In this document: positions 1 to 64,000 of the stretch, in pieces | Position numbering within the stretch: the stretch's first letter is position 1 | Layout: each line of letters opens with the position of its first letter | NCBI GenBank assembly: GCA_030272155.1 | Contig: CP126191.1 | Location: 5,664,501-5,728,500 of the forward strand | Direction: 5' to 3' | DNA length: 64,000 bases | Origin: Tetradesmus obliquus | Taxonomy: Eukaryota > Chlorophyta > Chlorophyceae > Sphaeropleales > Scenedesmaceae | The notes under the pieces: generated by a model | Seen by the model: the letters and a program-made list of their open reading frames with translations, nothing else | Told to the model about the DNA's origin: nothing | Databases searched by the model: none | Made by a program: the position numbers and the translations under genes

Positions 1-3000
1 GAATCGAAAATCAGCATGTATGCGCTTGCCAGTGGCCTGGTTTTTCATGCACAGCTGGCCTAGGAAGCATCACCTGGTGCTTGGCACACCGGAGTTGTAA
101 CACCTGTTACAAGCACTGCTTGTATGTGATGTGCTGTGTTTGTGCTCTGCCTGCAGGGTCTGGAGGACCAGCTGCTGGCTCTCGTGGTGAACAAGGAGCG
201 GCCAGACCTTGAGGAGACAAAGACACAGCTGATCATCCAGAACACTGAGTTCACCATCAAGCTGAAGCAGCTGGAAGATGAGCTGTTGTACAAGCTGTCA
301 ACAGCAGAGGGCGACATCACAGGTATGGTGCAGTCTGACTCTTCATGTGCCAGTCCGTGCTTGTGTTGGAGTCGCTGCATTTGCAGATGCATCAAACGCC
401 ATCACCTCTGCGTGCATGCTGCAGCTGGCTGGAGGGCAGGAAATCTGCAGGTGCATGGCCTGGGCAAGGACTTCACCATGCATCCAGGTTCAAAGCACCG
501 GCAGTGGCCACTTGATTGCACCTTCTTATCATCGCTTGCTACTGCGCCGCTGCAGAGGATGTGGCGCTGATTGAGTCCCTGGAAGAGTCCAAGCGGGTGG
601 CCACGGAGATCAGCGAGAAGGTGGTGGAGGCGCGTGAGGCAGAGGGCGCCATCAACGAGAGCCGCAACAAGTACAGGACCGTGGCGGAGCGTGGAGCCAT
701 GCTGTTCTTCCTGCTCAACAGCCTGAACAAGATCCACGCTTTCTACCAGTACAGCCTGAATGCGTTTGTCAGCGTGTTCTTGCGTGGCCTGGACTTGGCG
801 CCTGGCGGCCCCAAGAAGAAGGAGCATGTGACGCTGCGGCAGCTGCAGAAGCGGCTGTCAGGCAATGCGGGCGACTTTGATGAGGTCATCAAGAAGGCCA
901 AGCGCCAGAGCTCCAACGCGGGCGGCAAGCGCAGCAAGCGCACCACTGCCCAGTCTGGACATATGGGGCCAGGTAAACATGGCTGCGTGTGCCTCTATTT
1001 ACTTGTATTTACAAGTGTTTGGGCAGTCACTGCATGCAGCTATAACAGGACGCGCTTAAAGCAGACAACTGGTCATGCACTGTCAGCAGCCAGATGATTG
1101 CCATCAGCACACCAACAACAGCACACCTGTATTGCTAACAAGTATCCGATGTGCTGTGTGCCGCTGCCTGCTTGCGCCTCTCCCCAGGTGGCCTGCCTGC
1201 TCCCAGTATGAACGGCGAGGTCATCCAGGAAGAGGGCGAGGAGGAGTTTGACATGAGCCCAGACCAGCTGGAGGCGCGCATCATCTGCCTGCTGGACACC
1301 TGCACCTACACCGTGTTCAACTACACGCGCCGCGGCCTGTTTGACCGCGACAAGCTTATCGTGCTGACCCTGCTCACCTTCCAGATCCTGCTGCGGGGTG
1401 GCAAGGTCGATCCGCTGGAGTATGAGGCGCTGTGCAAGGGCGCTCGCAGCCCCGCGCCGCCTCTGATCACAGACGACCTCAGCAGGTGGATGACGGAGGT
1501 CCAGTGGGCGGCTGTGGATGCGCTGGCAGCAGTGCCAGGTGAGCTGGGAAGTGGCAGTTTGCGTGTTCAAGCAGCTGGAGTGGCCTATCCAAGCAACCAA
1601 GAATACAGGTGCCTGCTGCTTTTGCTGGCAGTGTGTGTGGAGCCTGTTGTGGTAGTCAACCTAATGTCGGTCATTTGGCAGCCCCATTGCTTGCTGTAGT
1701 CTGACAATCCGCATATGTGCTGTGCATGCTGTGTTGTGCACCTGCAGGCTTCAACAACTTGTCCAAGGACCTCGAGAAGAGCTCTGATGAGTGGTACAAC
1801 TGGTGCCTGCATGAGACACCAGAGCGCGTGCCAATGCCTGGCGACTGGTGCCGCAGCAGCGAGTTCAAGCAGCTGCTGCTGCTGAGAGCGCTGCGGCCGG
1901 ATCGTGTGACGAACGCCCTGCAGCGCTTCTGCGAGGCTGCCATGGGTGCCCGCTACATCAATCAAGAGGCGTTCAGCCCTGCTGTTGTGATGGAAGAGAG
2001 CACCAGGTGGGGCTGGCAGAGGCATCACTGGGACAAGCGTGGCATGCCTCAACACCAGCAGATCTTGCTCACTCTCCTCCCCTGCCGGCTCAGCGGTGCG
2101 GTGCTTTATGTCTCACAGCGCTGTTACATGCTGCATGTGAGCCAAGCTGGCACCCTGGTGAAGTACATGTGTTTGTTGTGCGTCTCTCCTGCTTGCAGCG
2201 CAACACCCATCTTCTTCATCCTGTTCCCTGGATACTCGCCATCCAAGGAGATTGAGGCGTACGCCCACAAGCACGGCAAAACAGTTGAGGCTGGCAATCT
2301 CACCCTCATCTCTATGGGCCAGGGCCAGGAAGGACCAGCTGAGGCAGTGCTGGACAAGTGAGTGAAAGGGACGGCGGATGTGCTGAGCAGGATGTTAAGG
2401 GAGAGATGTGCAGCGTACTTGCAGGTATTGCTGCAGCATGCTTGCACCCACAACAAACTTATAAGCGCTGACAGTGCAGCCAGCCTGTGCACACAGGCTT
2501 TTTGCCACGGTTGATGGTGTGCTGACATGTGGTGCTGCTGCGCTGCAGGTACATCCGCGAGGGTGGCTGGGTGTTCCTGGACAATGTGCACCTCATGCAA
2601 GGCTGGATCCCGCGCCTGGAGCGCAAGCTGGAGATAGCAGCCGAGACAGCGCATGCAGACTTCAGGTGCTTCTTCAGTGCCGAGCCCATCAATGGAGCCC
2701 CGCACGTGAGTTACCCGCTTACTTCATACCTGCGCTTTAACTGGCGAGCAGCTGACATCAAATGCAGCTGCATGCCCGCAGATCACTGTTAGCCCTGTTG
2801 GCGGCCATGCAGCGGCGAATTTGAATGGAGCTGGGCCCGCATACTTGCTGACATACTAATTTGTGTGTGGTTGTGCCTGCAGGCAAAGATTGTGCCAGAG
2901 TCCATCCTGCAGACCTGCATCAAGATCTCCAACGAGCCGCCATCAGATATGAAGTCCAACATGCGCAGCGTGAGTGCGGCTATGCTTTGCTTAGCCTCAT

Positions 3001-6000
3001 GCTCCCATTAATTGACCATGCATTGAGGACATGTGACGTGAAACTTTGCTGCTGTACATGATCGCCATGTAGCTGCTGCTGAAACTAGCTGTGTTGTGGC
3101 TGCTAATTTCAAATGCAGGCACTGGCTGCCTTCAGCCCAGAGGCTGAAGAGAGGCTGAGCACCAACGCAAAGCGCACGGCTTACAAGGGCATCTTGTTTG
3201 GGCTGTGCTTCTACCACTCCCTGCTGCTGGGACGCAAGAAGTTTGGCACTGGCATTGGCACAGGTGCGCAGGAGGTTCCTTGTATAAAAGTTGCGAGCCA
3301 AGCTCCCATGCTGTTTATCATGCTGCCTGCCATACATTGCACTAGCCTGTGTGTGTGGTGTAGTGTGTTACGTGTCATATGTCTTGCACTGGCTGCTTGA
3401 GATTTGATTCTACATCCGCTTGTGCGTGTTCTAAATCAGTACACCTTGTGGCGCCGCACCTGCAGGCAGCGGCAGTGGCCTGGGCTTCTGCCGCAACTAC
3501 TCCTTCAACACAGGCGACCTCACCACCTGCGGTGATGTGCTGATCAACTACTTGGAGGCGTATGAGCACATCCCCTGGGACGACCTGCGCTACGTGAGTG
3601 CAATGAGTGCTGTTCAAATGGCAGCCGCTTCGTTCTGCAGCCTCAATGCTGCGGGGGCTGGGGGCGAGGGGCGCAGACTCATCTGCATATGCCAATTCAT
3701 TTTGCAATGGCCAATGCATACGCTGCTTCCTGTGTTGACTTCATGCTGTGTGCTCTTGCTTCTTTGTCTGCAGATGTTTGGCGAGGTGTTCTACGGCGGC
3801 CACATCACAGATGGCATGGACAGGCGCTGCTGCACAACGTACCTGCAGGTGAGGCACCACGGCAGCTGTGCGGATGCATGAAGCTGCAGCACACCGTGCA
3901 CGTAGATGCAAGCCGTGCTGTGCCGGGTGCCTGTGCTGCATATGTAGTTGTACACATCTGCTGCCTCCCACTCATCATTTACCCTCGCATTGCATTCTGC
4001 AGGTGCTGATCCGCCCAGAGATCCTGCCATCTGGCCAGCTGGCTGACCCCTCCAGCTGGGCCACGCCTGCACTGGAGCTGGCACCCGGCTTCAAGGCACC
4101 CCTGCCCAGCAGCTTTGAGGCGCTGCAGCAGTACATTGAGAACTCCCTGCCTGCTGAGAGCCCTGTGGTGTACGGCATGCACCCCAACGCTGAGCTGTCT
4201 CTGCTGACATCGCTAGGGGAGACACTGTTCAGAACCATCACCGACGTTAGCGGTGGCAGCACAGGTGGGCACACACATGCAGGGGCGGCAGGGTTGTGCT
4301 TGCTTTATCATGCATAAGCTAAGTTGGGCATGTGATGGTGCAGGTAATGCTGTACGCAGGGATCCGCGTTGCCTTCAGCTGACCACTGCTGCACACTGTT
4401 GACTTGTCGTGTTTAGTGGCCTGGCCTGCTGACATCTGCTGAGTCTCCTGGTTGTGTGCATGCTCAGGCGCCAGTGGTGGCGGCGCATCGGAGTCCGCTG
4501 TGCGCTCCGCGCTCAAGGACTACATGGAGAAGCTGCCTGAGCCGTTTGTCATGCTGGAGATTGAGACGCGCATCAAGGAGAAGACGCCCTTCGTGGTGGT
4601 GGCACTGCAGGAGGTGAGTGAGCAGCGCATTGGCTGTGCTGGCCCCGCGCAGCTTCTGCAGGTGAAGATGTTACTCGAGCATGCTCTGTAGTTATGCGGC
4701 AGCAGAATGTGTGCTGCTCTGTTGTGCACCTGGCCTTTATTAGCGCTGTGTGGGCCAGCCTTCATCACAATTGCTGCTGCTGCTGCTGCTGCCAGGCCAC
4801 GCGCATGAATGCACTGCTTGAGGAGATGCGCCGCTCCATGGAGGAGCTGCAGCTGGGCTTGGATGGAGCCCTCAACATGAGCGACAAGATGGAGGCGCTG
4901 GCTAAGGGCATTGCCACCAACCAGGTGGGCACCTGCGCCTGGCAGTGCAGGATCGGCATTGCACAGGCAGGATTGGGCGTCCTGCCTTCTTGCAACTGTC
5001 CTGATATGTTGTGGCCTGAATAAACCAGCTTGTGTGCATGCTCGCCATGTGTGGCAGTATTTTGTGCCTAACAGCTGCTACCCCCGCTGTGCTGTTGGCT
5101 GACTGCAGGTGCCTGCGCTGTGGATGTCCATGATGAGCACGCGCATCCAGGAGGTGTTCAGCCTGGCCGCCTGGTACAACGACGTGCTCAAGCGCTACGA
5201 GCAGCTGGCAGCATGGACCGCCGGCAACCTGGTCACGCCAAACAGTGTGTGGCTCAGCGGCCTGTTCAACCCCAAGGCATTCCTCACGGCGGTGAGCAGC
5301 AGTGATGGTGCTGCACACCCCTACATGATGACAGCGCAGATCACAGCGCATATTTTGTATGCAGCGGGCAGCTTGCGTCTGCAGAGCCCTGTTGCAGCAT
5401 GCCACTAATGACTTGGCTTGCTTATGCATGCTTCCGTTCTGCATTGCTGTGCTGCAGGTGATGCAAACATATGCCCGCGCAAACAAGCTGCCGCTGGATG
5501 TGATGAGGTTCATGACTGAGGTCACCAGCAAGACAGTGGAGCAGGTCACAGAGCCTGCTGCAGTGGGCTGCTACATCCACGGTGTGGTGCTGGAGGGGGC
5601 AAGGTGGGTAGGCAGTCGCACCACCTGTGTTGCTGCTAGCAGTTTTTATCTTACAAATAAAGTATGGCTTCTTCCTTGGTATGACGGTAGTCATTGTCTT
5701 GCAAGCTCGATTTGGGCAGCAGGCGCAGGCTGACAGTTGCCCATAGCTCAGTGTGCAGAATTGCTGACTGCCTGTTGTGTGTTGCGTTGCGTCCCGTGCA
5801 GGTGGGACAAGGAGGAGGGCGTCCTGAAGGAGTCGCTGCCCAACGAGCTGCACCAGGCCTTGCCAGTCATCCACGTGAAGCCTGTCACCACAGAGCAGTA
5901 CAGCTTGGAGGGGTATTACGAGTGCCCGGTGTACACCAACATGCAGCGTGCCAACGTCTACTCACCAGGCGTCAGCAACTTCACGCTGCGCACTGCAGAG

Positions 6001-6063
6001 TCATCGCACAAGTGGGTGCTGGCGTCTGTGGCGCTGCTGCTGCAGGACGACTTGGCGGCCTGA
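1..6063 (+). CDS. Axonemal dynein heavy chain, outer-arm alpha/beta type, C-terminal part (5' partial)
   Basis: Motor subunit of ciliary dynein, which hydrolyses ATP to slide axonemal doublets. Sixteen coding exons join in frame: 157-322, 556-972, 1188-1538, 1748-2006, 2199-2357, 2549-2705, 2883-2969, 3119-3263, 3466-3593, 3774-3848, 4003-4264, 4468-4613, 4796-4924, 5109-5291, 5458-5603 and 5802-6063, giving 1023 residues and a TGA stop. Full heavy chains are about 4500 residues, so most of the gene lies upstream; bases 1-156 read as intron. The order matches the end of AAA5 (NTEFTIKLKQLEDELL), AAA6 (PIFFILFPGYSP, GGWVFLDNVHLMQGW), then the C-terminal domain (FGEVFYGGHITDGMDRR, GCYIHGVVLEGARWD) ending HKWVLASVALLLQDDLA. 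The YGGHITD and CPVYTNMQR blocks resemble the outer-arm alpha/beta (DNAH9/11/17) family more than the gamma chain. Which paralogue it is (ODA11-like or ODA4-like) is not resolved. Confidence 0.9.
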
Positions 6064-6492
6064 GACCAACTCACTGGGTGTTCACTAGTGCAGTGGTCCA
6101 TTGATTGATTGACCACTGATGTCTGGCCCGTGTGCAAATCTGCATTCACGTGTGTTTGGCGGCGGCGTTGAGCGGCTGTAGATAGTGTGGTGTAACGGAA
6201 TTCGCCTGTCCAGGACTCATCACATCGTGACTGCTTTCGTCACTACTATAATCTTGCCCGAGAGGTGTCTGTGAAACAGGACAACAGCCATGTTTTGAAA
6301 GCCACGCAATAGCCTGCCAGGCAACGAACATATACACCAAAGACACGACCAGCAGAACCGAGGCAAAAGACCACAGTTGTGCATTCAGTTCTATGTGGAA
6401 GCCACACTTGAAATGTAATACATCTGTGTCTTTCAAGTATGTCACCCACAGGCACCACCTGGCAGTCCTGCGTCTTCTGCCAGGAATCACTA
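6064..6492. other. Convergent intergenic region between dynein and ankyrin genes
   Basis: No coding exon is seen. It should hold the 3' UTRs of the dynein gene (+) and of the F-box/ankyrin gene (-), which converge here. Confidence 0.6.
6191..6195 (+). terminator. Candidate TGTAA polyadenylation signal of the dynein gene
   Basis: TGTAA lies 128 nt after the dynein stop codon. TGTAA is the usual polyadenylation signal in chlorophyte nuclear genes. Assignment rests on motif and distance only. Confidence 0.45.
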
Positions 6493-8172
6493 TCACTTCT
6501 TGTCCAGAGACTGCAGCCAATGCAGCACATGCAGCTGACCATTGCGCCGCGCAATGCTCTCGCAGAAGGCCTTGTTCCATGGGCACTGCTGCTGGTGCAG
6601 CCACTGCAGCACCTCCAGGTGGCCCTCAGCTGCTGCGCCAAAGCACGCAGCCTTACTCCACGGCGCAGGCGGCTCCTGCGCCCTGGCCCACACCAGCACC
6701 TCCAGCTGCCCTGTGTGCGCTGCATACCTTGTCATACTGTCGTCCCAGGGGCACCCCTGCTGCCGCGCCCATTGCAGGACATCAAGGTGCCCTCGAGCTG
6801 CTGCTGCTGTGCACACCCATGCGTTCCATGCACACGGCTGCCCTCCCTGCTGGCCGCCTGCTGCTGCGCCACCCCTCAGCCACTGCAGTACGCCCAGGCG
6901 GCCCTCGCGTGCTGCAGCGATGCACGCGCCAACACCCCAGGGGCAGGGCGGGTCCTGGCAGCGCGCCCACTGCAGGATGTGCAGGTGACCTGCGCCCGCT
7001 GCTGCTGTGCACACGCTGTCGTCACACTTGCAGCCTGCCTGTCTTGCCCACGCCAGCACTGCACAAGCACGGTGAACAGCAGAAGCAGCGCAAACACTTA
7101 GAAGAGCTCCTCATATGTGCCTGTGCAGTGACAGTGCCTGCTGCAAGCTGGGGCAGCAAAACTGCACTGCAGAAAAAGGCAAGCATGAACATAGCTTCCA
7201 CTGCGCACACACACAACATCCACAGCGCAGCATGCAAGCACAGCCACGGCCCAAAACTCCACGCTGTACCCTTGTCAAGCAAGGCTCAAGTGCAAGCCTG
7301 ATGCCAGCAGCTCACCCGCCAAGTGGCCGTTGGCAGCTGCGCCAGTGCACACCCACTGGCCCCAGGGGCAGGGCGGGTCTTGCGCCCTGCAGCAGCACAC
7401 ACCACACATGTGACAGCAGCACCGGCATATGCGTCCATTATGCCACATGGATGAGGCACACCGGGCACGCAACCATGCGCAAATGCACGCAATGCCCTTC
7501 CATCTCATGCATGCAGCTGCTGCGATACATGCACACACCAGCTGCCTCACGCAGCGAACAGCTGCCGGCAGTTGCACAGCCATTTTTTGCAACAACGTTT
7601 GCTGGAGAGCAAGGCGCAGCGCCTCACCTGGCCCACTGCAGCAGGCTCAGGTGGCCTGCCTTGGCAGCGCTGCTGCAGCACTCCTCATCCCAGGGGCAGG
7701 GCGGCCGCTGCTGCCGCACCCACTGCAGCACTGCCAGCTGCCCGCCAGCCGCAGCAGCACTGCACGTGCTCTTGTTCCAAGCACATGGCGGGCTCTGCTG
7801 GCGCGCCCACTGCAGTAGCGCCAGGTCGCCGGAGTGCGCTGCAGCGCTGCACACGCGCACGTCCCATGCGCAGCCGCTGCTGTGCAGCCACTGCAGGCCC
7901 TGCAGGTCACCGCATGCTGCCCTGGCAGCTGCCAGATGCCACTGCTTGTACATGCTAGTTGCGTTGTGCAGGAACATCTCTTGAAGCGCTGCAAGTGGTA
8001 GGTCGGCGCTGGTGGCTGAGATGGTTGTCATGTGGCGGAGCCTGGCACATGCTGCCTTGCAGACACGCCTGGCTGTGTAGGCCTGCTGCGCTGCTGGGAG
8101 AAGGCTCAGGATGTGCAGCATGAGAGCCTCAGGCAGCTGAACTGGTTGTTCTGGGTCAGGGGCATTCTCCAT
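6493..8172 (-). CDS. F-box-like protein with degenerate ankyrin-type repeats
   Basis: Three exons, 8172-7628, 7386-7316 and 7058-6493, join in phase to give 393 residues. Residues about 12-47 look like an F-box (LPEALMLHILSLLPA, RRVCKAACARL). About ten repeats of roughly 30-35 residues follow, with the pattern LxxLQWAR(Q)xxPPCPWxxxxCxxAAxxGHL, a degenerate ankyrin-like repeat common in chlorophyte genomes. The middle 71-bp exon encodes one repeat, which supports it as a real exon. An F-box with repeats suggests a substrate adaptor of an SCF ubiquitin ligase; this is inference, as the substrate is unknown and SKP1 binding is untested. The start is the first ATG before the F-box. Opposite-strand open frames here are shadows of the repetitive composition. 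Confidence 0.8.
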
Positions 8173-8853
8173 GGCCGCTTCTCTGCAACCGTAACAGCAG
8201 CAGCAGCAGCAGCACCATCAGCAGTGAGCAGAATACAGCACGTCAGATTCGACCGTTTAACGCCTCAATGGACAATCTGGCGTTTGATTGCAACAGCAAA
8301 TACTCACGTGTCTTGCATCCGATCTTCGTCACGACAGCACAATTCCGCAGAAAAGGCTCCAGCACGGTTGTGTGTTTATCCGTTGACAACCAGCGATCTC
8401 CACGGTTGCTAGGGCGAGGCAAAGAAAAGCAGCTGATTCACTGCATTTCAACGTGGCTCGGGTTCTCTCGCTACCTGTGTGGGTGTTCCCGTGGTACCGA
8501 CTGTTACACCTGCTGGGAAACCCTAGCAGGGTCGACCATGTGAACCACTCACAGCTGTCACATGTTACACACAACTGAGGTCGGTCAGTAGCCATGAAGC
8601 TGCCAGGATGATGACACGCTGTGCGCACTGCTGCAGCACGCAACCAGCAGATGAACTCTGCGTCCTGATGCTAGCATTGCTGTCGCTCTGCCCCCTCAGT
8701 GCAGGACCTGGTGGCTATCCTGGCCCAGACCATTTGCAATACTGGTCCACCCGCCGCAGCTGCTGTACTTGAATCACAAATCAGGGCATCTCCAGCCAGC
8801 AAACAACTTTCAATGTCCTTTGTATCCCTTCCAGTGTCTGAGGCCTATGCGCG
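8173..8853. other. Intergenic region: ankyrin-gene promoter and NAA40 3' UTR
   Basis: No coding exon recognised. Both flanking genes are on the minus strand, so this contains the upstream region of the F-box/ankyrin gene and the 3' end of the NAA40 gene. A minus-strand TGTAA (plus TTACA at 8504-8508) could be the NAA40 polyadenylation signal, though at about 350 nt it is distant. A GCA/CAG run at about 8198-8214 sits just upstream of the ankyrin start. Confidence 0.5.
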
Positions 8854-9996
8854 CTAGCTCTTGCGCCGCAGGTCCTTGAACAGGATCCTGTGGCCCGGGT
8901 CGGTGCCGTCAAAGTCCTCAAAGTCGTTGCGCGCCGGGCAGGTGGGGTGCTGCCGGTAGCCCAGGCGCTCGTAGAAGGCCTGCGCCGCGCTGTTGCTGCG
9001 CTGCACCGTGAGCAGCACCATGTCCATGCTGAACTTGAGCGCCTGCAGCAGCACAGTAGCAGCGGCAGCAGCAACAACAGCAGCAGCAGCAACAGCAGCA
9101 GGGGATGCATCATTGCGATGAAGCAGCAATTGACCAAAGCTGCGTCTGCTGCAGGGTCAATCCTAAAGGCGCTGTCGCCTGGTTGCTGCTACTTCTGCTG
9201 ATTGAAATGACAGTGTATCTATGTGTGAAATAAAATACAGCCTGGCATCCGTGCACGACCATGCAGTACGCGCCAGCCATGCGCACGTGCTGATAGCCCC
9301 CGCAGTGTGCAGCGCATGAGACGCAGCAGTCACCAGTGGTGACTCACCACGCAGCAACAGCAGCAGCCAGCAGCTGCCGTCACAACTGCAGTCCCTCACC
9401 AGCAGCTCCAGCATCTGCATCAGCCGCCGCCCCAGGCCCTTGCGGTGCATGGCTGGCGCCAGCTGCAGCTCGTAGCAGTACACCACGCTGCTGTGCCTGC
9501 CCAGGCGGTGCAGCTGCAGCTCGTCATCAGACAGCAGGTTGTCCTCCAGCTCAAACCTGGGGGACAGGGGTGGGCAGGGGTGAGTGCCAGAGCAGCAGCA
9601 GGCAGGGGTGTCAGTGCAATGAGGGGGTGCATGCGCATGTGTGCCTTGAAAGGAGCTCACGAGCCACACCAGGATTAGGCAGCTCTGGGCAGCAGGCAGC
9701 AGGCGGACAGAGAAATGCTCGCTTGGCCATGGTGTGAGTGCGCCAGGCGGCAAGTGCTGCGCTGCTGTGAGTAGCAAATAGTGCAGAGCGCAGTGTGCTG
9801 TGGCGAGCGACGACGGGGATGGTGCTTCGCTGGGCGCAGTGACAGTACCAGAGCATGGGCTGTCAGCCGCACACACGCATTTTGCTGCTAGCAGCAGGGG
9901 GGGCGGGCAGTATCACCTGAAGTGTGTGTAGCCCAGCAGCTGCCCTTCAGCATCAGAGGCCAGGAGGTAGCGCGCATCCTCCTGTGCAGCAGGAGC

Positions 9997-10034
<38 letters not shown>

Positions 10035-10748
10035 AGCAAAGCGTGATGGTAAGTGTGTGGTGACAGGATGGCAAGCTGTGGTGTGGGCAGCCATGCTTGG
10101 GTTAGGTAGGTGGTTGCAAGACTGTGATGATACTTGGGATAGCCTAACACCGCCTTGTGCGAGCCAGGGCTACTTCAGTGTGCTGCAGGCTCATGGCAGC
10201 GCTGTTGTACTGCTTCTGCTGCTGCTGATCATGCTCCTGGTAGCCAATGCTAGCACTGGGCTCACATGGAACAGCTCGCGCTTCTTTGCCCCGGGGTTCC
10301 ACTTCTGCTGGTCTGCCGTGTAGATGTCCTTCATGTTGGTCTCGAACAGAGACCAGAGTGCATCTTTCTGCTGCTGGGTCAGGTTGCTGCCATGGGAGAA
10401 GCTGATGGTGGCTGCCACATCATTCTTGTTGTACGACAGGAATGCTGGGAAGTGCTGCAGGATGTCTTGCTCCTGCACACAGCAGCACCAACCCCATCAG
10501 CAAAAGCTGCATGACTTTTGAGATCAGCGGAGCTCAGCTCCACCGCTGCTGTGGAAGGGCTTACCTGGTTGACAGCCTTCAGCGCTGCCTGCAGGGCAAG
10601 TACCTCATCCTGTGCTGCTTTCTGCAATGCATGGTCCACACACAGCTGTCAGTCGATGTAACATCAACAATCAATTATTAGCTAAGGCTACTGCGGCCTG
10701 GTGCTGCACCTGCTTAAGCTTCTTCTCGCTTTTGCTTATGGCGGGCAT
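8854..10748 (-). CDS. NAA40: N-alpha-acetyltransferase 40 (NatD), histone H4/H2A N-terminal acetyltransferase
   Basis: A GNAT-fold enzyme; family members acetylate the N-terminal serine of histones H4 and H2A using acetyl-CoA. Six exons, 10748-10710, 10621-10565, 10472-10266, 9981-9917, 9556-9400 and 9042-8854, join in phase to give 237 residues, close to the human protein. The first two exons encode a basic helix (MPAISKSEKKLKQ then KAAQDEVLALQ) matching the NAA40 N-terminal segment. The core shows LLGYTHFRFELED, VVYCYELQLAPAMHRKGLG with the acetyl-CoA loop RKGLG, then MVLLTVQRSNSAAQAFYERLGY. The YCYELQL block is diagnostic of NAA40 rather than other GNATs. The exon ending at 9400 was set by the phase-0 donor GTGAGG; reading through it gives a non-conserved tail. 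A CAG/CTG tract fills part of intron 3. It is head-to-head with VTA1 across 344 bp. Confidence 0.88.
9998..10030. repeat. (AGC)n microsatellite in a NAA40 intron
   Basis: About eleven AGC units on the plus strand lie just upstream (in gene sense) of the acceptor of NAA40 exon 4. As CTG on the coding strand they may act as the polypyrimidine/branch region. Confidence 0.9.
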
Positions 10749-11092
10749 GTTGCTGTCAGGGCTAAATTCAAAAAAGGATGCTGCACTGCCAGCAGTCTGA
10801 AACAGTTACCGTGTCAGGAATGCAAAAGATCACTTTTCTGCCAACGACGCTTGATACGCAGCAATGGGTGCGGTGACGGGACTAGGCACTTCAACGACGG
10901 GAAGGCGAACAGACCAGGTCAGCAACCAGGGTTCTTGAAAATGGCGTACTGCACCTCGTGAGATGCCAGACGTCGCTGGAAGCCGTTTCATTTACGCAGA
11001 TCGCAACGGCGCCATACGCACGAGGCTCTTGAGAGCGTGAACGGCACTGAACATCTAGTACACCCGTCGCTTTTCGCTTCAAACTCAGTGAA
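10749..11092. promoter_or_regulatory. Divergent promoter region of NAA40 and VTA1
   Basis: The 344 bp between the two start codons must hold both 5' UTRs and both promoters, as the genes point away from each other. No TATA box or named element is convincing. Confidence 0.55.
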
Positions 11093-12259
11093 ATGGCTTC
11101 TGACCTTGAAGAACAAAAGAAAATGCTGTTGCCCATCCTGCAGGTGATGATCCCTCACAGCAGTGCAACCCCAACTGCCACCATGTTGTCGTTTGCTTAA
11201 TCTAGCGACGTTTTATGGTGCAGAGGGCAGAGGAGATACAGTCTGTGGAGCCGCGCATGGCGTACTACTGCCGGCTGTATGCTATCAAGAGGGTGAGCAG
11301 CAGCGGGCAGCAGCAGCCTGCATTTACATGCATGCACCTTCCAGGTCCCCCGCCTGGTGCAGACGTGCTGAGTAGCGAGGGCGTGCGCGTCCGCACAAGC
11401 TAACTTCAACGTAGTCATGTGCAGTGCTACAAGCCTTACACCTGGGTGTGGCTTGCTTACGCAAGCATAGGCCCAGCCACTGACTTGCATGTGCCTGCAC
11501 GTGTTGTTGAATAAAACTGCCAGGGCCTGGAGCTGCCCAAGCCTACCAAGGAGATATCAGGCCTCATCAAGGCCACGTTTCTGCAGTGTGAGAAGGACAA
11601 GCCAGCTGTCAAGCCGGATGAGGAGGCAGACAGGGCGTACTGCGAGAACTTTGCTCTCAACGTGTTCAGGCGCGCGGACAGGGTCGACCGCGCAGCGCGC
11701 GCCGACATGAACACCTGCAAGGCGTACTACGCAGCAGCCATCTTCCTGCAGGTGTGCAGGGTGTGTTAGTGGTGATGCAGGGGGGCCTGCGGGCGCTGCA
11801 TTAGCCTCCTGGAAACCAAGTTCTGACAGTTGAGGCGCATTGCTGCACTTGCAGTGTTAGCTTTTGATTGCTGCTGACTGGAGATACATACCTAGCTATT
11901 GTCAGCGCGTGCGAATCAGCCATAGTCAACTATCGTGCTACTCACTCGCACCTCAACAATGCTGCTGCGATGTGTGCTGTGGTGTGTGGCTTGCCAGGTG
12001 CTGGAGCAGTTCCTGAAGCCAGGCGAGGAGATGGAGTATGACGCGCCAGACCTGCTGGAGAAGACGCGCTACGCGCTGTGGCGCGCAGCAGAGATCCGCA
12101 AGGCGCTGCGCGAGGGGCGGCAGCCGGCGCCCCCGCCGGACGCAGGCACAGCCGTGCCGGGCGGCGCTGGTGCCGGCGGCGACATGTTCTCTGGCCCTGC
12201 GTACGAGCAGAGCACGCCTGGGGAGCAGCAGGGGCCGCCACCAGGTGGGTGCGGCAGCT

Positions 12260-12306
<47 letters not shown>

Positions 12307-14407
12307 TGGAATGGCAGGCGGCAGGCATGCTGCAAGCAGTTGTCCAGGGAATGTTGAGTGCAGGACTTCTGGCGCATAACGCGCCAGCCAGCAGCAGCGC
12401 GCAAGTGAACCTGCATGCTGTATTCCTCCTGCAGCAGCCTCTGCAACCCACTCCGCCTTAGCTGCCTGCACGGCGCTGCTCCCACCGCTGCATCCAACAC
12501 ATGTCGTTGTCCTGCTGCTGCCCTGCAGCAGACGCGCCTGGCTCCAACCTCGACAGCATCGCATCATCAACAGATGACTTTCTGGCACTGCCCAAGCCAC
12601 CCAGCACAGTGCCGCCTGCGGGCTCCACAGGCCTGCTGGCGCCAGCAGCAGCAGCAGGGCCGCGCTTCAGGCCCGGCAGCCGCGTGTGGTGCTGCCCGCC
12701 AGGCAGTGAGGGCGGGCCGCCTGAGGAGGGCACTGTGGGCATGGTGCTGAGCCCTGCTGGAGGCCCTGGGGGCCAGGCTGTGTACAAGGTGCGCGCTGCT
12801 GCGCTGGCAAGCGCCTGCAAGCCTAGCCTTGCTGTGCTTTTGCGCATGTGGCAGCCTGTGCGATGTAGCACGTGTTGCTGTGGAGGCTGCAGTCCACAGC
12901 AGCAGTAGGTTGCTTGTGAAGCATGCTGCAGATGAAGTGCAAGGCGACACCATTGTGAGTGCTCGCAAGCAGGGTGTGCAAGCAGGTTGTGCTCGCAGCT
13001 GCTGAGTTGGACGTGAGGGTGTGAGTGCAGTTTGTGCTGATGGCTTGCCGTGCTGTGCTGGCGCAGGTGGCGCTGCGTGACAGGCTGGCGGAGGTCAGCG
13101 ACAGCCAGATGGCGCCCGCCGTGGCTGCCGGGGCGCGCCTGCTGTACGTGGCAACATACGGGGACGCGCCTGTGGGCGGCAGCGTGCTCGCTGCCAAGGT
13201 GGACAGCTGGTGAGCGCCGGAGGCACGCCGTGTGCTGTTATCAGGGACTGAGTAGTCAAATGCATACAGCAGGGTAGCCAAACGTCCAAGGTAATGCAGT
13301 GGTGGGCCGGCTGGCTGCAGCTGTGGCAGCTGTTCATGCAGCACAGTATATGTGTTGATGGCCAGCTGTGCTCAAGGTTGCTGCTGTGCAGGCGGCATAC
13401 CTACGCAATGATACAGAGGCAGCCACACATAGCATCACTGTCTGAGGATAGCTGCAGCTGCTGTGCTTCTTAAGTGCAGTGCGCGCTGCCCCGTTTCCGT
13501 CCAACCACTTCTTGCGTGCTGCTGTGCCGTTTGTGCTGCTGCCAGGCCGTGCATGTACCTGCTGCAGCTGGACACTGGGCGCACGCTGGACACTGACGCG
13601 GCACACGTTATGGCAGCAGAAGCAGCAGCAGGCGGCAGCCAGGGCCAGCCCTCAGGTGAGCGGCTTTCTGGCCATGCTTGGTTGATGCTGCCGGACGGAA
13701 CGTGGCCATGCTGCAGTTCGTGTTAGCTGTACACATGTGGGACAATGCACATCTCGGCCGGATCGGTGACAACAGCAGCTGCTTGGATGATGGCCTGTCT
13801 GTCCTGTGTCTTGCATTGTGTTGTTTGCGTAAACATGCGGTGGGCATTATTGACAGCTTGTTCTTGCTGTGTCCTTGCAACCGCTGCTGCTGCATGCCTA
13901 CTGCCAGCAGGCTACCCTACCGTAGGTGGCGGCCACCCGCTGCCAGCAGCACCACCCCTGGTGGACCCATACAGCCCTCCACCCCCAGCAGCAGCAGCAC
14001 CACCAGCAGCACCATACTCGCTGCCTGCCCGGCAGCAGCACCAGCAGCAAAGGCCTGCAGCACCAGCAGCACCGCCACCACCTGCAGCCAGCAGCAGCTC
14101 ATACCCTAGTTACCCACAGCAGGGGCAGCCGCAGCGGCAGCAGCAACCGCAGCAACCGGGGTCACCCTACCGTGGTGGTGCCCAGCAGCCAGCAGCAGCA
14201 CCTGCAGCAGCAGCAGCAGCAGCGCCAGCATTCCAGATGCCTGTACTGCCACCACCCGGCAGCTTCCAGCCGTCTGGCGCGGCGATTAGTGAGGCTCAGA
14301 AGTGGGCCAAGTTTGCAGTGTCATCGCTGGGGCACGATGACGTCACGGGTGCCGTGAAGTTCCTGTCTGACGCGCTGCGGCTGCTGACTCAGCCCTCAGG
14401 GAAGTAG
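11093..14407 (+). CDS. VTA1: VTA1/LIP5-like ESCRT-III/Vps4 regulator with internal insert
   Basis: VTA1/LIP5 activates the Vps4 ATPase and binds ESCRT-III in multivesicular-body sorting. Eight exons, 11093-11143, 11224-11292, 11524-11751, 11998-12244, 12532-12788, 13067-13209, 13546-13655 and 13911-14407, close in frame at 533 residues. Residues 1-180 form the helical MIT-type domain (MASDLEEQKKMLLPILQ, RMAYYCRLYAIKRGLEL, EEMEYDAPDLLEKTRYA). The last 45 residues are the Vta1 C-terminal Vps4-binding domain (AQKWAKFAVSSLGHDDVTGA). Between them, about residues 225-365 is an unexpected pair of SH3/Tudor-like segments, followed by a P/A/Q-rich linker. Human VTA1 is about 307 residues and plant LIP5 about 420, so this one is long because of the insert. 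The exon-5 acceptor is an in-frame NAGNAG (cut after 12528 or 12531). Confidence 0.87.
12261..12303. repeat. (CAG)n microsatellite just inside a VTA1 intron
   Basis: About fourteen CAG units begin some 16 nt after the exon-4 donor. Every unit is a potential acceptor trinucleotide in gene sense. Confidence 0.9.
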
Positions 14408-15813
14408 CGCCACTGCGTGGCCACGCAGCCATGGCTGCTTGGGTATGGCTGGTTTGCATGGGTGCAGCGGCATGAACTGGTGATACTGGAATAGATGGTA
14501 TGGTAAACGCTATTGGTGGGTTGCATAGTGCATGCTGGGCACGCATGCGCTGCGACGCGCAAGGGTATTGTGCAGGGTGGTACTCGGGCCGTCAGCTGTA
14601 CTACAGCTAGTAGCTGTGCTGTGGTTTATGGCTGCAGCCCACTACACTAGGAATGCCATAGCAATCACTTGCCAGAGCATACATGCTACATATGGAGTAG
14701 TCTGAGTCTGCATCTGTGCTTTTCAAGTAGTGGTTGTGACAGTTGTTGGCAAGGGCAGTACGGCTGCTGCACTATACTGCCAGCCCTAGAGCTCTGTGCA
14801 AGACCCGTGTTGTTTGATATGTATTGGTTGAGCCTTCTCACATGCGTGCATTACTCGATGTGAGGTATCAGCTCACAGCTTTGAGCATGCAGGCTCAAGC
14901 TGTGACACACTATTGCACTGCACCATGATGCTTTGCACATGACTGTACCGTACGGGTGCTCAAGGTGGCCTATGTAATTAATGCATATGGTGTATGACAT
15001 TCACCGGTGGGGATTCTGGATCACCATGTGACAGCCGCCATGAAAAGGCCAGACCCCGAATCACGAGTGGTTGTCTTGCTGATCACGCCACACAGTGATG
15101 AGTGTAGCGCACACGGCTGCGCTTGCAGCAGCACACATGCTGCAGCAACAGTCGATCGCAGCTGTGGATGAAATGACCTGGATCTATAAAATGCATGAAT
15201 GAAATGCGTCCATACCCATGCGTCAGAATTTGACACAGGCTTGCACTGCTTTAGCAATTGCTAGCTGCTGCAACTGTTGCAACAGCACTGCTTTCGCAAC
15301 ACCCCAATAGATAGTATGTGCAACCAGGCTGCACAATTGCAGGGTCAATGACTTGCAAAAAACAAGCTGGACAGATCTGTAAGCAATCCCTAGGACATGT
15401 CAGGGGACAAATGGCGTCCCTCACAACACAAATCAACGTGCCAACCCTGCTCATGGATGTGCTTGGCAGCCTGCACCTGCCATGCGGCAGCAGCGAGGCT
15501 CCTAATCATTGTGCATGCCATGCAGAAGAGCTGGCTCTACCGTCACATGTAACAAACACTTCGCATGATGCTATGGTGCCGGGCAGCCATGCCTACATGA
15601 GCAGCCCACCGCTCGGAGTGCCAGGAGACTTTGGCGGGGGTCTTCTGGCTCAGCATTGCTTGAAGGTGCGCAGCTGTGCATGACCAGCATGCTTCGCATC
15701 CTGGCTTTGTCTAGAATTCGTCATTTTACAAACATGCCATGTCCTGCTCAACATCAATCAGCTTTCAGAAAGCCACAACTCCACATCCAACAACCACTGC
15801 TCACCCCTCATCA
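14408..15813. other. Convergent intergenic region after VTA1 and the beta-helix gene
   Basis: About 1.4 kb with no convincing exon, holding the 3' UTRs of VTA1 (+) and the beta-helix gene (-). It is somewhat more AT-rich than the genes. A TGTAA at 14973-14977 could serve VTA1, but it is 566 nt from the stop. Short open frames here show no family features. Confidence 0.5.
15726..15730 (-). terminator. Candidate TGTAA polyadenylation signal of the beta-helix gene
   Basis: Plus-strand TTACA reads TGTAA on the minus strand, 84 nt after the stop codon of the gene ending at 15814. Confidence 0.45.
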
Positions 15814-18800
15814 TCAGCAAATGCTCAACGGGGCACATACACCTGCCCCCAGGTTGCGCGCCGCGCGCGTGTTGGTGAAGCTGGTGTACAGGTTTGCCGG
15901 GAAGGGCCGCGCCAGCAGCTCAACGTGCCAGCCCAGCCCTGGCGGGTCCCTAGGGTCGTCGCTGGGCAGGCCAATGAATGTCAGATTGGCGCCAAAGTCA
16001 TCGTCGGAGGGCAGCAGGAAGCGCATGTCGGACTGCAGGTTGTGGAAGGTCGAGAACACGCCCGCGTGCGGGCCCCAGTTGGCGTCTCCGCTGGCGTAGA
16101 ACACGCGCGAGCCCAGGCCCACGTCGATGTTGGTGAACAGGTTCTGCGCACAGAGGGAATCAGCGGTGGCAGCAGCAACACTCAGACTGCTTTTAGCTGA
16201 GCGCGCTGGCGGACGCAACTTGCACATGGCTGGGAAGTAAGTGAAGGACTAGCTGGTCTTGCATGTACAAAGCTCGGCTGCTTGAGTTCAAAGTAGCTGA
16301 AGGACTAGCTGGTCTTGCATGCTGCGCCTGGTCCTGCAGATAACCACAGCAAGTCTGGCTCCAGCACAGCCATGCACCAGCAGCAGCAGCAGCTGCAGTT
16401 GGGAGCGCGCCCCACCTGGTAGGGTGCCATGCGGTGGTGGTCCAGGTTGATGTCAAAGCCGGCCCCGTTCATGATGACAGTGCCATGCTCGGTGCCCGTC
16501 ACGCTGATGTCATGCACAAACCTGTCCGTGATGTTGAAGCTGCAGCACAGCACGGCATGCACACACAAGGTTGTGAGCCAACAACAATTTGAAAAGAAAG
16601 AGGTTTCAGTGGCAGGCATTTAGAGTGAATGGCTGCGCTGTCTGTGCATTGATACCGCTGTTATTCGATCACGCCTGCCGCTATGCGTTTGCTGTCCATC
16701 ATGCCGTCAAGCAGCAACCGCTACCACTGCCGCTGCTACCACTGCTGCTGCTACCGCTGCTGCTGCTGCCGCCGCGCCTCACTTGGTGACCATGGAGTCG
16801 CTGCCGTGCTCCATCCACAGCCCCCTGTGCCCGTTGTACCAGGCGCGCGGCTTGCTATTGGTGAGGGTGAGGCCGCTGATGGTGGTGAACACGCTGCCCC
16901 AGGTGTACACGCCCATGTCGCTGTTGCGCACCGTCACGCCGCGCACCCAGCCGTTTACCACCTGGTTGAGGTGCAGCCCGTTGAAGCCGCGCTCCTGCGG
17001 GGGCAGGGGGAGTCACGGCACAGCAGTATATGTGTATGCTGGATGTGTGCTGGATGTGCACTTGACGTGTGCTGGATGTGTGCTGGATGCGTGCTGAATG
17101 GGGACAACCTCCTTCCAGGGCACATTGCTGCTGCTTGACTCAAGGGCACCGCTGCAATGCAGCGCTGCCAGCATGTTGAGACGAACTTGCGTCATAGAAA
17201 AGCAGCAGCCAAGCGGCCTCACCAGGAAGTGCCCCGGGTAGGGGCTCCAGGGGAAGTCCAGCGTGAAGTACTCAAAGCCGGTGGCATCATTCAGCATGGG
17301 CATGAACTTGTGGATCTCCGGTGCCCAGCGAGTGTCCACCTGCAGGGCAGCAACACTAGCCCGCAAATTTACGCGGTGGCACACCACAATTAGGGCAGGG
17401 CAACACGTACACAAGTGCTACAGCAGACATGGCCCATAGCGCTTTGCAGTTTGGCCTGCGACTGGTCAAGGTACTGGTCCGTGACGACGGTCACAGCAGA
17501 TGTGCAACTAGTCGGGTGTTCCAGTGCAACTAGATGGGTCATGCCCAAGGGTGATCATGACCCACCTTGAAGGGCAGCGGGCGCTCCAGCCATATCCAGT
17601 CTGCGCCCTTGGCCACCACGCGGCTCAGGAACCTGCAGCAGCGCAGCATGCAGCCGTCACATCAACCGCACGCCCTCCCGATTGCCACAGCTGCTGCACA
17701 CGGTGTTGTAAACACCAGATGGGATATAACAGGACAGGCAGCCCTTGCTTGTCTGGTGCAACAAGATCTCGCTGAGCCGAACTTGTTTGCTGTGGTGTGC
17801 GCTGTTTGCTGAACATTGCTGGGCAGCATGTTACGCTTGAGCAGTGTTGCTTTCAATCCAGCAGCTGGGTTGCCGCACCTGCATGGATCTGCGTATCCCT
17901 TCTGCGCCTCCACCACCGGGAAGGCGCCCCCGTTGAGCTCCCACATGAGTGAGCCGTCCCCGGGGTCCTTCTGCAGCACCCTGTACCACTGGCCCACGCT
18001 GATGGCGCTGCTGTTGGCCACGCGCAGCACACGGTCGCCGCGGCTGGCGTTCTGTGACACAGATAGCAGCAGAGGTTGGCAGCAGGTGCAGCGTCAGATG
18101 GTGGTTTGTCCTGCTTGCCAGCTGGACACATGCTATATTCCATGCCGTTGATGGTGTGCCCTATGCGCAGGGTGCCATACACGCAAGCTCAAGTGGATGG
18201 CGTCATTGCTACCTGTTAGGCCCGCCACCGGCCTCAACCGCTCAACCTCAGCTCCGCAGCAAACACTCACCGCCGTGACCCAGGTGAGCTTGGTGAAGTC
18301 CCTGCCCGTGGGGTCCCAGCCGCCGATGTTGATGAAGCCAGTGCCGTGGCTGTACTGGCTGGTGCCCACCCAGGAGCCCTCCACATACGTGTTGCCATAC
18401 AGGTCAGTGAGGCTCTTCGGGAAGCGCAGGATTGTTTTGTCCTGGCCGTCACCTCGAATCACAATCTGCTTGCGGATGTTGATGACAGCGGTCAAGATGT
18501 ATGTGCCGGCCGGCAGGTAGATGACGCCGCTGCTGATGGAGTCAATGGCCTTCAGCAGCGCCTGGGTGTCGTCGGTCACGCCGTCGCCCTTGGCGCCAAA
18601 CTGGGTTTTGAGGTTGACGCGTACTGGCAGCAGCGGGGGGTTCCTGTCGCCGTTGGCATAGCCTGCCCAGCCCCAGTCATACGCCAGCCTGCCTTGCGGG
18701 CTCCACAGCTCACCCTACACATATGCAACAGCCCGCAGCACATATGACAAATGTCAGCAGAATTAACAAGACACATGTGCATCAGCAACCATGCAACAAC

Positions 18801-21800
18801 CAGCAGCACGTAAGACACTCAGCGGCCGGGTCAACCTCATGCGTGTGCGTCAGCAACTGTATGCTGGCGCAAGCTTGTCAACGCACACAAAATCACAACC
18901 TAGACATCTGTCGCCCTGTGTTTCCACGAGGATCACATAGCTGCCTGCTGGTTCGAGTGCCCCACAACACAGCCCGGCTGCCTAGCTGCGCCTGCTGCTC
19001 AACCAGCCCAGGCAGCACTTGGCAGTACAGTTCAGGGCTACTCACATTGCAGCCCCACAGCACGGAGGGGTCGCCAGCATTGGCTGGGCACAGCGGGCAG
19101 CCCGTAGTGGCACTCCTGCAGCACTTGGTGCCATCAGGCAGGCAGCCGTAGCCTGGCCCAGTGAAGCGGGTGGGCACTGGCGTGGGCAGCGGCCTGCCTC
19201 TGGCTCGCGCCATGGCACCATACAGGTCCCATGGGAACGCGTCTGGGCGGGACTCCACGTACCAGCCGACATTGGAGGCGTTGACGGGCTGCAAATGCAG
19301 TCACATGACAAACACAGCAGATCAGTAGTAGATTGGTGAGTCACTGGCGGCTTTGGGTGTTGTCAAACAGCATGCCACACACGTGAAGCCACATGTACCT
19401 GAACTATACAGCAGCTAGTAGGGTGCTTGCAAGGCAAGTGCGAGTGGTGCAGGCACTCTGCAGCTGACCGCAAAGTGCTAAAGCACCACAATGCATGTGC
19501 ATAGCAGCTTAGGTCCGCGGCAAACGCACCGCAGCTGCTCCCTCCGCATTTACAAACAGCACGCGGGGCGCCCACGTGGCAGGCGGCAGCGCCAGCTTGT
19601 CATTTGCGGTGCGGATGTTCCAGAAGGTGTTGAAGCCCGCTGCATCCTGGCCGCGCGTGACCCAGCCGAAGGGCTTGCTGCCCAGGCCCAGGTGGATGTT
19701 GGTGAACAGGTTGCCGTATGCAGCGCCGTACATGAGCTCCAAGGTGGGGTCTGTGCCCTTGCCGTTTGCATACACGTTGCCCACTGCAAAGTAGGAGGTG
19801 GAGATCTCGTACAGCATGCTGGTCTCAAAGTAGAACCAGTTGACCAGGTTGTCAAAGGTGCCCTGCAGCCGGGCGGCAAGCAATGCAGCACAATCAAGCA
19901 GGCCACAGCCATCTACAAACTTTACTCCGTCAGACGAGCAAAGTTGGTGCGAGCTGTCATGCTCTCCTTCATGCTCTCGCTGCCACTGCAGTTGTACCCA
20001 CCTTGTTCCAGATGCCGCGCCCGCCGGTGTAAGGCATGGTGGCGTCTGTGGGCCTGTTGCTCCTGAAGGTCACGTTCTCCACTGTGTTGAAGCTGCCGCT
20101 GTCAAAGGCCACGCCAAACTCGGCGTTCTCAAACACCACGTTGCGCACCCAGCTGTGTGCGGTGCCGTAGAAGTACAGCCCGTTGTAGCCCAGCTCCTTG
20201 CCCTCACCCGCAAACTTGGCGCCAGCAGGGAACCTGGCAAGGACACAGGCAGGCAATTGAAACCGTGTTTCGGTGGCTACGCACATGCTGCAACCACCGG
20301 CCGCCTCTGCACTGCAACCCGCACTTGAATCGTGGGTTACACACAGGTGGCATACCTGAGGTGTGCACGTGTTGAGCAGCTGTTTTGGGGCCTTTCCCAC
20401 GGGCCCTTGACAGAGGCACCCCTGCGTGGCAAACCAGTTCAGCCATGGCCATGTTCAGCCGGACTCACCGAATGGTCATGTCTGCCACGCCCGTGAAGTT
20501 GCGCTTCACGCCGTACTGCTCGTTGTTCCAGTCGTGCACCTCAGGCTGCCACGCCGTGTCCACCTCAAACGGCAGCGAGCGCTCCAGCTCAATCCTGTTG
20601 GGGTTCCTCAGGATGGACTTGATGCGGCTGGTCCACCTGCCAGGATGTTCAGATGCAGAAATTGCATGATGATTGCAAATGCAGGCAGCAAAGGTGTCTG
20701 GGCATTCTTTGCAGCGGCTTGCATGTTAGCATGCGTCTACTGGAGTTGGTGTGAGGCGTGCCGGCCCTGTGCTGCTTGGTTTGGGCATCCCTAGCACTGC
20801 CTCACCTGATGACATCCTGCCTGTTGTTGTAGGGCTCAAAGGGCGGGAACATGCCCTCGTTGAGGCTGCGCAGCAGCGCGTTGTTAGGGTTGTCCATCAC
20901 CACACGCACCACCTGCGGCACCACATATCAGCAGGCTGTTACACAAGCACATGCTAGCATCACGCAACTGCACGCGCATGCCTTGGCTTGTAGTAAGCAG
21001 CACTTCAGCTGCAAGTGACAGCATGCTTCACACACAAGCTGCACTGCTGCTCTTAGCCCCTACCTGCCCAGGCTGCATGTTGTCCAGCTTGTCAACTGCC
21101 AGCACTGTGGCGCGCCGCCCAGCCCTTGCAGTGACCTTGGCCAGCAGCGTGTTGGCACTGGGGAAGTCTGCCCCATTGAAATTGATGAAGCCAGGCCCAA
21201 ACGCGTACTGGCTGACGCCGCCGGTGTAGGTGTTACCGTAGATTTCGGTGAGGGACTTGGGGAAGAACAGCACCGTTTGCCCGGCGCCCTCCCCTTGCAG
21301 GAACACGCGCTTGTCGATGTCCAGCCGCTGCAGGCAGCAGACCCACAACAGTGTGGTGGGTGCATGTTTAGGCGAGTGGCTGGCAATGTCTCACGGCGGC
21401 AGCTGCAGCAACTACCTAATGCGACGCACAGTGGCGAGCATGATGCAACAAGCAGCATAGCTGTTGCTGGCATGTTGTAGCAGATTGCCAAGTTGCTGCT
21501 GCTATAGGATGCACGCGATGCCACTGCTGCTGCCCCACGGCTGCGTTACAGCTGCAAGCTGCATCGTAACAGGACCTGCAACAAGTCTGCTGTTGTAGAA
21601 TGTTACGTGGATGCCACCAATCACCAGCTGTGGCTGCTGCATGCTGCTAGATTTTCTACAAGCTGCTTGCTGCATGAAAGCAGCGCGCAACTGCTGCTGC
21701 CATCTCACCCTCGTGATAACATATGTGCCCCTGGGCACCAGCAGCGTGCTCTGCGGCGGCATGGCGCTGATCGCCGCCTCAAACGCTGCTGTGTCGTCTG

Positions 21801-22722
21801 CAACGCCGTTGCCCACTGCGCCAAACACCATTTTTATGTTGGCCATTGGCGGCAGGCGCGGCAGCCTGTAGTCACCATACATGTAGCCGGCATATGACCA
21901 GTCCATCAGCCAGGAGCGGTTCCACAGCTCCCCGGCACAGCCAAACAGTGCCGAGGGAGCTGCAACAGCACAGCAATAAAGGGCAGGGGGTCAGCTCCAA
22001 GCACTGCGCAGGGCACGGGTCTTGCCGTTTGATTCAGCCAGCTGCGGTTGTTAAGCAGCACCGTGTCCTGGTATCAGGCTGCACACTGAGTGCGGTGACA
22101 GCAGTAGCAAGCAGCCAGCTGCTATAGGGGTGTTAACCTGGCAGCTGGGCATGTTCGCTTGCATTGCCGCATGCTGCTTTGCGCACTCAAACTACATTGC
22201 ATGCTTCACTCAACTTTGCAGTGCTGCTGCTGCTGCCCTTGCTACTCTGCAAAAGATCGAACAGGAGGCTTGCATTCTGCTGCAAGCTGTCGCCCTCGCC
22301 AACAGCTGCGTACAGCATGGCATGCTGCAGCCGCTCACTTGGGGCTCCCGCAGGGCATAGTGGACAGTTGGCCCATGCACCTGCTGTTCTGCAGCACCTC
22401 TCGCCCGTATTGGCCAGGCAGCCATATGCAGCTGTCATGCAACCAAAAGCAGCGGCAACAGCAGCAGCAACAGGCAGAGCAGACGACTGAGGCTCAGTGC
22501 TTTGATGCGGCAGTTATGGCGTTGGGCCCATGCAACCTGAATGCACGTGCAGCTGCACCCTAGTCAAGCGGTTGAACTGCCACTTGGGAAATACTTTGAT
22601 GGCAAGCAATTGATACTGCCTGTGCCGCCCTCACGTGGTGCCTGTGCGCGCACTGATGGGGCTGCTGTGAGCACTGCTAGCGCTGCTGCCACCAGCACCA
22701 GGTGCATACAACAGCGCTGCAT
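15814..22722 (-). CDS. Secreted tandem right-handed beta-helix (pectate-lyase-3-like) protein, two full units
   Basis: Sixteen exons on the minus strand: 22722-22635, 22431-22339, 21959-21709, 21327-21064, 20912-20806, 20636-20469, 20233-20002, 19862-19530, 19288-19046, 18714-18271, 18051-17879, 17632-17566, 17339-17223, 16994-16783, 16539-16416 and 16143-15814. They close at 1081 residues. Residues 1-26 are a signal peptide (MQRCCMHLVLVAAALAVLTA). Two units follow, each with a Cys-rich module (YGCLANTGERCC...CPLCPA and YGCLPDGTKCC...CPLCPA), a GELW motif, the pectate-lyase-3 start (VFGAVGNGVADDTAAF; QFGAKGDGVTDDTQAL), PKSLT-IYGNTY and a beta-helix. Each ends in a G-W-x-V-E...NLY-type tail. 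This fold occurs in carbohydrate-active enzymes, including two-helix GH55 glucanases. No catalytic residues could be assigned, so cell-wall glycan binding or cleavage is only inference. The join of the units rests on the phase-0 donor GTGCGT at 19529. Confidence 0.75.
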
Positions 22723-24122
22723 GTCTCTTGGCTGGTCAGAACATACGCTCAGCTAGTTGAACTATCGCTAGCACGCAGCATCGCTTTTTATCATTGTAAT
22801 AGCTGCAGCTGTTGCAGTCCAGTCAAACTCCAATGTGGTGGGCTAAGTAGATTACAGTTCCACTGTAATGCTTGGCAGCTGGATACGAGGCTTGAGTAAC
22901 AAGTAGTACTTTCAAAACGGTAACCGCGTGTTGAGAGCGTGTAGCTTATCAGAACAGGGTGCGTCAGTGCATGCGTTCGTCAGAAATGAAACCAGTCGCA
23001 TCTGCACAACACCAACAGTGCCGATATATAGAAAAAATGAACCGCTTATACCTTTCATTGTCTTTGTACGCGTCCTGTCGAACAAAAAGCAGGGCTTTTG
23101 AAACAACTAGGGTTTGCAGGAACATCTCTGTCATATATCAATGCACTATACACCGTCCGTGTTCTTTCCACGCCGTGCTGATCAAAACTCACAGATGTGA
23201 AGGCATTGAAAGATCGACACTCTTGCGGGCAGCTGCTCAAATGTTGCTCTCGTCTTGGTGGGCTCTGCAGCGTGTACTGTACCCCATTATAATGGGACCA
23301 ATTGGCCCGCAGGCGTTAGCGATGCAACCCACAGACGATGATCCAGTTGAAAGACAAAAGCTGCCAGTGCAGATGCAATTTTTAAAGTTGACTCGCACTG
23401 GGAAAGTCCTCTCCCTGAGCTGCCAGTAGTCAACGCTGCATACCTCAGGACCAATGAGCGTCACATGCCACCTGAAGTCAGTCAGTGACCTGCAGCTGCT
23501 GCTACTGCCTCCTCTCGCCCCGCTCGCTAGATCCACGTCAATGGGTACTAATTGTGACCAGGTGGAGGTCCGTCCGTAAGGTACGTGCAGGGGTGGTTGA
23601 GAGCACCCACATCCACATGCCCACTTCAGTACTGCCTGCCCTGCTTCTAAGCTTGTGGCAGAGGCAGACCATTCTGCCAGGTGAGCCGGTCAGAAAACGC
23701 TCACACGTCGTCAATCAAACGTTGCATTCAAGGCAAAACAGTGTGCACCTGATACTCGGAGCGATCAGGCGGTGTGCCGCAGGTTATGCGCCTTTGATGT
23801 TGGGAATGCACCGTTAGATTCATCGTTCTGAAGCTCGCTTTACTCATTCATTTTTGATCGAAGTTCAACGCTCAGGACTTTGCAGGTGTTAGAAACAGCT
23901 GTCACTGTGGTCGTTCAAAACAAAAGCACAAAAACCGCAGCTCAAAGCCTCATCCTAGATTTTCTGCAGTCACAGCTGTCTGAACTGAGCAAGTAGGTTA
24001 CGATCATGCGGCGCCAACCCTACAAATGGATTCAGAGTTGTTGCTCGAGAATTGATGCTAGCACGTTGCTGGTCCTTGCTTCCAGCCCATAACTGTTTGA
24101 TTCTTACTTGTACTGGGACAAG
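22723..24122. other. Divergent intergenic region upstream of beta-helix and HAUS6 genes
   Basis: About 1.4 kb between two divergent start codons, with no exon recognised on either strand. It should contain both promoters and 5' UTRs. The composition is near 50% GC and less repetitive than the flanks. No tRNA, rRNA or transposon signature was found by eye. Confidence 0.5.
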
Positions 24123-26951
24123 ATGGTGCCGTCCATAGAGTTTCAGCAGAAGCTGGAGGCAGCCCTGTGCTGTAACCTCTTCCTTTTGGGTGCCCAGGGT
24201 GCAGAAGGGGCACAGCAGCTGGACTTGAGCGAGAAGTTGTTCCGCAGCAAGAACAACAAGGCCTTGGAGCTTATCCTTTACCATTGCCACTCGGTTATCA
24301 ACGGCAAAGCTGCTGCCAAGAAGGTTGGCTCATCTGCTGGTGCAGCACAGGACGTGCTGTGCGACCGTGCATGTCTGCTTTTGGCAACTGCGCCTGGTTA
24401 ACATCATCATCACATCACCATAACATCAATCGCATCTCCCAAAACGACCACAACTGCGTTTTTCACCTGGTGCAGCTGTTTAACAGAGTTTGGCCCATCA
24501 GCGACATGGACACACAGCAGAGGAAGGAGTTCTACAAGGTGCGCCTGGGTTCATGCAGCAGCGGCGCCGGCCTCACTTGTCGCATTCAGTAACCACTGCT
24601 TGCAGCCTGCGGGTTGGGCCTACAGTTATCTACAAACCTTCACTGGGCTGTTGGCATCTGGCTCTGTCATGCAGAGGGCAGAAACCTGGCTGAAGGAGTC
24701 TGGGCACCTGGAGCATCATGGCAACTCGCTGCAGCAGCTTGTGCGCAACCCTTTTGGGTTCAAGTAAGTGCCTGCTACAGCACTGCTCACAGCATATGCA
24801 CATATGTGGCGCTGCATGAGCAACACAAGCGTGCATAGGCACATGCGCGCGTTTGTGCCATGCCTGTGCCAGCAAGCATGTCGAGCAGTGCTGCGTCGGC
24901 AACCAACTATGGCCTGTTCTTTGCAGGGTTGTCAGCTTCCTGTGCGACCTGACCCACTGCGCGCTGAAAGTCCAGCACGAGCGGATGTTCCCATCAGACA
25001 TCATCGAGCATGCTGATATCATGGTGAGCACGTGGTGCAGCAATGACGCCAGCAGGAGTTGTCAGCTCATGCAGCTTCGCTGGTCCTCTGAGCTTGCTGC
25101 AAGCCATCTGCTGCCGCCTTCTTTTCAACCTGCGTGGCATGCAGCATGACCCTGTCTGCAATCTGCGTGCGCAATTGATGCGACGCCTTGTTCGCCCCTG
25201 CACAACACAGGACGACTCACTGCTGCTGGCGCTGGCGGAGCCGCTGCTCACAGCAGCCAGGGCGGAGAACCAGCTGCAGGTGGAGCGCATGCTGCGCCTC
25301 TGCCAGGAAGGAGCAGCGCTGCAGCAGCAGGCAGAGGAGAAGGCTGGGAGGCTGCGCGACCTGTTCTACTCACTCACGGCACAACTCAAGGAGGCCCGCG
25401 CAGCATGCGTAAGCACAGCGTCGTGCTGCTCTTAGCAGCTAGCTCAGAGGCACAGTAGCCAGGATCTGCTCTGCACTGTCCGCGCTGCCTTCGACTTTGC
25501 ATGTCAGTGCCAGGACATACAGCAGCAGCTGTGTGGGAGGCAACTGCCGGTCAGTGGCTCATGCGTTCTGTGAATGCATGCTGCCGTCGCCTGCTTGTGT
25601 GTGTTGCAGGAAACCACGCTGCCCCCTGAAGTGCTGTTTGCGCTGCTGGAGGGCACAGTGGCACAGGGCCAGGGCGGTGCACTGGGGGCCAGGCACTCGC
25701 CGCCGCCAACACAGCTGCCAGGCGATGTGCGCGAGCAGCAGCAGCAGCTGCAGCAGCTGTGGGCGCAGCTGGAGGGCCACATCCAGGAGTTTGACAGCCT
25801 GGCAGGCCTGGTGCAGGGGCTGGCAGGCAGCGACGTGCACCCGCACGCCATTGATGGTGCAGCGCTGCGAGCAGCAGGCCAGCTGCCTGGGGCGCACAGC
25901 ACAGCAGGTGGGATGGGTTGTGAAGTGGCTGTGCATTCCTGCAGCTGGCCTTTGCGACAACAGCAAGCTGCATGCTTTGCAGAACACAACAGCCACTGTG
26001 CAGCTGACTGCTGAGTCTAATCGAATCCACAGCGCAGATGGTCGACAGAAACTGCCGCTGCTGCTGCTGCTGTTGCTGCTGCTGCAGGGCTGGACATCGC
26101 AGCCATGATGGAGGCCTGGCTGGTGGATGTGGGCGCTGTGTGCAGGTACATCAGGTACCTGGCTGGCCAGCCAGATGCTGACCTGGCCGGCAGCGCAGAC
26201 GTGCAGCAGCCTGGCACCTGGGGCTCAGCTGGCGGCAGCGCAGCAGCCACAGGCAGCCGGGGCAGCAGCGTGTGCCCCCTGGTGGCCACCAGCGACGCCT
26301 CCAGCCATGCTCCACACCTGTATGCGCAGCTGGAGATGCACAGGAACTGCCTGGACCACATGCGCAGCATGCAGAGTGCCATCAACCAGGCGATGGCCGC
26401 GGAAGGTGAGGAAGCAGTATCACGTTCTTTGGCTGTGCAGCTGCTGTTGGCGTGAGCCCTGGCCAGTACTGTCCAGGAACTTGAGCCAGAGGTTGCTGGG
26501 GCATTGTGTGATGCCACAAGCAGTGCAGAGTGGACATGCAGTGGACTGTTAGTGTAAGCACTTTGAAAAAACATAAGAATAACAAAGCACAGGGGTTTAG
26601 TGTCGCTGCATGCAAGCACAGCATGACAGTGTGCTGCTGCGTGGCTGTTGCAGGCAAGCGCATCCAGCAGCTGGAGCCGCAGGTCTACGGCCTCATGGCG
26701 GCACAGCAGGACCAGTGCATGGAGGCAGCTTCTGTCATGGGGGCTGCAGAAGCTGCAGGCCAGCACGACACATTCCAGTTTGACAGCATGCAGCAAGGGC
26801 CTGCTAAAGGGCAGGCTGGGGAGCTTGGAGCTGGGTTTGGTGCCAGCAGGGGCAGCCTCTTTGGTGGTGGCTCGCTGCAGTTGGTGCCACCGACGCCAAT
26901 GCTGCAGCAGTTGGTGCAGAAGCAGCACCACGGCGCAGCACATCAGCAGGC

Positions 26952-26985
<34 letters not shown>

Positions 26986-28119
26986 GAGCATTGCAGGTCT
27001 GCAGCTGCTGCCGCTGCAGGCACAGAGGAGGTGCTGCCTGGCAGGCTATCGTTCGGCAATGATGCCGTGCTGGCAGAGCCTGGCAGCAGCAGTGGCAGCC
27101 CACCAATCCCGGCTGCGGCTGTGGCAGGCTTGGTGGATTCGCCCCGCTTGCAGCGCACGTGCAGCAGCAGCAGCAGCGCAGACAGGGCCTGCGACAGCCC
27201 TGGCAGCAGCGTGAGCAGCAGGTCGCTGCCGGCTGCTGCGCTGCTGATGTCTCAGGACATCATGGACCTGGACCTAGTGGACCTGGATGTAGATGATGAC
27301 CTGGTGCAGCCAAACAGCCCAGCAGGAATGCGCTGTGCATCAGACCCCATGCGCATGAGCATACTGCGCATGAGCATGCCCACTGCCGGGCTGGCGGCGC
27401 ATGTGACAGCAGCAGCTCGAGCGGCTACAGCAGCTGGCAGCCCAGCAGCAGAAGCAGATGTGTGGCGTGGCAGTGGCGCAGCTGCTGGGCAGCGGGCAGC
27501 CAGTGGGAGCAGCCCACTGGGCTTCAGCCTGTCAGGCTTGGGGCAGCTAGCAGCAGGTGAGGCAGAGGATGACACGCCGCCGCATGTGGGCCATGCTGCG
27601 ACAGCGCATGCAGCACCTACTGCAGCAGGTGTTGGAGCTAGCAATGACGGGCCAACCTGTGGGCTTGCTGATGAGGACTGCGATGACATGCTGCTGGGCT
27701 CAGCTGCAGCAGGTGCTGTGGCTGCGGCCGAGGAGTCAGTTGCTGCAGCACCGGCTGTTGATGCAGCGTCTTCTCTATCAGCAGCAGCCGCAGCAGCAGA
27801 GAGTGAGGAGGTCAGCCCTCTGGTGACAGAAGCCGCACACCTGGACCCCATGGGCCCTGTGCCTGGGTCAGACATGAGCAGCGCAGCAAGGCCGCGCCGC
27901 CTCACCTTTGCAGCAGCAGTCCATGCAGACAGCCCTAGCTTGCTGCAGGGCTACTCGTCAGACGTGGGCAGCCCCACCAGCAGCGGCGGCAGTGTGGCGC
28001 AGGGATGCGACAGCGCAGCCTCCAGCGAGCAGCGACCTGCCGTGCAAGCTCAAGAGCAGGCACCAGGCCAGTTGATGTCTCTCCTGAGGCAGCGATTTGC
28101 TAAAGTGGTGCCTAACTGA
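24123..28119 (+). CDS. HAUS6: Augmin complex subunit 6 (HAUS6/AUG6-like)
   Basis: Augmin recruits gamma-tubulin to existing microtubules in spindles and phragmoplasts; HAUS6/AUG6 is its gamma-tubulin-facing subunit. Exons 24123-24323, 24476-24538, 24675-24763, 24927-25023, 25211-25408, 25508-25549 (a 42-bp microexon, less certain), 25610-25907, 26088-26405 and 26654-28119 give 923 residues. The N-terminal 150 residues match the HAUS6 N-terminal family: LFRSKNNKALELILYH, LFNRVWPISDMDTQQRKEFY, NPFGFKVVSFLCDLTHCAL, ERMFPSDIIEHADI. A coiled-coil-like Q/L/E-rich middle follows (QVERMLRLCQEGAALQQQAE). The last exon encodes a roughly 490-residue Ala/Ser/Gln-rich, probably disordered tail with a polyQ run. 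The first donor is GTTGGC, which is weak. Including or omitting the microexon keeps frame, so it may be alternative. Confidence 0.82.
26952..26982. repeat. Coding (CAG)n, polyglutamine run in HAUS6
   Basis: About ten CAG codons in the last HAUS6 exon encode a Q run in the disordered C-terminal tail. Confidence 0.85.
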
Positions 28120-28135
28120 AAGTTGCATGCTTGTG

Positions 28136-28140
28136 TGTAA
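28136..28140 (+). terminator. Candidate TGTAA polyadenylation signal of HAUS6
   Basis: TGTAA starts 17 nt after the HAUS6 stop and lies before the decayed duplicate that follows. Confidence 0.35.
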
Positions 28141-28148
28141 GTGGGTTC

Positions 28149-28340
28149 TTACAGCCCTAGCTTGCTGCATGGCCACTCGTCAAGCATGGGCAGCCCCAAC
28201 AGCAGTGGCGGTGCGTGGCGGTTGCGCATGGATGTGACAGTGCAGCCTACAGCGAGCAGCGGCCAGCACTGATGCAACAGGCACGAGGCCAATATTTGTC
28301 TCTCCTGGGGCAGCGGTTGGCCAAGATGGTGCCTGAGCGA
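28149..28340 (+). pseudogene. Decayed duplicate of the HAUS6 3' coding end
   Basis: This stretch repeats the last 190 or so coding bases of HAUS6 (27926-28119) in the same order and orientation. Shared words include ACAGCCCTAGCTTGCTGCA, GGGCAGCCCCA, AGCAG-GGCGG, TCTCTCCTG-GGCAGCG and AAG-TGGTGCCT. Substitutions and small indels break the frame, so it is a local tandem-duplication relic, probably inside the 3' UTR or just beyond it. Confidence 0.75.
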
Positions 28341-28674
28341 GTTGTTACATGTTGGTTCACTGTTTGTATCTTTGAAACATAACCCTGCTTGAACCCCAGG
28401 TACCTAGGCTAGCCCGCACAATGAAAGCTGGTTGAGCCAGCAAAAGTACCAACTGCGTGCTTTAGGGCCTGTTGATGCGAACGCTTCACGTAGCCCGCTT
28501 GCTTGGTTTATTGCGGCAGACGGTTCTCCCACTTTGCTTTGGGCCTTTAAAGGTGCTGCGTAACACAAAAGGCGATGGTCGCAGCCTGAGTTACGTTCAC
28601 GAACAAAGATCCGGTGCATGCAGCGTGTTTACTCGTGACTGAAGGTGCCGCAGCAGCACAGGCACAACCTCGCA
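28341..28674. other. Upstream region of the zinc transporter gene
   Basis: No exon seen. It holds the presumed promoter and 5' UTR of the CDF transporter beginning at 28675. Confidence 0.45.
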
Positions 28675-31562
28675 ATGGCCGAAAATCTTGACCCGACGCC
28701 TCTGTTAGAAGACTCCTCCAGGGATTCTTCCATCAAACCAACGATCTCAGGTGCCGGCAGGGAGCGATGCACAGCTCAGCAGCAGAGGTCCGGAAGTCAG
28801 TTGAAACTAGACAGCTGACAGAGAGCCTATCTGTGCGAATCTTGCAGAATGCAAGCTGCAGGAGAAGTGTTTTCTGTCGGAAGGCGCAGCCCGTGGGTCT
28901 ACAGACAGCTACAAAAAGGTGAGCACACAACAGCCAGCACACTACTGCAGCAGCAGCTCACCCAGCAGCAGTAGCTTTGTGAGATGTTGGTCACCATGCG
29001 GCTGGAATGGTTGTGTGAATTGCATACTTCTGCTGGCTTTCTTGCTGATATGCAGGTACAACGGAAGCTGGTGATAGCATGCATCCTGTGCTTCATCTTC
29101 ATGACGGTGGAGGTTATTGGAGGCTACATCGCCAAGAGGTGCGCACCAGCCCACAGCATGCACACTCTTCAACATGGCATTGCTATCAACTGCCAGCTTT
29201 TGAGATGTGGGCAAGTGCACACTCTCAGCAGCAGCAACAGCAGCGCCACTGCAATCAAGCACCCATGCATGCTGCTCTGCCGTGCCGTGCTGTGCTTGCA
29301 GCGTGGCCATCATGTCTGACGCGGCGCACATGCTGTCAGACGTCAGCGCCTTCCTGGTGTCCATCTTTGCCACCTGGGCGGCCACACAGCCCAGCACCTG
29401 GCACTACTCCTTTGGATACCACCGCGCAGAGATCCTGGGCGCGCTCATCTCAGTGCTCACCATCTGGGCCGTGACCGGGGCGCTTGTCTTCGAGGCCTTC
29501 CAGCGCACCATCAACCCGGTCAGGGTGGACGGCAAGCGTGAGTGGCTGGCTTGGGTGGGGAGGTGGAGAGCCTGGCATGGAACCCGCTGATCAGCTTGTC
29601 CGGATCTCTCAGCGTGTCACCACCAGCAGCTCTGAAACATGCAGTGCGACCTGCTGCCTTGGGCCTCGCGGTGGCCTGTACAGTCGCGCGCTCAGCTGCT
29701 GTGCTGTGTTTTGCGCTGACTTGTCAATGCTGTCTTGCCTCGTTGCCGCTGCAGTCATGTTCATCATCTCCATCGCGGGCGTCGTCTTCAACATCCTGAT
29801 CATGCTGACGCTGGGTGTGCATGCACACCTGGGCCACTCCCACGGCCCTGACGGCGGCTGCAGCCACGGCCACAGCCATGGCCACGACCATGATCATGAC
29901 CATGAACATGACCATGAGCACAAACATGAGCATGGAGCGCATGGGCACTCACATGGCAGCTGCAACCACAGCCACAGCCATGGCAGCAAGCACGGCAGCA
30001 GCCACGGAGCGTGCAATGGCGGCGGAGACAAAGCGCACACCCACGGTAGCAGCCACGGCAGCAGCAAGCAGCAGCAGCAGCAGAGCAGCGGCTGCGATGG
30101 CCACAAGCATGAGGAGGGCGGGGAGCACCAGCCCCATGGGCACCACCATGACCATGAGCATGAGCACAGCCACACGCACGAGGCGCCATCAAATGGTGAG
30201 CAGTGAAGCTAGTGCCCCCGAAGCATTGGCAGGGGCTCCTGCAAGTGCTTGTCCGCAGCAGCTGCATCATGCTGGCATTTCTATCGCACAGGTGAGCAGC
30301 TGTTCTTTTCTGCTTGCAGGAAGCATGCTGGTCAGCAGCGGGCGCAGTGCTGTGTATTGACAGGAAATCTTAGAGTAGCCTTGTGAAATGGTGCCCTGCA
30401 GCAACACGCTGTGCTCTGACGTGCCTGCACTTGTGCTGTTGTGTTGCTGCTGCTGCCCGTTATCCTCAGGCAACCAGCCCTGCAGCCATGGCCACAGCCA
30501 CAGCCATGACAGCAGCCACTCTGACTCAGACAGCGACCATGAGGCAGCACACAACCACAGCCACTGCGATGATGAGCATGGTAGCCACAGCCATGGAGAG
30601 CAAGCAGCAGCAGCAGCAGGAGCAGCGGGTTCATCAGCAACTGCTGCTGGTCAGGAGTGTGTGGTGATCACTGTGCCAGGAGCAGCAGTGAGCGGGGGCA
30701 GCGGCCTCGCCTGCACCATCAGCAAGACAGGCAGTAGGGAGATCGAGGTCCGCTGCGAGCTGCCAGTGCTGGCAGCAGCAGCAGCAGCAGCTCAGGCGCG
30801 GCCACGCAGCCACAGCCATGCAGGCCAGGGGCACAGCCAGGAGCACAGCCACGAGCATGACAGCATCAACCTGCGCGGCGCAGTGCTGCATGTGATTGGC
30901 GACCTGCTGCAGAGCATCGGCGTGGCCATTGCAGGCGGGCTGATTTGGCTGCACCAGGACGACCCGCGCTGGTACCTGGCCGACCCGATCTGCACGTTTG
31001 TGTTCAGCATCGTGGTGCTGCTGACCACCAAGAGCATCCTGCGCGACATCGTGCACGTGCTCATGGAGCGCACGCCGCCCAACATGGACGTGCCTGCTGT
31101 CGCACGGGTGAGCGTCGCTGCGCTTGTTGCTCACCATGCAGCCTGCTCCTGTGGCTGGTCGCGTTGCTATCATAGATGCTGCTGCACTGATCACCTGCAT
31201 GGTGCCTGCCAGCCGGTGCACACCGTGTTGGGGTGCGTAGCCATGCCTCTCCTACTTTGCTACATGCACTGTCACCGTTTAATGGCGCGTCTGGTTTGCT
31301 GCTGCTGCTGCTGCCGCAGGTGATGCTGGGCATGGAGGGCGTGTGGGACATCCACGACCTGCACATCTGGGCCATCAGCACCAGCATGAAGCCTGTGCTC
31401 ACCGCGCACGTGCACATCGGGCCGGACGCAGACGCCAACGTGGTGCTGCAGCAGCTGGAGGCGTACGTGCGCGGCCTGGGCATCGACCACTCGACTATCC
31501 AGATCTGCAACATAGCCGCGCCGCCGCAGCTGGACCAGCCAGCTCAGCAGGCTGAGGTGTAG
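28675..31562 (+). CDS. Zinc cation-diffusion-facilitator transporter (ZnT/MTP1-type) with giant His-rich loop
   Basis: CDF proteins export Zn(II) from the cytosol into organelles or out of the cell by proton antiport. Seven exons, 28675-28750, 28848-28918, 29056-29138, 29302-29537, 29755-30195, 30470-31107 and 31320-31562, close at 595 residues. TM1 is KLVIACILCFIFMTVEVIGG. TM2 carries the metal site H-x3-D (DAAHMLSDVSAF) and TM5 carries HVIGDLLQSIGV. This H-D pairing is that of Zn-specific CDFs rather than Mn types. TM4 (LMFIISIAGVVFNILIML) and TM5 are separated by about 255 residues packed with HGHSHG, HDHDHEHDHEH and SHSHDSSH clusters, far longer than the usual 50-90. The C-terminal cytoplasmic domain (VWDIHDLHIWAISTS) is complete. 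The target membrane cannot be read from sequence; MTP1 homologues are usually vacuolar. Confidence 0.9.
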
Positions 31563-32839
31563 GTGTGAGAGTAGGCGAAGGCTAGCATGTCATATAGTGC
31601 GTGATTTTGAACACAGATTTACATGTATTTCAGAGTAGGCGGGGTGCTTCGCAGCTGCAGGAGTGGTGCGCTGCAGGATACTTGTGGTGGGTTGGCAGAC
31701 GCCGCCTCCCTGCACGTGTCACCCTTGATAATGCTGTGGTGTTTTTGTGCTGTTGCCGAGCGTACAGCCGACTACTCGTGTAGTGTATGTGGTTGCGTGC
31801 ATGCAGAAGCATGTTCTAGCGCGGCGAGACCCATAGGGTGTGTATGTGTGTGACGCGAGTCTGCATTCACAGGGTTGCTGCATGTGTGCCTAAAGCACAG
31901 AGCACTACGCATGCATGCTAAGCTGTGCTTCAAGTTCAATCAGAAAGGGATGCCACAGCCTGCCACCCACAGGTGTAGACATATCTAGAGAGGCAGTCGT
32001 ATTATTGTGGGATTGCTTGCGCATGTGTTTCACTGAACAGGTTGCTTTTGAAGCAGCAGCTCTTGCAATTGCTGCAAGCCGTGCACAGTGTGCCTCGTTC
32101 CCCAAAAGAAACTCAATGCGTAGAACCGTAACCCATTGTTGTGGTGCGTCAGTATGCGTGCCTCAGTCCACGCTGGTGCATGTTGCCGCATGTTTGTGTG
32201 TAGTGTCCATATCCGTGCATGCAGTGTACACGCTGGCGGGTAAGACTGCTTGAAGGAAATGCACAGCCTGCAGCATATACCTGTCAACTGTGCAGCTAGT
32301 AGTGTAAGCATCAGGCTGGGTACTGCTATCTGAAACAAGATAGTTGTTTGGGCCCACAGCTGGCACCTACAAAATTATATGGCCATACTTGCCACTTGGT
32401 GGCCAAGCAAGCGCCGAGTTTGGCGATGCCAGTGCAAAACTGGGGCAGTGACACGATGGCACATGATGTGTGGTACACACGGCAACCACGCTTCCACCCA
32501 CAGCAGTGCCACTGCATGCAGCAGCAGAACTTGCTGCACCCTCACTGCCCCACACAAATCACACCCAGGATCATGAAACCCGCGCTCTACTGGGCGGCAC
32601 GCCACCCCACAAGCCCACCTGCACGTGCTATCACCACACGAACACACACAAGTTGCGGCAACAAGCCCAAACCCAACAGCGCCGAAGACCACCGTCAACA
32701 CCAAGCAGTCAAGCCATACCATACCCCTGGACATCCGATGGGAGTCCCCGGCCCACATGCTAGTAATAATAGTCTTCTTGTAAGCCATACCTTATCGGCA
32801 TCGGCAACAGAGATGCGGTGGGACGCACACGCTGAGTGA
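31563..32839. other. Intergenic region between zinc transporter and transposon island
   Basis: About 1.3 kb containing the transporter 3' UTR and no recognisable gene. Bases 32470-32750 are unusually rich in A and C on the plus strand. Bases 32764-32808 match, inverted, a segment at 59829-59876, so part of this is a dispersed repeat. Confidence 0.5.
32764..32808 (+). repeat. Dispersed repeat segment, copy 1
   Basis: About 45 bp including TAATAATAGTCTTCTTGTAA, followed by GCCATACCTT and TCGGCATCGGCAAC. It recurs reverse-complemented at 59829-59876 with one 3-4 nt indel. It directly precedes the first LINE fragment. Family unknown. Confidence 0.65.
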
Positions 32840-33694
32840 CAGCCTGTTTTGCGATTTTGCCAAGGCCTCTGGCCAGCGTCTGTCAGTGTTGCGCTCGGTG
32901 CGGGTGCCCCGCCCGAGGCGTTGACTCGTGGTTTGCAATGTGTGGCAGCCGCCCAGGGCGCACTATGGAAGATGCGCTGGGATAATGCGTACAAGGAGAC
33001 GTATTGGCGGCTGGTCATGGATGGCTTGCCTACGTCGGAGCGCATGCACCAGCAGCATGATACCTGCATGTGTGGCGCTGCGTGTCCTGGTCTGGTGCAC
33101 CATTTTTGGGAGTGCCCGGTTGCGGTAGCGGTGATTGACAGCCTGCTGTCTGCGTTGCCTGCAACATGGTGTACGAGGGCTGTAGGCCGCCCGCCGCTTG
33201 CTATGCGGCATGTCTGGTTGATGCAGCGGCCTCCCGGCCCTAAGCGGCTCCACCAGCGTGTTTGGGGGGTTGTTTGTTTAGCGGCTTTGAATGCCATGGA
33301 TGTTGGCAGACGGCAGGCTAATAATCTGCGCATTCCGCCGCCCGCGCCTGCCGCGCCGCGGCCGTCTGCGCCGCCGCCGCAATGGCAGGTACCTATTACC
33401 GATGTGTTTCAACCTGCAGCTCTCACTGCTGCGCAGCAACAGCATAACCAGCTGGTTGAGCAGCGTAGGCAGCAGCAGCAGCTGCAACAACAACAACAGC
33501 GACAGCAACTAATAGCGCAGGTGTTACAGGAGGCGAAGCAGCAGGCGGTCTTGCGGTTTTGGGAGTTGCTTGCTGATTTTGTGGCAATGGAGGCTGCGCC
33601 GGCTCATTGGCGTGTTGCGGTGCCTGGAGATCACCCGTTTCTGCGTTCTGATCCAGCACAGCTGCGCATTGTACTGGCGCCCCGCTCTGGTTGA
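32840..33694 (+). pseudogene. 5'-truncated LINE ORF2 C-terminal fragment, copy A
   Basis: An open frame of about 285 codons from after the in-frame stop at 32837 to TGA at 33692-33694. It has the C-terminal features of a non-LTR retrotransposon ORF2: a KMRWDNAYKETYWRL helix, then the zinc-knuckle pattern CMCGAACPGLVHHFWECPVA (C-x-C-x4-C...HH-x2-C). The tail FWELLADFVA...DHPFLR is shared with copy B. Reverse transcriptase and endonuclease domains are missing, so it cannot move by itself. A P/A-rich then Q-rich insert (about 33340-33520) is absent from copy B. It lacks introns and codon context of a host gene. Confidence 0.7.
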
Positions 33695-34267
33695 CCTTCC
33701 TGCTTTTACGTGATGTGCTGTCAGTAGTTGTCCAATTTTCACTTTCTGGCAAGGCCATGTTGCATGTCGTGTGTCACCGTGCTTGATTTTTCAGCTCTGT
33801 GTGTCGCATTGCGTGCTTCTATGCTTGTCAGCCATGAGGGTTGCAGAAGCAGTAGCACCTTAGTTTGCATGTCACATGCAGTGTCTCCTGTCGGTCCCGC
33901 GGGCTCCTGCTTGCTGCAGTCTGGTGTGTACAGCAGTGCCTTGGTGCAATCATGCCAAACACCTATGGTAAGCAGCACCATTGTGCATCCCGCTTGCTGT
34001 TTGAACCATGCCTGCCTTCCCTTGTGCGTTTTGTGCCCTGTGCTTTGAGCACCCTGCTGCTTTTCGTGCTGCACTTCGCACATGCTGCACTGCATGTACT
34101 TGTTGGTTTATGGGGAGATAGGGGCTGCAAGATGCCTCTGGAGTTTTACTTTGGTTGCATCTTGTGGCTTGCTATCGGGTTCTCATGATACGTGAACTGA
34201 AAGAGGGGCAAGTGACTCACTTTAGGGTGATCGCTTGCCCCCCCCTGTAACAGACCTCTTCTTCTAG
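33695..34267. other. Spacer between the two LINE fragments
   Basis: About 570 bp, probably 3' UTR of LINE copy A plus 5' junction of copy B. An in-frame TAG at 34265-34267 bounds copy B. No host gene recognised. Confidence 0.45.
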
Positions 34268-36232
34268 CGTCTGAACCCCACCAAAACACGTTTACTGCAT
34301 ATAGGGCAGCAGCCAGAACAGGCAGCTGCGCCAAGGGGGGCAGCACCAGCGTTAGGAGATCTGCAGGTGGTGGCCAAGGCAAAATCCCTAGGCGTGTTCT
34401 TTGACCAGCATGGCAAGAGCAGTGTGAACTGGGATGGTAGGATGGAGAATGTGCGGCACCGCATGCAGAACATCAGCCGCATCTCCAAACTATCGGCTTT
34501 TGGTAGGGCTTTCGCTGCTAATGCTTATGCTTTATCCACCTTACTGTATGCAGCCCAGTTTGCTGGTCATTTGCCTGCTGAGGTTACCAGTAAACTGAGC
34601 ACATGGACAGCAGCACTGATTGATGCTGGCCTAGGTCCTGAAGATGACCTTCGCAGGACCCCGGGTATCCCTGGGGATTGCATGGCAGCACACCCCACGC
34701 GTGGGGGTTTTGGATTGTTGCCGGTCCACCATCATCTGTTTTCGCGGTGGGCTTGTGAAGCATTGCCGTTCCTGCAAGGCAGTACTGTGCCTTGGGTGGC
34801 AGTTGCACGGCAGTTGTGGCATTGTTGGGCTGCCAATACAGACTTGTTCATGCGTACCACTGGTAGCAGCCCTTGGGGTTTGCTGTTGTGTGGCCGTCAA
34901 TACTTATTCCCTTCTGCTCCTGCGGATGTGTGCCTTCCCTCTGCACTACGTGCGTTTGCCGTAGGGTTACGGGCTCTGCCCCCGCTGCGGCACGTTGGTA
35001 CAGCACCTTTGGATGTGGCAGAGCTGTGTTGGCATGCGCCGCTGTGGAGCAATCCCATTTTCACTGCACCACAGGTTTGGGAGTGGTTTGGTCAGCAGCG
35101 GACGGTTGCTGTTGGTCTTGAAAATGTGGTTGCCTGTGGCCTTCTGCAGCTGCCAAAACTGCAGACTCTGGGTCAGGCAATGATGCTTTCTTCTGAATTG
35201 GAGCGAGTGTGTACGATGCCAGGACTCCCAGCCCGACGTGCAGCATATGAACGTGAGATATGGGGTCCGTGGTTGAGCAGCAAGCCGCAGTATGCTGACA
35301 GGCAAACAGCCTGTGACCATGTGCAAGCATTGCTAACACTCGTTCCACAACAATGGGTTGTTGCAGCACGTGCTCATCTGACTGCGGCTTATGCTGCTGC
35401 TGAAAGCACAGCGCAGCTATCCACAGTTTCAAATCATGACATTTTGATTACGCGAGAGGCGTTGTGCACTGAGTTGGGCTGGCAGCACCCAGGCGGTGAT
35501 GCTGCCAGAGTTGTACGTTTGCGTGCCCTGACTGTTGCTGTTGCAACTCAGCTGCAGCGTCTTTCTGCACATGATGCAATTGCTCCTCGACACGCTGCCT
35601 TTTTGGACAGTGTTAGAACATTGGACAGCCTGCCTGTAGGAACACAGCTGCCTGCTGTGCAGCTGGTTTTGAGTCGGTGGTGGCGGGTTAGGGTTGCTAA
35701 CACCTACAAGGAGGCAGCTTGGCGCCTGGCCTTCAATGCCTTCCCAACTGCGCAGCGAATGCAGCTGGCGACGGGTTGTGCAGCATGTTCAGCAGTGGGG
35801 CCAGGCGTGGAGCATCACTTTTGGACATGTCCAGTAGCTGTTGCTGTACGTGAGGAAGTGACAAGTCAACTTAGGGCTTGCCATATGTTGGCAGCAGGTG
35901 AAAGTCTGCCATGTAGAGCACTGTGGTTGGCATGTACCCCTCACCATGATGTACACCGACTGATATGGGACATGGTCTGTATAGCAGCTATACATGCATT
36001 TGAGCATGGTCGCCGGGTGGCATGGGCAGTGTCCCACAGACTAAACGTGCCTGTGCTTGTGGAGCAAGTAGCAGTACGAGCGGCAGTTGGCATTTTTTGG
36101 GATGTACTTGCTGATTTTGCTGCTACAGCTAGGGTACCTAGTCGTTACAAAAACCACCTGCTGACACGACAGCCGTTTATTGCTTGGCACACTGTGTTAC
36201 GTGGCAATGGCTTACGTGTGATCCGCAGATGA
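34268..36232 (+). mobile_element. 5'-truncated LINE ORF2 fragment, copy B (RT thumb to C-terminus)
   Basis: One intronless open frame of about 654 codons ending at TGA 36230-36232. It enters at the end of the reverse-transcriptase palm (LNPTKTRLLHIGQQ), then AKAKSLGVFFDQH and ISKLSAFGRAFAANAYALST, the thumb pattern of LINE ORF2. It ends in a zinc knuckle, CAACSAVGPGVEHHFWTCPV, and FWDVLADFAA. The endonuclease and catalytic RT motifs would lie upstream and are absent, so this is a 5'-truncated insertion. Because the frame is still fully open, the insertion is probably young or the segment is under some constraint. No poly-A or short tandem tail was clear at the 3' end. Confidence 0.8.
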
Positions 36233-36714
36233 GACCTGTGCATATGCATGTCTATACATGCTCTATCTCCTCCTATACTCATCACATTTGGCAGGTGTTG
36301 TAGGATCCTTACATGTCTGCTGCAACATGCAGCCATGACGGGCCCTCAACAGACAGCCTGCCTTCAGAATGCTGCCTTGCCATGATTTGCCTAATCAAAT
36401 CAGCGGCTTGAGTTCAGCCTGCCGTACTGTACTGCAATATGTATAGTGTGCTGTCACTGACACTGATTAGAAAAGTGCATTCATGTTCGGACACGAAAAC
36501 TTTTTGATTGCACCAGAAATGCGTGTGATGGGAGAGACGGTTATGCATGCATGACCAAAGTTGATCTCACACACAGAGGTTTTTCATGGGGTTGAACCTC
36601 ATTTGAGTGACAGCCCGAGCTGAGCTGTCTGCAGCTTCAAATCCTTTCAGGTGTTAGTGGTGGCGTATGCCGCGTGAGTACACCAGTATAACCCCCTCTC
36701 TCCCGTGCTGAAAC
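36233..36714. other. LINE 3' flank before the Penelope-like array
   Basis: About 480 bp with no reading frame of note. It should contain the 3' UTR of LINE copy B and host sequence up to the direct repeat flanking the Penelope-like array. Confidence 0.45.
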
Positions 36715-36726
36715 ACCGCATGACCA
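36715..36726 (+). repeat. Candidate target-site duplication, left copy
   Basis: ACCGCATGACCA at 36715-36726 recurs exactly at 40220-40231, directly bounding the Penelope-like array on both sides. Bases beyond the repeat differ. Confidence 0.55.
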
Positions 36727-36802
36727 TTGTAAACAAGCAAGTGGTTGTCAGCGACCCAGGCAGCGGTACGTAAGGAGCCTTAGACGAACGTGAAGTCCTT
36801 AA

Positions 36803-36854
36803 CAAGGATGACTAGTGCCGAGTTTCGGCTTTTGACAGCCTCATCAGATCCTGC
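36803..36854 (-). ncRNA. Hammerhead ribozyme, copy 1 (long stem III)
   Basis: Read on the minus strand: helix I strand GCAGGAT, core CTGATGA, stem II GGCT/AGCC closed by GTCAAA, core GAA, stem III, then GTC with the cleavage point (plus 36810|36809), and helix I return ATCCTTG. All invariant hammerhead core bases are present, in type I topology. Stem III here is ACT/AGT (3 bp) around a CGGCACT loop, 7 nt longer than in the other copies. Confidence 0.8.
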
Positions 36855-37047
36855 GTAGACCACATGCGTGTAAGGCTAGATGTAAGTGCTCACGAACGAG
36901 CAGTACAGCTGACAATGACACTGACAGTGCCAGCTGTACGTGTACTGCCTCTGGCAGTGAAAGTACGATGCTGCCATGTGATGTGATCATGCATGGCAAG
37001 CAGCATGCAAGCATAATAAATGCAAGCAAATGCAAGGCACTTAAACT

Positions 37048-37977
37048 TCAGTGCCGCGCACGAATCAGGCGCGATGCAATGGATTTGTTTTTGGTGTAGG
37101 CAACTACAACACGTGCTGCAGGGCCCCCAAATATCCGTGACACCTCTGGGTGATGTTTGTACTGCGCATACACGCGGTTCAGCACCACACCAATACGTGC
37201 TCTCATCTCAAACTGCCCATTAGGCAAGACAAGCACTGGGGCATCACCTCTACGCTGCTGCCGTCTGCCTGGCGGGCGGCTGAGCAGTGCAGTGCGGCAT
37301 GAATGATCCACAGCAGCAAACCAGCTTTGCAGCTGGCGTGCTGGGTAACCTCTGTCCAACAGCCTGTTCATGAACAGAGTTTTCATGCGTTGAAAGTCAC
37401 CAGGCAGTGTATTAGTAACAGCATAACGCTGCAGTTCTGCCTTGATGAAACCCTTGTACATGCCTGGCCTGTGAAATGAGTGCCAAGGAATATACATGTA
37501 GTGGTTGTGGGGCTTTTGGTATGTTGTAACCTTAAAACCCACTGAGGGACTAGCAGAGTCCATGCACTTGCTGATAGTGATGTCCATATAATCTATGCTG
37601 GTCTGGCTGACTTGCCAAGTCAGCCGTATGTTGGGCAGTGTGCTGTTGAGTGCTTGCAGGAACAGCAAAAGGCTGGCATAATCCTGCTCCACACAAAAAA
37701 GCCATCATCTATACAGCGTTTATAGATTGCAGGCCAGTAGGCACTCTGCTGCTGTACCACAGCTTCTAGCTTGGCAGCAATGTAAATGTTGCTGTATGGA
37801 GGAGCAACAGGGGTGCCCATGACGGTACCCTGCACCTGCCTGTAGTAACTGCCACCAAATTGGCAGTAACCATGCTTCATCACAAGGTCAGCAGTTGTAA
37901 ACAAGCAAGTGGTTGTCAGCGACCCAGGCAGCGGTACGTAAGGAGCCTTAGACGAACGTGAAGTCCTTAACAAGGAT
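37048..37977 (-). pseudogene. Penelope-like RT fragment, longest copy, frameshifted
   Basis: Minus-strand RT C-terminal half, starting right after the copy-2 ribozyme cleavage point with the frame LRTSRSSKAPYVPLPGSL. It contains FGGSYYRQVQGTVMGTPVAP and the catalytic block KRCIDDGFFVW. Just after GFFVW (near plus 37690-37695) the frame shifts by one base into EQDYASLLLFLQALNSTLP, so the coding sequence is broken. The rest runs to TAA/TGA at about 37048 and ends SIASRLIRARH. The N-terminal RT and any endonuclease are absent. Confidence 0.75.
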
Positions 37978-38015
37978 GACTAGTTTCGGCTTTTGACAGC
38001 CTCATCAGATCCTGC
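37971..38015 (-). ncRNA. Hammerhead ribozyme, copy 2 (minimal stem III)
   Basis: Same fold as copy 1 with core CTGATGA, stem II GGCT/AGCC, GAA, then ACTAGTC where stem III is only A-U and C-G closed by a TA dinucleotide. Cleavage point predicted at plus 37978|37977. Helix I pairs AGGAT with ATCCT. Confidence 0.78.
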
Positions 38016-38208
38016 GTAGACCACATGCGTGTAAGGCTAGATGTAAGTGCTCACGAACGAGCAGTACTGCTGACAATGACACTGACAGTGCCAGCTGTAC
38101 GTGTACTGCCTCTGGCAGTGAAAGTACGATGCTGCCATGTGATGTGATCATGCATGGCAAGCAGCATGCAAGCATAATAAATGCAAGCAAATGCAAGGCA
38201 CTTAAACT

Positions 38209-38846
38209 TCAGTGCCGCGCACGAATCAGGCGCGATGCAATGGATTTGTTTTTGGTGTAGGCAACTACAACACGTGCTGCAGGGCCCCCAAATATCCGTG
38301 ACACCTCTGGGTGATGTTTGTACTGCGCATACACGCGGTTCAGCACCACACCAATACGTGCTGTCATCTCAAACTGCCCATTAGGCAAGACAAGCACTGG
38401 GGCATCACCTCTACGCTGCTGCCGTCTGCCTGGCGGGCGGCTGAGCAGTGCAGTGCGGCATGAATGATCCACAGCAGCAAACCAGCTTTGCAGCTGGCGT
38501 GCTGGGTAACCTCTGTCCAACAGCCTGTTCATGAACAGAGTTTTCATGCGTTGAAAGTCACCAGGCAGTGTATTAGTAACAGCATAACGCTGCAGTTCTG
38601 CCTTGATGAAACCCTTGTACATGCCTGGCCTGCGAAATGAGTGCCAAGGAATATACATGCGGTGGGGTTTTTGGTATGTTGTAACTTTAAAACCCACTGA
38701 GGGACCAGCAGTTGTAAACAAGCAAGTGGTTGTCAGCGACCCAGGCAGCGGTACGTAAGGCCATTGTAAACAAGCAAGTGGTTGTCAGCGACCCAGGCAG
38801 CGGTACGTAAGGAGCCTTAGACGAACGTGAAGTCCTTAACAAGGAT
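38209..38846 (-). pseudogene. Internally deleted Penelope-like RT fragment, unit 2
   Basis: The same element as the longest copy but lacking 344 bp. The segment from after CLFTTA to before SVGFKV is missing, and the two sides join in frame as TTAGPSVGFKV. About 170 codons stay open to RLIRARH. The catalytic IDD motif is in the deleted part, so no active RT can be made. Confidence 0.75.
38712..38815 (-). repeat. 52-bp local tandem duplication inside unit 2/3
   Basis: The segment starting TTGTAAACAAGCAAGTGG at 38712 is repeated at 38764. The same duplication is present in the next unit (39581 and 39633), showing it arose before unit amplification. Confidence 0.8.
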
Positions 38847-38884
38847 GACTAGTTTCGGCTTTTGACAGCCTCATCAGATCCTGC
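38840..38884 (-). ncRNA. Hammerhead ribozyme, copy 3 (minimal stem III)
   Basis: Identical over the core to copy 2, 869 bp further along. Cleavage point predicted at plus 38847|38846. Confidence 0.78.
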
Positions 38885-39077
38885 GTAGACCACATGCGTG
38901 TAAGGCTAGATGTAAGTGCTCACGAACGAGCAGTACAGCTGACAATGACACTGACAGTGCCAGCTGTACGTGTACTGCCTCTGGCAGTGAAAGTACGATG
39001 CTGCCATGTGATGTGATCATGCATGGCAAGCAGCATGCAAGCATAATAAATGCAAGCAAATGCAAGGCACTTAAACT

Positions 39078-39715
39078 TCAGTGCCGCGCACGAATCAGGC
39101 GCGATGCAATGGATTTGTTTTTGGTGTAGGCAACTACAACACGTGCTGCAGGGCCCCCAAATATCCGTGACACCTCTGGGTGATGTTTGTACTGCGCATA
39201 CACGCGGTTCAGCACCACACCAATACGTGCTCTCATCTCAAACTGCCCATTAGGCAAGACAAGCACTGGGGCATCACCTCTACGCTGCTGCCGTCTGCCT
39301 GGCGGGCGGCTGAGCAGTGCAGTGCGGCATGAATGATCCACAGCAGCAAACCAGCTTTGCAGCTGGCGTGCTGGGTAACCTCTGTCCAACAGCCTGTTCA
39401 TGAACAGAGTTTTCATGCGTTGAAAGTCACCAGGCAGTGTATTAGTAACAGCATAACGCTGCAGTTCTGCCTTGATGAAACCCTTGTACATGCCTGGCCT
39501 GCGAAATGAGTGCCAAGGAATATACATGCGGTGGGGTTTTTGGTATGTTGTAACTTTAAAACCCACTGAGGGACCAGCAGTTGTAAACAAGCAAGTGGTT
39601 GTCAGCGACCCAGGCAGCGGTACGTAAGGCCATTGTAAACAAGCAAGTGGTTGTCAGCGACCCAGGCAGCGGTACGTAAGGAGCCTTAGACGAACGTGAA
39701 GTCCTTAACAAGGAT
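39078..39715 (-). pseudogene. Internally deleted Penelope-like RT fragment, unit 3
   Basis: Near-identical to unit 2, with the same deletion joint and 52-bp duplication and the open 170-codon C-terminal frame. One visible coding difference is MRARIG here versus MTARIG in unit 2. Confidence 0.75.
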
Positions 39716-39753
39716 GACTAGTTTCGGCTTTTGACAGCCTCATCAGATCCTGC
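39709..39753 (-). ncRNA. Hammerhead ribozyme, copy 4 (minimal stem III)
   Basis: Identical over the core to copies 2 and 3. Cleavage point predicted at plus 39716|39715. It belongs to the outermost, 5'-truncated repeat. Confidence 0.78.
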
Positions 39754-39946
39754 GTAGACCACATGCGTGTAAGGCTAGATGTAAGTGCTCACGAACGAGC
39801 AGTACAGCTGACAATGACACTGACAGTGCCAGCTGTACGTGTACTGCCTCTGGCAGTGAAAGTACGATGCTGCCATGTGATGTGATCATGCATGGCAAGC
39901 AGCATGCAAGCATGGTAGATGCAAGCAAATGCAAGGCACTTAAACT

Positions 39947-40181
39947 TCAGTGCCGCGCGCAAATCAGGCGCGATGCAATGGATTTGTTTTTGGTGTAGGC
40001 AACTACAACACGTGCTGCAGGGCCCCCAAATATCCGTGACACCTCTGGGTGATGTTTGTACTGCGCATACACGCGGTTCAGCACCACACCAATACGTGCT
40101 CTCATCTCAAACTGCCCATTAGGCAAGACAAGCACTGGGGCATCACCTCTACGCTGCTGCCGTCTGCCTGGCGGGCGGCTG
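39947..40181 (-). pseudogene. Truncated Penelope-like RT end, outermost repeat
   Basis: Only the last 75 or so codons of the RT remain, matching the other copies up to plus 40181, where homology stops within the RPPGRRQQRRGD region. A short unrelated stretch then runs to the right-hand direct repeat at 40220. Confidence 0.7.
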
Positions 40182-40219
40182 TACAAGCCCCTGTACAATT
40201 CACCCTATCTTCTTCTTCT

Positions 40220-40231
40220 ACCGCATGACCA
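40220..40231 (+). repeat. Candidate target-site duplication, right copy
   Basis: ACCGCATGACCA, identical to 36715-36726, immediately right of the array. Confidence 0.55.
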
Positions 40232-41035
40232 GCAAAGTCGTCTGGCATGCAGGCGTACTGAACCTGTTAGCAGTACACCCCTGTGCTGAACAACAGCAAT
40301 GCTTAGTGCACATTGCAGGTACACAGCTCTGCTCTCTAGCAAACATTTGCACAGTTGAAGAGTACCCTTGGTCTTCGCTTCAAAGTACCAATGGTCTTTG
40401 AAGCAAAGGATTAGCCAGTGTTATCAGCATATGACAAGTATCACAACCGGCACCTTGCACTGGCTGTGAGCAAGGCTGACGCAGCACGCACACACATGCT
40501 GGACCTAGAGCCCTCAGTTGACCAGACATCGATGCAACATAATGATGGCTGTGTGATGCGCCAAGTGCACGTCATACAAAACAGCGCCCAGAAGCCAATG
40601 ACAATCCCTGGCGAGCACCGCACGCATGGCGAAAGTGCACACCACACCTATGCACCCAACTGGCATGTCAGTTTGAGACGAGGTGAAAACATCACTAACA
40701 TGCGCCAAAGATCCCATTCCTATGTCACTGTCACCTGGTTACACCCGCTGCGGAGCTTGCAGCAAAGCGTGCTGTGTGCGCCAGCGCTGATGTCTGTCAC
40801 ACGGAGGCAATGCTGCCACACATCATGCGCAGGCGCACATATAGCTCTCGCTTGGCTGACCAGTGGCGGCAGCGGAAGATGCTGATGCCGTACCCATAAC
40901 CAGAACGAGTTTTCATGACGCCATTCGGAGCAGCCACACACACCTCTGCCAGAGTTCAGTGCTGCTTCCAATCCAGCCGCTGGAGCAGCTGCAGCGGCCT
41001 GCCTCCTTGTTCACTGAAGCAGCCGGTGCAGCAGC
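40232..41035. other. Intergenic region between transposon array and kinase gene
   Basis: About 800 bp. An open frame at 40418-40885 has no family features and is not called. Plus TTACA at 40739-40743 (minus TGTAA) could end the kinase transcript 293 nt after its stop. Confidence 0.45.
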
Positions 41036-41828
41036 TCACCGCTCCGGCCTCATGGCATCCAGCTGAGCGATGATGTCGCTGAAGGTGGGCCTGCAGGCGC
41101 ATGTACACAGCGCAGCAGCAGCAGGCAACAGCGATAAGGAGAAGGTTGACGGTATAACATGATCCATGACCTTGTCTGCCGAATGCCATACCCTGTTTCT
41201 CTACTCCTAGCAATAGCTGCAGCACAGGTGAAGCAGGAGCCACAGCAGCACAGCACGTACAGCATAAGCAAGCGCACTACAGTGCCACTCACCTGCCCTT
41301 GGGGTCCCTAGCCAAGCACGCAGACACCAGCTGTGCGAAAGCCGGTGGTGCAGTGCCAGGTAGCACTAGCACCTTGCCAGTGCTGACGCTGTGCAGCACC
41401 TGGCTGTGAGACATGCCAGGGTACGGTGAGCGCCCAGTAAACATCTCCCACAGCACCACGCCAAAGCTGCACAACAATGGCAGCGCAGTCGCAGGCAAAC
41501 AGCATAACTAGAACAGTGTAACGAGCGTGGATAATTCATTATTGTGTACATGAGCACAACACTGAGCAGTGCATGCATAGCGCAAGCCACTGATGGCACC
41601 ACATACTATGCTGTAGTACAGCTGCATACATGCAGCCCTCCCTGCCGCAACTGCAGCTACAGATGTTCGCTTCAGCCAGCTTGCTCCTCACCTGTACACG
41701 TCTGCCGCCTTGCTCATCTTGCCCTCGATGAGCAGCTCTGCAGGCATGTGTGTGACCGTGCCGTAGGTGCGAGTCTGGATCACAGGCGCCTCGTTGCTCA
41801 CCAGCCGCGACAGCCCAAAGTCGGAGAT

Positions 41829-41872
<44 letters not shown>

Positions 41873-44800
41873 TCAGTTTGGCGCTGAGCTGCAGCATGTG
41901 ACTGATGGTGACTGGTGGGTCAGAGGAAACCATGCTCTGCCAACGGCGGTGCCCCGCCCCTGCTGCTCAACAAGCTGCTATAGCCTGCAGCCTTCAAACA
42001 GCCCAACCAAGACTTGACTGCCTGCTGGGCCGCACCTTGGCAACAAAGCCGCGCTTGTCGTCAGCCGTCACAGTCAGCAGCACGTTGTTGCCTGTCAGGT
42101 CCCCGTGCAGGATGTTCTTGCTGTGCAAGTACGACAGCGCCCCAGCCATCTCACGCGCAGTAGCCTGCAAGCACAGCAGCAGCGGCAGCAGCAGGAAGAT
42201 GGGCGGTTAGCAGAAGCAACTCTTGGCCCCATCAGAGTCCCTTGCAATACATTGTGGCTAAACATGGCTCATGCTGAAGCAGGCGCTGACCTACATCAAC
42301 AGGCCAACTGCCAGTGTTGCGCCAGGCGCGCATGGCACGCAGCGAACTCGCTGGACCAGCGCCATGCGCCGCCTCACCACGACAGTGTCCATGTCTGCCT
42401 CCATGCTGTCCTTGCGCCTGAACCAGCCCTTGCTGATGGCGTCAGCCACGCAGCCGCGGTTGCAGAACTCCAGCACCAGCCTGCAGGCAACCACGGCACA
42501 CATGCACACACTCACACCAGCATCGTGGTTGCTCAGCAGCAAGCTTGTAGTACTGAGCATGATAGAGTGAGCATGAGCTCAAGCAGGCCCCGTCAGCCGC
42601 CAGCCGCCACAACTGGCATGGCTGCTGGTGTGCAGCCCACAGCCAGCACCGCACTGCTGCAGCATACAGGACAGGTTGCTGCTGTGCCATGTGCATCGCC
42701 TGCCCCAGCAGCCCAGCCAACACAACCCACGCACCACGTCTCCAGCATCTGCTCCCTGCTCCTGCTGCTGGGCAGGCCATTGGCACTGAGCAGCGACCCA
42801 TCATCCTCGCCCTCATCCTCCTCATCCAGGCCAGCCATGGGCAGCGGCCGCGTGACGTGCTTGTACGTGCGCACCTGCAGATGTGGAGCAAGGTCAGCAG
42901 CTGGTGATTGGACGGTGAACAGTGGACGCATACAGCCGGCATTCTTCCACGCTCGTGCATGCTGATAATAATAGGCAGACAAACACAGTCCGTTGCTGCC
43001 AGTCCCCATCTGCTTTTATGTTTTACCATGCGGTGTGCGGCCTTCATAAGCTGCTGAGGTGTGCTGTGGCGGGCTGCCCACACTGCCCCGTCACTCACCA
43101 CGTGCGGGTGCTGCACCTGCTCGCTCAGCAGGCCCTCCAGCAGGCAGCCGTCCTCATGTTGCTGCTGCGAGTACTCCAGCACCTTGACGGCCACCATCTT
43201 GCCGTTCCACATGCCTGCCAGCAGCAGCAGCAGCAGCACGGCATCAGAGGTAGTGCAAACCCCAAAAGCAACTCTTGACGTGTCTACGCAACAATGTGAT
43301 GTTGGTGCAATGCAGGTAGGGTGTGGTAGCTGCCTTGCAGCCCCAATTTCCCTACTTGAAACCCTGCCTCAGTGCACGCAAGACCTGCGCCACGCTGCAG
43401 TTGGCTCGGCAAGGCACGGCAATGCATGCAGGCGCCGCACCTCTGTACACGCGTCCAAAGGCGCCCTTGCCCAGCAGCGGCCCCAGCTTGATGTCTTGGA
43501 AAGGCCCGTCAGTCGCCATCAGGCTGAAACTAGCCATTTTCCGCACAGGGCGCCTTGCGACAGCAGCGCTGCCGGCCGCACTGCCGCTAGCTGCACTGCT
43601 GCCTGCTGCGCTGCCGCTGCTGGTCCGCTGCGCCTGCTGCTGTTGCTGCTGCTGTTGCTGCGGCGAGGGCACCGGCTTCAGCGCCACAAAGTAGAAGGCG
43701 CGGTTGCCCTCTGCCGTGCTGGGCAGGAAGTTGGGGATGCCGATCAGCGGCATGTGCTGGTCCAGCCCAGTGGTGGCGGCGCAGCGGAACTGCGCCATGG
43801 CGTACTGCAGCACCTGGCCTGAGGAGAGGCTGCTGCGGGAGTTGAGGGAGTTGGACTGCGCCTGGGCCGCTGCAGCGTCCTCTGAGCTCTGAGGGGTGAA
43901 GTACGTGATCATGAGCTCAAACTGCAAAACGCAGGAAGCACCAGAAGGGAGTGATCAGCAGCTGTGCAGTGTCAATTACCTGCAGCCCCAACCTTTGCTG
44001 AACTGCTGTTGCTTAAGAGCAGCCGCAGAAAACAGCAGCAGACAAGGCATACATCATACGACTAGCGGGCCGAAAGCTATAGGGTGCGGCTACAACATGC
44101 CACGTTGCCAAGGACTTGCAGCAGAGATACAACAGCCGAGCAGAGCTCACGTTCTCCTGCTTTGCAATTGCGTCTGCATAGTCCTGCCCGTGGTCCGTGG
44201 GCCCTAGGGAGCCAGGCGCAGGCGGCTGCGCGCAGCAGCAGCACAGCAGCAGCAAATTTGTCAGGCAAGCAGTAGTGTGACGAGCTGGATGCATGCATTT
44301 AAGAAACCAGCTGCAGCACCTGCACCAAGCAAGGGTGCAGCTCAGCCTCTGCGACACCGGTGCCAGTGAGCCTCGGGCCACCACACCAGGAAGTGCACAC
44401 TTCTGCAAAGTAGTCACTTACAACCTGCAGCCTCATAACAACGCACGGTGCTGTGGTGCACATATTGTGGCAGCCCTCATCTGGCCGCAGCAGCTCTCAC
44501 TTCCAGTAGCAGCCTTCCCGCCACAACGCCCTCACCTTAAACACACTCCAGAATCCTAGCCCTTCCATGCGCTTCTGCCCCACCACGCTCTCCCATGCCT
44601 CATTGGCAAACACGATGTTCCAGTCGTCACCAGAGGTGTCCACCAGCATGATGGCCTCACTGCAGCACACAGCACAGGCAGGCAGCAGCGCCGCGTGCAC
44701 GTGCTGATGTCAGCAGCGGCTCTCGACCAAGACTTCCTGCAAGCTCACAAGCTTGCAAACCTCTCCCCTTTGATACCCACGTCTGTGTGCCATCAGCTCG

Positions 44801-46808
44801 CACGGCGCACTTGACACAAGATGGGAATTGAGCAGATCATGCAAAACGCAACCTTGCCTCAGCCCTGCATAACCCCTTGCTGCAGCTTACATCTGTTGCC
44901 ACCGTGCTGCTGGCTAACTGCTGCCGGCTAACGGCTGCTGGCAAACTGCTTCATGCCGGCTGCTGCTGCCTAACCGCTGCTGCCAAGCTGCTGCTGCTGC
45001 TGCCTGCCGCACCTGAAGCAGTCAAACACGCGTAGCAGCTGCGCCTGGTCCTCCTTGTTGCGCATGCGCTGCTGGCGCATGCGCTGCTCCTCCAACGCCT
45101 TGTCCTTCTCTATCTCACGCACCACCATCTCCGCCATGTTGGCCAGCATGTTGCAGCTCTCCGCATCAAAGCTGCGCGGCTTGCCGTCAATGATGCAGCT
45201 GCAGTAGCAGCGGCGGGACCACCAGGCAGACACGTTTTGAATCAGGACGCGGCAGATGCAGTGCAATGTCGGGCCCAAACGTGCACCACAGGTGCCCGGC
45301 ATCTGCATGCTGTGACAGCGGCGCCAACTGTGCTGGCAGGGATTGGCTGCAGCTGCGCAAACCTACAGGTGCTGTCAACGGCAGGATGAACGCAGCGGCA
45401 GGCAGCCGCCACAGCTAGCTCAAGCCCCACTCACAGCGAGCCCAAGCGCAGGCCGTTGGAGCAGACCAGCGGGCAGCCAGCGTAGAAGCGGATGAAGGGC
45501 GCTGCCGTAACCAGCGGGTTGTCGCGGAAGCGAGCATCACGCTGCGCATCCTCAACCACCAGCGCCTCAGGGTACGCAGGCAGCAGTGTCCTGCAAGGGC
45601 CAGTGGCGCCACAGCACCACATCAGACATGCAGCACTGCTTACATGCATGCCCCAGGTCAGCGCCAGCAGCAGGCGCAGTGGAGTGTCACAGGCAGGCTG
45701 TGGTGACAGGGCAAGTTCACGCAGTCGCTTGCAGGACTGCAAGCATGCAAGATTGTCCTTGCATTAAACGCACTGCAGCTGTCTCCATGACATGCTGCCG
45801 CATGCTGCTGCAGGCAGGCGCTGCAAGGCTCACCATGCGCAGAAGGACGTTGGCCGTGGCGTGCGGTCAACGCCAGGCAGGCCCTGCACTGACTTGAACC
45901 ACTGCACGCGCTCATCTACCAGCGATACTAGCGCGATAGGCACCTGCAGCAGCAGCACAGTTGCGGCTTCCGTCGCGTGGATTGTGTGCTGGTCTGAGCT
46001 GCAAGCTACACTCGCCGCAAATCTGCTGCTGTCAGCAGTGGTTCTGCACGCTGGCGGCAACGGGATGCTGCTGGTGCTGGCGGCCCACGCATCTGCCAGA
46101 CGTGAGGCTCTCTTGCAGTCGACTAAGCTGTTGCTGTGTATTAAGCTTGCAGGACTGCACCTTGAACACCATGGAGCACAGCTTCGTGATGTCATCAAAG
46201 CGGGGCTCCGGTTCCTGCAAGCAGGCATCAGCAGTGGCTGCTCACACAGCTGGGAACAGAAGCAGGTTCACCGCGCCCCCACGTTGCTCTGCACTGTCTG
46301 ATGATCATGCGTCACGGCGATGCCTACTTTTAAAAACCAGCGGCATGCCCGTTTTGCTTTATGCTTTGATGCAGCAGTGCAGTGCGGGTGTGCAACTGCA
46401 TGGGGAGTCTGTGCAGCTGTTGCTCACCAGCCTGCTTGCAACTGTATCACTGAATGCTGTGCGCATAGCCCTCATGTTTGGCAGCAGCAATCACACATTC
46501 TAACAACGGAACCTTCATACCATACTACACTGTTACAGATTTACCGTGTACAGGATGCCCAGGTTGTTGAGGTGCTGCCTGCGCTGCAGCTCGCAAACGG
46601 GGGCAATAGCCCCTGTGTACTCCTCCTCGTTCCCTGCAGGCTTTTCTACAGCTTTGTTGTGGCCCTGTTCTGCTGCTGGATCTGTTTTAGCAGCAACATG
46701 TTCTGGCGCTTGTGCCTTGATGTCGGGGGCTGCTGCTTCCACTGAGCTGCTCTTGGCCTGACTTGCAGGCACAGCAGCAGCCTGCTGTTTCGACAAACAA
46801 CACCCCAT
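41036..46808 (-). CDS. Membrane-anchored GAF-PAS-TKL protein kinase
   Basis: Fifteen exons: 46808-46545, 46214-46161, 45943-45834, 45590-45435, 45198-45013, 44659-44536, 44225-44151, 43921-43441, 43214-43099, 42874-42735, 42480-42339 (or 42348), 42164-42036, 41828-41692, 41466-41293 and 41090-41036. They close at about 780 residues. MGCCLSKQ is an N-myristoylation/palmitoylation signal, predicting attachment to a membrane. Residues about 95-220 are a GAF domain ([36 protein letters not shown]). A PAS domain starts at [20 protein letters not shown]. The kinase (about 465-775) has [56 protein letters not shown] and ARDPKGRP. HGDLT-x-N replaces HRDLK-x-x-N but keeps the catalytic Asp and Asn, as in several green-algal TKL kinases. 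The sensed ligand and substrate are unknown. The exon-11 donor is ambiguous. Confidence 0.85.
41833..41871. repeat. (CAG)n microsatellite abutting a kinase splice acceptor
   Basis: About thirteen CAG units on the plus strand (CTG in gene sense) run into the acceptor of exon 13 at 41829-41830, serving as its polypyrimidine-like tract. Confidence 0.9.
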
Positions 46809-47364
46809 AGTTCTGATAGGTCTGCAAACACGCGCTATTCACATGGAAGCAGAGCCATTCGGGTGTTTGGGCGAGCAGCGAAAGGTCAAGGGCAGTGGAT
46901 CATGCACAGGCACCATCGCAAAAGGCCGATAGTGCCATCTGATTCCAGTTGTTTGGAAGTTGCAACCAGTGCTGGACCTGACTAGGCGCACAGCCCAGGC
47001 TTTGATTGTGTCTTTTGGTATCTCCTTTCCCACATCATCACCACTCCTGCCGCGCTTTAGGCTTCCAAAAGGCCATACATTGACGAGCAGCAGCTTAAGC
47101 GGTGGTTCGGCGCCAGTCAGCGGTCACTGTCCCCACAATAGGCCTTGATCAGTTGGTACCGTAGTACTGCTGAGAACAGCAACGCAGGCGGTCATGCCCG
47201 ACCGGGTTACACCCCAAGGCATAAGGGGACGCAAGCAGGACCACATCAGCCTCGCCTGTTGCATCAACAGTCGTACTGCTGGGGCAGAAAGCTTCTGCTC
47301 TCACAGCAACCACACCCAACAGTGCATGCGCAACTGCAACGGCAACTGAAGTTGAGCAGACAGA
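46809..47364. other. Upstream region of the kinase gene and tRNase Z 3' UTR
   Basis: No exon seen. Plus TTACA at 47207-47211 reads TGTAA on the minus strand, about 155 nt after the tRNase Z stop, and is a plausible polyadenylation signal. Confidence 0.5.
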
Positions 47365-49753
47365 TCAAGGGAAGCCATTGAGGAATGGCACACACTTAGC
47401 GCGCAGAGCAGGTGGCATGTTCTCTTCCAGCGCCGCTAGAATCTGCTGCCGCTTGTAGCGCGGCGAGAAGTGCACCAGCAGGATGGCTTCGTTGTGGAAC
47501 TTGTGCGCATGCATCACCAGGTCGGTGATGTGTATGTGGCCACGCTCGCGCGCCTGCTCCCAGCTGACGCTCTCGTCCACAAACGTGCATTCCACGATCA
47601 GCAGCTTGGCGCGATACATGTCTGCGTTGCCGTCCTGCTCAAACAGCTCGCCGCTGGTGTCGCCAGTGAAGGCCACCTCAGGGATCTGCGGCACGCAATC
47701 AAGCGGGCACGGAATGCGCGTCAGGCACTGCCATGCGTGACCTGATTGCATGCAATACAGGACAGCCGAGTTGCTGCTGCTGCAGGCTGCTGCCGCAACA
47801 CGCTTCTAGCGCATGCACACAGCAGTTGGACGCTACCTGCTGGCCCCACAACGCTGACTCATTGGTGCCAAGAGTAGACAGTCATGCAGGGACTCCCCAG
47901 CCCTGTACACGCGCTCCGCGCGCACCTGGTAGGTGTCTGTGACCTCCTGCCCTGCCTGCCGCAGCTCTTTGATCTCCTCCTGGCTGCGGCCCACCAGCTC
48001 AGCCTTGAGCTTCTTGCGCAGCGAGTACAGGATGTAGCCCTGCGGTCGACAAGCGACAGCCCACACAGCATGTTCCTAAGTGTTCATCCTTGCCGTTGCG
48101 CTCAGCTGACCAGGCAGGCAGGTGGTCAACAAGGCGTCTGCACTAGTCCTCGTGTGCTGCTGTGCACTTGAACGAAGGCAATGGAACGGGAAGCTGGACT
48201 CTAACCTATTCCACATGGCAGCAGATAGCGTGCTTGCTGCAGCTGCATCAACCAACCGCTTCAACAACCACGGTAGCTGTGTGTTGAAACCTGTGGCCTT
48301 ATCGATGGCATTGGCGGGTGTCAGAGCATGCACGCAGTGCGGAGCATTTGCTAACGGCCCAGGCAAGCCCAGCACACACCAACACCCACCTGGGAAGGAA
48401 CAGGGTGCACTGTTGGGAAGCACCGCACGATGTGGCCAGTCTCCAGCTCTATCTCCTGGCCCTCCTGCGCTTGGCAGCCAGCAGCCAACACACAGCTGTC
48501 AGCGCACGTGCAATCCTGCAAACACCACACCCTGACAGCAGCCAATGCACGTATGCTTTGCCCAACCTAGGAGCTGCGCACAAAGGCGTGGGGCGCATGT
48601 ACAATATGCGGTGAGGCTGCCCTGAGTTGGAGGCAATCCTGCGCCTGTGCACCTGCAAGCAGCCAGGGTGCTGTATACTGCTGAAGAGCTTCGAGCGGCC
48701 AACTTCAAAATGTGCTGTGCACTTGCTGCCTGCTGCGCACCGTGAGCGGCGTGATGTCATACTCCAGCGGCAGGCCCCCGTCCATGTCGCTGGTCACCTC
48801 CAGCAGCTTGCGCAGCTTGTCCTCGTAGTGCGCCGGCACCACGTAGCGCGCAGGCTGCAGGCCCAGCAGCATCCTGCAGCCGCCAGCAGCACACACGCAG
48901 ACACAGCGGTCAGCTGCGGCTGCTGTGCAGCAAAAGAGGGCGTCTGTTCTGAGGCCCGCAAAGCAGCTGCACATGCAGGAGCCCTTGCTGGGCCATACAG
49001 ACGGTTAACGCTCATGCAGCAGCTGCTGCTTCTGCTGCTGCTGCTAGTGCTGCTGCCACATCCACTGACCAGTCATTAAGTGTGCCTCCACCCTGGTCCG
49101 CTGCCATGAGAACGCTGCGTTTGCACACCTGCTGGCTGCATGGAACGTCACCCCGCCGATGTGGTCCAGGTGGCCATGCGTGATGAGCACCGTCTGCTGG
49201 TACACTGCTTGCTGTGGGCAGCGGCCGATGTCCAGTGCAAGCTTGCACCTGGGCAGGATGAGGCAGGTCTCCTGCAGAACAGCCCAGCAGCATTGCTGTC
49301 ATTGCTTTACCATGCAACGCTGGCCTCTGAATACCATAGGCATGGTTGACTGTGCTGCTTGTCACTTCACAGCTGAAGCTGCTTTCTAGTGCCATGCATG
49401 TTGCAGACAGCCTTGCTGCTGCTGCTGCTGCTGCAGCAATGCTGGTTCTGTCACTTCTACAGGGAGCAATGGTTGCACCGTGTGCACCGCCCTCACCTGC
49501 CCAGCTATTGACACGCCCTGGATGTCAAAGCCGCACAAGTGGATTGAGGCCGACCGTGAGTCAGCTGGCAGGTCTGTCTGTCCACTTGTTGCACGCGCTG
49601 CTGCTGCTGCATCTACTGCTTGTGCACGGACCTCCGCTGCTTTCTCTGCACGGTTGCAAAGGTGAGTGCTGCACAGGCTCGTCAGAGCTGGGGAATCGCA
49701 GAAGCATGCACACCTTTGATTTTGTCTACAGCTTTGTTCAGGCTCTGCAGCAT
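47365..49753 (-). CDS. Short-form tRNase Z (TRZ1/TRZ2-like tRNA 3'-processing endonuclease)
   Basis: Removes the 3' trailer of pre-tRNAs; a metallo-beta-lactamase-fold zinc enzyme. Exons 49753-49714, 49645-49497, 49271-49129, 48873-48741, 48464-48390, 48039-47926 and 47685-47365 close at 324 residues. The zinc motif is THGHLDHIGG (about residues 94-103), preceded by ALDIGRCP. Later blocks match plant short tRNase Z: GYILYSLRKKLKAELVG, EVAFTGDTSGELF with a metal Asp, LLIVECTFVDES, ERGHIHITDLV and LLVHFSPRY with the last metal His. The overall order follows Arabidopsis TRZ1/TRZ2. The first exon (MLQSLNKAVDKIK) plus EKAAEVRAQAVDA forms one amphipathic helix, which supports an otherwise weak 68-nt first intron. 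The start is therefore less certain than the rest. No clear transit peptide. Confidence 0.83.
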
Positions 49754-50254
49754 CCTGCCTTGCTGTCTAGCACCAAAAGCCCACTGCTGGTTGGCTGGCA
49801 CAGGCCCTATGTGTCAGCTGTGTGCGCTTTGTGAACCTTTGTGCTGATATCACGTGTTGTCGGTTGACATGAGCCAAAATTCAATGACGTATCACAAAGC
49901 AGACAGCTTCCACCTCAGGAGAGGAACTGCTCCAGTAGTTGCAACTGAATCACCGGTGAAATTCTCGAGAAGCTGAAGATGGTGAACTACAGGCAGCGTG
50001 CCGACGTACTGTTGCTGCAATATAGATGCGAGCTGACGTAGAGGTTGAACGGTGTTGTCCCATCAGCAGGTCACAGGTGTTATTTTGGTTTGCTTGAAAG
50101 TTCCGGTGTCACAAGGCCTTGTTCTAGTCACTCCTGAGCAAATGGGTGCAGTGTATGTCAATCAGCCATACATGTGTCGGCAAAAGACTTCAGCCATGAG
50201 TGATCACTACTGAGGATGGTCACAGCAGCCTGTTTGTAGCAGCTTTAATCAAAT
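49754..50254. promoter_or_regulatory. Divergent promoter region of tRNase Z and LSD1-like genes
   Basis: About 500 bp between the two start codons, genes pointing apart. No exon or strong named element seen. Confidence 0.5.
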
Positions 50255-53200
50255 ATGGTTGCTGAAGAAAGCAACAAGTATGCTTTGCGGGCCCGATACA
50301 TACGCAGGGCCTTCGAGCAGCAGGGTGACAGCAAGGAGGCCTCCAGGTGTGTGTGGCACCTCTATGCGCACTTCCAGCAGCAGCAACAGTGCATGCCTAT
50401 GGGTCTTGACAAAGCAGCCCCAACTGTAGAATACAGCAGCACCTAGCCAGGCTCAGCTGCAACAGTGCGCCACCCAAGATCATGTACACCCCTCACATGT
50501 GTCACTGCCCCTGCTGCTGCTGCCACTGCCACCGATGCCTGCTCATTGCCTGCTTCTGTGCAGTGGTGCTGCTGATGTGCGGGAGGCAGCCATTGCGGTG
50601 GGCCTCAAGCCCAAGCAGATGACAAAGCAGGAGCGGCAGCAGTTCAGCGGCAGGACACGCATATACCTGCAGGCCAGGTGTGTGAGCACCAACCGGCAGT
50701 TGCGTACACTGTACAGCAGCTGCCTGCTGGCATGCACAGCCTGTCCAGTGGCATTGATGCGCCTTGGTAACATCTGTTCTGCATTCATCTCCTGCAGGAA
50801 CAAGATATTGGTGCAATGGTGGCAGGACTGCACCCGCCCTGTTAGCCTGCGCGCTGTGCTTGGTGAGCGCAGGCGTTGGAGGCAGCAGCTGCGCCAGCAG
50901 CAGCAGGACATGCAACATGCAGCTTGCAGCCTTTACTGTAGGTGGCTGCAGCCATGCCATGCTTCTAAAGGCCTGGCAGGTGCCCTGCTTGCCTGGTAGG
51001 CAACAGCAGCATGGACGTGGCGTCCTGCTGGCTCCCAGCGCCTGGCTGTGACAGTGTCTGCTGCACCCCGTCTGCAGATGCTGCTGATGACGCTGCTCTG
51101 GCTGTGACCAAGGATGCCTTCTACTTCCTGCAAGAGAACGGCTACATCAACTTTGGCGTGCTGCCAGGTGGGTAATGTAGCAACCTGTGCTGCCTGCTGT
51201 GTCTGCTGTGCAGGCATGTTCCACGCTCAACTCAGCACGATGTGGCCGGCTATAGCTGGATAGACTCCAGCAGGCAATTCAAAATGCAGTTGCCCACTGC
51301 CATGCTGCATGCATCTGCACGTTGCTGTGCATGCTCCATAACTTGAAAGCAGCATGTGTCCAAGCATACTGCGACTGCAGAAGGGCACCTGCACCTGACT
51401 CAACGTGTTATGCTTGCACCCGACATTGCAGAGGCGGCAGAGCCAGCAGCAGCACCAGCCGAGGGAGAGGCAGCAGCTGCAGCAGAAGCAGCAGCAGAGG
51501 ATGCAGCAGCTGCGGCGGAGCCTGAGGAGGATGAGCGAGCGATTGTGTTCAAGCTGTATGAGCTGCTGAGGGCTGCAGACATGGAGGTGCGCAGCACAGC
51601 AGCTTGGCGGCTGCTTTGATGATGACTGCCAGCACACTGCCAGGCCGCCAGCTACAATATTCACGGCAGGAGGCAGTGCAGCTTGCGCATGACGGCTTGC
51701 AGCACCAGCAGCACGCCCCGGGGCCTACTCTGCCGCCAGGGAGCTGACACATGAACAGAAACAGCTGCTGCAGCTGTGTACCGACTCATGAACCATACGC
51801 CGCTTGCAGCGCTGCAGCTGATTGTGCTGCCTGCCGTCGTCAACTGCCGCAGACCACGTCTGAGAAAGCACTGCGCAAGGAGCTGCAGAAGCACTTCAAG
51901 ACAGACATCAGCGAGAAGAAGCAGCTGGTCAAGGAGCACGTGAGCTGCAGGCAGTGGCGTCAGATGTTCTCAAATATGCAGCTGCACCTCTTCCGGCACA
52001 GCTTGAAAACCAGACACAGGCTTGCTGTGGTTGTTACGTAATGAGCCAGCGGCTCTAAGAACCCCAGCCTGTAAATCCCTCGCACCAATTGCCATTGTAT
52101 GTAAAGGCATTGGCAGGGCGTGCATGTAGCAGCTTGGACCACACCTGCAGCCCATTCATGTAACCTGCCTTAATGATGTGTTGATTATGCTGCTGCATCA
52201 CGCAGGTGAACTACTTCATTGAGCACCTAGAGGAGAAGGCAACGCTGCAGCCCAAGGGCTATGAGGGGCAGCTGGGGCCAGCAGAGGCAGCAGCAGCGGC
52301 AGCGAAGGCCAAAGCAAAGCAGGCTGCAGCAGCTGCAGCAGCAGCAGTAAAGCGCGCGGCGGCAGCAGCACCGCTGCCCAAGCCGTCTGGCCGTGTGATT
52401 GTGGTGGGCGCTGGCCCTGCAGGCCTGGCAGCTGCTACAGTGCTCAAGGTGGGAGCAGCGGGGCTGGCGACAGTTGCAACATCCACATACGTGCTGATAA
52501 TGCTGTGTTGGTATCAATGCATGAATGCTGTCAAGACGGCCGACTGATGGCCAAGCCGCTGCCTGCATCACAAAGCTCACGCTTCTGCTGCTACTGGTGC
52601 TGCTGCCATTGCTTCAATGTTGCCCGCTCCTGCAGCGCAACAATGTGGACGTGTTGGTGCTGGAGGCGCGCGACCGCGTGGGCGGCCGCGTGCACTCCTA
52701 CTCGGGGCCTTTTGCAGCGCCGGTTGACCTGGGCGCCTCTCTCGTGACAGGCACAGCACCAGACCTGGCTGAAGGCCTGGCGCCAGACCCTGTGCTGTTT
52801 GTGTGCAAGCAGCTGGGCATCCAGCTGCACACGCTGGGCGGCTCGCTGCCGATTTTTGACGCGCAGGGGCAGCAGGTGACGCCAGAGACGGATGAGGTCG
52901 TGGACAGGTGAGGCGCGGCGCTGGCGCTGCTGTGGGTGCAGATAGAACGTTGTAGCATGCGCTGCAGCACACTGCAGGATGAGCATTGCCAGGTTGATGG
53001 AGGCAGCTGGAGTAGAGCCCGGGGTGCAGCAGAGGATGATGGCTGCTGCATTGCAGTGGGGCCACATGCAGCAGCAGCAGCAGGAGGTATGAGTATGCTG
53101 AAGCCCCGCACGACTGCACAAGAGCATGCGTCCTCGACGACCTCCTTGCCACCAACATGCACCGCATATGCTGCTGCCGCTGCTGCTGAAGTCTACGAGA

Positions 53201-56200
53201 TGAGCTGCTGGATGCTGCCCGTGAGGTTGCGGACGAAGATGAGGCTGCAGCAGAGAAAATGTCACTAGGGGAGGCGCTGCAGCAGGCATTTGACAAGCGC
53301 TTACACAAGCCAGCAGCAGCAGCAGCAAATGGCAGCACGGATGCAGTTGTGAATGGCGATGCAAAGCCTGCAGCAGCTGAGGAACAAGAGGGCAAAGAGC
53401 CTGTGAAACAGGAGGCAGACGGACAGCAGCAGCAGCCAGATGCTACCACAGAGTCAAAAGAAGACACAGCAGGCGAGGCTGGTGCTGATGCAGCTGCTGC
53501 TGTTGAGCCCAAGGCAGAGCCAAAGCCAGACGCAGCAGCAGACCCAGCTGAGCAGCCCAAAGGAGCAGGCACAGCCGATGCTAACGGTACAGTAGCAGCT
53601 GCAGGGGAGACCGGCAAGAGCGCTGCTGCAAGTGAAGGTGCAGCTGCCAAGCAGGCCAGCTACACGGCTGAGCAGCTAGAGCTGCTGGACTGGCACTGGG
53701 CCAACCTGGAGTATGGCTGCAGCGCTGCGCTGACTGAGGTGTCGCTGCCTCACTGGAACCAGGTGCGGCGCTGACGGGGCGGGTGGGGCTGCGGGCTGTG
53801 TGCTAGCTTGCTGGGATCAGGCACAGCAGCTGCTGCCAGCACTGCGTGTTTGTTGTGCAGGTCCTGAGAACTGTGGAGGTGTGCAGTATCCATCCATGTG
53901 CTGTGCTGATGCGTGCTGTTGCCTAGCATGGCTGTCAGGGGTCGTGGTGTCTGGCTGCCTGCCATGAACTGCTTGTGCATTCATCTGCTCTGCTTGCAGG
54001 ATGAGGAGTGGGGCGGCTTTGGTGGGCCGCATGCCATGGTGGTGGGCGGCTTTGGGCAGGCCATGCAGGGCCTGGCACAGCAGCTGGGAGACGCCCTGCG
54101 CCTGTCAACAGCTGTGGTCAAGATTGAATACAGCCAGCCCGAACAGCAGCAGCAGCAGCAGCCACCGCAGGAAGGTGCGGACCAGGCAGGATCGGACAAG
54201 CCAGAGCAGCCTGCTGACGCGGCGCCGCAGCAGCCTGCTGCTGTGCGGGTAAAGACTGCGCAGGGTGAGGTGCTGGAGGCGGCGCTAGTGCTGGTGACGC
54301 TGCCGCTGGGCGTGCTGAAGGCCGGGGCTGTGGCGTTTGAGCCGCCGCTGCCTGGCTGGAAGAGCAGCGTGGTGGGGCGCATGGGCTTCGGGGACCTCAA
54401 CAAGGTGGTGCTGCAGGTGAGGGGCCGAGGTGGCGCTGAAGCAATGAGTGAAGCAGGGGGGTGTCTCATACTGCCAACAGTAACAGAAGGACGGGCAACA
54501 GTACGGGCAACAGGCAGTTGCTGGCGGTTTGTATGAGTAGTGTTGTGCTTGCTTGCATCCATACCGTGCTACAGGTGAGGGGAGGACGGGGCTGGGCGCT
54601 CGGGGGGGCTGGCTGAAGCAGGGCGTTGCCTGCCTGCATGCTTGCGGCAGCAGTGGCAGGACAGGCAGTAACATGCAGGAAGAGGCAGCAGTTGCCTGAA
54701 TCTAAGGGGTGCTTCTGTGCATGCTTGCAATCATGCAACTGACAGTGTGCATGCAGTCAGGCTGCTGAGAGCAGTGTTTGGAGGATCAAGTATCTTCGGT
54801 GTTTAGGCAGCCGCTGTTCATGCTACACCAATCATGGATCTGCCTCACACTCGCCGTTGTTGCAACACTAATTGCTTGCGCCTCGCCATTCACGGCCCCG
54901 TTTGTTCATGCTCTGGCTGGCTGCAGTTCCCTGAGGTGTTCTGGGACGCCGAGGTGGACTACTTTGGCGTGACGCAGCCGGCAGGGCCCGCCAGCCGCGG
55001 CCGCTGCTTCATGTTCTGGAACCTGGCGCGCTTCAACGGCGGCACGCCGCTGCTGGCGGGCCTTGTGGCGGGCGCGGCTGCGCGCGCAGCGGAGCAGGAC
55101 AGCCAGGAGGAGCTGGTGGAGCACACGCTGCAGGTGTGTGGTGTGGGTGGGGTTTAGGTGGGGTGGGGTGTTGTGGCTGGGCTGTGCTGGAGCGCATGCA
55201 CCTGCTGCTGCTGGGTGGGCAGCTGGTCAGCCTGCAGTGGAATGGGGTGCACGGACAGCGGAGCAGGGAGTTATGCTGTGCTGCCTTCACATCACAGTGC
55301 ATCGTAAGCACTCGCCGCGAGATCGGGGCAGCCGCTTCAAAAGTGTTGCTACGCATAAGCACAGTATGTACCCAACAGTGCTGCTCCTGGTGTAACTGTC
55401 ATGCTTCGGTACAGGCGTTGCGGCGAGCATACGGCTCCAAGGTGCAGCAGCCGGTGGCAGCACATACCACGCGCTGGGCCAGTGAGGAGTTCAGCCGCGG
55501 CAGCTACAGCTTCGTGGCTGTGGGCTGCTCCGGTGACGACTATGACGCGCTGGCGCTGCCTCTGGCGCGGCGGCTGCTGTTTGCTGGCGAGCACACCTGC
55601 AAGGAGCACCCTGACACAGTGGGAGGTGCGGCGCGGCTGTGCTTGTACAGATTTTGGCATCGAATCACAGCTTTCAAATATTGCAATGAACATAAGGGAT
55701 GTGGCGGGGTGGTTGCAGTTGCTGGCTAGGTGATGTTGTGCTGCTGGCTGATTTGTATGGCTTGGGTGGGTAGCGGGTCAACCGGTGCTGTGCTGCAACG
55801 CCGCTGCCGCGCCCCGTGCTGCTGGTGCTGCAGGAGCCATGCTCTCTGGCATGCGCGAGGCTGCGCGCGCGCTGCAGCTGCTGCGAGGCAAGGGAGATGA
55901 CAGCGAGGCTGGACTGGTCAGCTCCCGCACTGAAACGCTCAGCAGGGCAGACAAGCGCAAGCGGCGAAAGGAGGAGGAGGAGGGTGAGCAACGGCACATG
56001 ATTGATTGCCATGGCTGCAAATGTGGCACGGCAAAATGCCAGTGCAGCAGCAGGAGCTGCAATGCCAGTCGCAGCTGCATGCTAGACTGATGCAGTGCAC
56101 TCCTGACCTCAGGAAGCACGGCCCGTGTAAAGGGCAGACGTAGCGCGCTGCCTCGCCGCTACACAAGCCCTGCCACATGCGGCACCTGCTTGCTGCTGCA

Positions 56201-59200
56201 ACTCAGCACTGCTGCAACTGCTCGCTGCTGCTGCTGTGCGCAGAGGAGGCTGGCTGGGAGTCTGCTGAGGATGAGGAGGAAGCTGAGGAGGGCTCCGGCG
56301 GTGAGCGCAAGAAGCGGAAAAAGGACCGGCAGCGGGACAAGAAGGACAAAAAGGAGAAGAAAAGAGACAAGAAAGAGAAGAAAGAAAAGAAAAAGCGCAA
56401 GGACAAGGGCGATGAGGAAGGAGGCGCCTCAGAAGAGGAGCAGGGTGAGGCGCGGCAGCGCGCCGTGTGCATGGCAGTGTGCGAGCCTGCGCTGGGCATC
56501 ATGCCTGACTGATCGCCCTCCTTCTGCTGGCAGTAGCTGGTTTACATGTCAACCGCCAGCCGTGCATACTTGCGAGCTGACGCAGCACCGCAGTTGCAGG
56601 AGGCACCAGCAGGCGCATGGGACATGGTCATTAGAGCTGGTTTGCTGTGCTGGCTGCTGCAGGTGCTGCTGGCCGCCGCACGCGGACTGGTGAGCGGCGG
56701 CAGGCTGGCATGCTGCCTGCTGAGGCAGCCAGCCGCGCAGCAGCGCGTGAGCAGTTCAGGCACGACGTGACGCGGCTGTGGCGCGGTCTGCTGGATGCGC
56801 AGCAGGGCGACGTTGCGGTGAGCAGGCTCAACGAACGCCTGGCTGTGTGGCGGCAGCATTTGTGGCGGCAGCATGTTTGGCGGCAGCAAACAGGGCAAAC
56901 TGACAGCGGACTGTGTTACTGTCAAGTGTCGTTGAAGATGAAAGCAAATCATAGCATGTACGTGCACAAGATCAGCACACAGCTCATGCCCAGCCTTGCC
57001 TGGCTTTTTTGTCAAAGCTGGCGTGGGAACCAATGGACCTGCTGCAGTGCTGACTGTGGATCATCCGCCGTGCGCTGTACAGGTTGTGAATGATGTGCTG
57101 TCCGGCTGCGACAGCCTGGACACCAAGCAGCAGTGCATAGCAGCCATCCTGCGCGCTACACCTCAGGTGCGGGGCTGCAGGGCAGCAAACTGCAGCGGCG
57201 CCTGCTGCATTGTTTGTTGGGCGGGCGGCACATGCTCTATTCTGCATCCTAGCACAGTATCTGCTGCGCGGAACCTGTCATATTGCCTGCCTCACGAGTG
57301 CTGCTCCCAGGGCTCGTGCAGCAGCCGCAGGCCTGCCCCTGCAAGTGTATGGTTGGTGGCGAGGTGCCTACTCCAAAACATGTGTCGAACCCATTTACTG
57401 CACACACATGCTTCGCGCCTTGCGTCGCTAGGCACTGTCGCAGCTGTCACAGGACGGCCCATTCCTGGCCACGCTGCAGTCCTGGCTGGCCGAGCTGCTG
57501 CCCGAGCGCAGCGATGCCAATGCGCATGTGCTGCTGAAGATCCTGGAGCTGCTGGGCCGGCTGCCTGACAGCAGCTGGGCGCTGCTGAGCAGCTGTCGGC
57601 TGCTGGGCAGCATCAAGGCTGCTGCTGAGCACCGCAACAAGGAGGTGGCGCAGGCGGCAGCACCCATCCGCAAGGTAGGTGCTGGTGGTGTAGCTGTGCG
57701 CAGATATGGTGACAGCGCGGTGCGCTAGTTGTGGGTAGAGACCAATGAGGTTGCAGCAGGGCGCAGCGGCTGCAGCAAGCACAGGACTGGGACGGGAGGC
57801 AGCTTCTGGCAGCACACCGATTGCAGCAGCACCAGCCGCAGCAGCAGCAGCAGCAGCAACACAGGTGTGACTGGCTACACTGCCGTGCCTTGTGGCTGCA
57901 TGTTATACTGCGTAGTTTTTGTTGTATGCATGCTTGCTGCAAGTCGGCGCGCTGCGTGTTGTGGCACGTGTTTAGGTGTGCGGCATGCTTTGTGTGCTGT
58001 GCAGGCGTGGCTGGCCAAGAACCCCAGCAAGCCCAAGCCAGGCCAGCAGCAGTCGGCAGCAGCAGGGCCCAAGAAGCTGGCCCTGCTCAACCCAGAGCAG
58101 CAGAGAAAGCAGCAGCAGCAGAAGCGGCCGACCTCGTCAGGCGGCGCCCCTGCTAGCCAACCAGCAGCAGCAGCAGGTGGCGCTGCGGGCGGTGGTGTTG
58201 CTGCTGCTGCTGACCTGGCTGGGCTGCTGCCTGATGATGAGCGCGTGCAGTTGGAGGCATCACAGGCAGCCCTGTGGGAGGCACAAGCACAGGTGCGCGG
58301 CTCGCTCGTCTTATCAAGCATCTACTTGCAGACCCATGTTATTGTTCCAGTACAGGTGCAGTTGCTTGACGTCCACTGGTGCTCAGTAATGCATGGTTGC
58401 TGCTGGGTACCTGCAAGCTGCTGATGCTGAGGGAGTCTGCACTGTGGCCGTAACACTCACAAGTATGCCGACCCACCCTGCAACTCATAGCCCCTGTGCT
58501 GCATTTCCTGTACATCCTGCATGCATACATCTTGCTGCTGCAGGCTGCAGCAGCTGCTGCCGAGCTGGCGCAGCTGCAGCAGCAGCTGCCCGTGGTGCCG
58601 CACAGTGGCCGCATCAGCAGCTTTGGCGAGTACAAGCGCACCGCAAAGCGGCAGCAGGCAGACCTTGATGAAGAAGCACAGCTTGAGCAGCAGGAGGAGG
58701 AGGCAGCAGCAGCAGCGGCAGCGGGCTCAAAGCGGCGCAAGCTGAGTCAGGAGCAGCAGCAGGGCAAGTCTGATGGCTCTGGCAGCAGCAGGCCTGGCTC
58801 TGCTGCTGTGGGTGACGCCAAGGAGGCGGCCACAAAGCAGCTGCGGGACTTTGTCAAGGTGAGAACCAATTGTCTGCTTGTACTGCTTGCTGCCCAGGAG
58901 TTGTTGAAGTTGCACCAGGTGTTGCTGGCAGCTTCGCGCGCAGTGATTCAGTTGACGTGTGGTGGTGGTATGGGGTAGATGCTGCTTCAGGAATTGCGCT
59001 GCATGTCCTGTGCTATGTGGTCCATGGTAGCTTGTCCATCGATCAGCGTAATGTTCCTGCACATTGCCTCCCAATGGTCCCCTGTGCTGCCTGCTGCTTG
59101 CTGCGTGTGCTGCCACAGGCGCAGCTGAAGCCCCGCTTCCAGTCCAAGCAGCTGAGCAGTGAGGACTGCAAGTGGGTGCTGGCCAAGGTCACTGAGAAAG

Positions 59201-59394
59201 TGCTGAGCGCCACCACAGCCACTGACCTGGACAGGGCGGGCGACTTTGTCAATGCCAAGAGGGAGAAGAAAGTGGCAGCGCTGGTTGACAGCTACGTGGC
59301 GAAGCGGCAGCAGGAGAGGGAGCGCAAGGGGCCAGCAGCAGCAGGAGATGGCAAGGCAGATGCTGCAGCAGCGGCAGGGCAGGACGCATCCTGA
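50255..59394 (+). CDS. LSD1-type histone demethylase (SWIRM + amine oxidase) fused to TFIIS-N-like and SRI-like domains
   Basis: FAD-dependent lysine demethylase family acting on histone H3. Twenty exons: 50255-50346, 50564-50677, 50798-50862, 51078-51167, 51432-51586, 51853-51939, 52206-52448, 52636-52907, 53192-53762, 54000-54416, 54927-55133, 55415-55625, 55834-55983, 56244-56444, 56663-56817, 57083-57166, 57432-57674, 58005-58292, 58544-58858 and 59119-59394. They close at 1411 residues. SWIRM is about 32-120 ([28 protein letters not shown]). FAD binding is [17 protein letters not shown] and [17 protein letters not shown]1 hallmarks are [12 protein letters not shown] and [12 protein letters not shown] with the catalytic Lys, then [14 protein letters not shown] Lys-rich tract (892-958), a TFIIS-N/LEDGF-like bundle (about 1011-1125) and an SRI-like end (about 1318-1395) follow. 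A split into two genes after exon 14 is possible but needs intron retention. Confidence 0.82.
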
Positions 59395-59412
59395 AGCAGA
59401 TTGCCGTTCAGC

Positions 59413-59417
59413 TGTAA
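59413..59417 (+). terminator. Candidate TGTAA polyadenylation signal of the LSD1-like gene
   Basis: TGTAA lies 19 nt after the stop codon. Confidence 0.4.
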
Positions 59418-59828
59418 CGCATTCGTCATCAGGCATAGCTTTGCTGGCCACCCCATTCTGCTGCAGTCCTGCAACAGGCTGGGGTTGCAGAAGCCGCTGT
59501 GTGGTATCCGCAGTAGCGCAAGGCATGCAGGTGTGCATTGCGCAATTTGGTCCGTGCAGCCTGCAGGCTGCTGCTGGCCAGGAGCGCCCTTGAGAAGCAC
59601 GCAGCTGGCGTGTTGGGTGTACTGCTATCAAGTGACCGGACAGCATATGAACTGCGGTCAAACACAACGTGTTTCGCCCGTAGTTCAGCGGCTGTTTGCT
59701 GTATGAGACGTGGCAAGGCCCAGATTATTTTGATTGCAGGTAATACTAGAACAAGTAATAGCAGGAGGAGCACCCCTCACCAATAGAGAGGCAATAATAG
59801 TCGTAGTTTCCGCTCCGTACGGGGCGCG

Positions 59829-59876
59829 GTTGCCGATGCCGATGACAAGGTATGGCTTACAAGAAGACTATTATTA
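59829..59876 (-). repeat. Dispersed repeat segment, copy 2 (inverted)
   Basis: Reverse complement of 32764-32808 with one small indel (GTCA versus A after GCCATACCTT). Located 5' of the fasciclin gene. Confidence 0.65.
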
Positions 59877-60175
59877 TTATGAGCAGGAGGAGCAGCACAT
59901 CAGAACATATGAAGTTGAAGACAGCAGCCATGGTGGCAGGGGGCGCCTCCTAGATGCGTGAGTGAGCAGCATGTTGCATTCAGCTATTGCAAACTGTGTT
60001 GACATGCCAATGCAAGCTTTTTACACATCACTCAAGTTGGATCGCCGACAACAGTTACCGTCAACGGTTCCGACACCCGTCGCTGTAACATCTTGCGCTG
60101 GCACCGATCAATCAAATGGAGGAGCAGACGCCTGGGCTACACATGCTATTCGCCAGATTGTCTATCAACAACGTC

Positions 60176-63174
60176 ATGATGCTGTGCAAGAGCGTTCGTT
60201 TGGCCTGGATAGTGCTCGGCCTGGTCAGCCTTCAGGTGAGCTACGACACGCCCATTGTGCTCCTTGGCTCGACACCTCAAACGAAAGGCCTAAACATGTG
60301 TGTTTTCTGCAGGGAGCGACAGCGCAGACGGCCCAGGCTGGGTCAAACACCTCACTGATCGGTGCACTCGAGTCCAATGGCTTCAAGCAGCTGGCTGGCA
60401 TGTTCGGCACCCTCAGGCTGAAGGATGAAGACATTCCTACTAACCTTAACCTCACCATTCTGGCACCCACGGACCAGGTGTGTTGCAGCTTACGCAGGCT
60501 GGGCCTGAGCTGTTGCCGGGGCTGAGTGCACACGCATGCATGCTCAGCAGTGCTGTAGCTGTTGTCAGCAAGCAAGAGTGCCTGTCTCAATGACAGCAGG
60601 CCACACCATTGCAAGCGTGTGCATCAAACATGACGCATGCACGGGCACCGCAATCTCCCCGTGCGCACGCATCTGCCATGCTGCAGGCCATCCAGGACTT
60701 TGCTGCCTCCATGGGCCTGTCCCTGGAGGAGCTGCGTGCACGGCCAGGCCTAGTCGACACACTGCTGAGCTACCACGTGATCCCAGGGCGCAAACTGACA
60801 GGTGAACGCAGATGGCTGTAGCTACAGCTTGAATGCCTAGTCCACACCACTGCCTGATTGAGTTTGGTACCAGAAGTTATGTTGCTGCAGCCACACACTA
60901 AGGGGTAGTACCCACCCGCATGCACAGTCACTCCACCTGCTGCTGCTGTCCGCAGGTGAAGGCCTGGTGGCTGGTGGCCCGCCCCGCACCGCCAAGCCGC
61001 TCAGCGCCATGAGCAACCCCCAGGACGTGCTGCGCTTCCAGCGCCTGGCCAACGGCACCATCACGGTCACTGACGTGCAGAACAACACGGCACATGTTGC
61101 CGGCGCGCTCATCATGCTGCCGCGGGCCAACGTGTTCCCTGTGGACAAGGTGCTGCTCAATGGTGAGCTCGGGTGCTGCATGCATGTGCTGCGCAGCTTG
61201 GATTCTCAACAAGCAGCAAACCTTGGGCTGAGCAGACATCAGTCTGGCAGTCTGTGTGAACCACTGTGCCGGGAGTGGCTGCCAGCTAGTGAACGAAGTT
61301 TTTTGTCCTCACATTGTGCCAAATGCGCTGCTGCTGCATCTTGCTGCTGCTGCTGCTGCTGCCCCAGGTGATGTGTTCACCAACGTCACAACGCTGCTGC
61401 AGTTCCACCCTGAGTTCAGCTCTCTGGCTGCCCTGATGCCCAAGGCGCCTGGCCTAGCAGGTGGGGCTGGCAGCAGCAGCCGCAGCACCTTAGGTGCATG
61501 CAGGCACCGTTGCAACTCACGGCCTGTGTAGCCTTGGTCTGCACCAGTTCTACATGCTGCGAGCTCTGGACAGTCTGTACAAGCTAAAAGTTATGGTTGG
61601 TGATGTGCCCGGCATCCGCCAGGCACACGTGCAGCTGAACCAGTGCACAGCAGACTTGCAGCTCTGAAAGCGCATACATTGCCCCCAGCTGCTGCATCAC
61701 AACCCAAACCATGGGGGAGATTGCCGTCCGTGCCCAGGCGTGCGTTGTGGATGTTTGGTGTACTCCTCCCCACTGCTCCCGCTGCCCTCATGTGTTATGC
61801 AGGTAGCTTCCGCGACAACACGTTCAACCACACCCTGCTCGCTCCCACCAACGATGCGCTGGCGGCTGCATCAGCCTTGGTGCCATCTGACGAGCAAGGC
61901 CTGACCCAGGTGCTGCAGTACCACGTCATTGCACAGCCTGGCACGCTGCCTGACAACTTCACACAGGGGGCACCGCTCAGCACACTGCTGCCTGGACACA
62001 ACGTGGTAATCCGCTACAGGAGGTGAGCCCCTCTAGCTTGGCCCATTATGTGCGCGTTGGCCTTCCGCTTGTTGTGAAACAGCACTCAATCGTCCTGAGC
62101 GCTTGCAATGTTGCTGAACGAAATCTGCATGCATGCGCCATTGGGTTGCAATGTTGTGAAGGACAAGAAGCCAAGGTGTAGCAGATTGTCAGGCACAGCT
62201 GCAGCATGGCCGTGCATAACACAAGCAGGGTCCCTTGCTGCTGTACCGCAACGGTTGGTGCAGGGTGACTGTCCCTGCGCGCTTCAACAGCAGCCGCAAC
62301 ACGTCCTCCAACACCGCCACTGTGGAGCCCGAGGCTGGCTCGCCTGATGCAGCAGCCAATGTCACTTCAACAAACCTCTTCTCTGGCAAGGTGAGGGCGG
62401 CTGTCAGCATTTCTGTGGGTGCTCAAGTTGTTGCTACACGGTGCAGCCGTCTGGCGTCCGGCAAATCATATGGTGTGATGATGTCACTGACATTTGGCAA
62501 CAATTATGGGTAACCTCACCGCTGAGCAGGCGCGGCAGCTGCAGCCACGCCGCGCTTGTTGCTCTTCTTGCATGCTGCACTGCTTGCAGTACAGGCAACC
62601 TGGGCAGCGGTTCTTCAGCGGCAATGCTCTTTGCAGCCTGCCATGCGCGTGGCTTCAGCTAGACAGCACACGGCCTGCTGTGCAATGGCAGCGGTTGTGC
62701 AGCTATCTGCTGCTGCTTGCCCTTGGGCAGCAGCCAGAATTTTCACTGTGCTGTGGCCCTGCTGCCGCTGGCCTGTTGCTGTATCAGGGTACTGTCCAGG
62801 GCATCAACCGTGTTCTGCTGCCCGCAAAAGCTGCATCAAACGCCTCAGAAACAGCCATGGCTGGCACCAACACAAACACCTCAGAGACAGCCATGGCTGG
62901 CACCAACTCCACATCAACGACATCACCCGGCCGGCGCCTCCTGGGCCCTGCAGCTGAAGCCGCAAGCATGGCCAGCGGAAGGCAGCTGCTCCGCTATGGC
63001 TCCAACCGTGCAGCTGGGTATGGTGGAGGAAACTCAGACAGCGGCTGTGACCCCACCCTTGACAATGGCTGCGGTGTGCCTGGCAGCCAGAACTCCATGA
63101 TGTGGCAGAGCTTGCAGGATTCCAGCGAGGCCATGAGCAGCGGGTCTGCTGTTGACGCCGGCGATGAGTTTTGA
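60176..63174 (+). CDS. Secreted protein with two fasciclin (FAS1) domains
   Basis: FAS1 domains mediate adhesion in cell walls and extracellular matrix. Exons 60176-60235, 60313-60477, 60687-60801, 60956-61162, 61368-61460, 61803-62022, 62264-62390 and 62788-63174 close at 457 residues. The start at 60176 gives a compact signal peptide, MMLCKSVRLAWIVLGLVSLQ then GATAQ; in-frame ATGs at 60116 and 60179 are alternatives. FAS1-1 shows LNLTILAPTD, LVDTLLSYHVIPG and GALIMLPRANVFPVDKVLL. FAS1-2 shows FNHTLLAPTNDAL, LTQVLQYHVIAQPG and GTVQGINRVLLPA. Many N-x-S/T sites (NNT, NHT, NFT, NVT, NTS) suggest N-glycosylation. After FAS1-2 comes a tandem 13-residue Ser/Thr repeat (ETAMAGTNTNTS, ETAMAGTNSTST), an RRLL motif and a CDPTLDNGC loop. 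No GPI signal is seen at the C-terminus. Confidence 0.85.
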
Positions 63175-64000
63175 GAGCAGTCAAACGTTGAATATGACCA
63201 AAGTGCTCAGGTTACTATCAAAAAGCTTCAGGCTCCAACAGGATAATGGGGTTGTTGATGACAGTGTGGGAGTATATGTCATGATAATGGGGTATGTGAT
63301 GACATTATGATAGTTCTGCGAAACAGGTGCAGGCCCTTCATCCAGGGTTGTTAAACAAGGGTTGTTTTTCAACAGGTGTGCTGTTGCATAATAATGGATA
63401 CAAGTATTCTACAAGTAGCACACCATTGGGTGTGAGCAACAACAACTTATTTGTGTGTTTTCTCTTGGTGCTGAAGTTGTGATGTTGCAATTGCATGTCA
63501 TTGGTGCCTCTCCTGCTGCAGCCCTGGTGTATGTGCCGTGCTTTTTTTTTTTGCAGCAGCATGCAGTCGTGCTGCTGTCTTGACCCGCTATTCACACAAT
63601 GCACAGACGGTACGAATAAGTACTCATTGTTTTTGCTTGTGTAATCTACAGTTTGTGCAGCCTGCACTGATGACACAGCTATCATCGGCTGACCCAGTTT
63701 GTACCCTTGTGATGTTTTGTGTTGAAGCATGTGTTTTGGGATGCGCAGTGGAACGTGTTGCTATACAGCATGCAGCGTGGTGCTGGTGAGGGCGGCTGGG
63801 CAGGGTTACCAGCATTCTGTGGTCTCCACTGTGCAGTGTGCAACACCTCACGTGGGTCAACAACTAAATATGCTTGTATTGCTACAGATTTGAATGTGTG
63901 AAGCTGATGAAGGATTGAAATAGGCAGTTTTGATCTAGTGTCACCATGGGAGTGCTGGGCATGGACGTAATGGCATGACACGTAATTAAGCAAGCAGTAC
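63175..64000. other. Region downstream of the fasciclin gene
   Basis: No coding exon recognised. It holds the fasciclin 3' UTR, a short degenerate repeat of GATAATGGGG/GTATGT-type words (63241-63310), and an 11-T run at about 63543. TGTAA at 63639-63643 is a distant candidate polyadenylation signal. Confidence 0.5.

What the first reader, a model, noticed from the sequence alone, without database searches (positions are those of the whole stretch)
36727..40219. Four hammerhead ribozymes in a tandem Penelope-like retroelement array
Each repeat carries, on the minus strand, CTGATGA, a GGCT/AGCC stem II, GAA, a short stem III, GTC and a helix I closing AGGAT with ATCCT. All invariant hammerhead core bases are present at four places with identical spacing to the RT fragments. 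Hammerheads in the terminal repeats of Penelope-like elements are established; this lineage-specific tandem array, with ribozymes positioned at unit boundaries, is a concrete self-processing system.
Basis: partly seen in the sequence, partly recalled or inferred. Interest (0 to 1): 0.85.

Follow-up and report, generated by a model that had tools for sequence, protein, structure and literature searches.

The report
Hammerhead ribozymes in Penelope-like retroelement array
Four copies of a small self-cutting RNA motif, the hammerhead, sit in a head-to-tail array of broken Penelope-like retroelements in what looks like an algal genome; the motif is real and of a known kind, and whether it cuts in the cell is still unknown.

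Summary
A core-plus-stems scan finds exactly four hammerheads in the window, all minus strand, and none in 100 shuffled windows. Each lies 200 nt after the stop codon of a Penelope-like reverse-transcriptase (RT) fragment; no GIY-YIG endonuclease was found in the parts searched. A second family in the same genome, 34-41% identical in RT, has a hammerhead 221 nt after its stop with all five helix I pairs changed on both sides. Corrections: no Rfam hit at gathering score (19.9 against 48.5 bits); three copies have only ACUAGU in place of helix III, and the fourth has a 7-nt insertion there and folds otherwise; cut-to-cut distances are 869, 869 and 1168 nt. The array is bracketed by a 12-bp target-site duplication and lies in a duplicated region. 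Hammerheads in Penelope-like elements are known: a new member. Short copies begin near the cut site more often than a uniform spread predicts (6 of 24, P 0.004, window widened afterwards), mostly 1-4 nt upstream, which fits RT stalling on uncut RNA better than cut templates; this evidence is weak.

The parts
36715..36726 (.). Target-site duplication, left copy ACCGCATGACCA, directly against the PLE 3' end
   Evidence: 12-nt exact match, 0 of about 300 control stretches as long
40220..40231 (.). Target-site duplication, right copy
40182..40219 (-). 38-nt non-PLE filler between the array's 5' end and the target-site duplication
39633..40181 (-). Unit 4: 5'-truncated PLE copy (RT C-terminus, 3' UTR, hammerhead, 3' end TTTACAA)
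38764..39632 (-). Unit 3 (869 nt): TGG, a 49-nt PLE 3'-end piece (39581-39629), then RT fragment, UTR, hammerhead
   Evidence: differs from unit 2 at 2 of 869 positions
37895..38763 (-). Unit 2 (869 nt): as unit 3, 49-nt piece at 38712-38760
36727..37894 (-). Unit 1 (1168 nt): longer RT fragment in two overlapping frames, UTR, hammerhead with stem III insertion
39711..39751 (-). Minimal type I hammerhead 4; predicted cut between 39716 and 39715
   Evidence: coordinates (model built from this family)
38842..38882 (-). Minimal type I hammerhead 3; predicted cut between 38847 and 38846
   Evidence: coordinates
37973..38013 (-). Minimal type I hammerhead 2; predicted cut between 37978 and 37977
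   Evidence: coordinates
36805..36852 (-). Hammerhead 1, 7-nt insertion in stem III; predicted cut between 36810 and 36809; best fold is not the hammerhead
   Evidence: coordinates
37048..37704 (-). PLE RT C-terminal reading frame of unit 1 (overlaps 37620-37979 in another frame, which carries the upstream RT part)
38209..38784 (-). RT C-terminal reading frame of unit 2 (stop to stop)
39078..39653 (-). RT C-terminal reading frame of unit 3 (stop to stop)
39947..40181 (-). RT C-terminal piece of unit 4

Best explanation
A tandem insertion of 5'-truncated copies of a Penelope-like retroelement in which no GIY-YIG endonuclease was found. Its terminal repeat (pLTR) carries a minimal type I hammerhead in the sense RNA, 200 nt after the RT stop, with the cut site 83 nt before the copy's 3' end. 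Shown: core and stems, a compensated hammerhead in a second PLE family, fixed 3' ends (TTTACAA, which in the one full-length copy seen is directly followed by the ATG of the reading frame), and a 12-bp target-site duplication around the whole array. Inferred: RT starts repeatedly at that fixed internal site and changes template at broken 5' ends, so several truncated units are laid head to tail in one insertion; the two near-identical 869-nt units then arose by DNA duplication. Inferred: the ribozyme cuts multi-unit transcripts as a pair of ribozymes that share helix III through the self-complementary ACUAGU, giving 5'-OH ends at AUCCUUG. The four window copies are probably remnants, not working parts of a live element.
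For: Hammerhead: exactly 4 sites in the window, 0 in 100 shuffles. Second family, RT 34-41% identical, hammerhead 221 nt after its stop; such a motif in 0 of 5000 shuffles of its 800-nt downstream stretch, given strand. Covariation on 6 sequences: 6 of 9 pairs changed on both sides against 2.0 in shuffles, 3 of 500 as high; helix I 5 of 5. PLE: RT motifs VTFDVESMYPSI, GTPVAPPYSNIYI, FIDDGFFVW read in L007 (assignment of these motifs to PLEs is recalled); 64 homologues, of which P0050 (28% identity over 99% of the query) has RVT_1 plus a C-terminal GIY-YIG, the usual PLE layout. No GIY-YIG in P0002, P0003, P0007, P0009, P0022, P0028 at E up to 0.01 (some may lack their N-terminus), nor among the matches shown for four N-terminal pieces of the full-length copy. 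pLTR-ORF-pLTR at C8:5008872-5011491. Array: target-site duplication, fixed 3' ends. Pairing: ACUAGU duplex -4.8 kcal/mol; family 2's AUGCGU is also self-complementary, -3.9.
Against: No cleavage data. Rfam at gathering: nothing in the window or in the genome, and family 2's motif is not called a hammerhead by Rfam even relaxed. Folding: the monomer's best fold keeps helices I and II but pairs core bases (-11.0 against -9.3 kcal/mol for the hammerhead without stem III), and z-scores are near zero. In one search helix II pairs in only 75% of cells, the number of pair types is no higher than in shuffles (275 of 500), and the two-sided changes come from the one family 2 row; its helix II pairs fully only if one A is bulged. 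Short-copy 5' ends mostly lie 1-4 nt upstream of the predicted cut, which a cut template could not give. Template jumping is not separated from repeated insertion or expansion at the DNA level. In the one full-length copy the 3' hammerhead has lost G12.
Confidence: 0.82

Rival explanations
1. The motif no longer works as a cutter; it acts as a stable fold on which RT stalls, or is a decaying relic.
For: 6 of 24 scored short-copy 5' ends fall at q80-87 around the cut site, four of them 1-4 nt upstream of it; another 5 fall at the ribozyme's 5' edge, q46-49; 6 of 28 aligned variants lost catalytic G12, in each case consistent with a change at a CpG. In the Anolis PLE, hammerhead mutants did not affect insertion in vitro and no RNA-seq read ends at the cut site were found (PMC11167929, passages).
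Against: All four window copies keep every core base; a diverged family keeps compensated helix I pairs, which a mere relic would not. Loss of G12 in dead copies is expected.
Confidence: 0.3
2. Short copies are reverse transcripts of ribozyme-cut RNA: RT starts at TTTACAA and runs off at the cut 83 nt away.
For: Excess of 5' ends at q80-87, P 0.004 against a uniform spread.
Against: L048 begins at q82 and L047 at q83 or up to 2 nt earlier, both fixed by target-site duplications; by alignment L050 begins at q83 and L074 at q80, where short matches may be chance. All four hold bases that a cut template lacks. Allowing for the choice of window, the cluster is not exceptional (P 0.43 for 7 nt, 0.17 for 8 nt).
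Confidence: 0.12
3. Retrozyme-like array: non-autonomous tandem repeats moved through circular RNA.
For: Tandem hammerhead units; a 225-bp hammerhead unit is repeated three times at the start of contig C16.
Against: Window units carry PLE RT sequence, and their fixed 3' ends and truncated 5' ends fit the parent PLE.
Confidence: 0.07
4. Chance resemblance to a hammerhead.
For: No Rfam hit at gathering; the loose core pattern is common in this genome, 619 matches against 248 for the reversed control.
Against: 0 of 100 shuffles once stems are required, compensated second family.
Confidence: 0.02

Closest known systems
Minimal type I hammerheads of Penelope-like elements (Cervera and de la Pena 2014; Lunse et al. 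2017; both seen only as cited in PMC7761336 and PMC6155905, passages)
   Same: Hammerhead in the pseudo-LTR, tandem copies, helix III nearly absent, probable need for paired (dimeric) action
   Different: Here in what looks like a green alga; no difference in kind found
Terminons (Arkhipova et al. 2017, seen only as cited) and endonuclease-deficient Athena elements (PMC3846280, passages)
   Same: PLE RT without endonuclease as far as searched; one copy here has telomere repeats joined to its truncated 5' end (C16)
   Different: Most copies found here are internal, several with target-site duplications; no giant multi-gene structure was looked for
Poseidon element of Anolis (PAc; PMC11167929, passages)
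   Same: pLTR-ORF layout, internal start of reverse transcription, hammerhead
   Different: PAc has GIY-YIG, and its hammerhead overlaps the start of the reading frame; here copies end just before the ATG and the cut site is 83 nt upstream of that end
Metazoan retrozymes (PMC7229834, passages)
   Same: Tandem type I hammerheads
   Different: Retrozymes are non-autonomous repeats; window units carry RT fragments

Membership tests
Hammerhead ribozyme, minimal type I | Core CUGANGA, GAA, and U-H at the cut site | tested here: met
   intact in 4 of 4 window copies
Hammerhead ribozyme, minimal type I | Helices I and II conserved by compensation | tested here: met
   helix I 5 of 5 pairs changed on both sides, 96.7% of cells paired; helix II weaker, 1 of 4 pairs changed on both sides, 75% paired; 6 sequences, two families
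Hammerhead ribozyme, minimal type I | Reaches Rfam's curated threshold | tested here: not met
   19.9 bits in the window (28.5 at best in the genome) against 48.5; this weakens filing under Rfam's families rather than the structural claim
Hammerhead ribozyme, minimal type I | Self-cleavage | not testable with these tools
   needs transcription in vitro
Penelope-like element | PLE-type RT | tested here: met
   RT motifs (their assignment is recalled); relative P0050 has RT plus GIY-YIG; no RT tree was built
Penelope-like element | Pseudo-LTRs and partial tandems | tested here: met
   pLTR-ORF-pLTR on C8; tandems
Endonuclease-deficient PLE | No GIY-YIG at either end | tested here: met
   none in 6 relatives nor in 4 N-terminal pieces; the poly-Q piece had 43 weak matches of which the best 25 are shown; the full-length copy has frame breaks, so its pieces were searched apart; not shown for an intact element
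Endonuclease-deficient PLE | Telomere association | tested here: inconclusive
   among the fetched loci only the C16 one holds telomere repeats; 38 listed insertions lean to chromosome arms (KS P 0.0099), 4 of 38 within 5% of an end
Retrozyme | Non-coding, circular RNA intermediate | tested here: not met
   window units carry RT reading frames; circular RNA not testable

The most novel reading that the evidence does not exclude
In this PLE the hammerhead serves reverse transcription as a folded but uncut structure: RT stalls at its catalytic junction and at its 5' edge, setting the 5' ends of short copies and limiting full-length copying. This would be a role for PLE hammerheads other than cleavage.
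Probability: 0.12. Interest if true: 0.62.

Novelty: new member of a known kind. Interest (0 to 1): 0.36.

Why it matters
The role of hammerheads in Penelope-like elements is called unknown in a review (PMC7761336, passage), and in Anolis the ribozyme was dispensable for insertion in vitro (PMC11167929, passages). A compact genome with two diverged families, both with compensated ribozymes, plus many short copies whose 5' ends can be read nearly to the base, offers a direct test: do insertions start at the cut site or beside it?

Tried and rejected
Rfam at gathering gave nothing. The relaxed search gave only sub-threshold hammerhead scores for family 1 and none for family 2. Folding energies are uninformative (z -0.25 to -0.93, four sequences). 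The loose core pattern over the genome gives 619 matches (259 + 360) against 248 (142 + 106) for the reversed pattern, first places only listed; the excess was not followed up. Search for relatives in viral contigs: one pattern match, none confirmed. Pfam named no RT domain in the window's RT fragments (0 families in two, one weak unrelated match in the third) nor any in the L007 fragment; the PLE assignment rests on homologues and motifs. Profile against solved structures: one weak RT hit, 8bgj. Model R1 was built from these sequences, so its scores are not independent evidence.

The idea that short copies are footprints of ribozyme cleavage was first attractive (5 of 23 ends at q81-87, P 0.009) and was weakened by junctions upstream of the bond and by equal clusters elsewhere. 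The list of ends was typed by hand; it leaves out ends upstream of q1, L051, tandem duplicates and the second C15 hit, and takes some ends from alignment edges (a few nt uncertain). L074 was added, where the window was widened to q80-87 after seeing its alignment (6 of 24, P 0.004). L075 was entered there at q122 before its alignment, which begins at q115, was seen (6 of 25, P 0.0043). Allowing the window to lie anywhere, P is 0.43 (7 nt) or 0.17 (8 nt) with 24 ends; 0.38 with 23. The probability of the novel case was lowered from 0.13 to 0.12.

Whether other algae carry this could not be tested: no metagenome scans were allowed. L059 and L060-L069 were fetched and not analysed on their own. 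Literature on green-algal PLEs: by title and abstract start, the listings (20 of 31 shown; 12 of 31 shown) held no paper on hammerheads in algal PLEs; none of those papers was read for this. Cervera 2014, Lunse 2017, Arkhipova 2017 and (recalled) Craig et al. 2021 on Chlamys elements were not read: look-ups failed for the first, second, third and fourth (by a recalled DOI). No claim of first report is made.
Full report
Observation. The loose core pattern has six matches in the window against 1.75 expected. Four of them, on the minus strand, also have helix I (AGGAU/AUCCU) and helix II (GGCU/AGCC); a scan that asks for both helices finds these four and nothing else, and nothing in 100 dinucleotide shuffles. 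The RT stop codon lies 200 nt upstream of CUGAUGA in all four, and the copy's 3' end TTTACAA is 83 nt downstream of the predicted cut. Rfam's models do not reach their gathering score anywhere in the window; relaxed, the four sites score 18.3-19.9 bits as RF00008. Over the whole genome RF00008 gave 32 matches at E up to 10 (68 of 12086 candidates scored), the best 28.5 bits, none over the cut-off; 7 of 14 control genomes also gave sub-threshold matches, so these scores alone prove little.

The four are not identical. Copies 2-4 have GAA-ACUAGU-C, i.e. no real helix III. Copy 1 has a 7-nt insertion there, and its best fold is a competing hairpin. Cut-to-cut distances are 869, 869 and 1168 nt.

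What carries them. The array is built from 5'-truncated pieces of one element. Longer copies elsewhere (C6, C9, C8) encode an RT with motifs that I recall as those of PLEs; 64 homologous proteins were found, the distant P0050 having RT plus a C-terminal GIY-YIG. No GIY-YIG was found in six closer relatives or in four pieces of the N-terminal part of the C8 copy (for the poly-Q piece 25 of 43 weak matches are shown). On C8:5008872-5011491 lies a pLTR-ORF-pLTR copy with a hammerhead motif in both pLTRs and the ATG directly after TTTACAA; its 3' hammerhead has lost G12.

Is the ribozyme conserved? A second PLE family at C8:1350054-1350946 (34-41% identity to the first) has CUGAUGA...CCCGAAAUGCGUC 221 nt after its stop, with helix I GAAGC/GCUUC. 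Shuffling its 800-nt downstream stretch gave such a motif in 0 of 5000. In an alignment of six sequences, 6 of 9 pairs have a change on both sides (shuffles 2.0, 3 of 500 as high), all five helix I pairs among them. Against this: the two-sided changes come from the one family 2 row, helix II pairs in only 75% of cells, and the count of pair types is ordinary (275 of 500 shuffles as high). Both families have a self-complementary hexamer in place of helix III (ACUAGU, AUGCGU), as paired action would need; two cases are few.

How the array arose. ACCGCATGACCA flanks 36727-40219 on both sides, 12 of 12 letters, directly at the PLE 3' end on one side and after a 38-nt non-PLE filler on the other. 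All four units end exactly at TTTACAA while their 5' ends differ. This fits an RT that starts at a fixed internal site and changes template; units 2 and 3 share even their 52-nt joint and differ at 2 of 869 positions, so at least one duplication at the DNA level is likely. The array lies in a duplicated region about 96 kb apart on C1 whose flank is 100% identical over the 1401 nt tested; the sister array has five hammerhead units against four. An assembly artefact is not excluded.

Other copies. 46 places match the 166-nt ribozyme region (a lower bound, 40 of 91 candidates scored). Of 29 insertions scanned for target-site duplications, six stand out against controls (0-2 of about 300 as long): window 12, L047 35, L048 9, L051 17, L030 26 and L038 10 nt; L044 has 36 nt but a weaker control (5 of about 300). 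The other 22 show nothing clear (L055 and L007, 7 and 10 of about 300, are borderline; L020 was scanned at an inner end of its array and is no fair test). At the start of contig C16, telomere repeats are fused to a truncated 5' end, followed by 225-bp hammerhead units, as described for endonuclease-deficient PLEs (PMC3846280, passages).

Does it cut? Positions q count along the 166-nt query, with the predicted cut between q83 and q84. Of 24 scored short copies, six begin at q80-87; P 0.004 for a uniform spread, but the window was widened to take in L074, another five begin at the ribozyme's 5' edge and three at q29-30, and with the window free to lie anywhere P is 0.43 (7 nt) or 0.17 (8 nt). 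The six ends lie at q80, q82, q83, q83, q85 and q87: four include bases upstream of the bond, which a cut RNA cannot supply; two of these (L047, L048) are fixed by target-site duplications, the other two by alignment only. I read this as weak evidence for RT stalling at an uncut ribozyme and no evidence for cleavage. Catalytic G12 is lost in 6 of 28 aligned variants, in each case consistent with change at a CpG.

Verdict. A sound observation of a known kind: minimal type I hammerheads in PLE pseudo-LTRs, here in an unnamed, probably algal host, with a useful internal control in the second family. Function remains open.

Noticed in passing
L071 (C4:1261680-1261860, minus) and L072 (C4:1258130-1258310, minus): Two motifs that read as canonical type III hammerheads unrelated to the PLE: CCCAGU-C, UUGGC...GCCAA (GCCGA in L072), CUGACGA, GUCC...GGAC, GAA, ACUGGG; 3.55 kb apart, same strand, alike upstream and different right after ACUGGGT. 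Sub-threshold in Rfam (21.4 and 19.8 bits); 4 matching places in the genome.
   Followed up: partly
L073 (C3:6318170-6318340): Same core and stem II as L071, but by eye no helix III partner upstream in the stretch held.
   Followed up: partly
C1:5605017-5611301 and window 36727-42400: Duplicated region about 96 kb apart, 100% identical over the 1401 nt tested; recent duplication or assembly artefact.
   Followed up: partly
L009 (C16:1-1712): Contig starts with CCCTAAA telomere repeats fused to a 5'-truncated PLE, then three 225-bp hammerhead repeats.
   Followed up: partly
L038, C10:4680474-4680668: The ribozyme's stem III region holds an internal duplication of part of the core (GCCGAAACUAUAG twice); a tRNA lies about 670 nt downstream of the copy.
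   Followed up: no
L035, L037, L038 5' flanks: Three PLE copies share a non-PLE 5' flank (TACACGGTGTGCACAGGCA and more), as if joined to the same other repeat.
   Followed up: no
window 34268-36232 (+): Long open frame (654 aa, stop to stop) that resembles the C-terminal part of a non-LTR retrotransposon by eye; L019's PLE seems to lie in a relative of it. No family search was run.
   Followed up: no
L070:3153-3302: Long inverted repeat just after the RT stop of the second PLE family (Rfam plant microRNA models match it below threshold).
   Followed up: no
G000, whole genome: The loose hammerhead core pattern is 2.5 times as frequent as its reversed control (619 against 248), probably more than the PLE copies seen here explain; only the first places were listed.
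   Followed up: no
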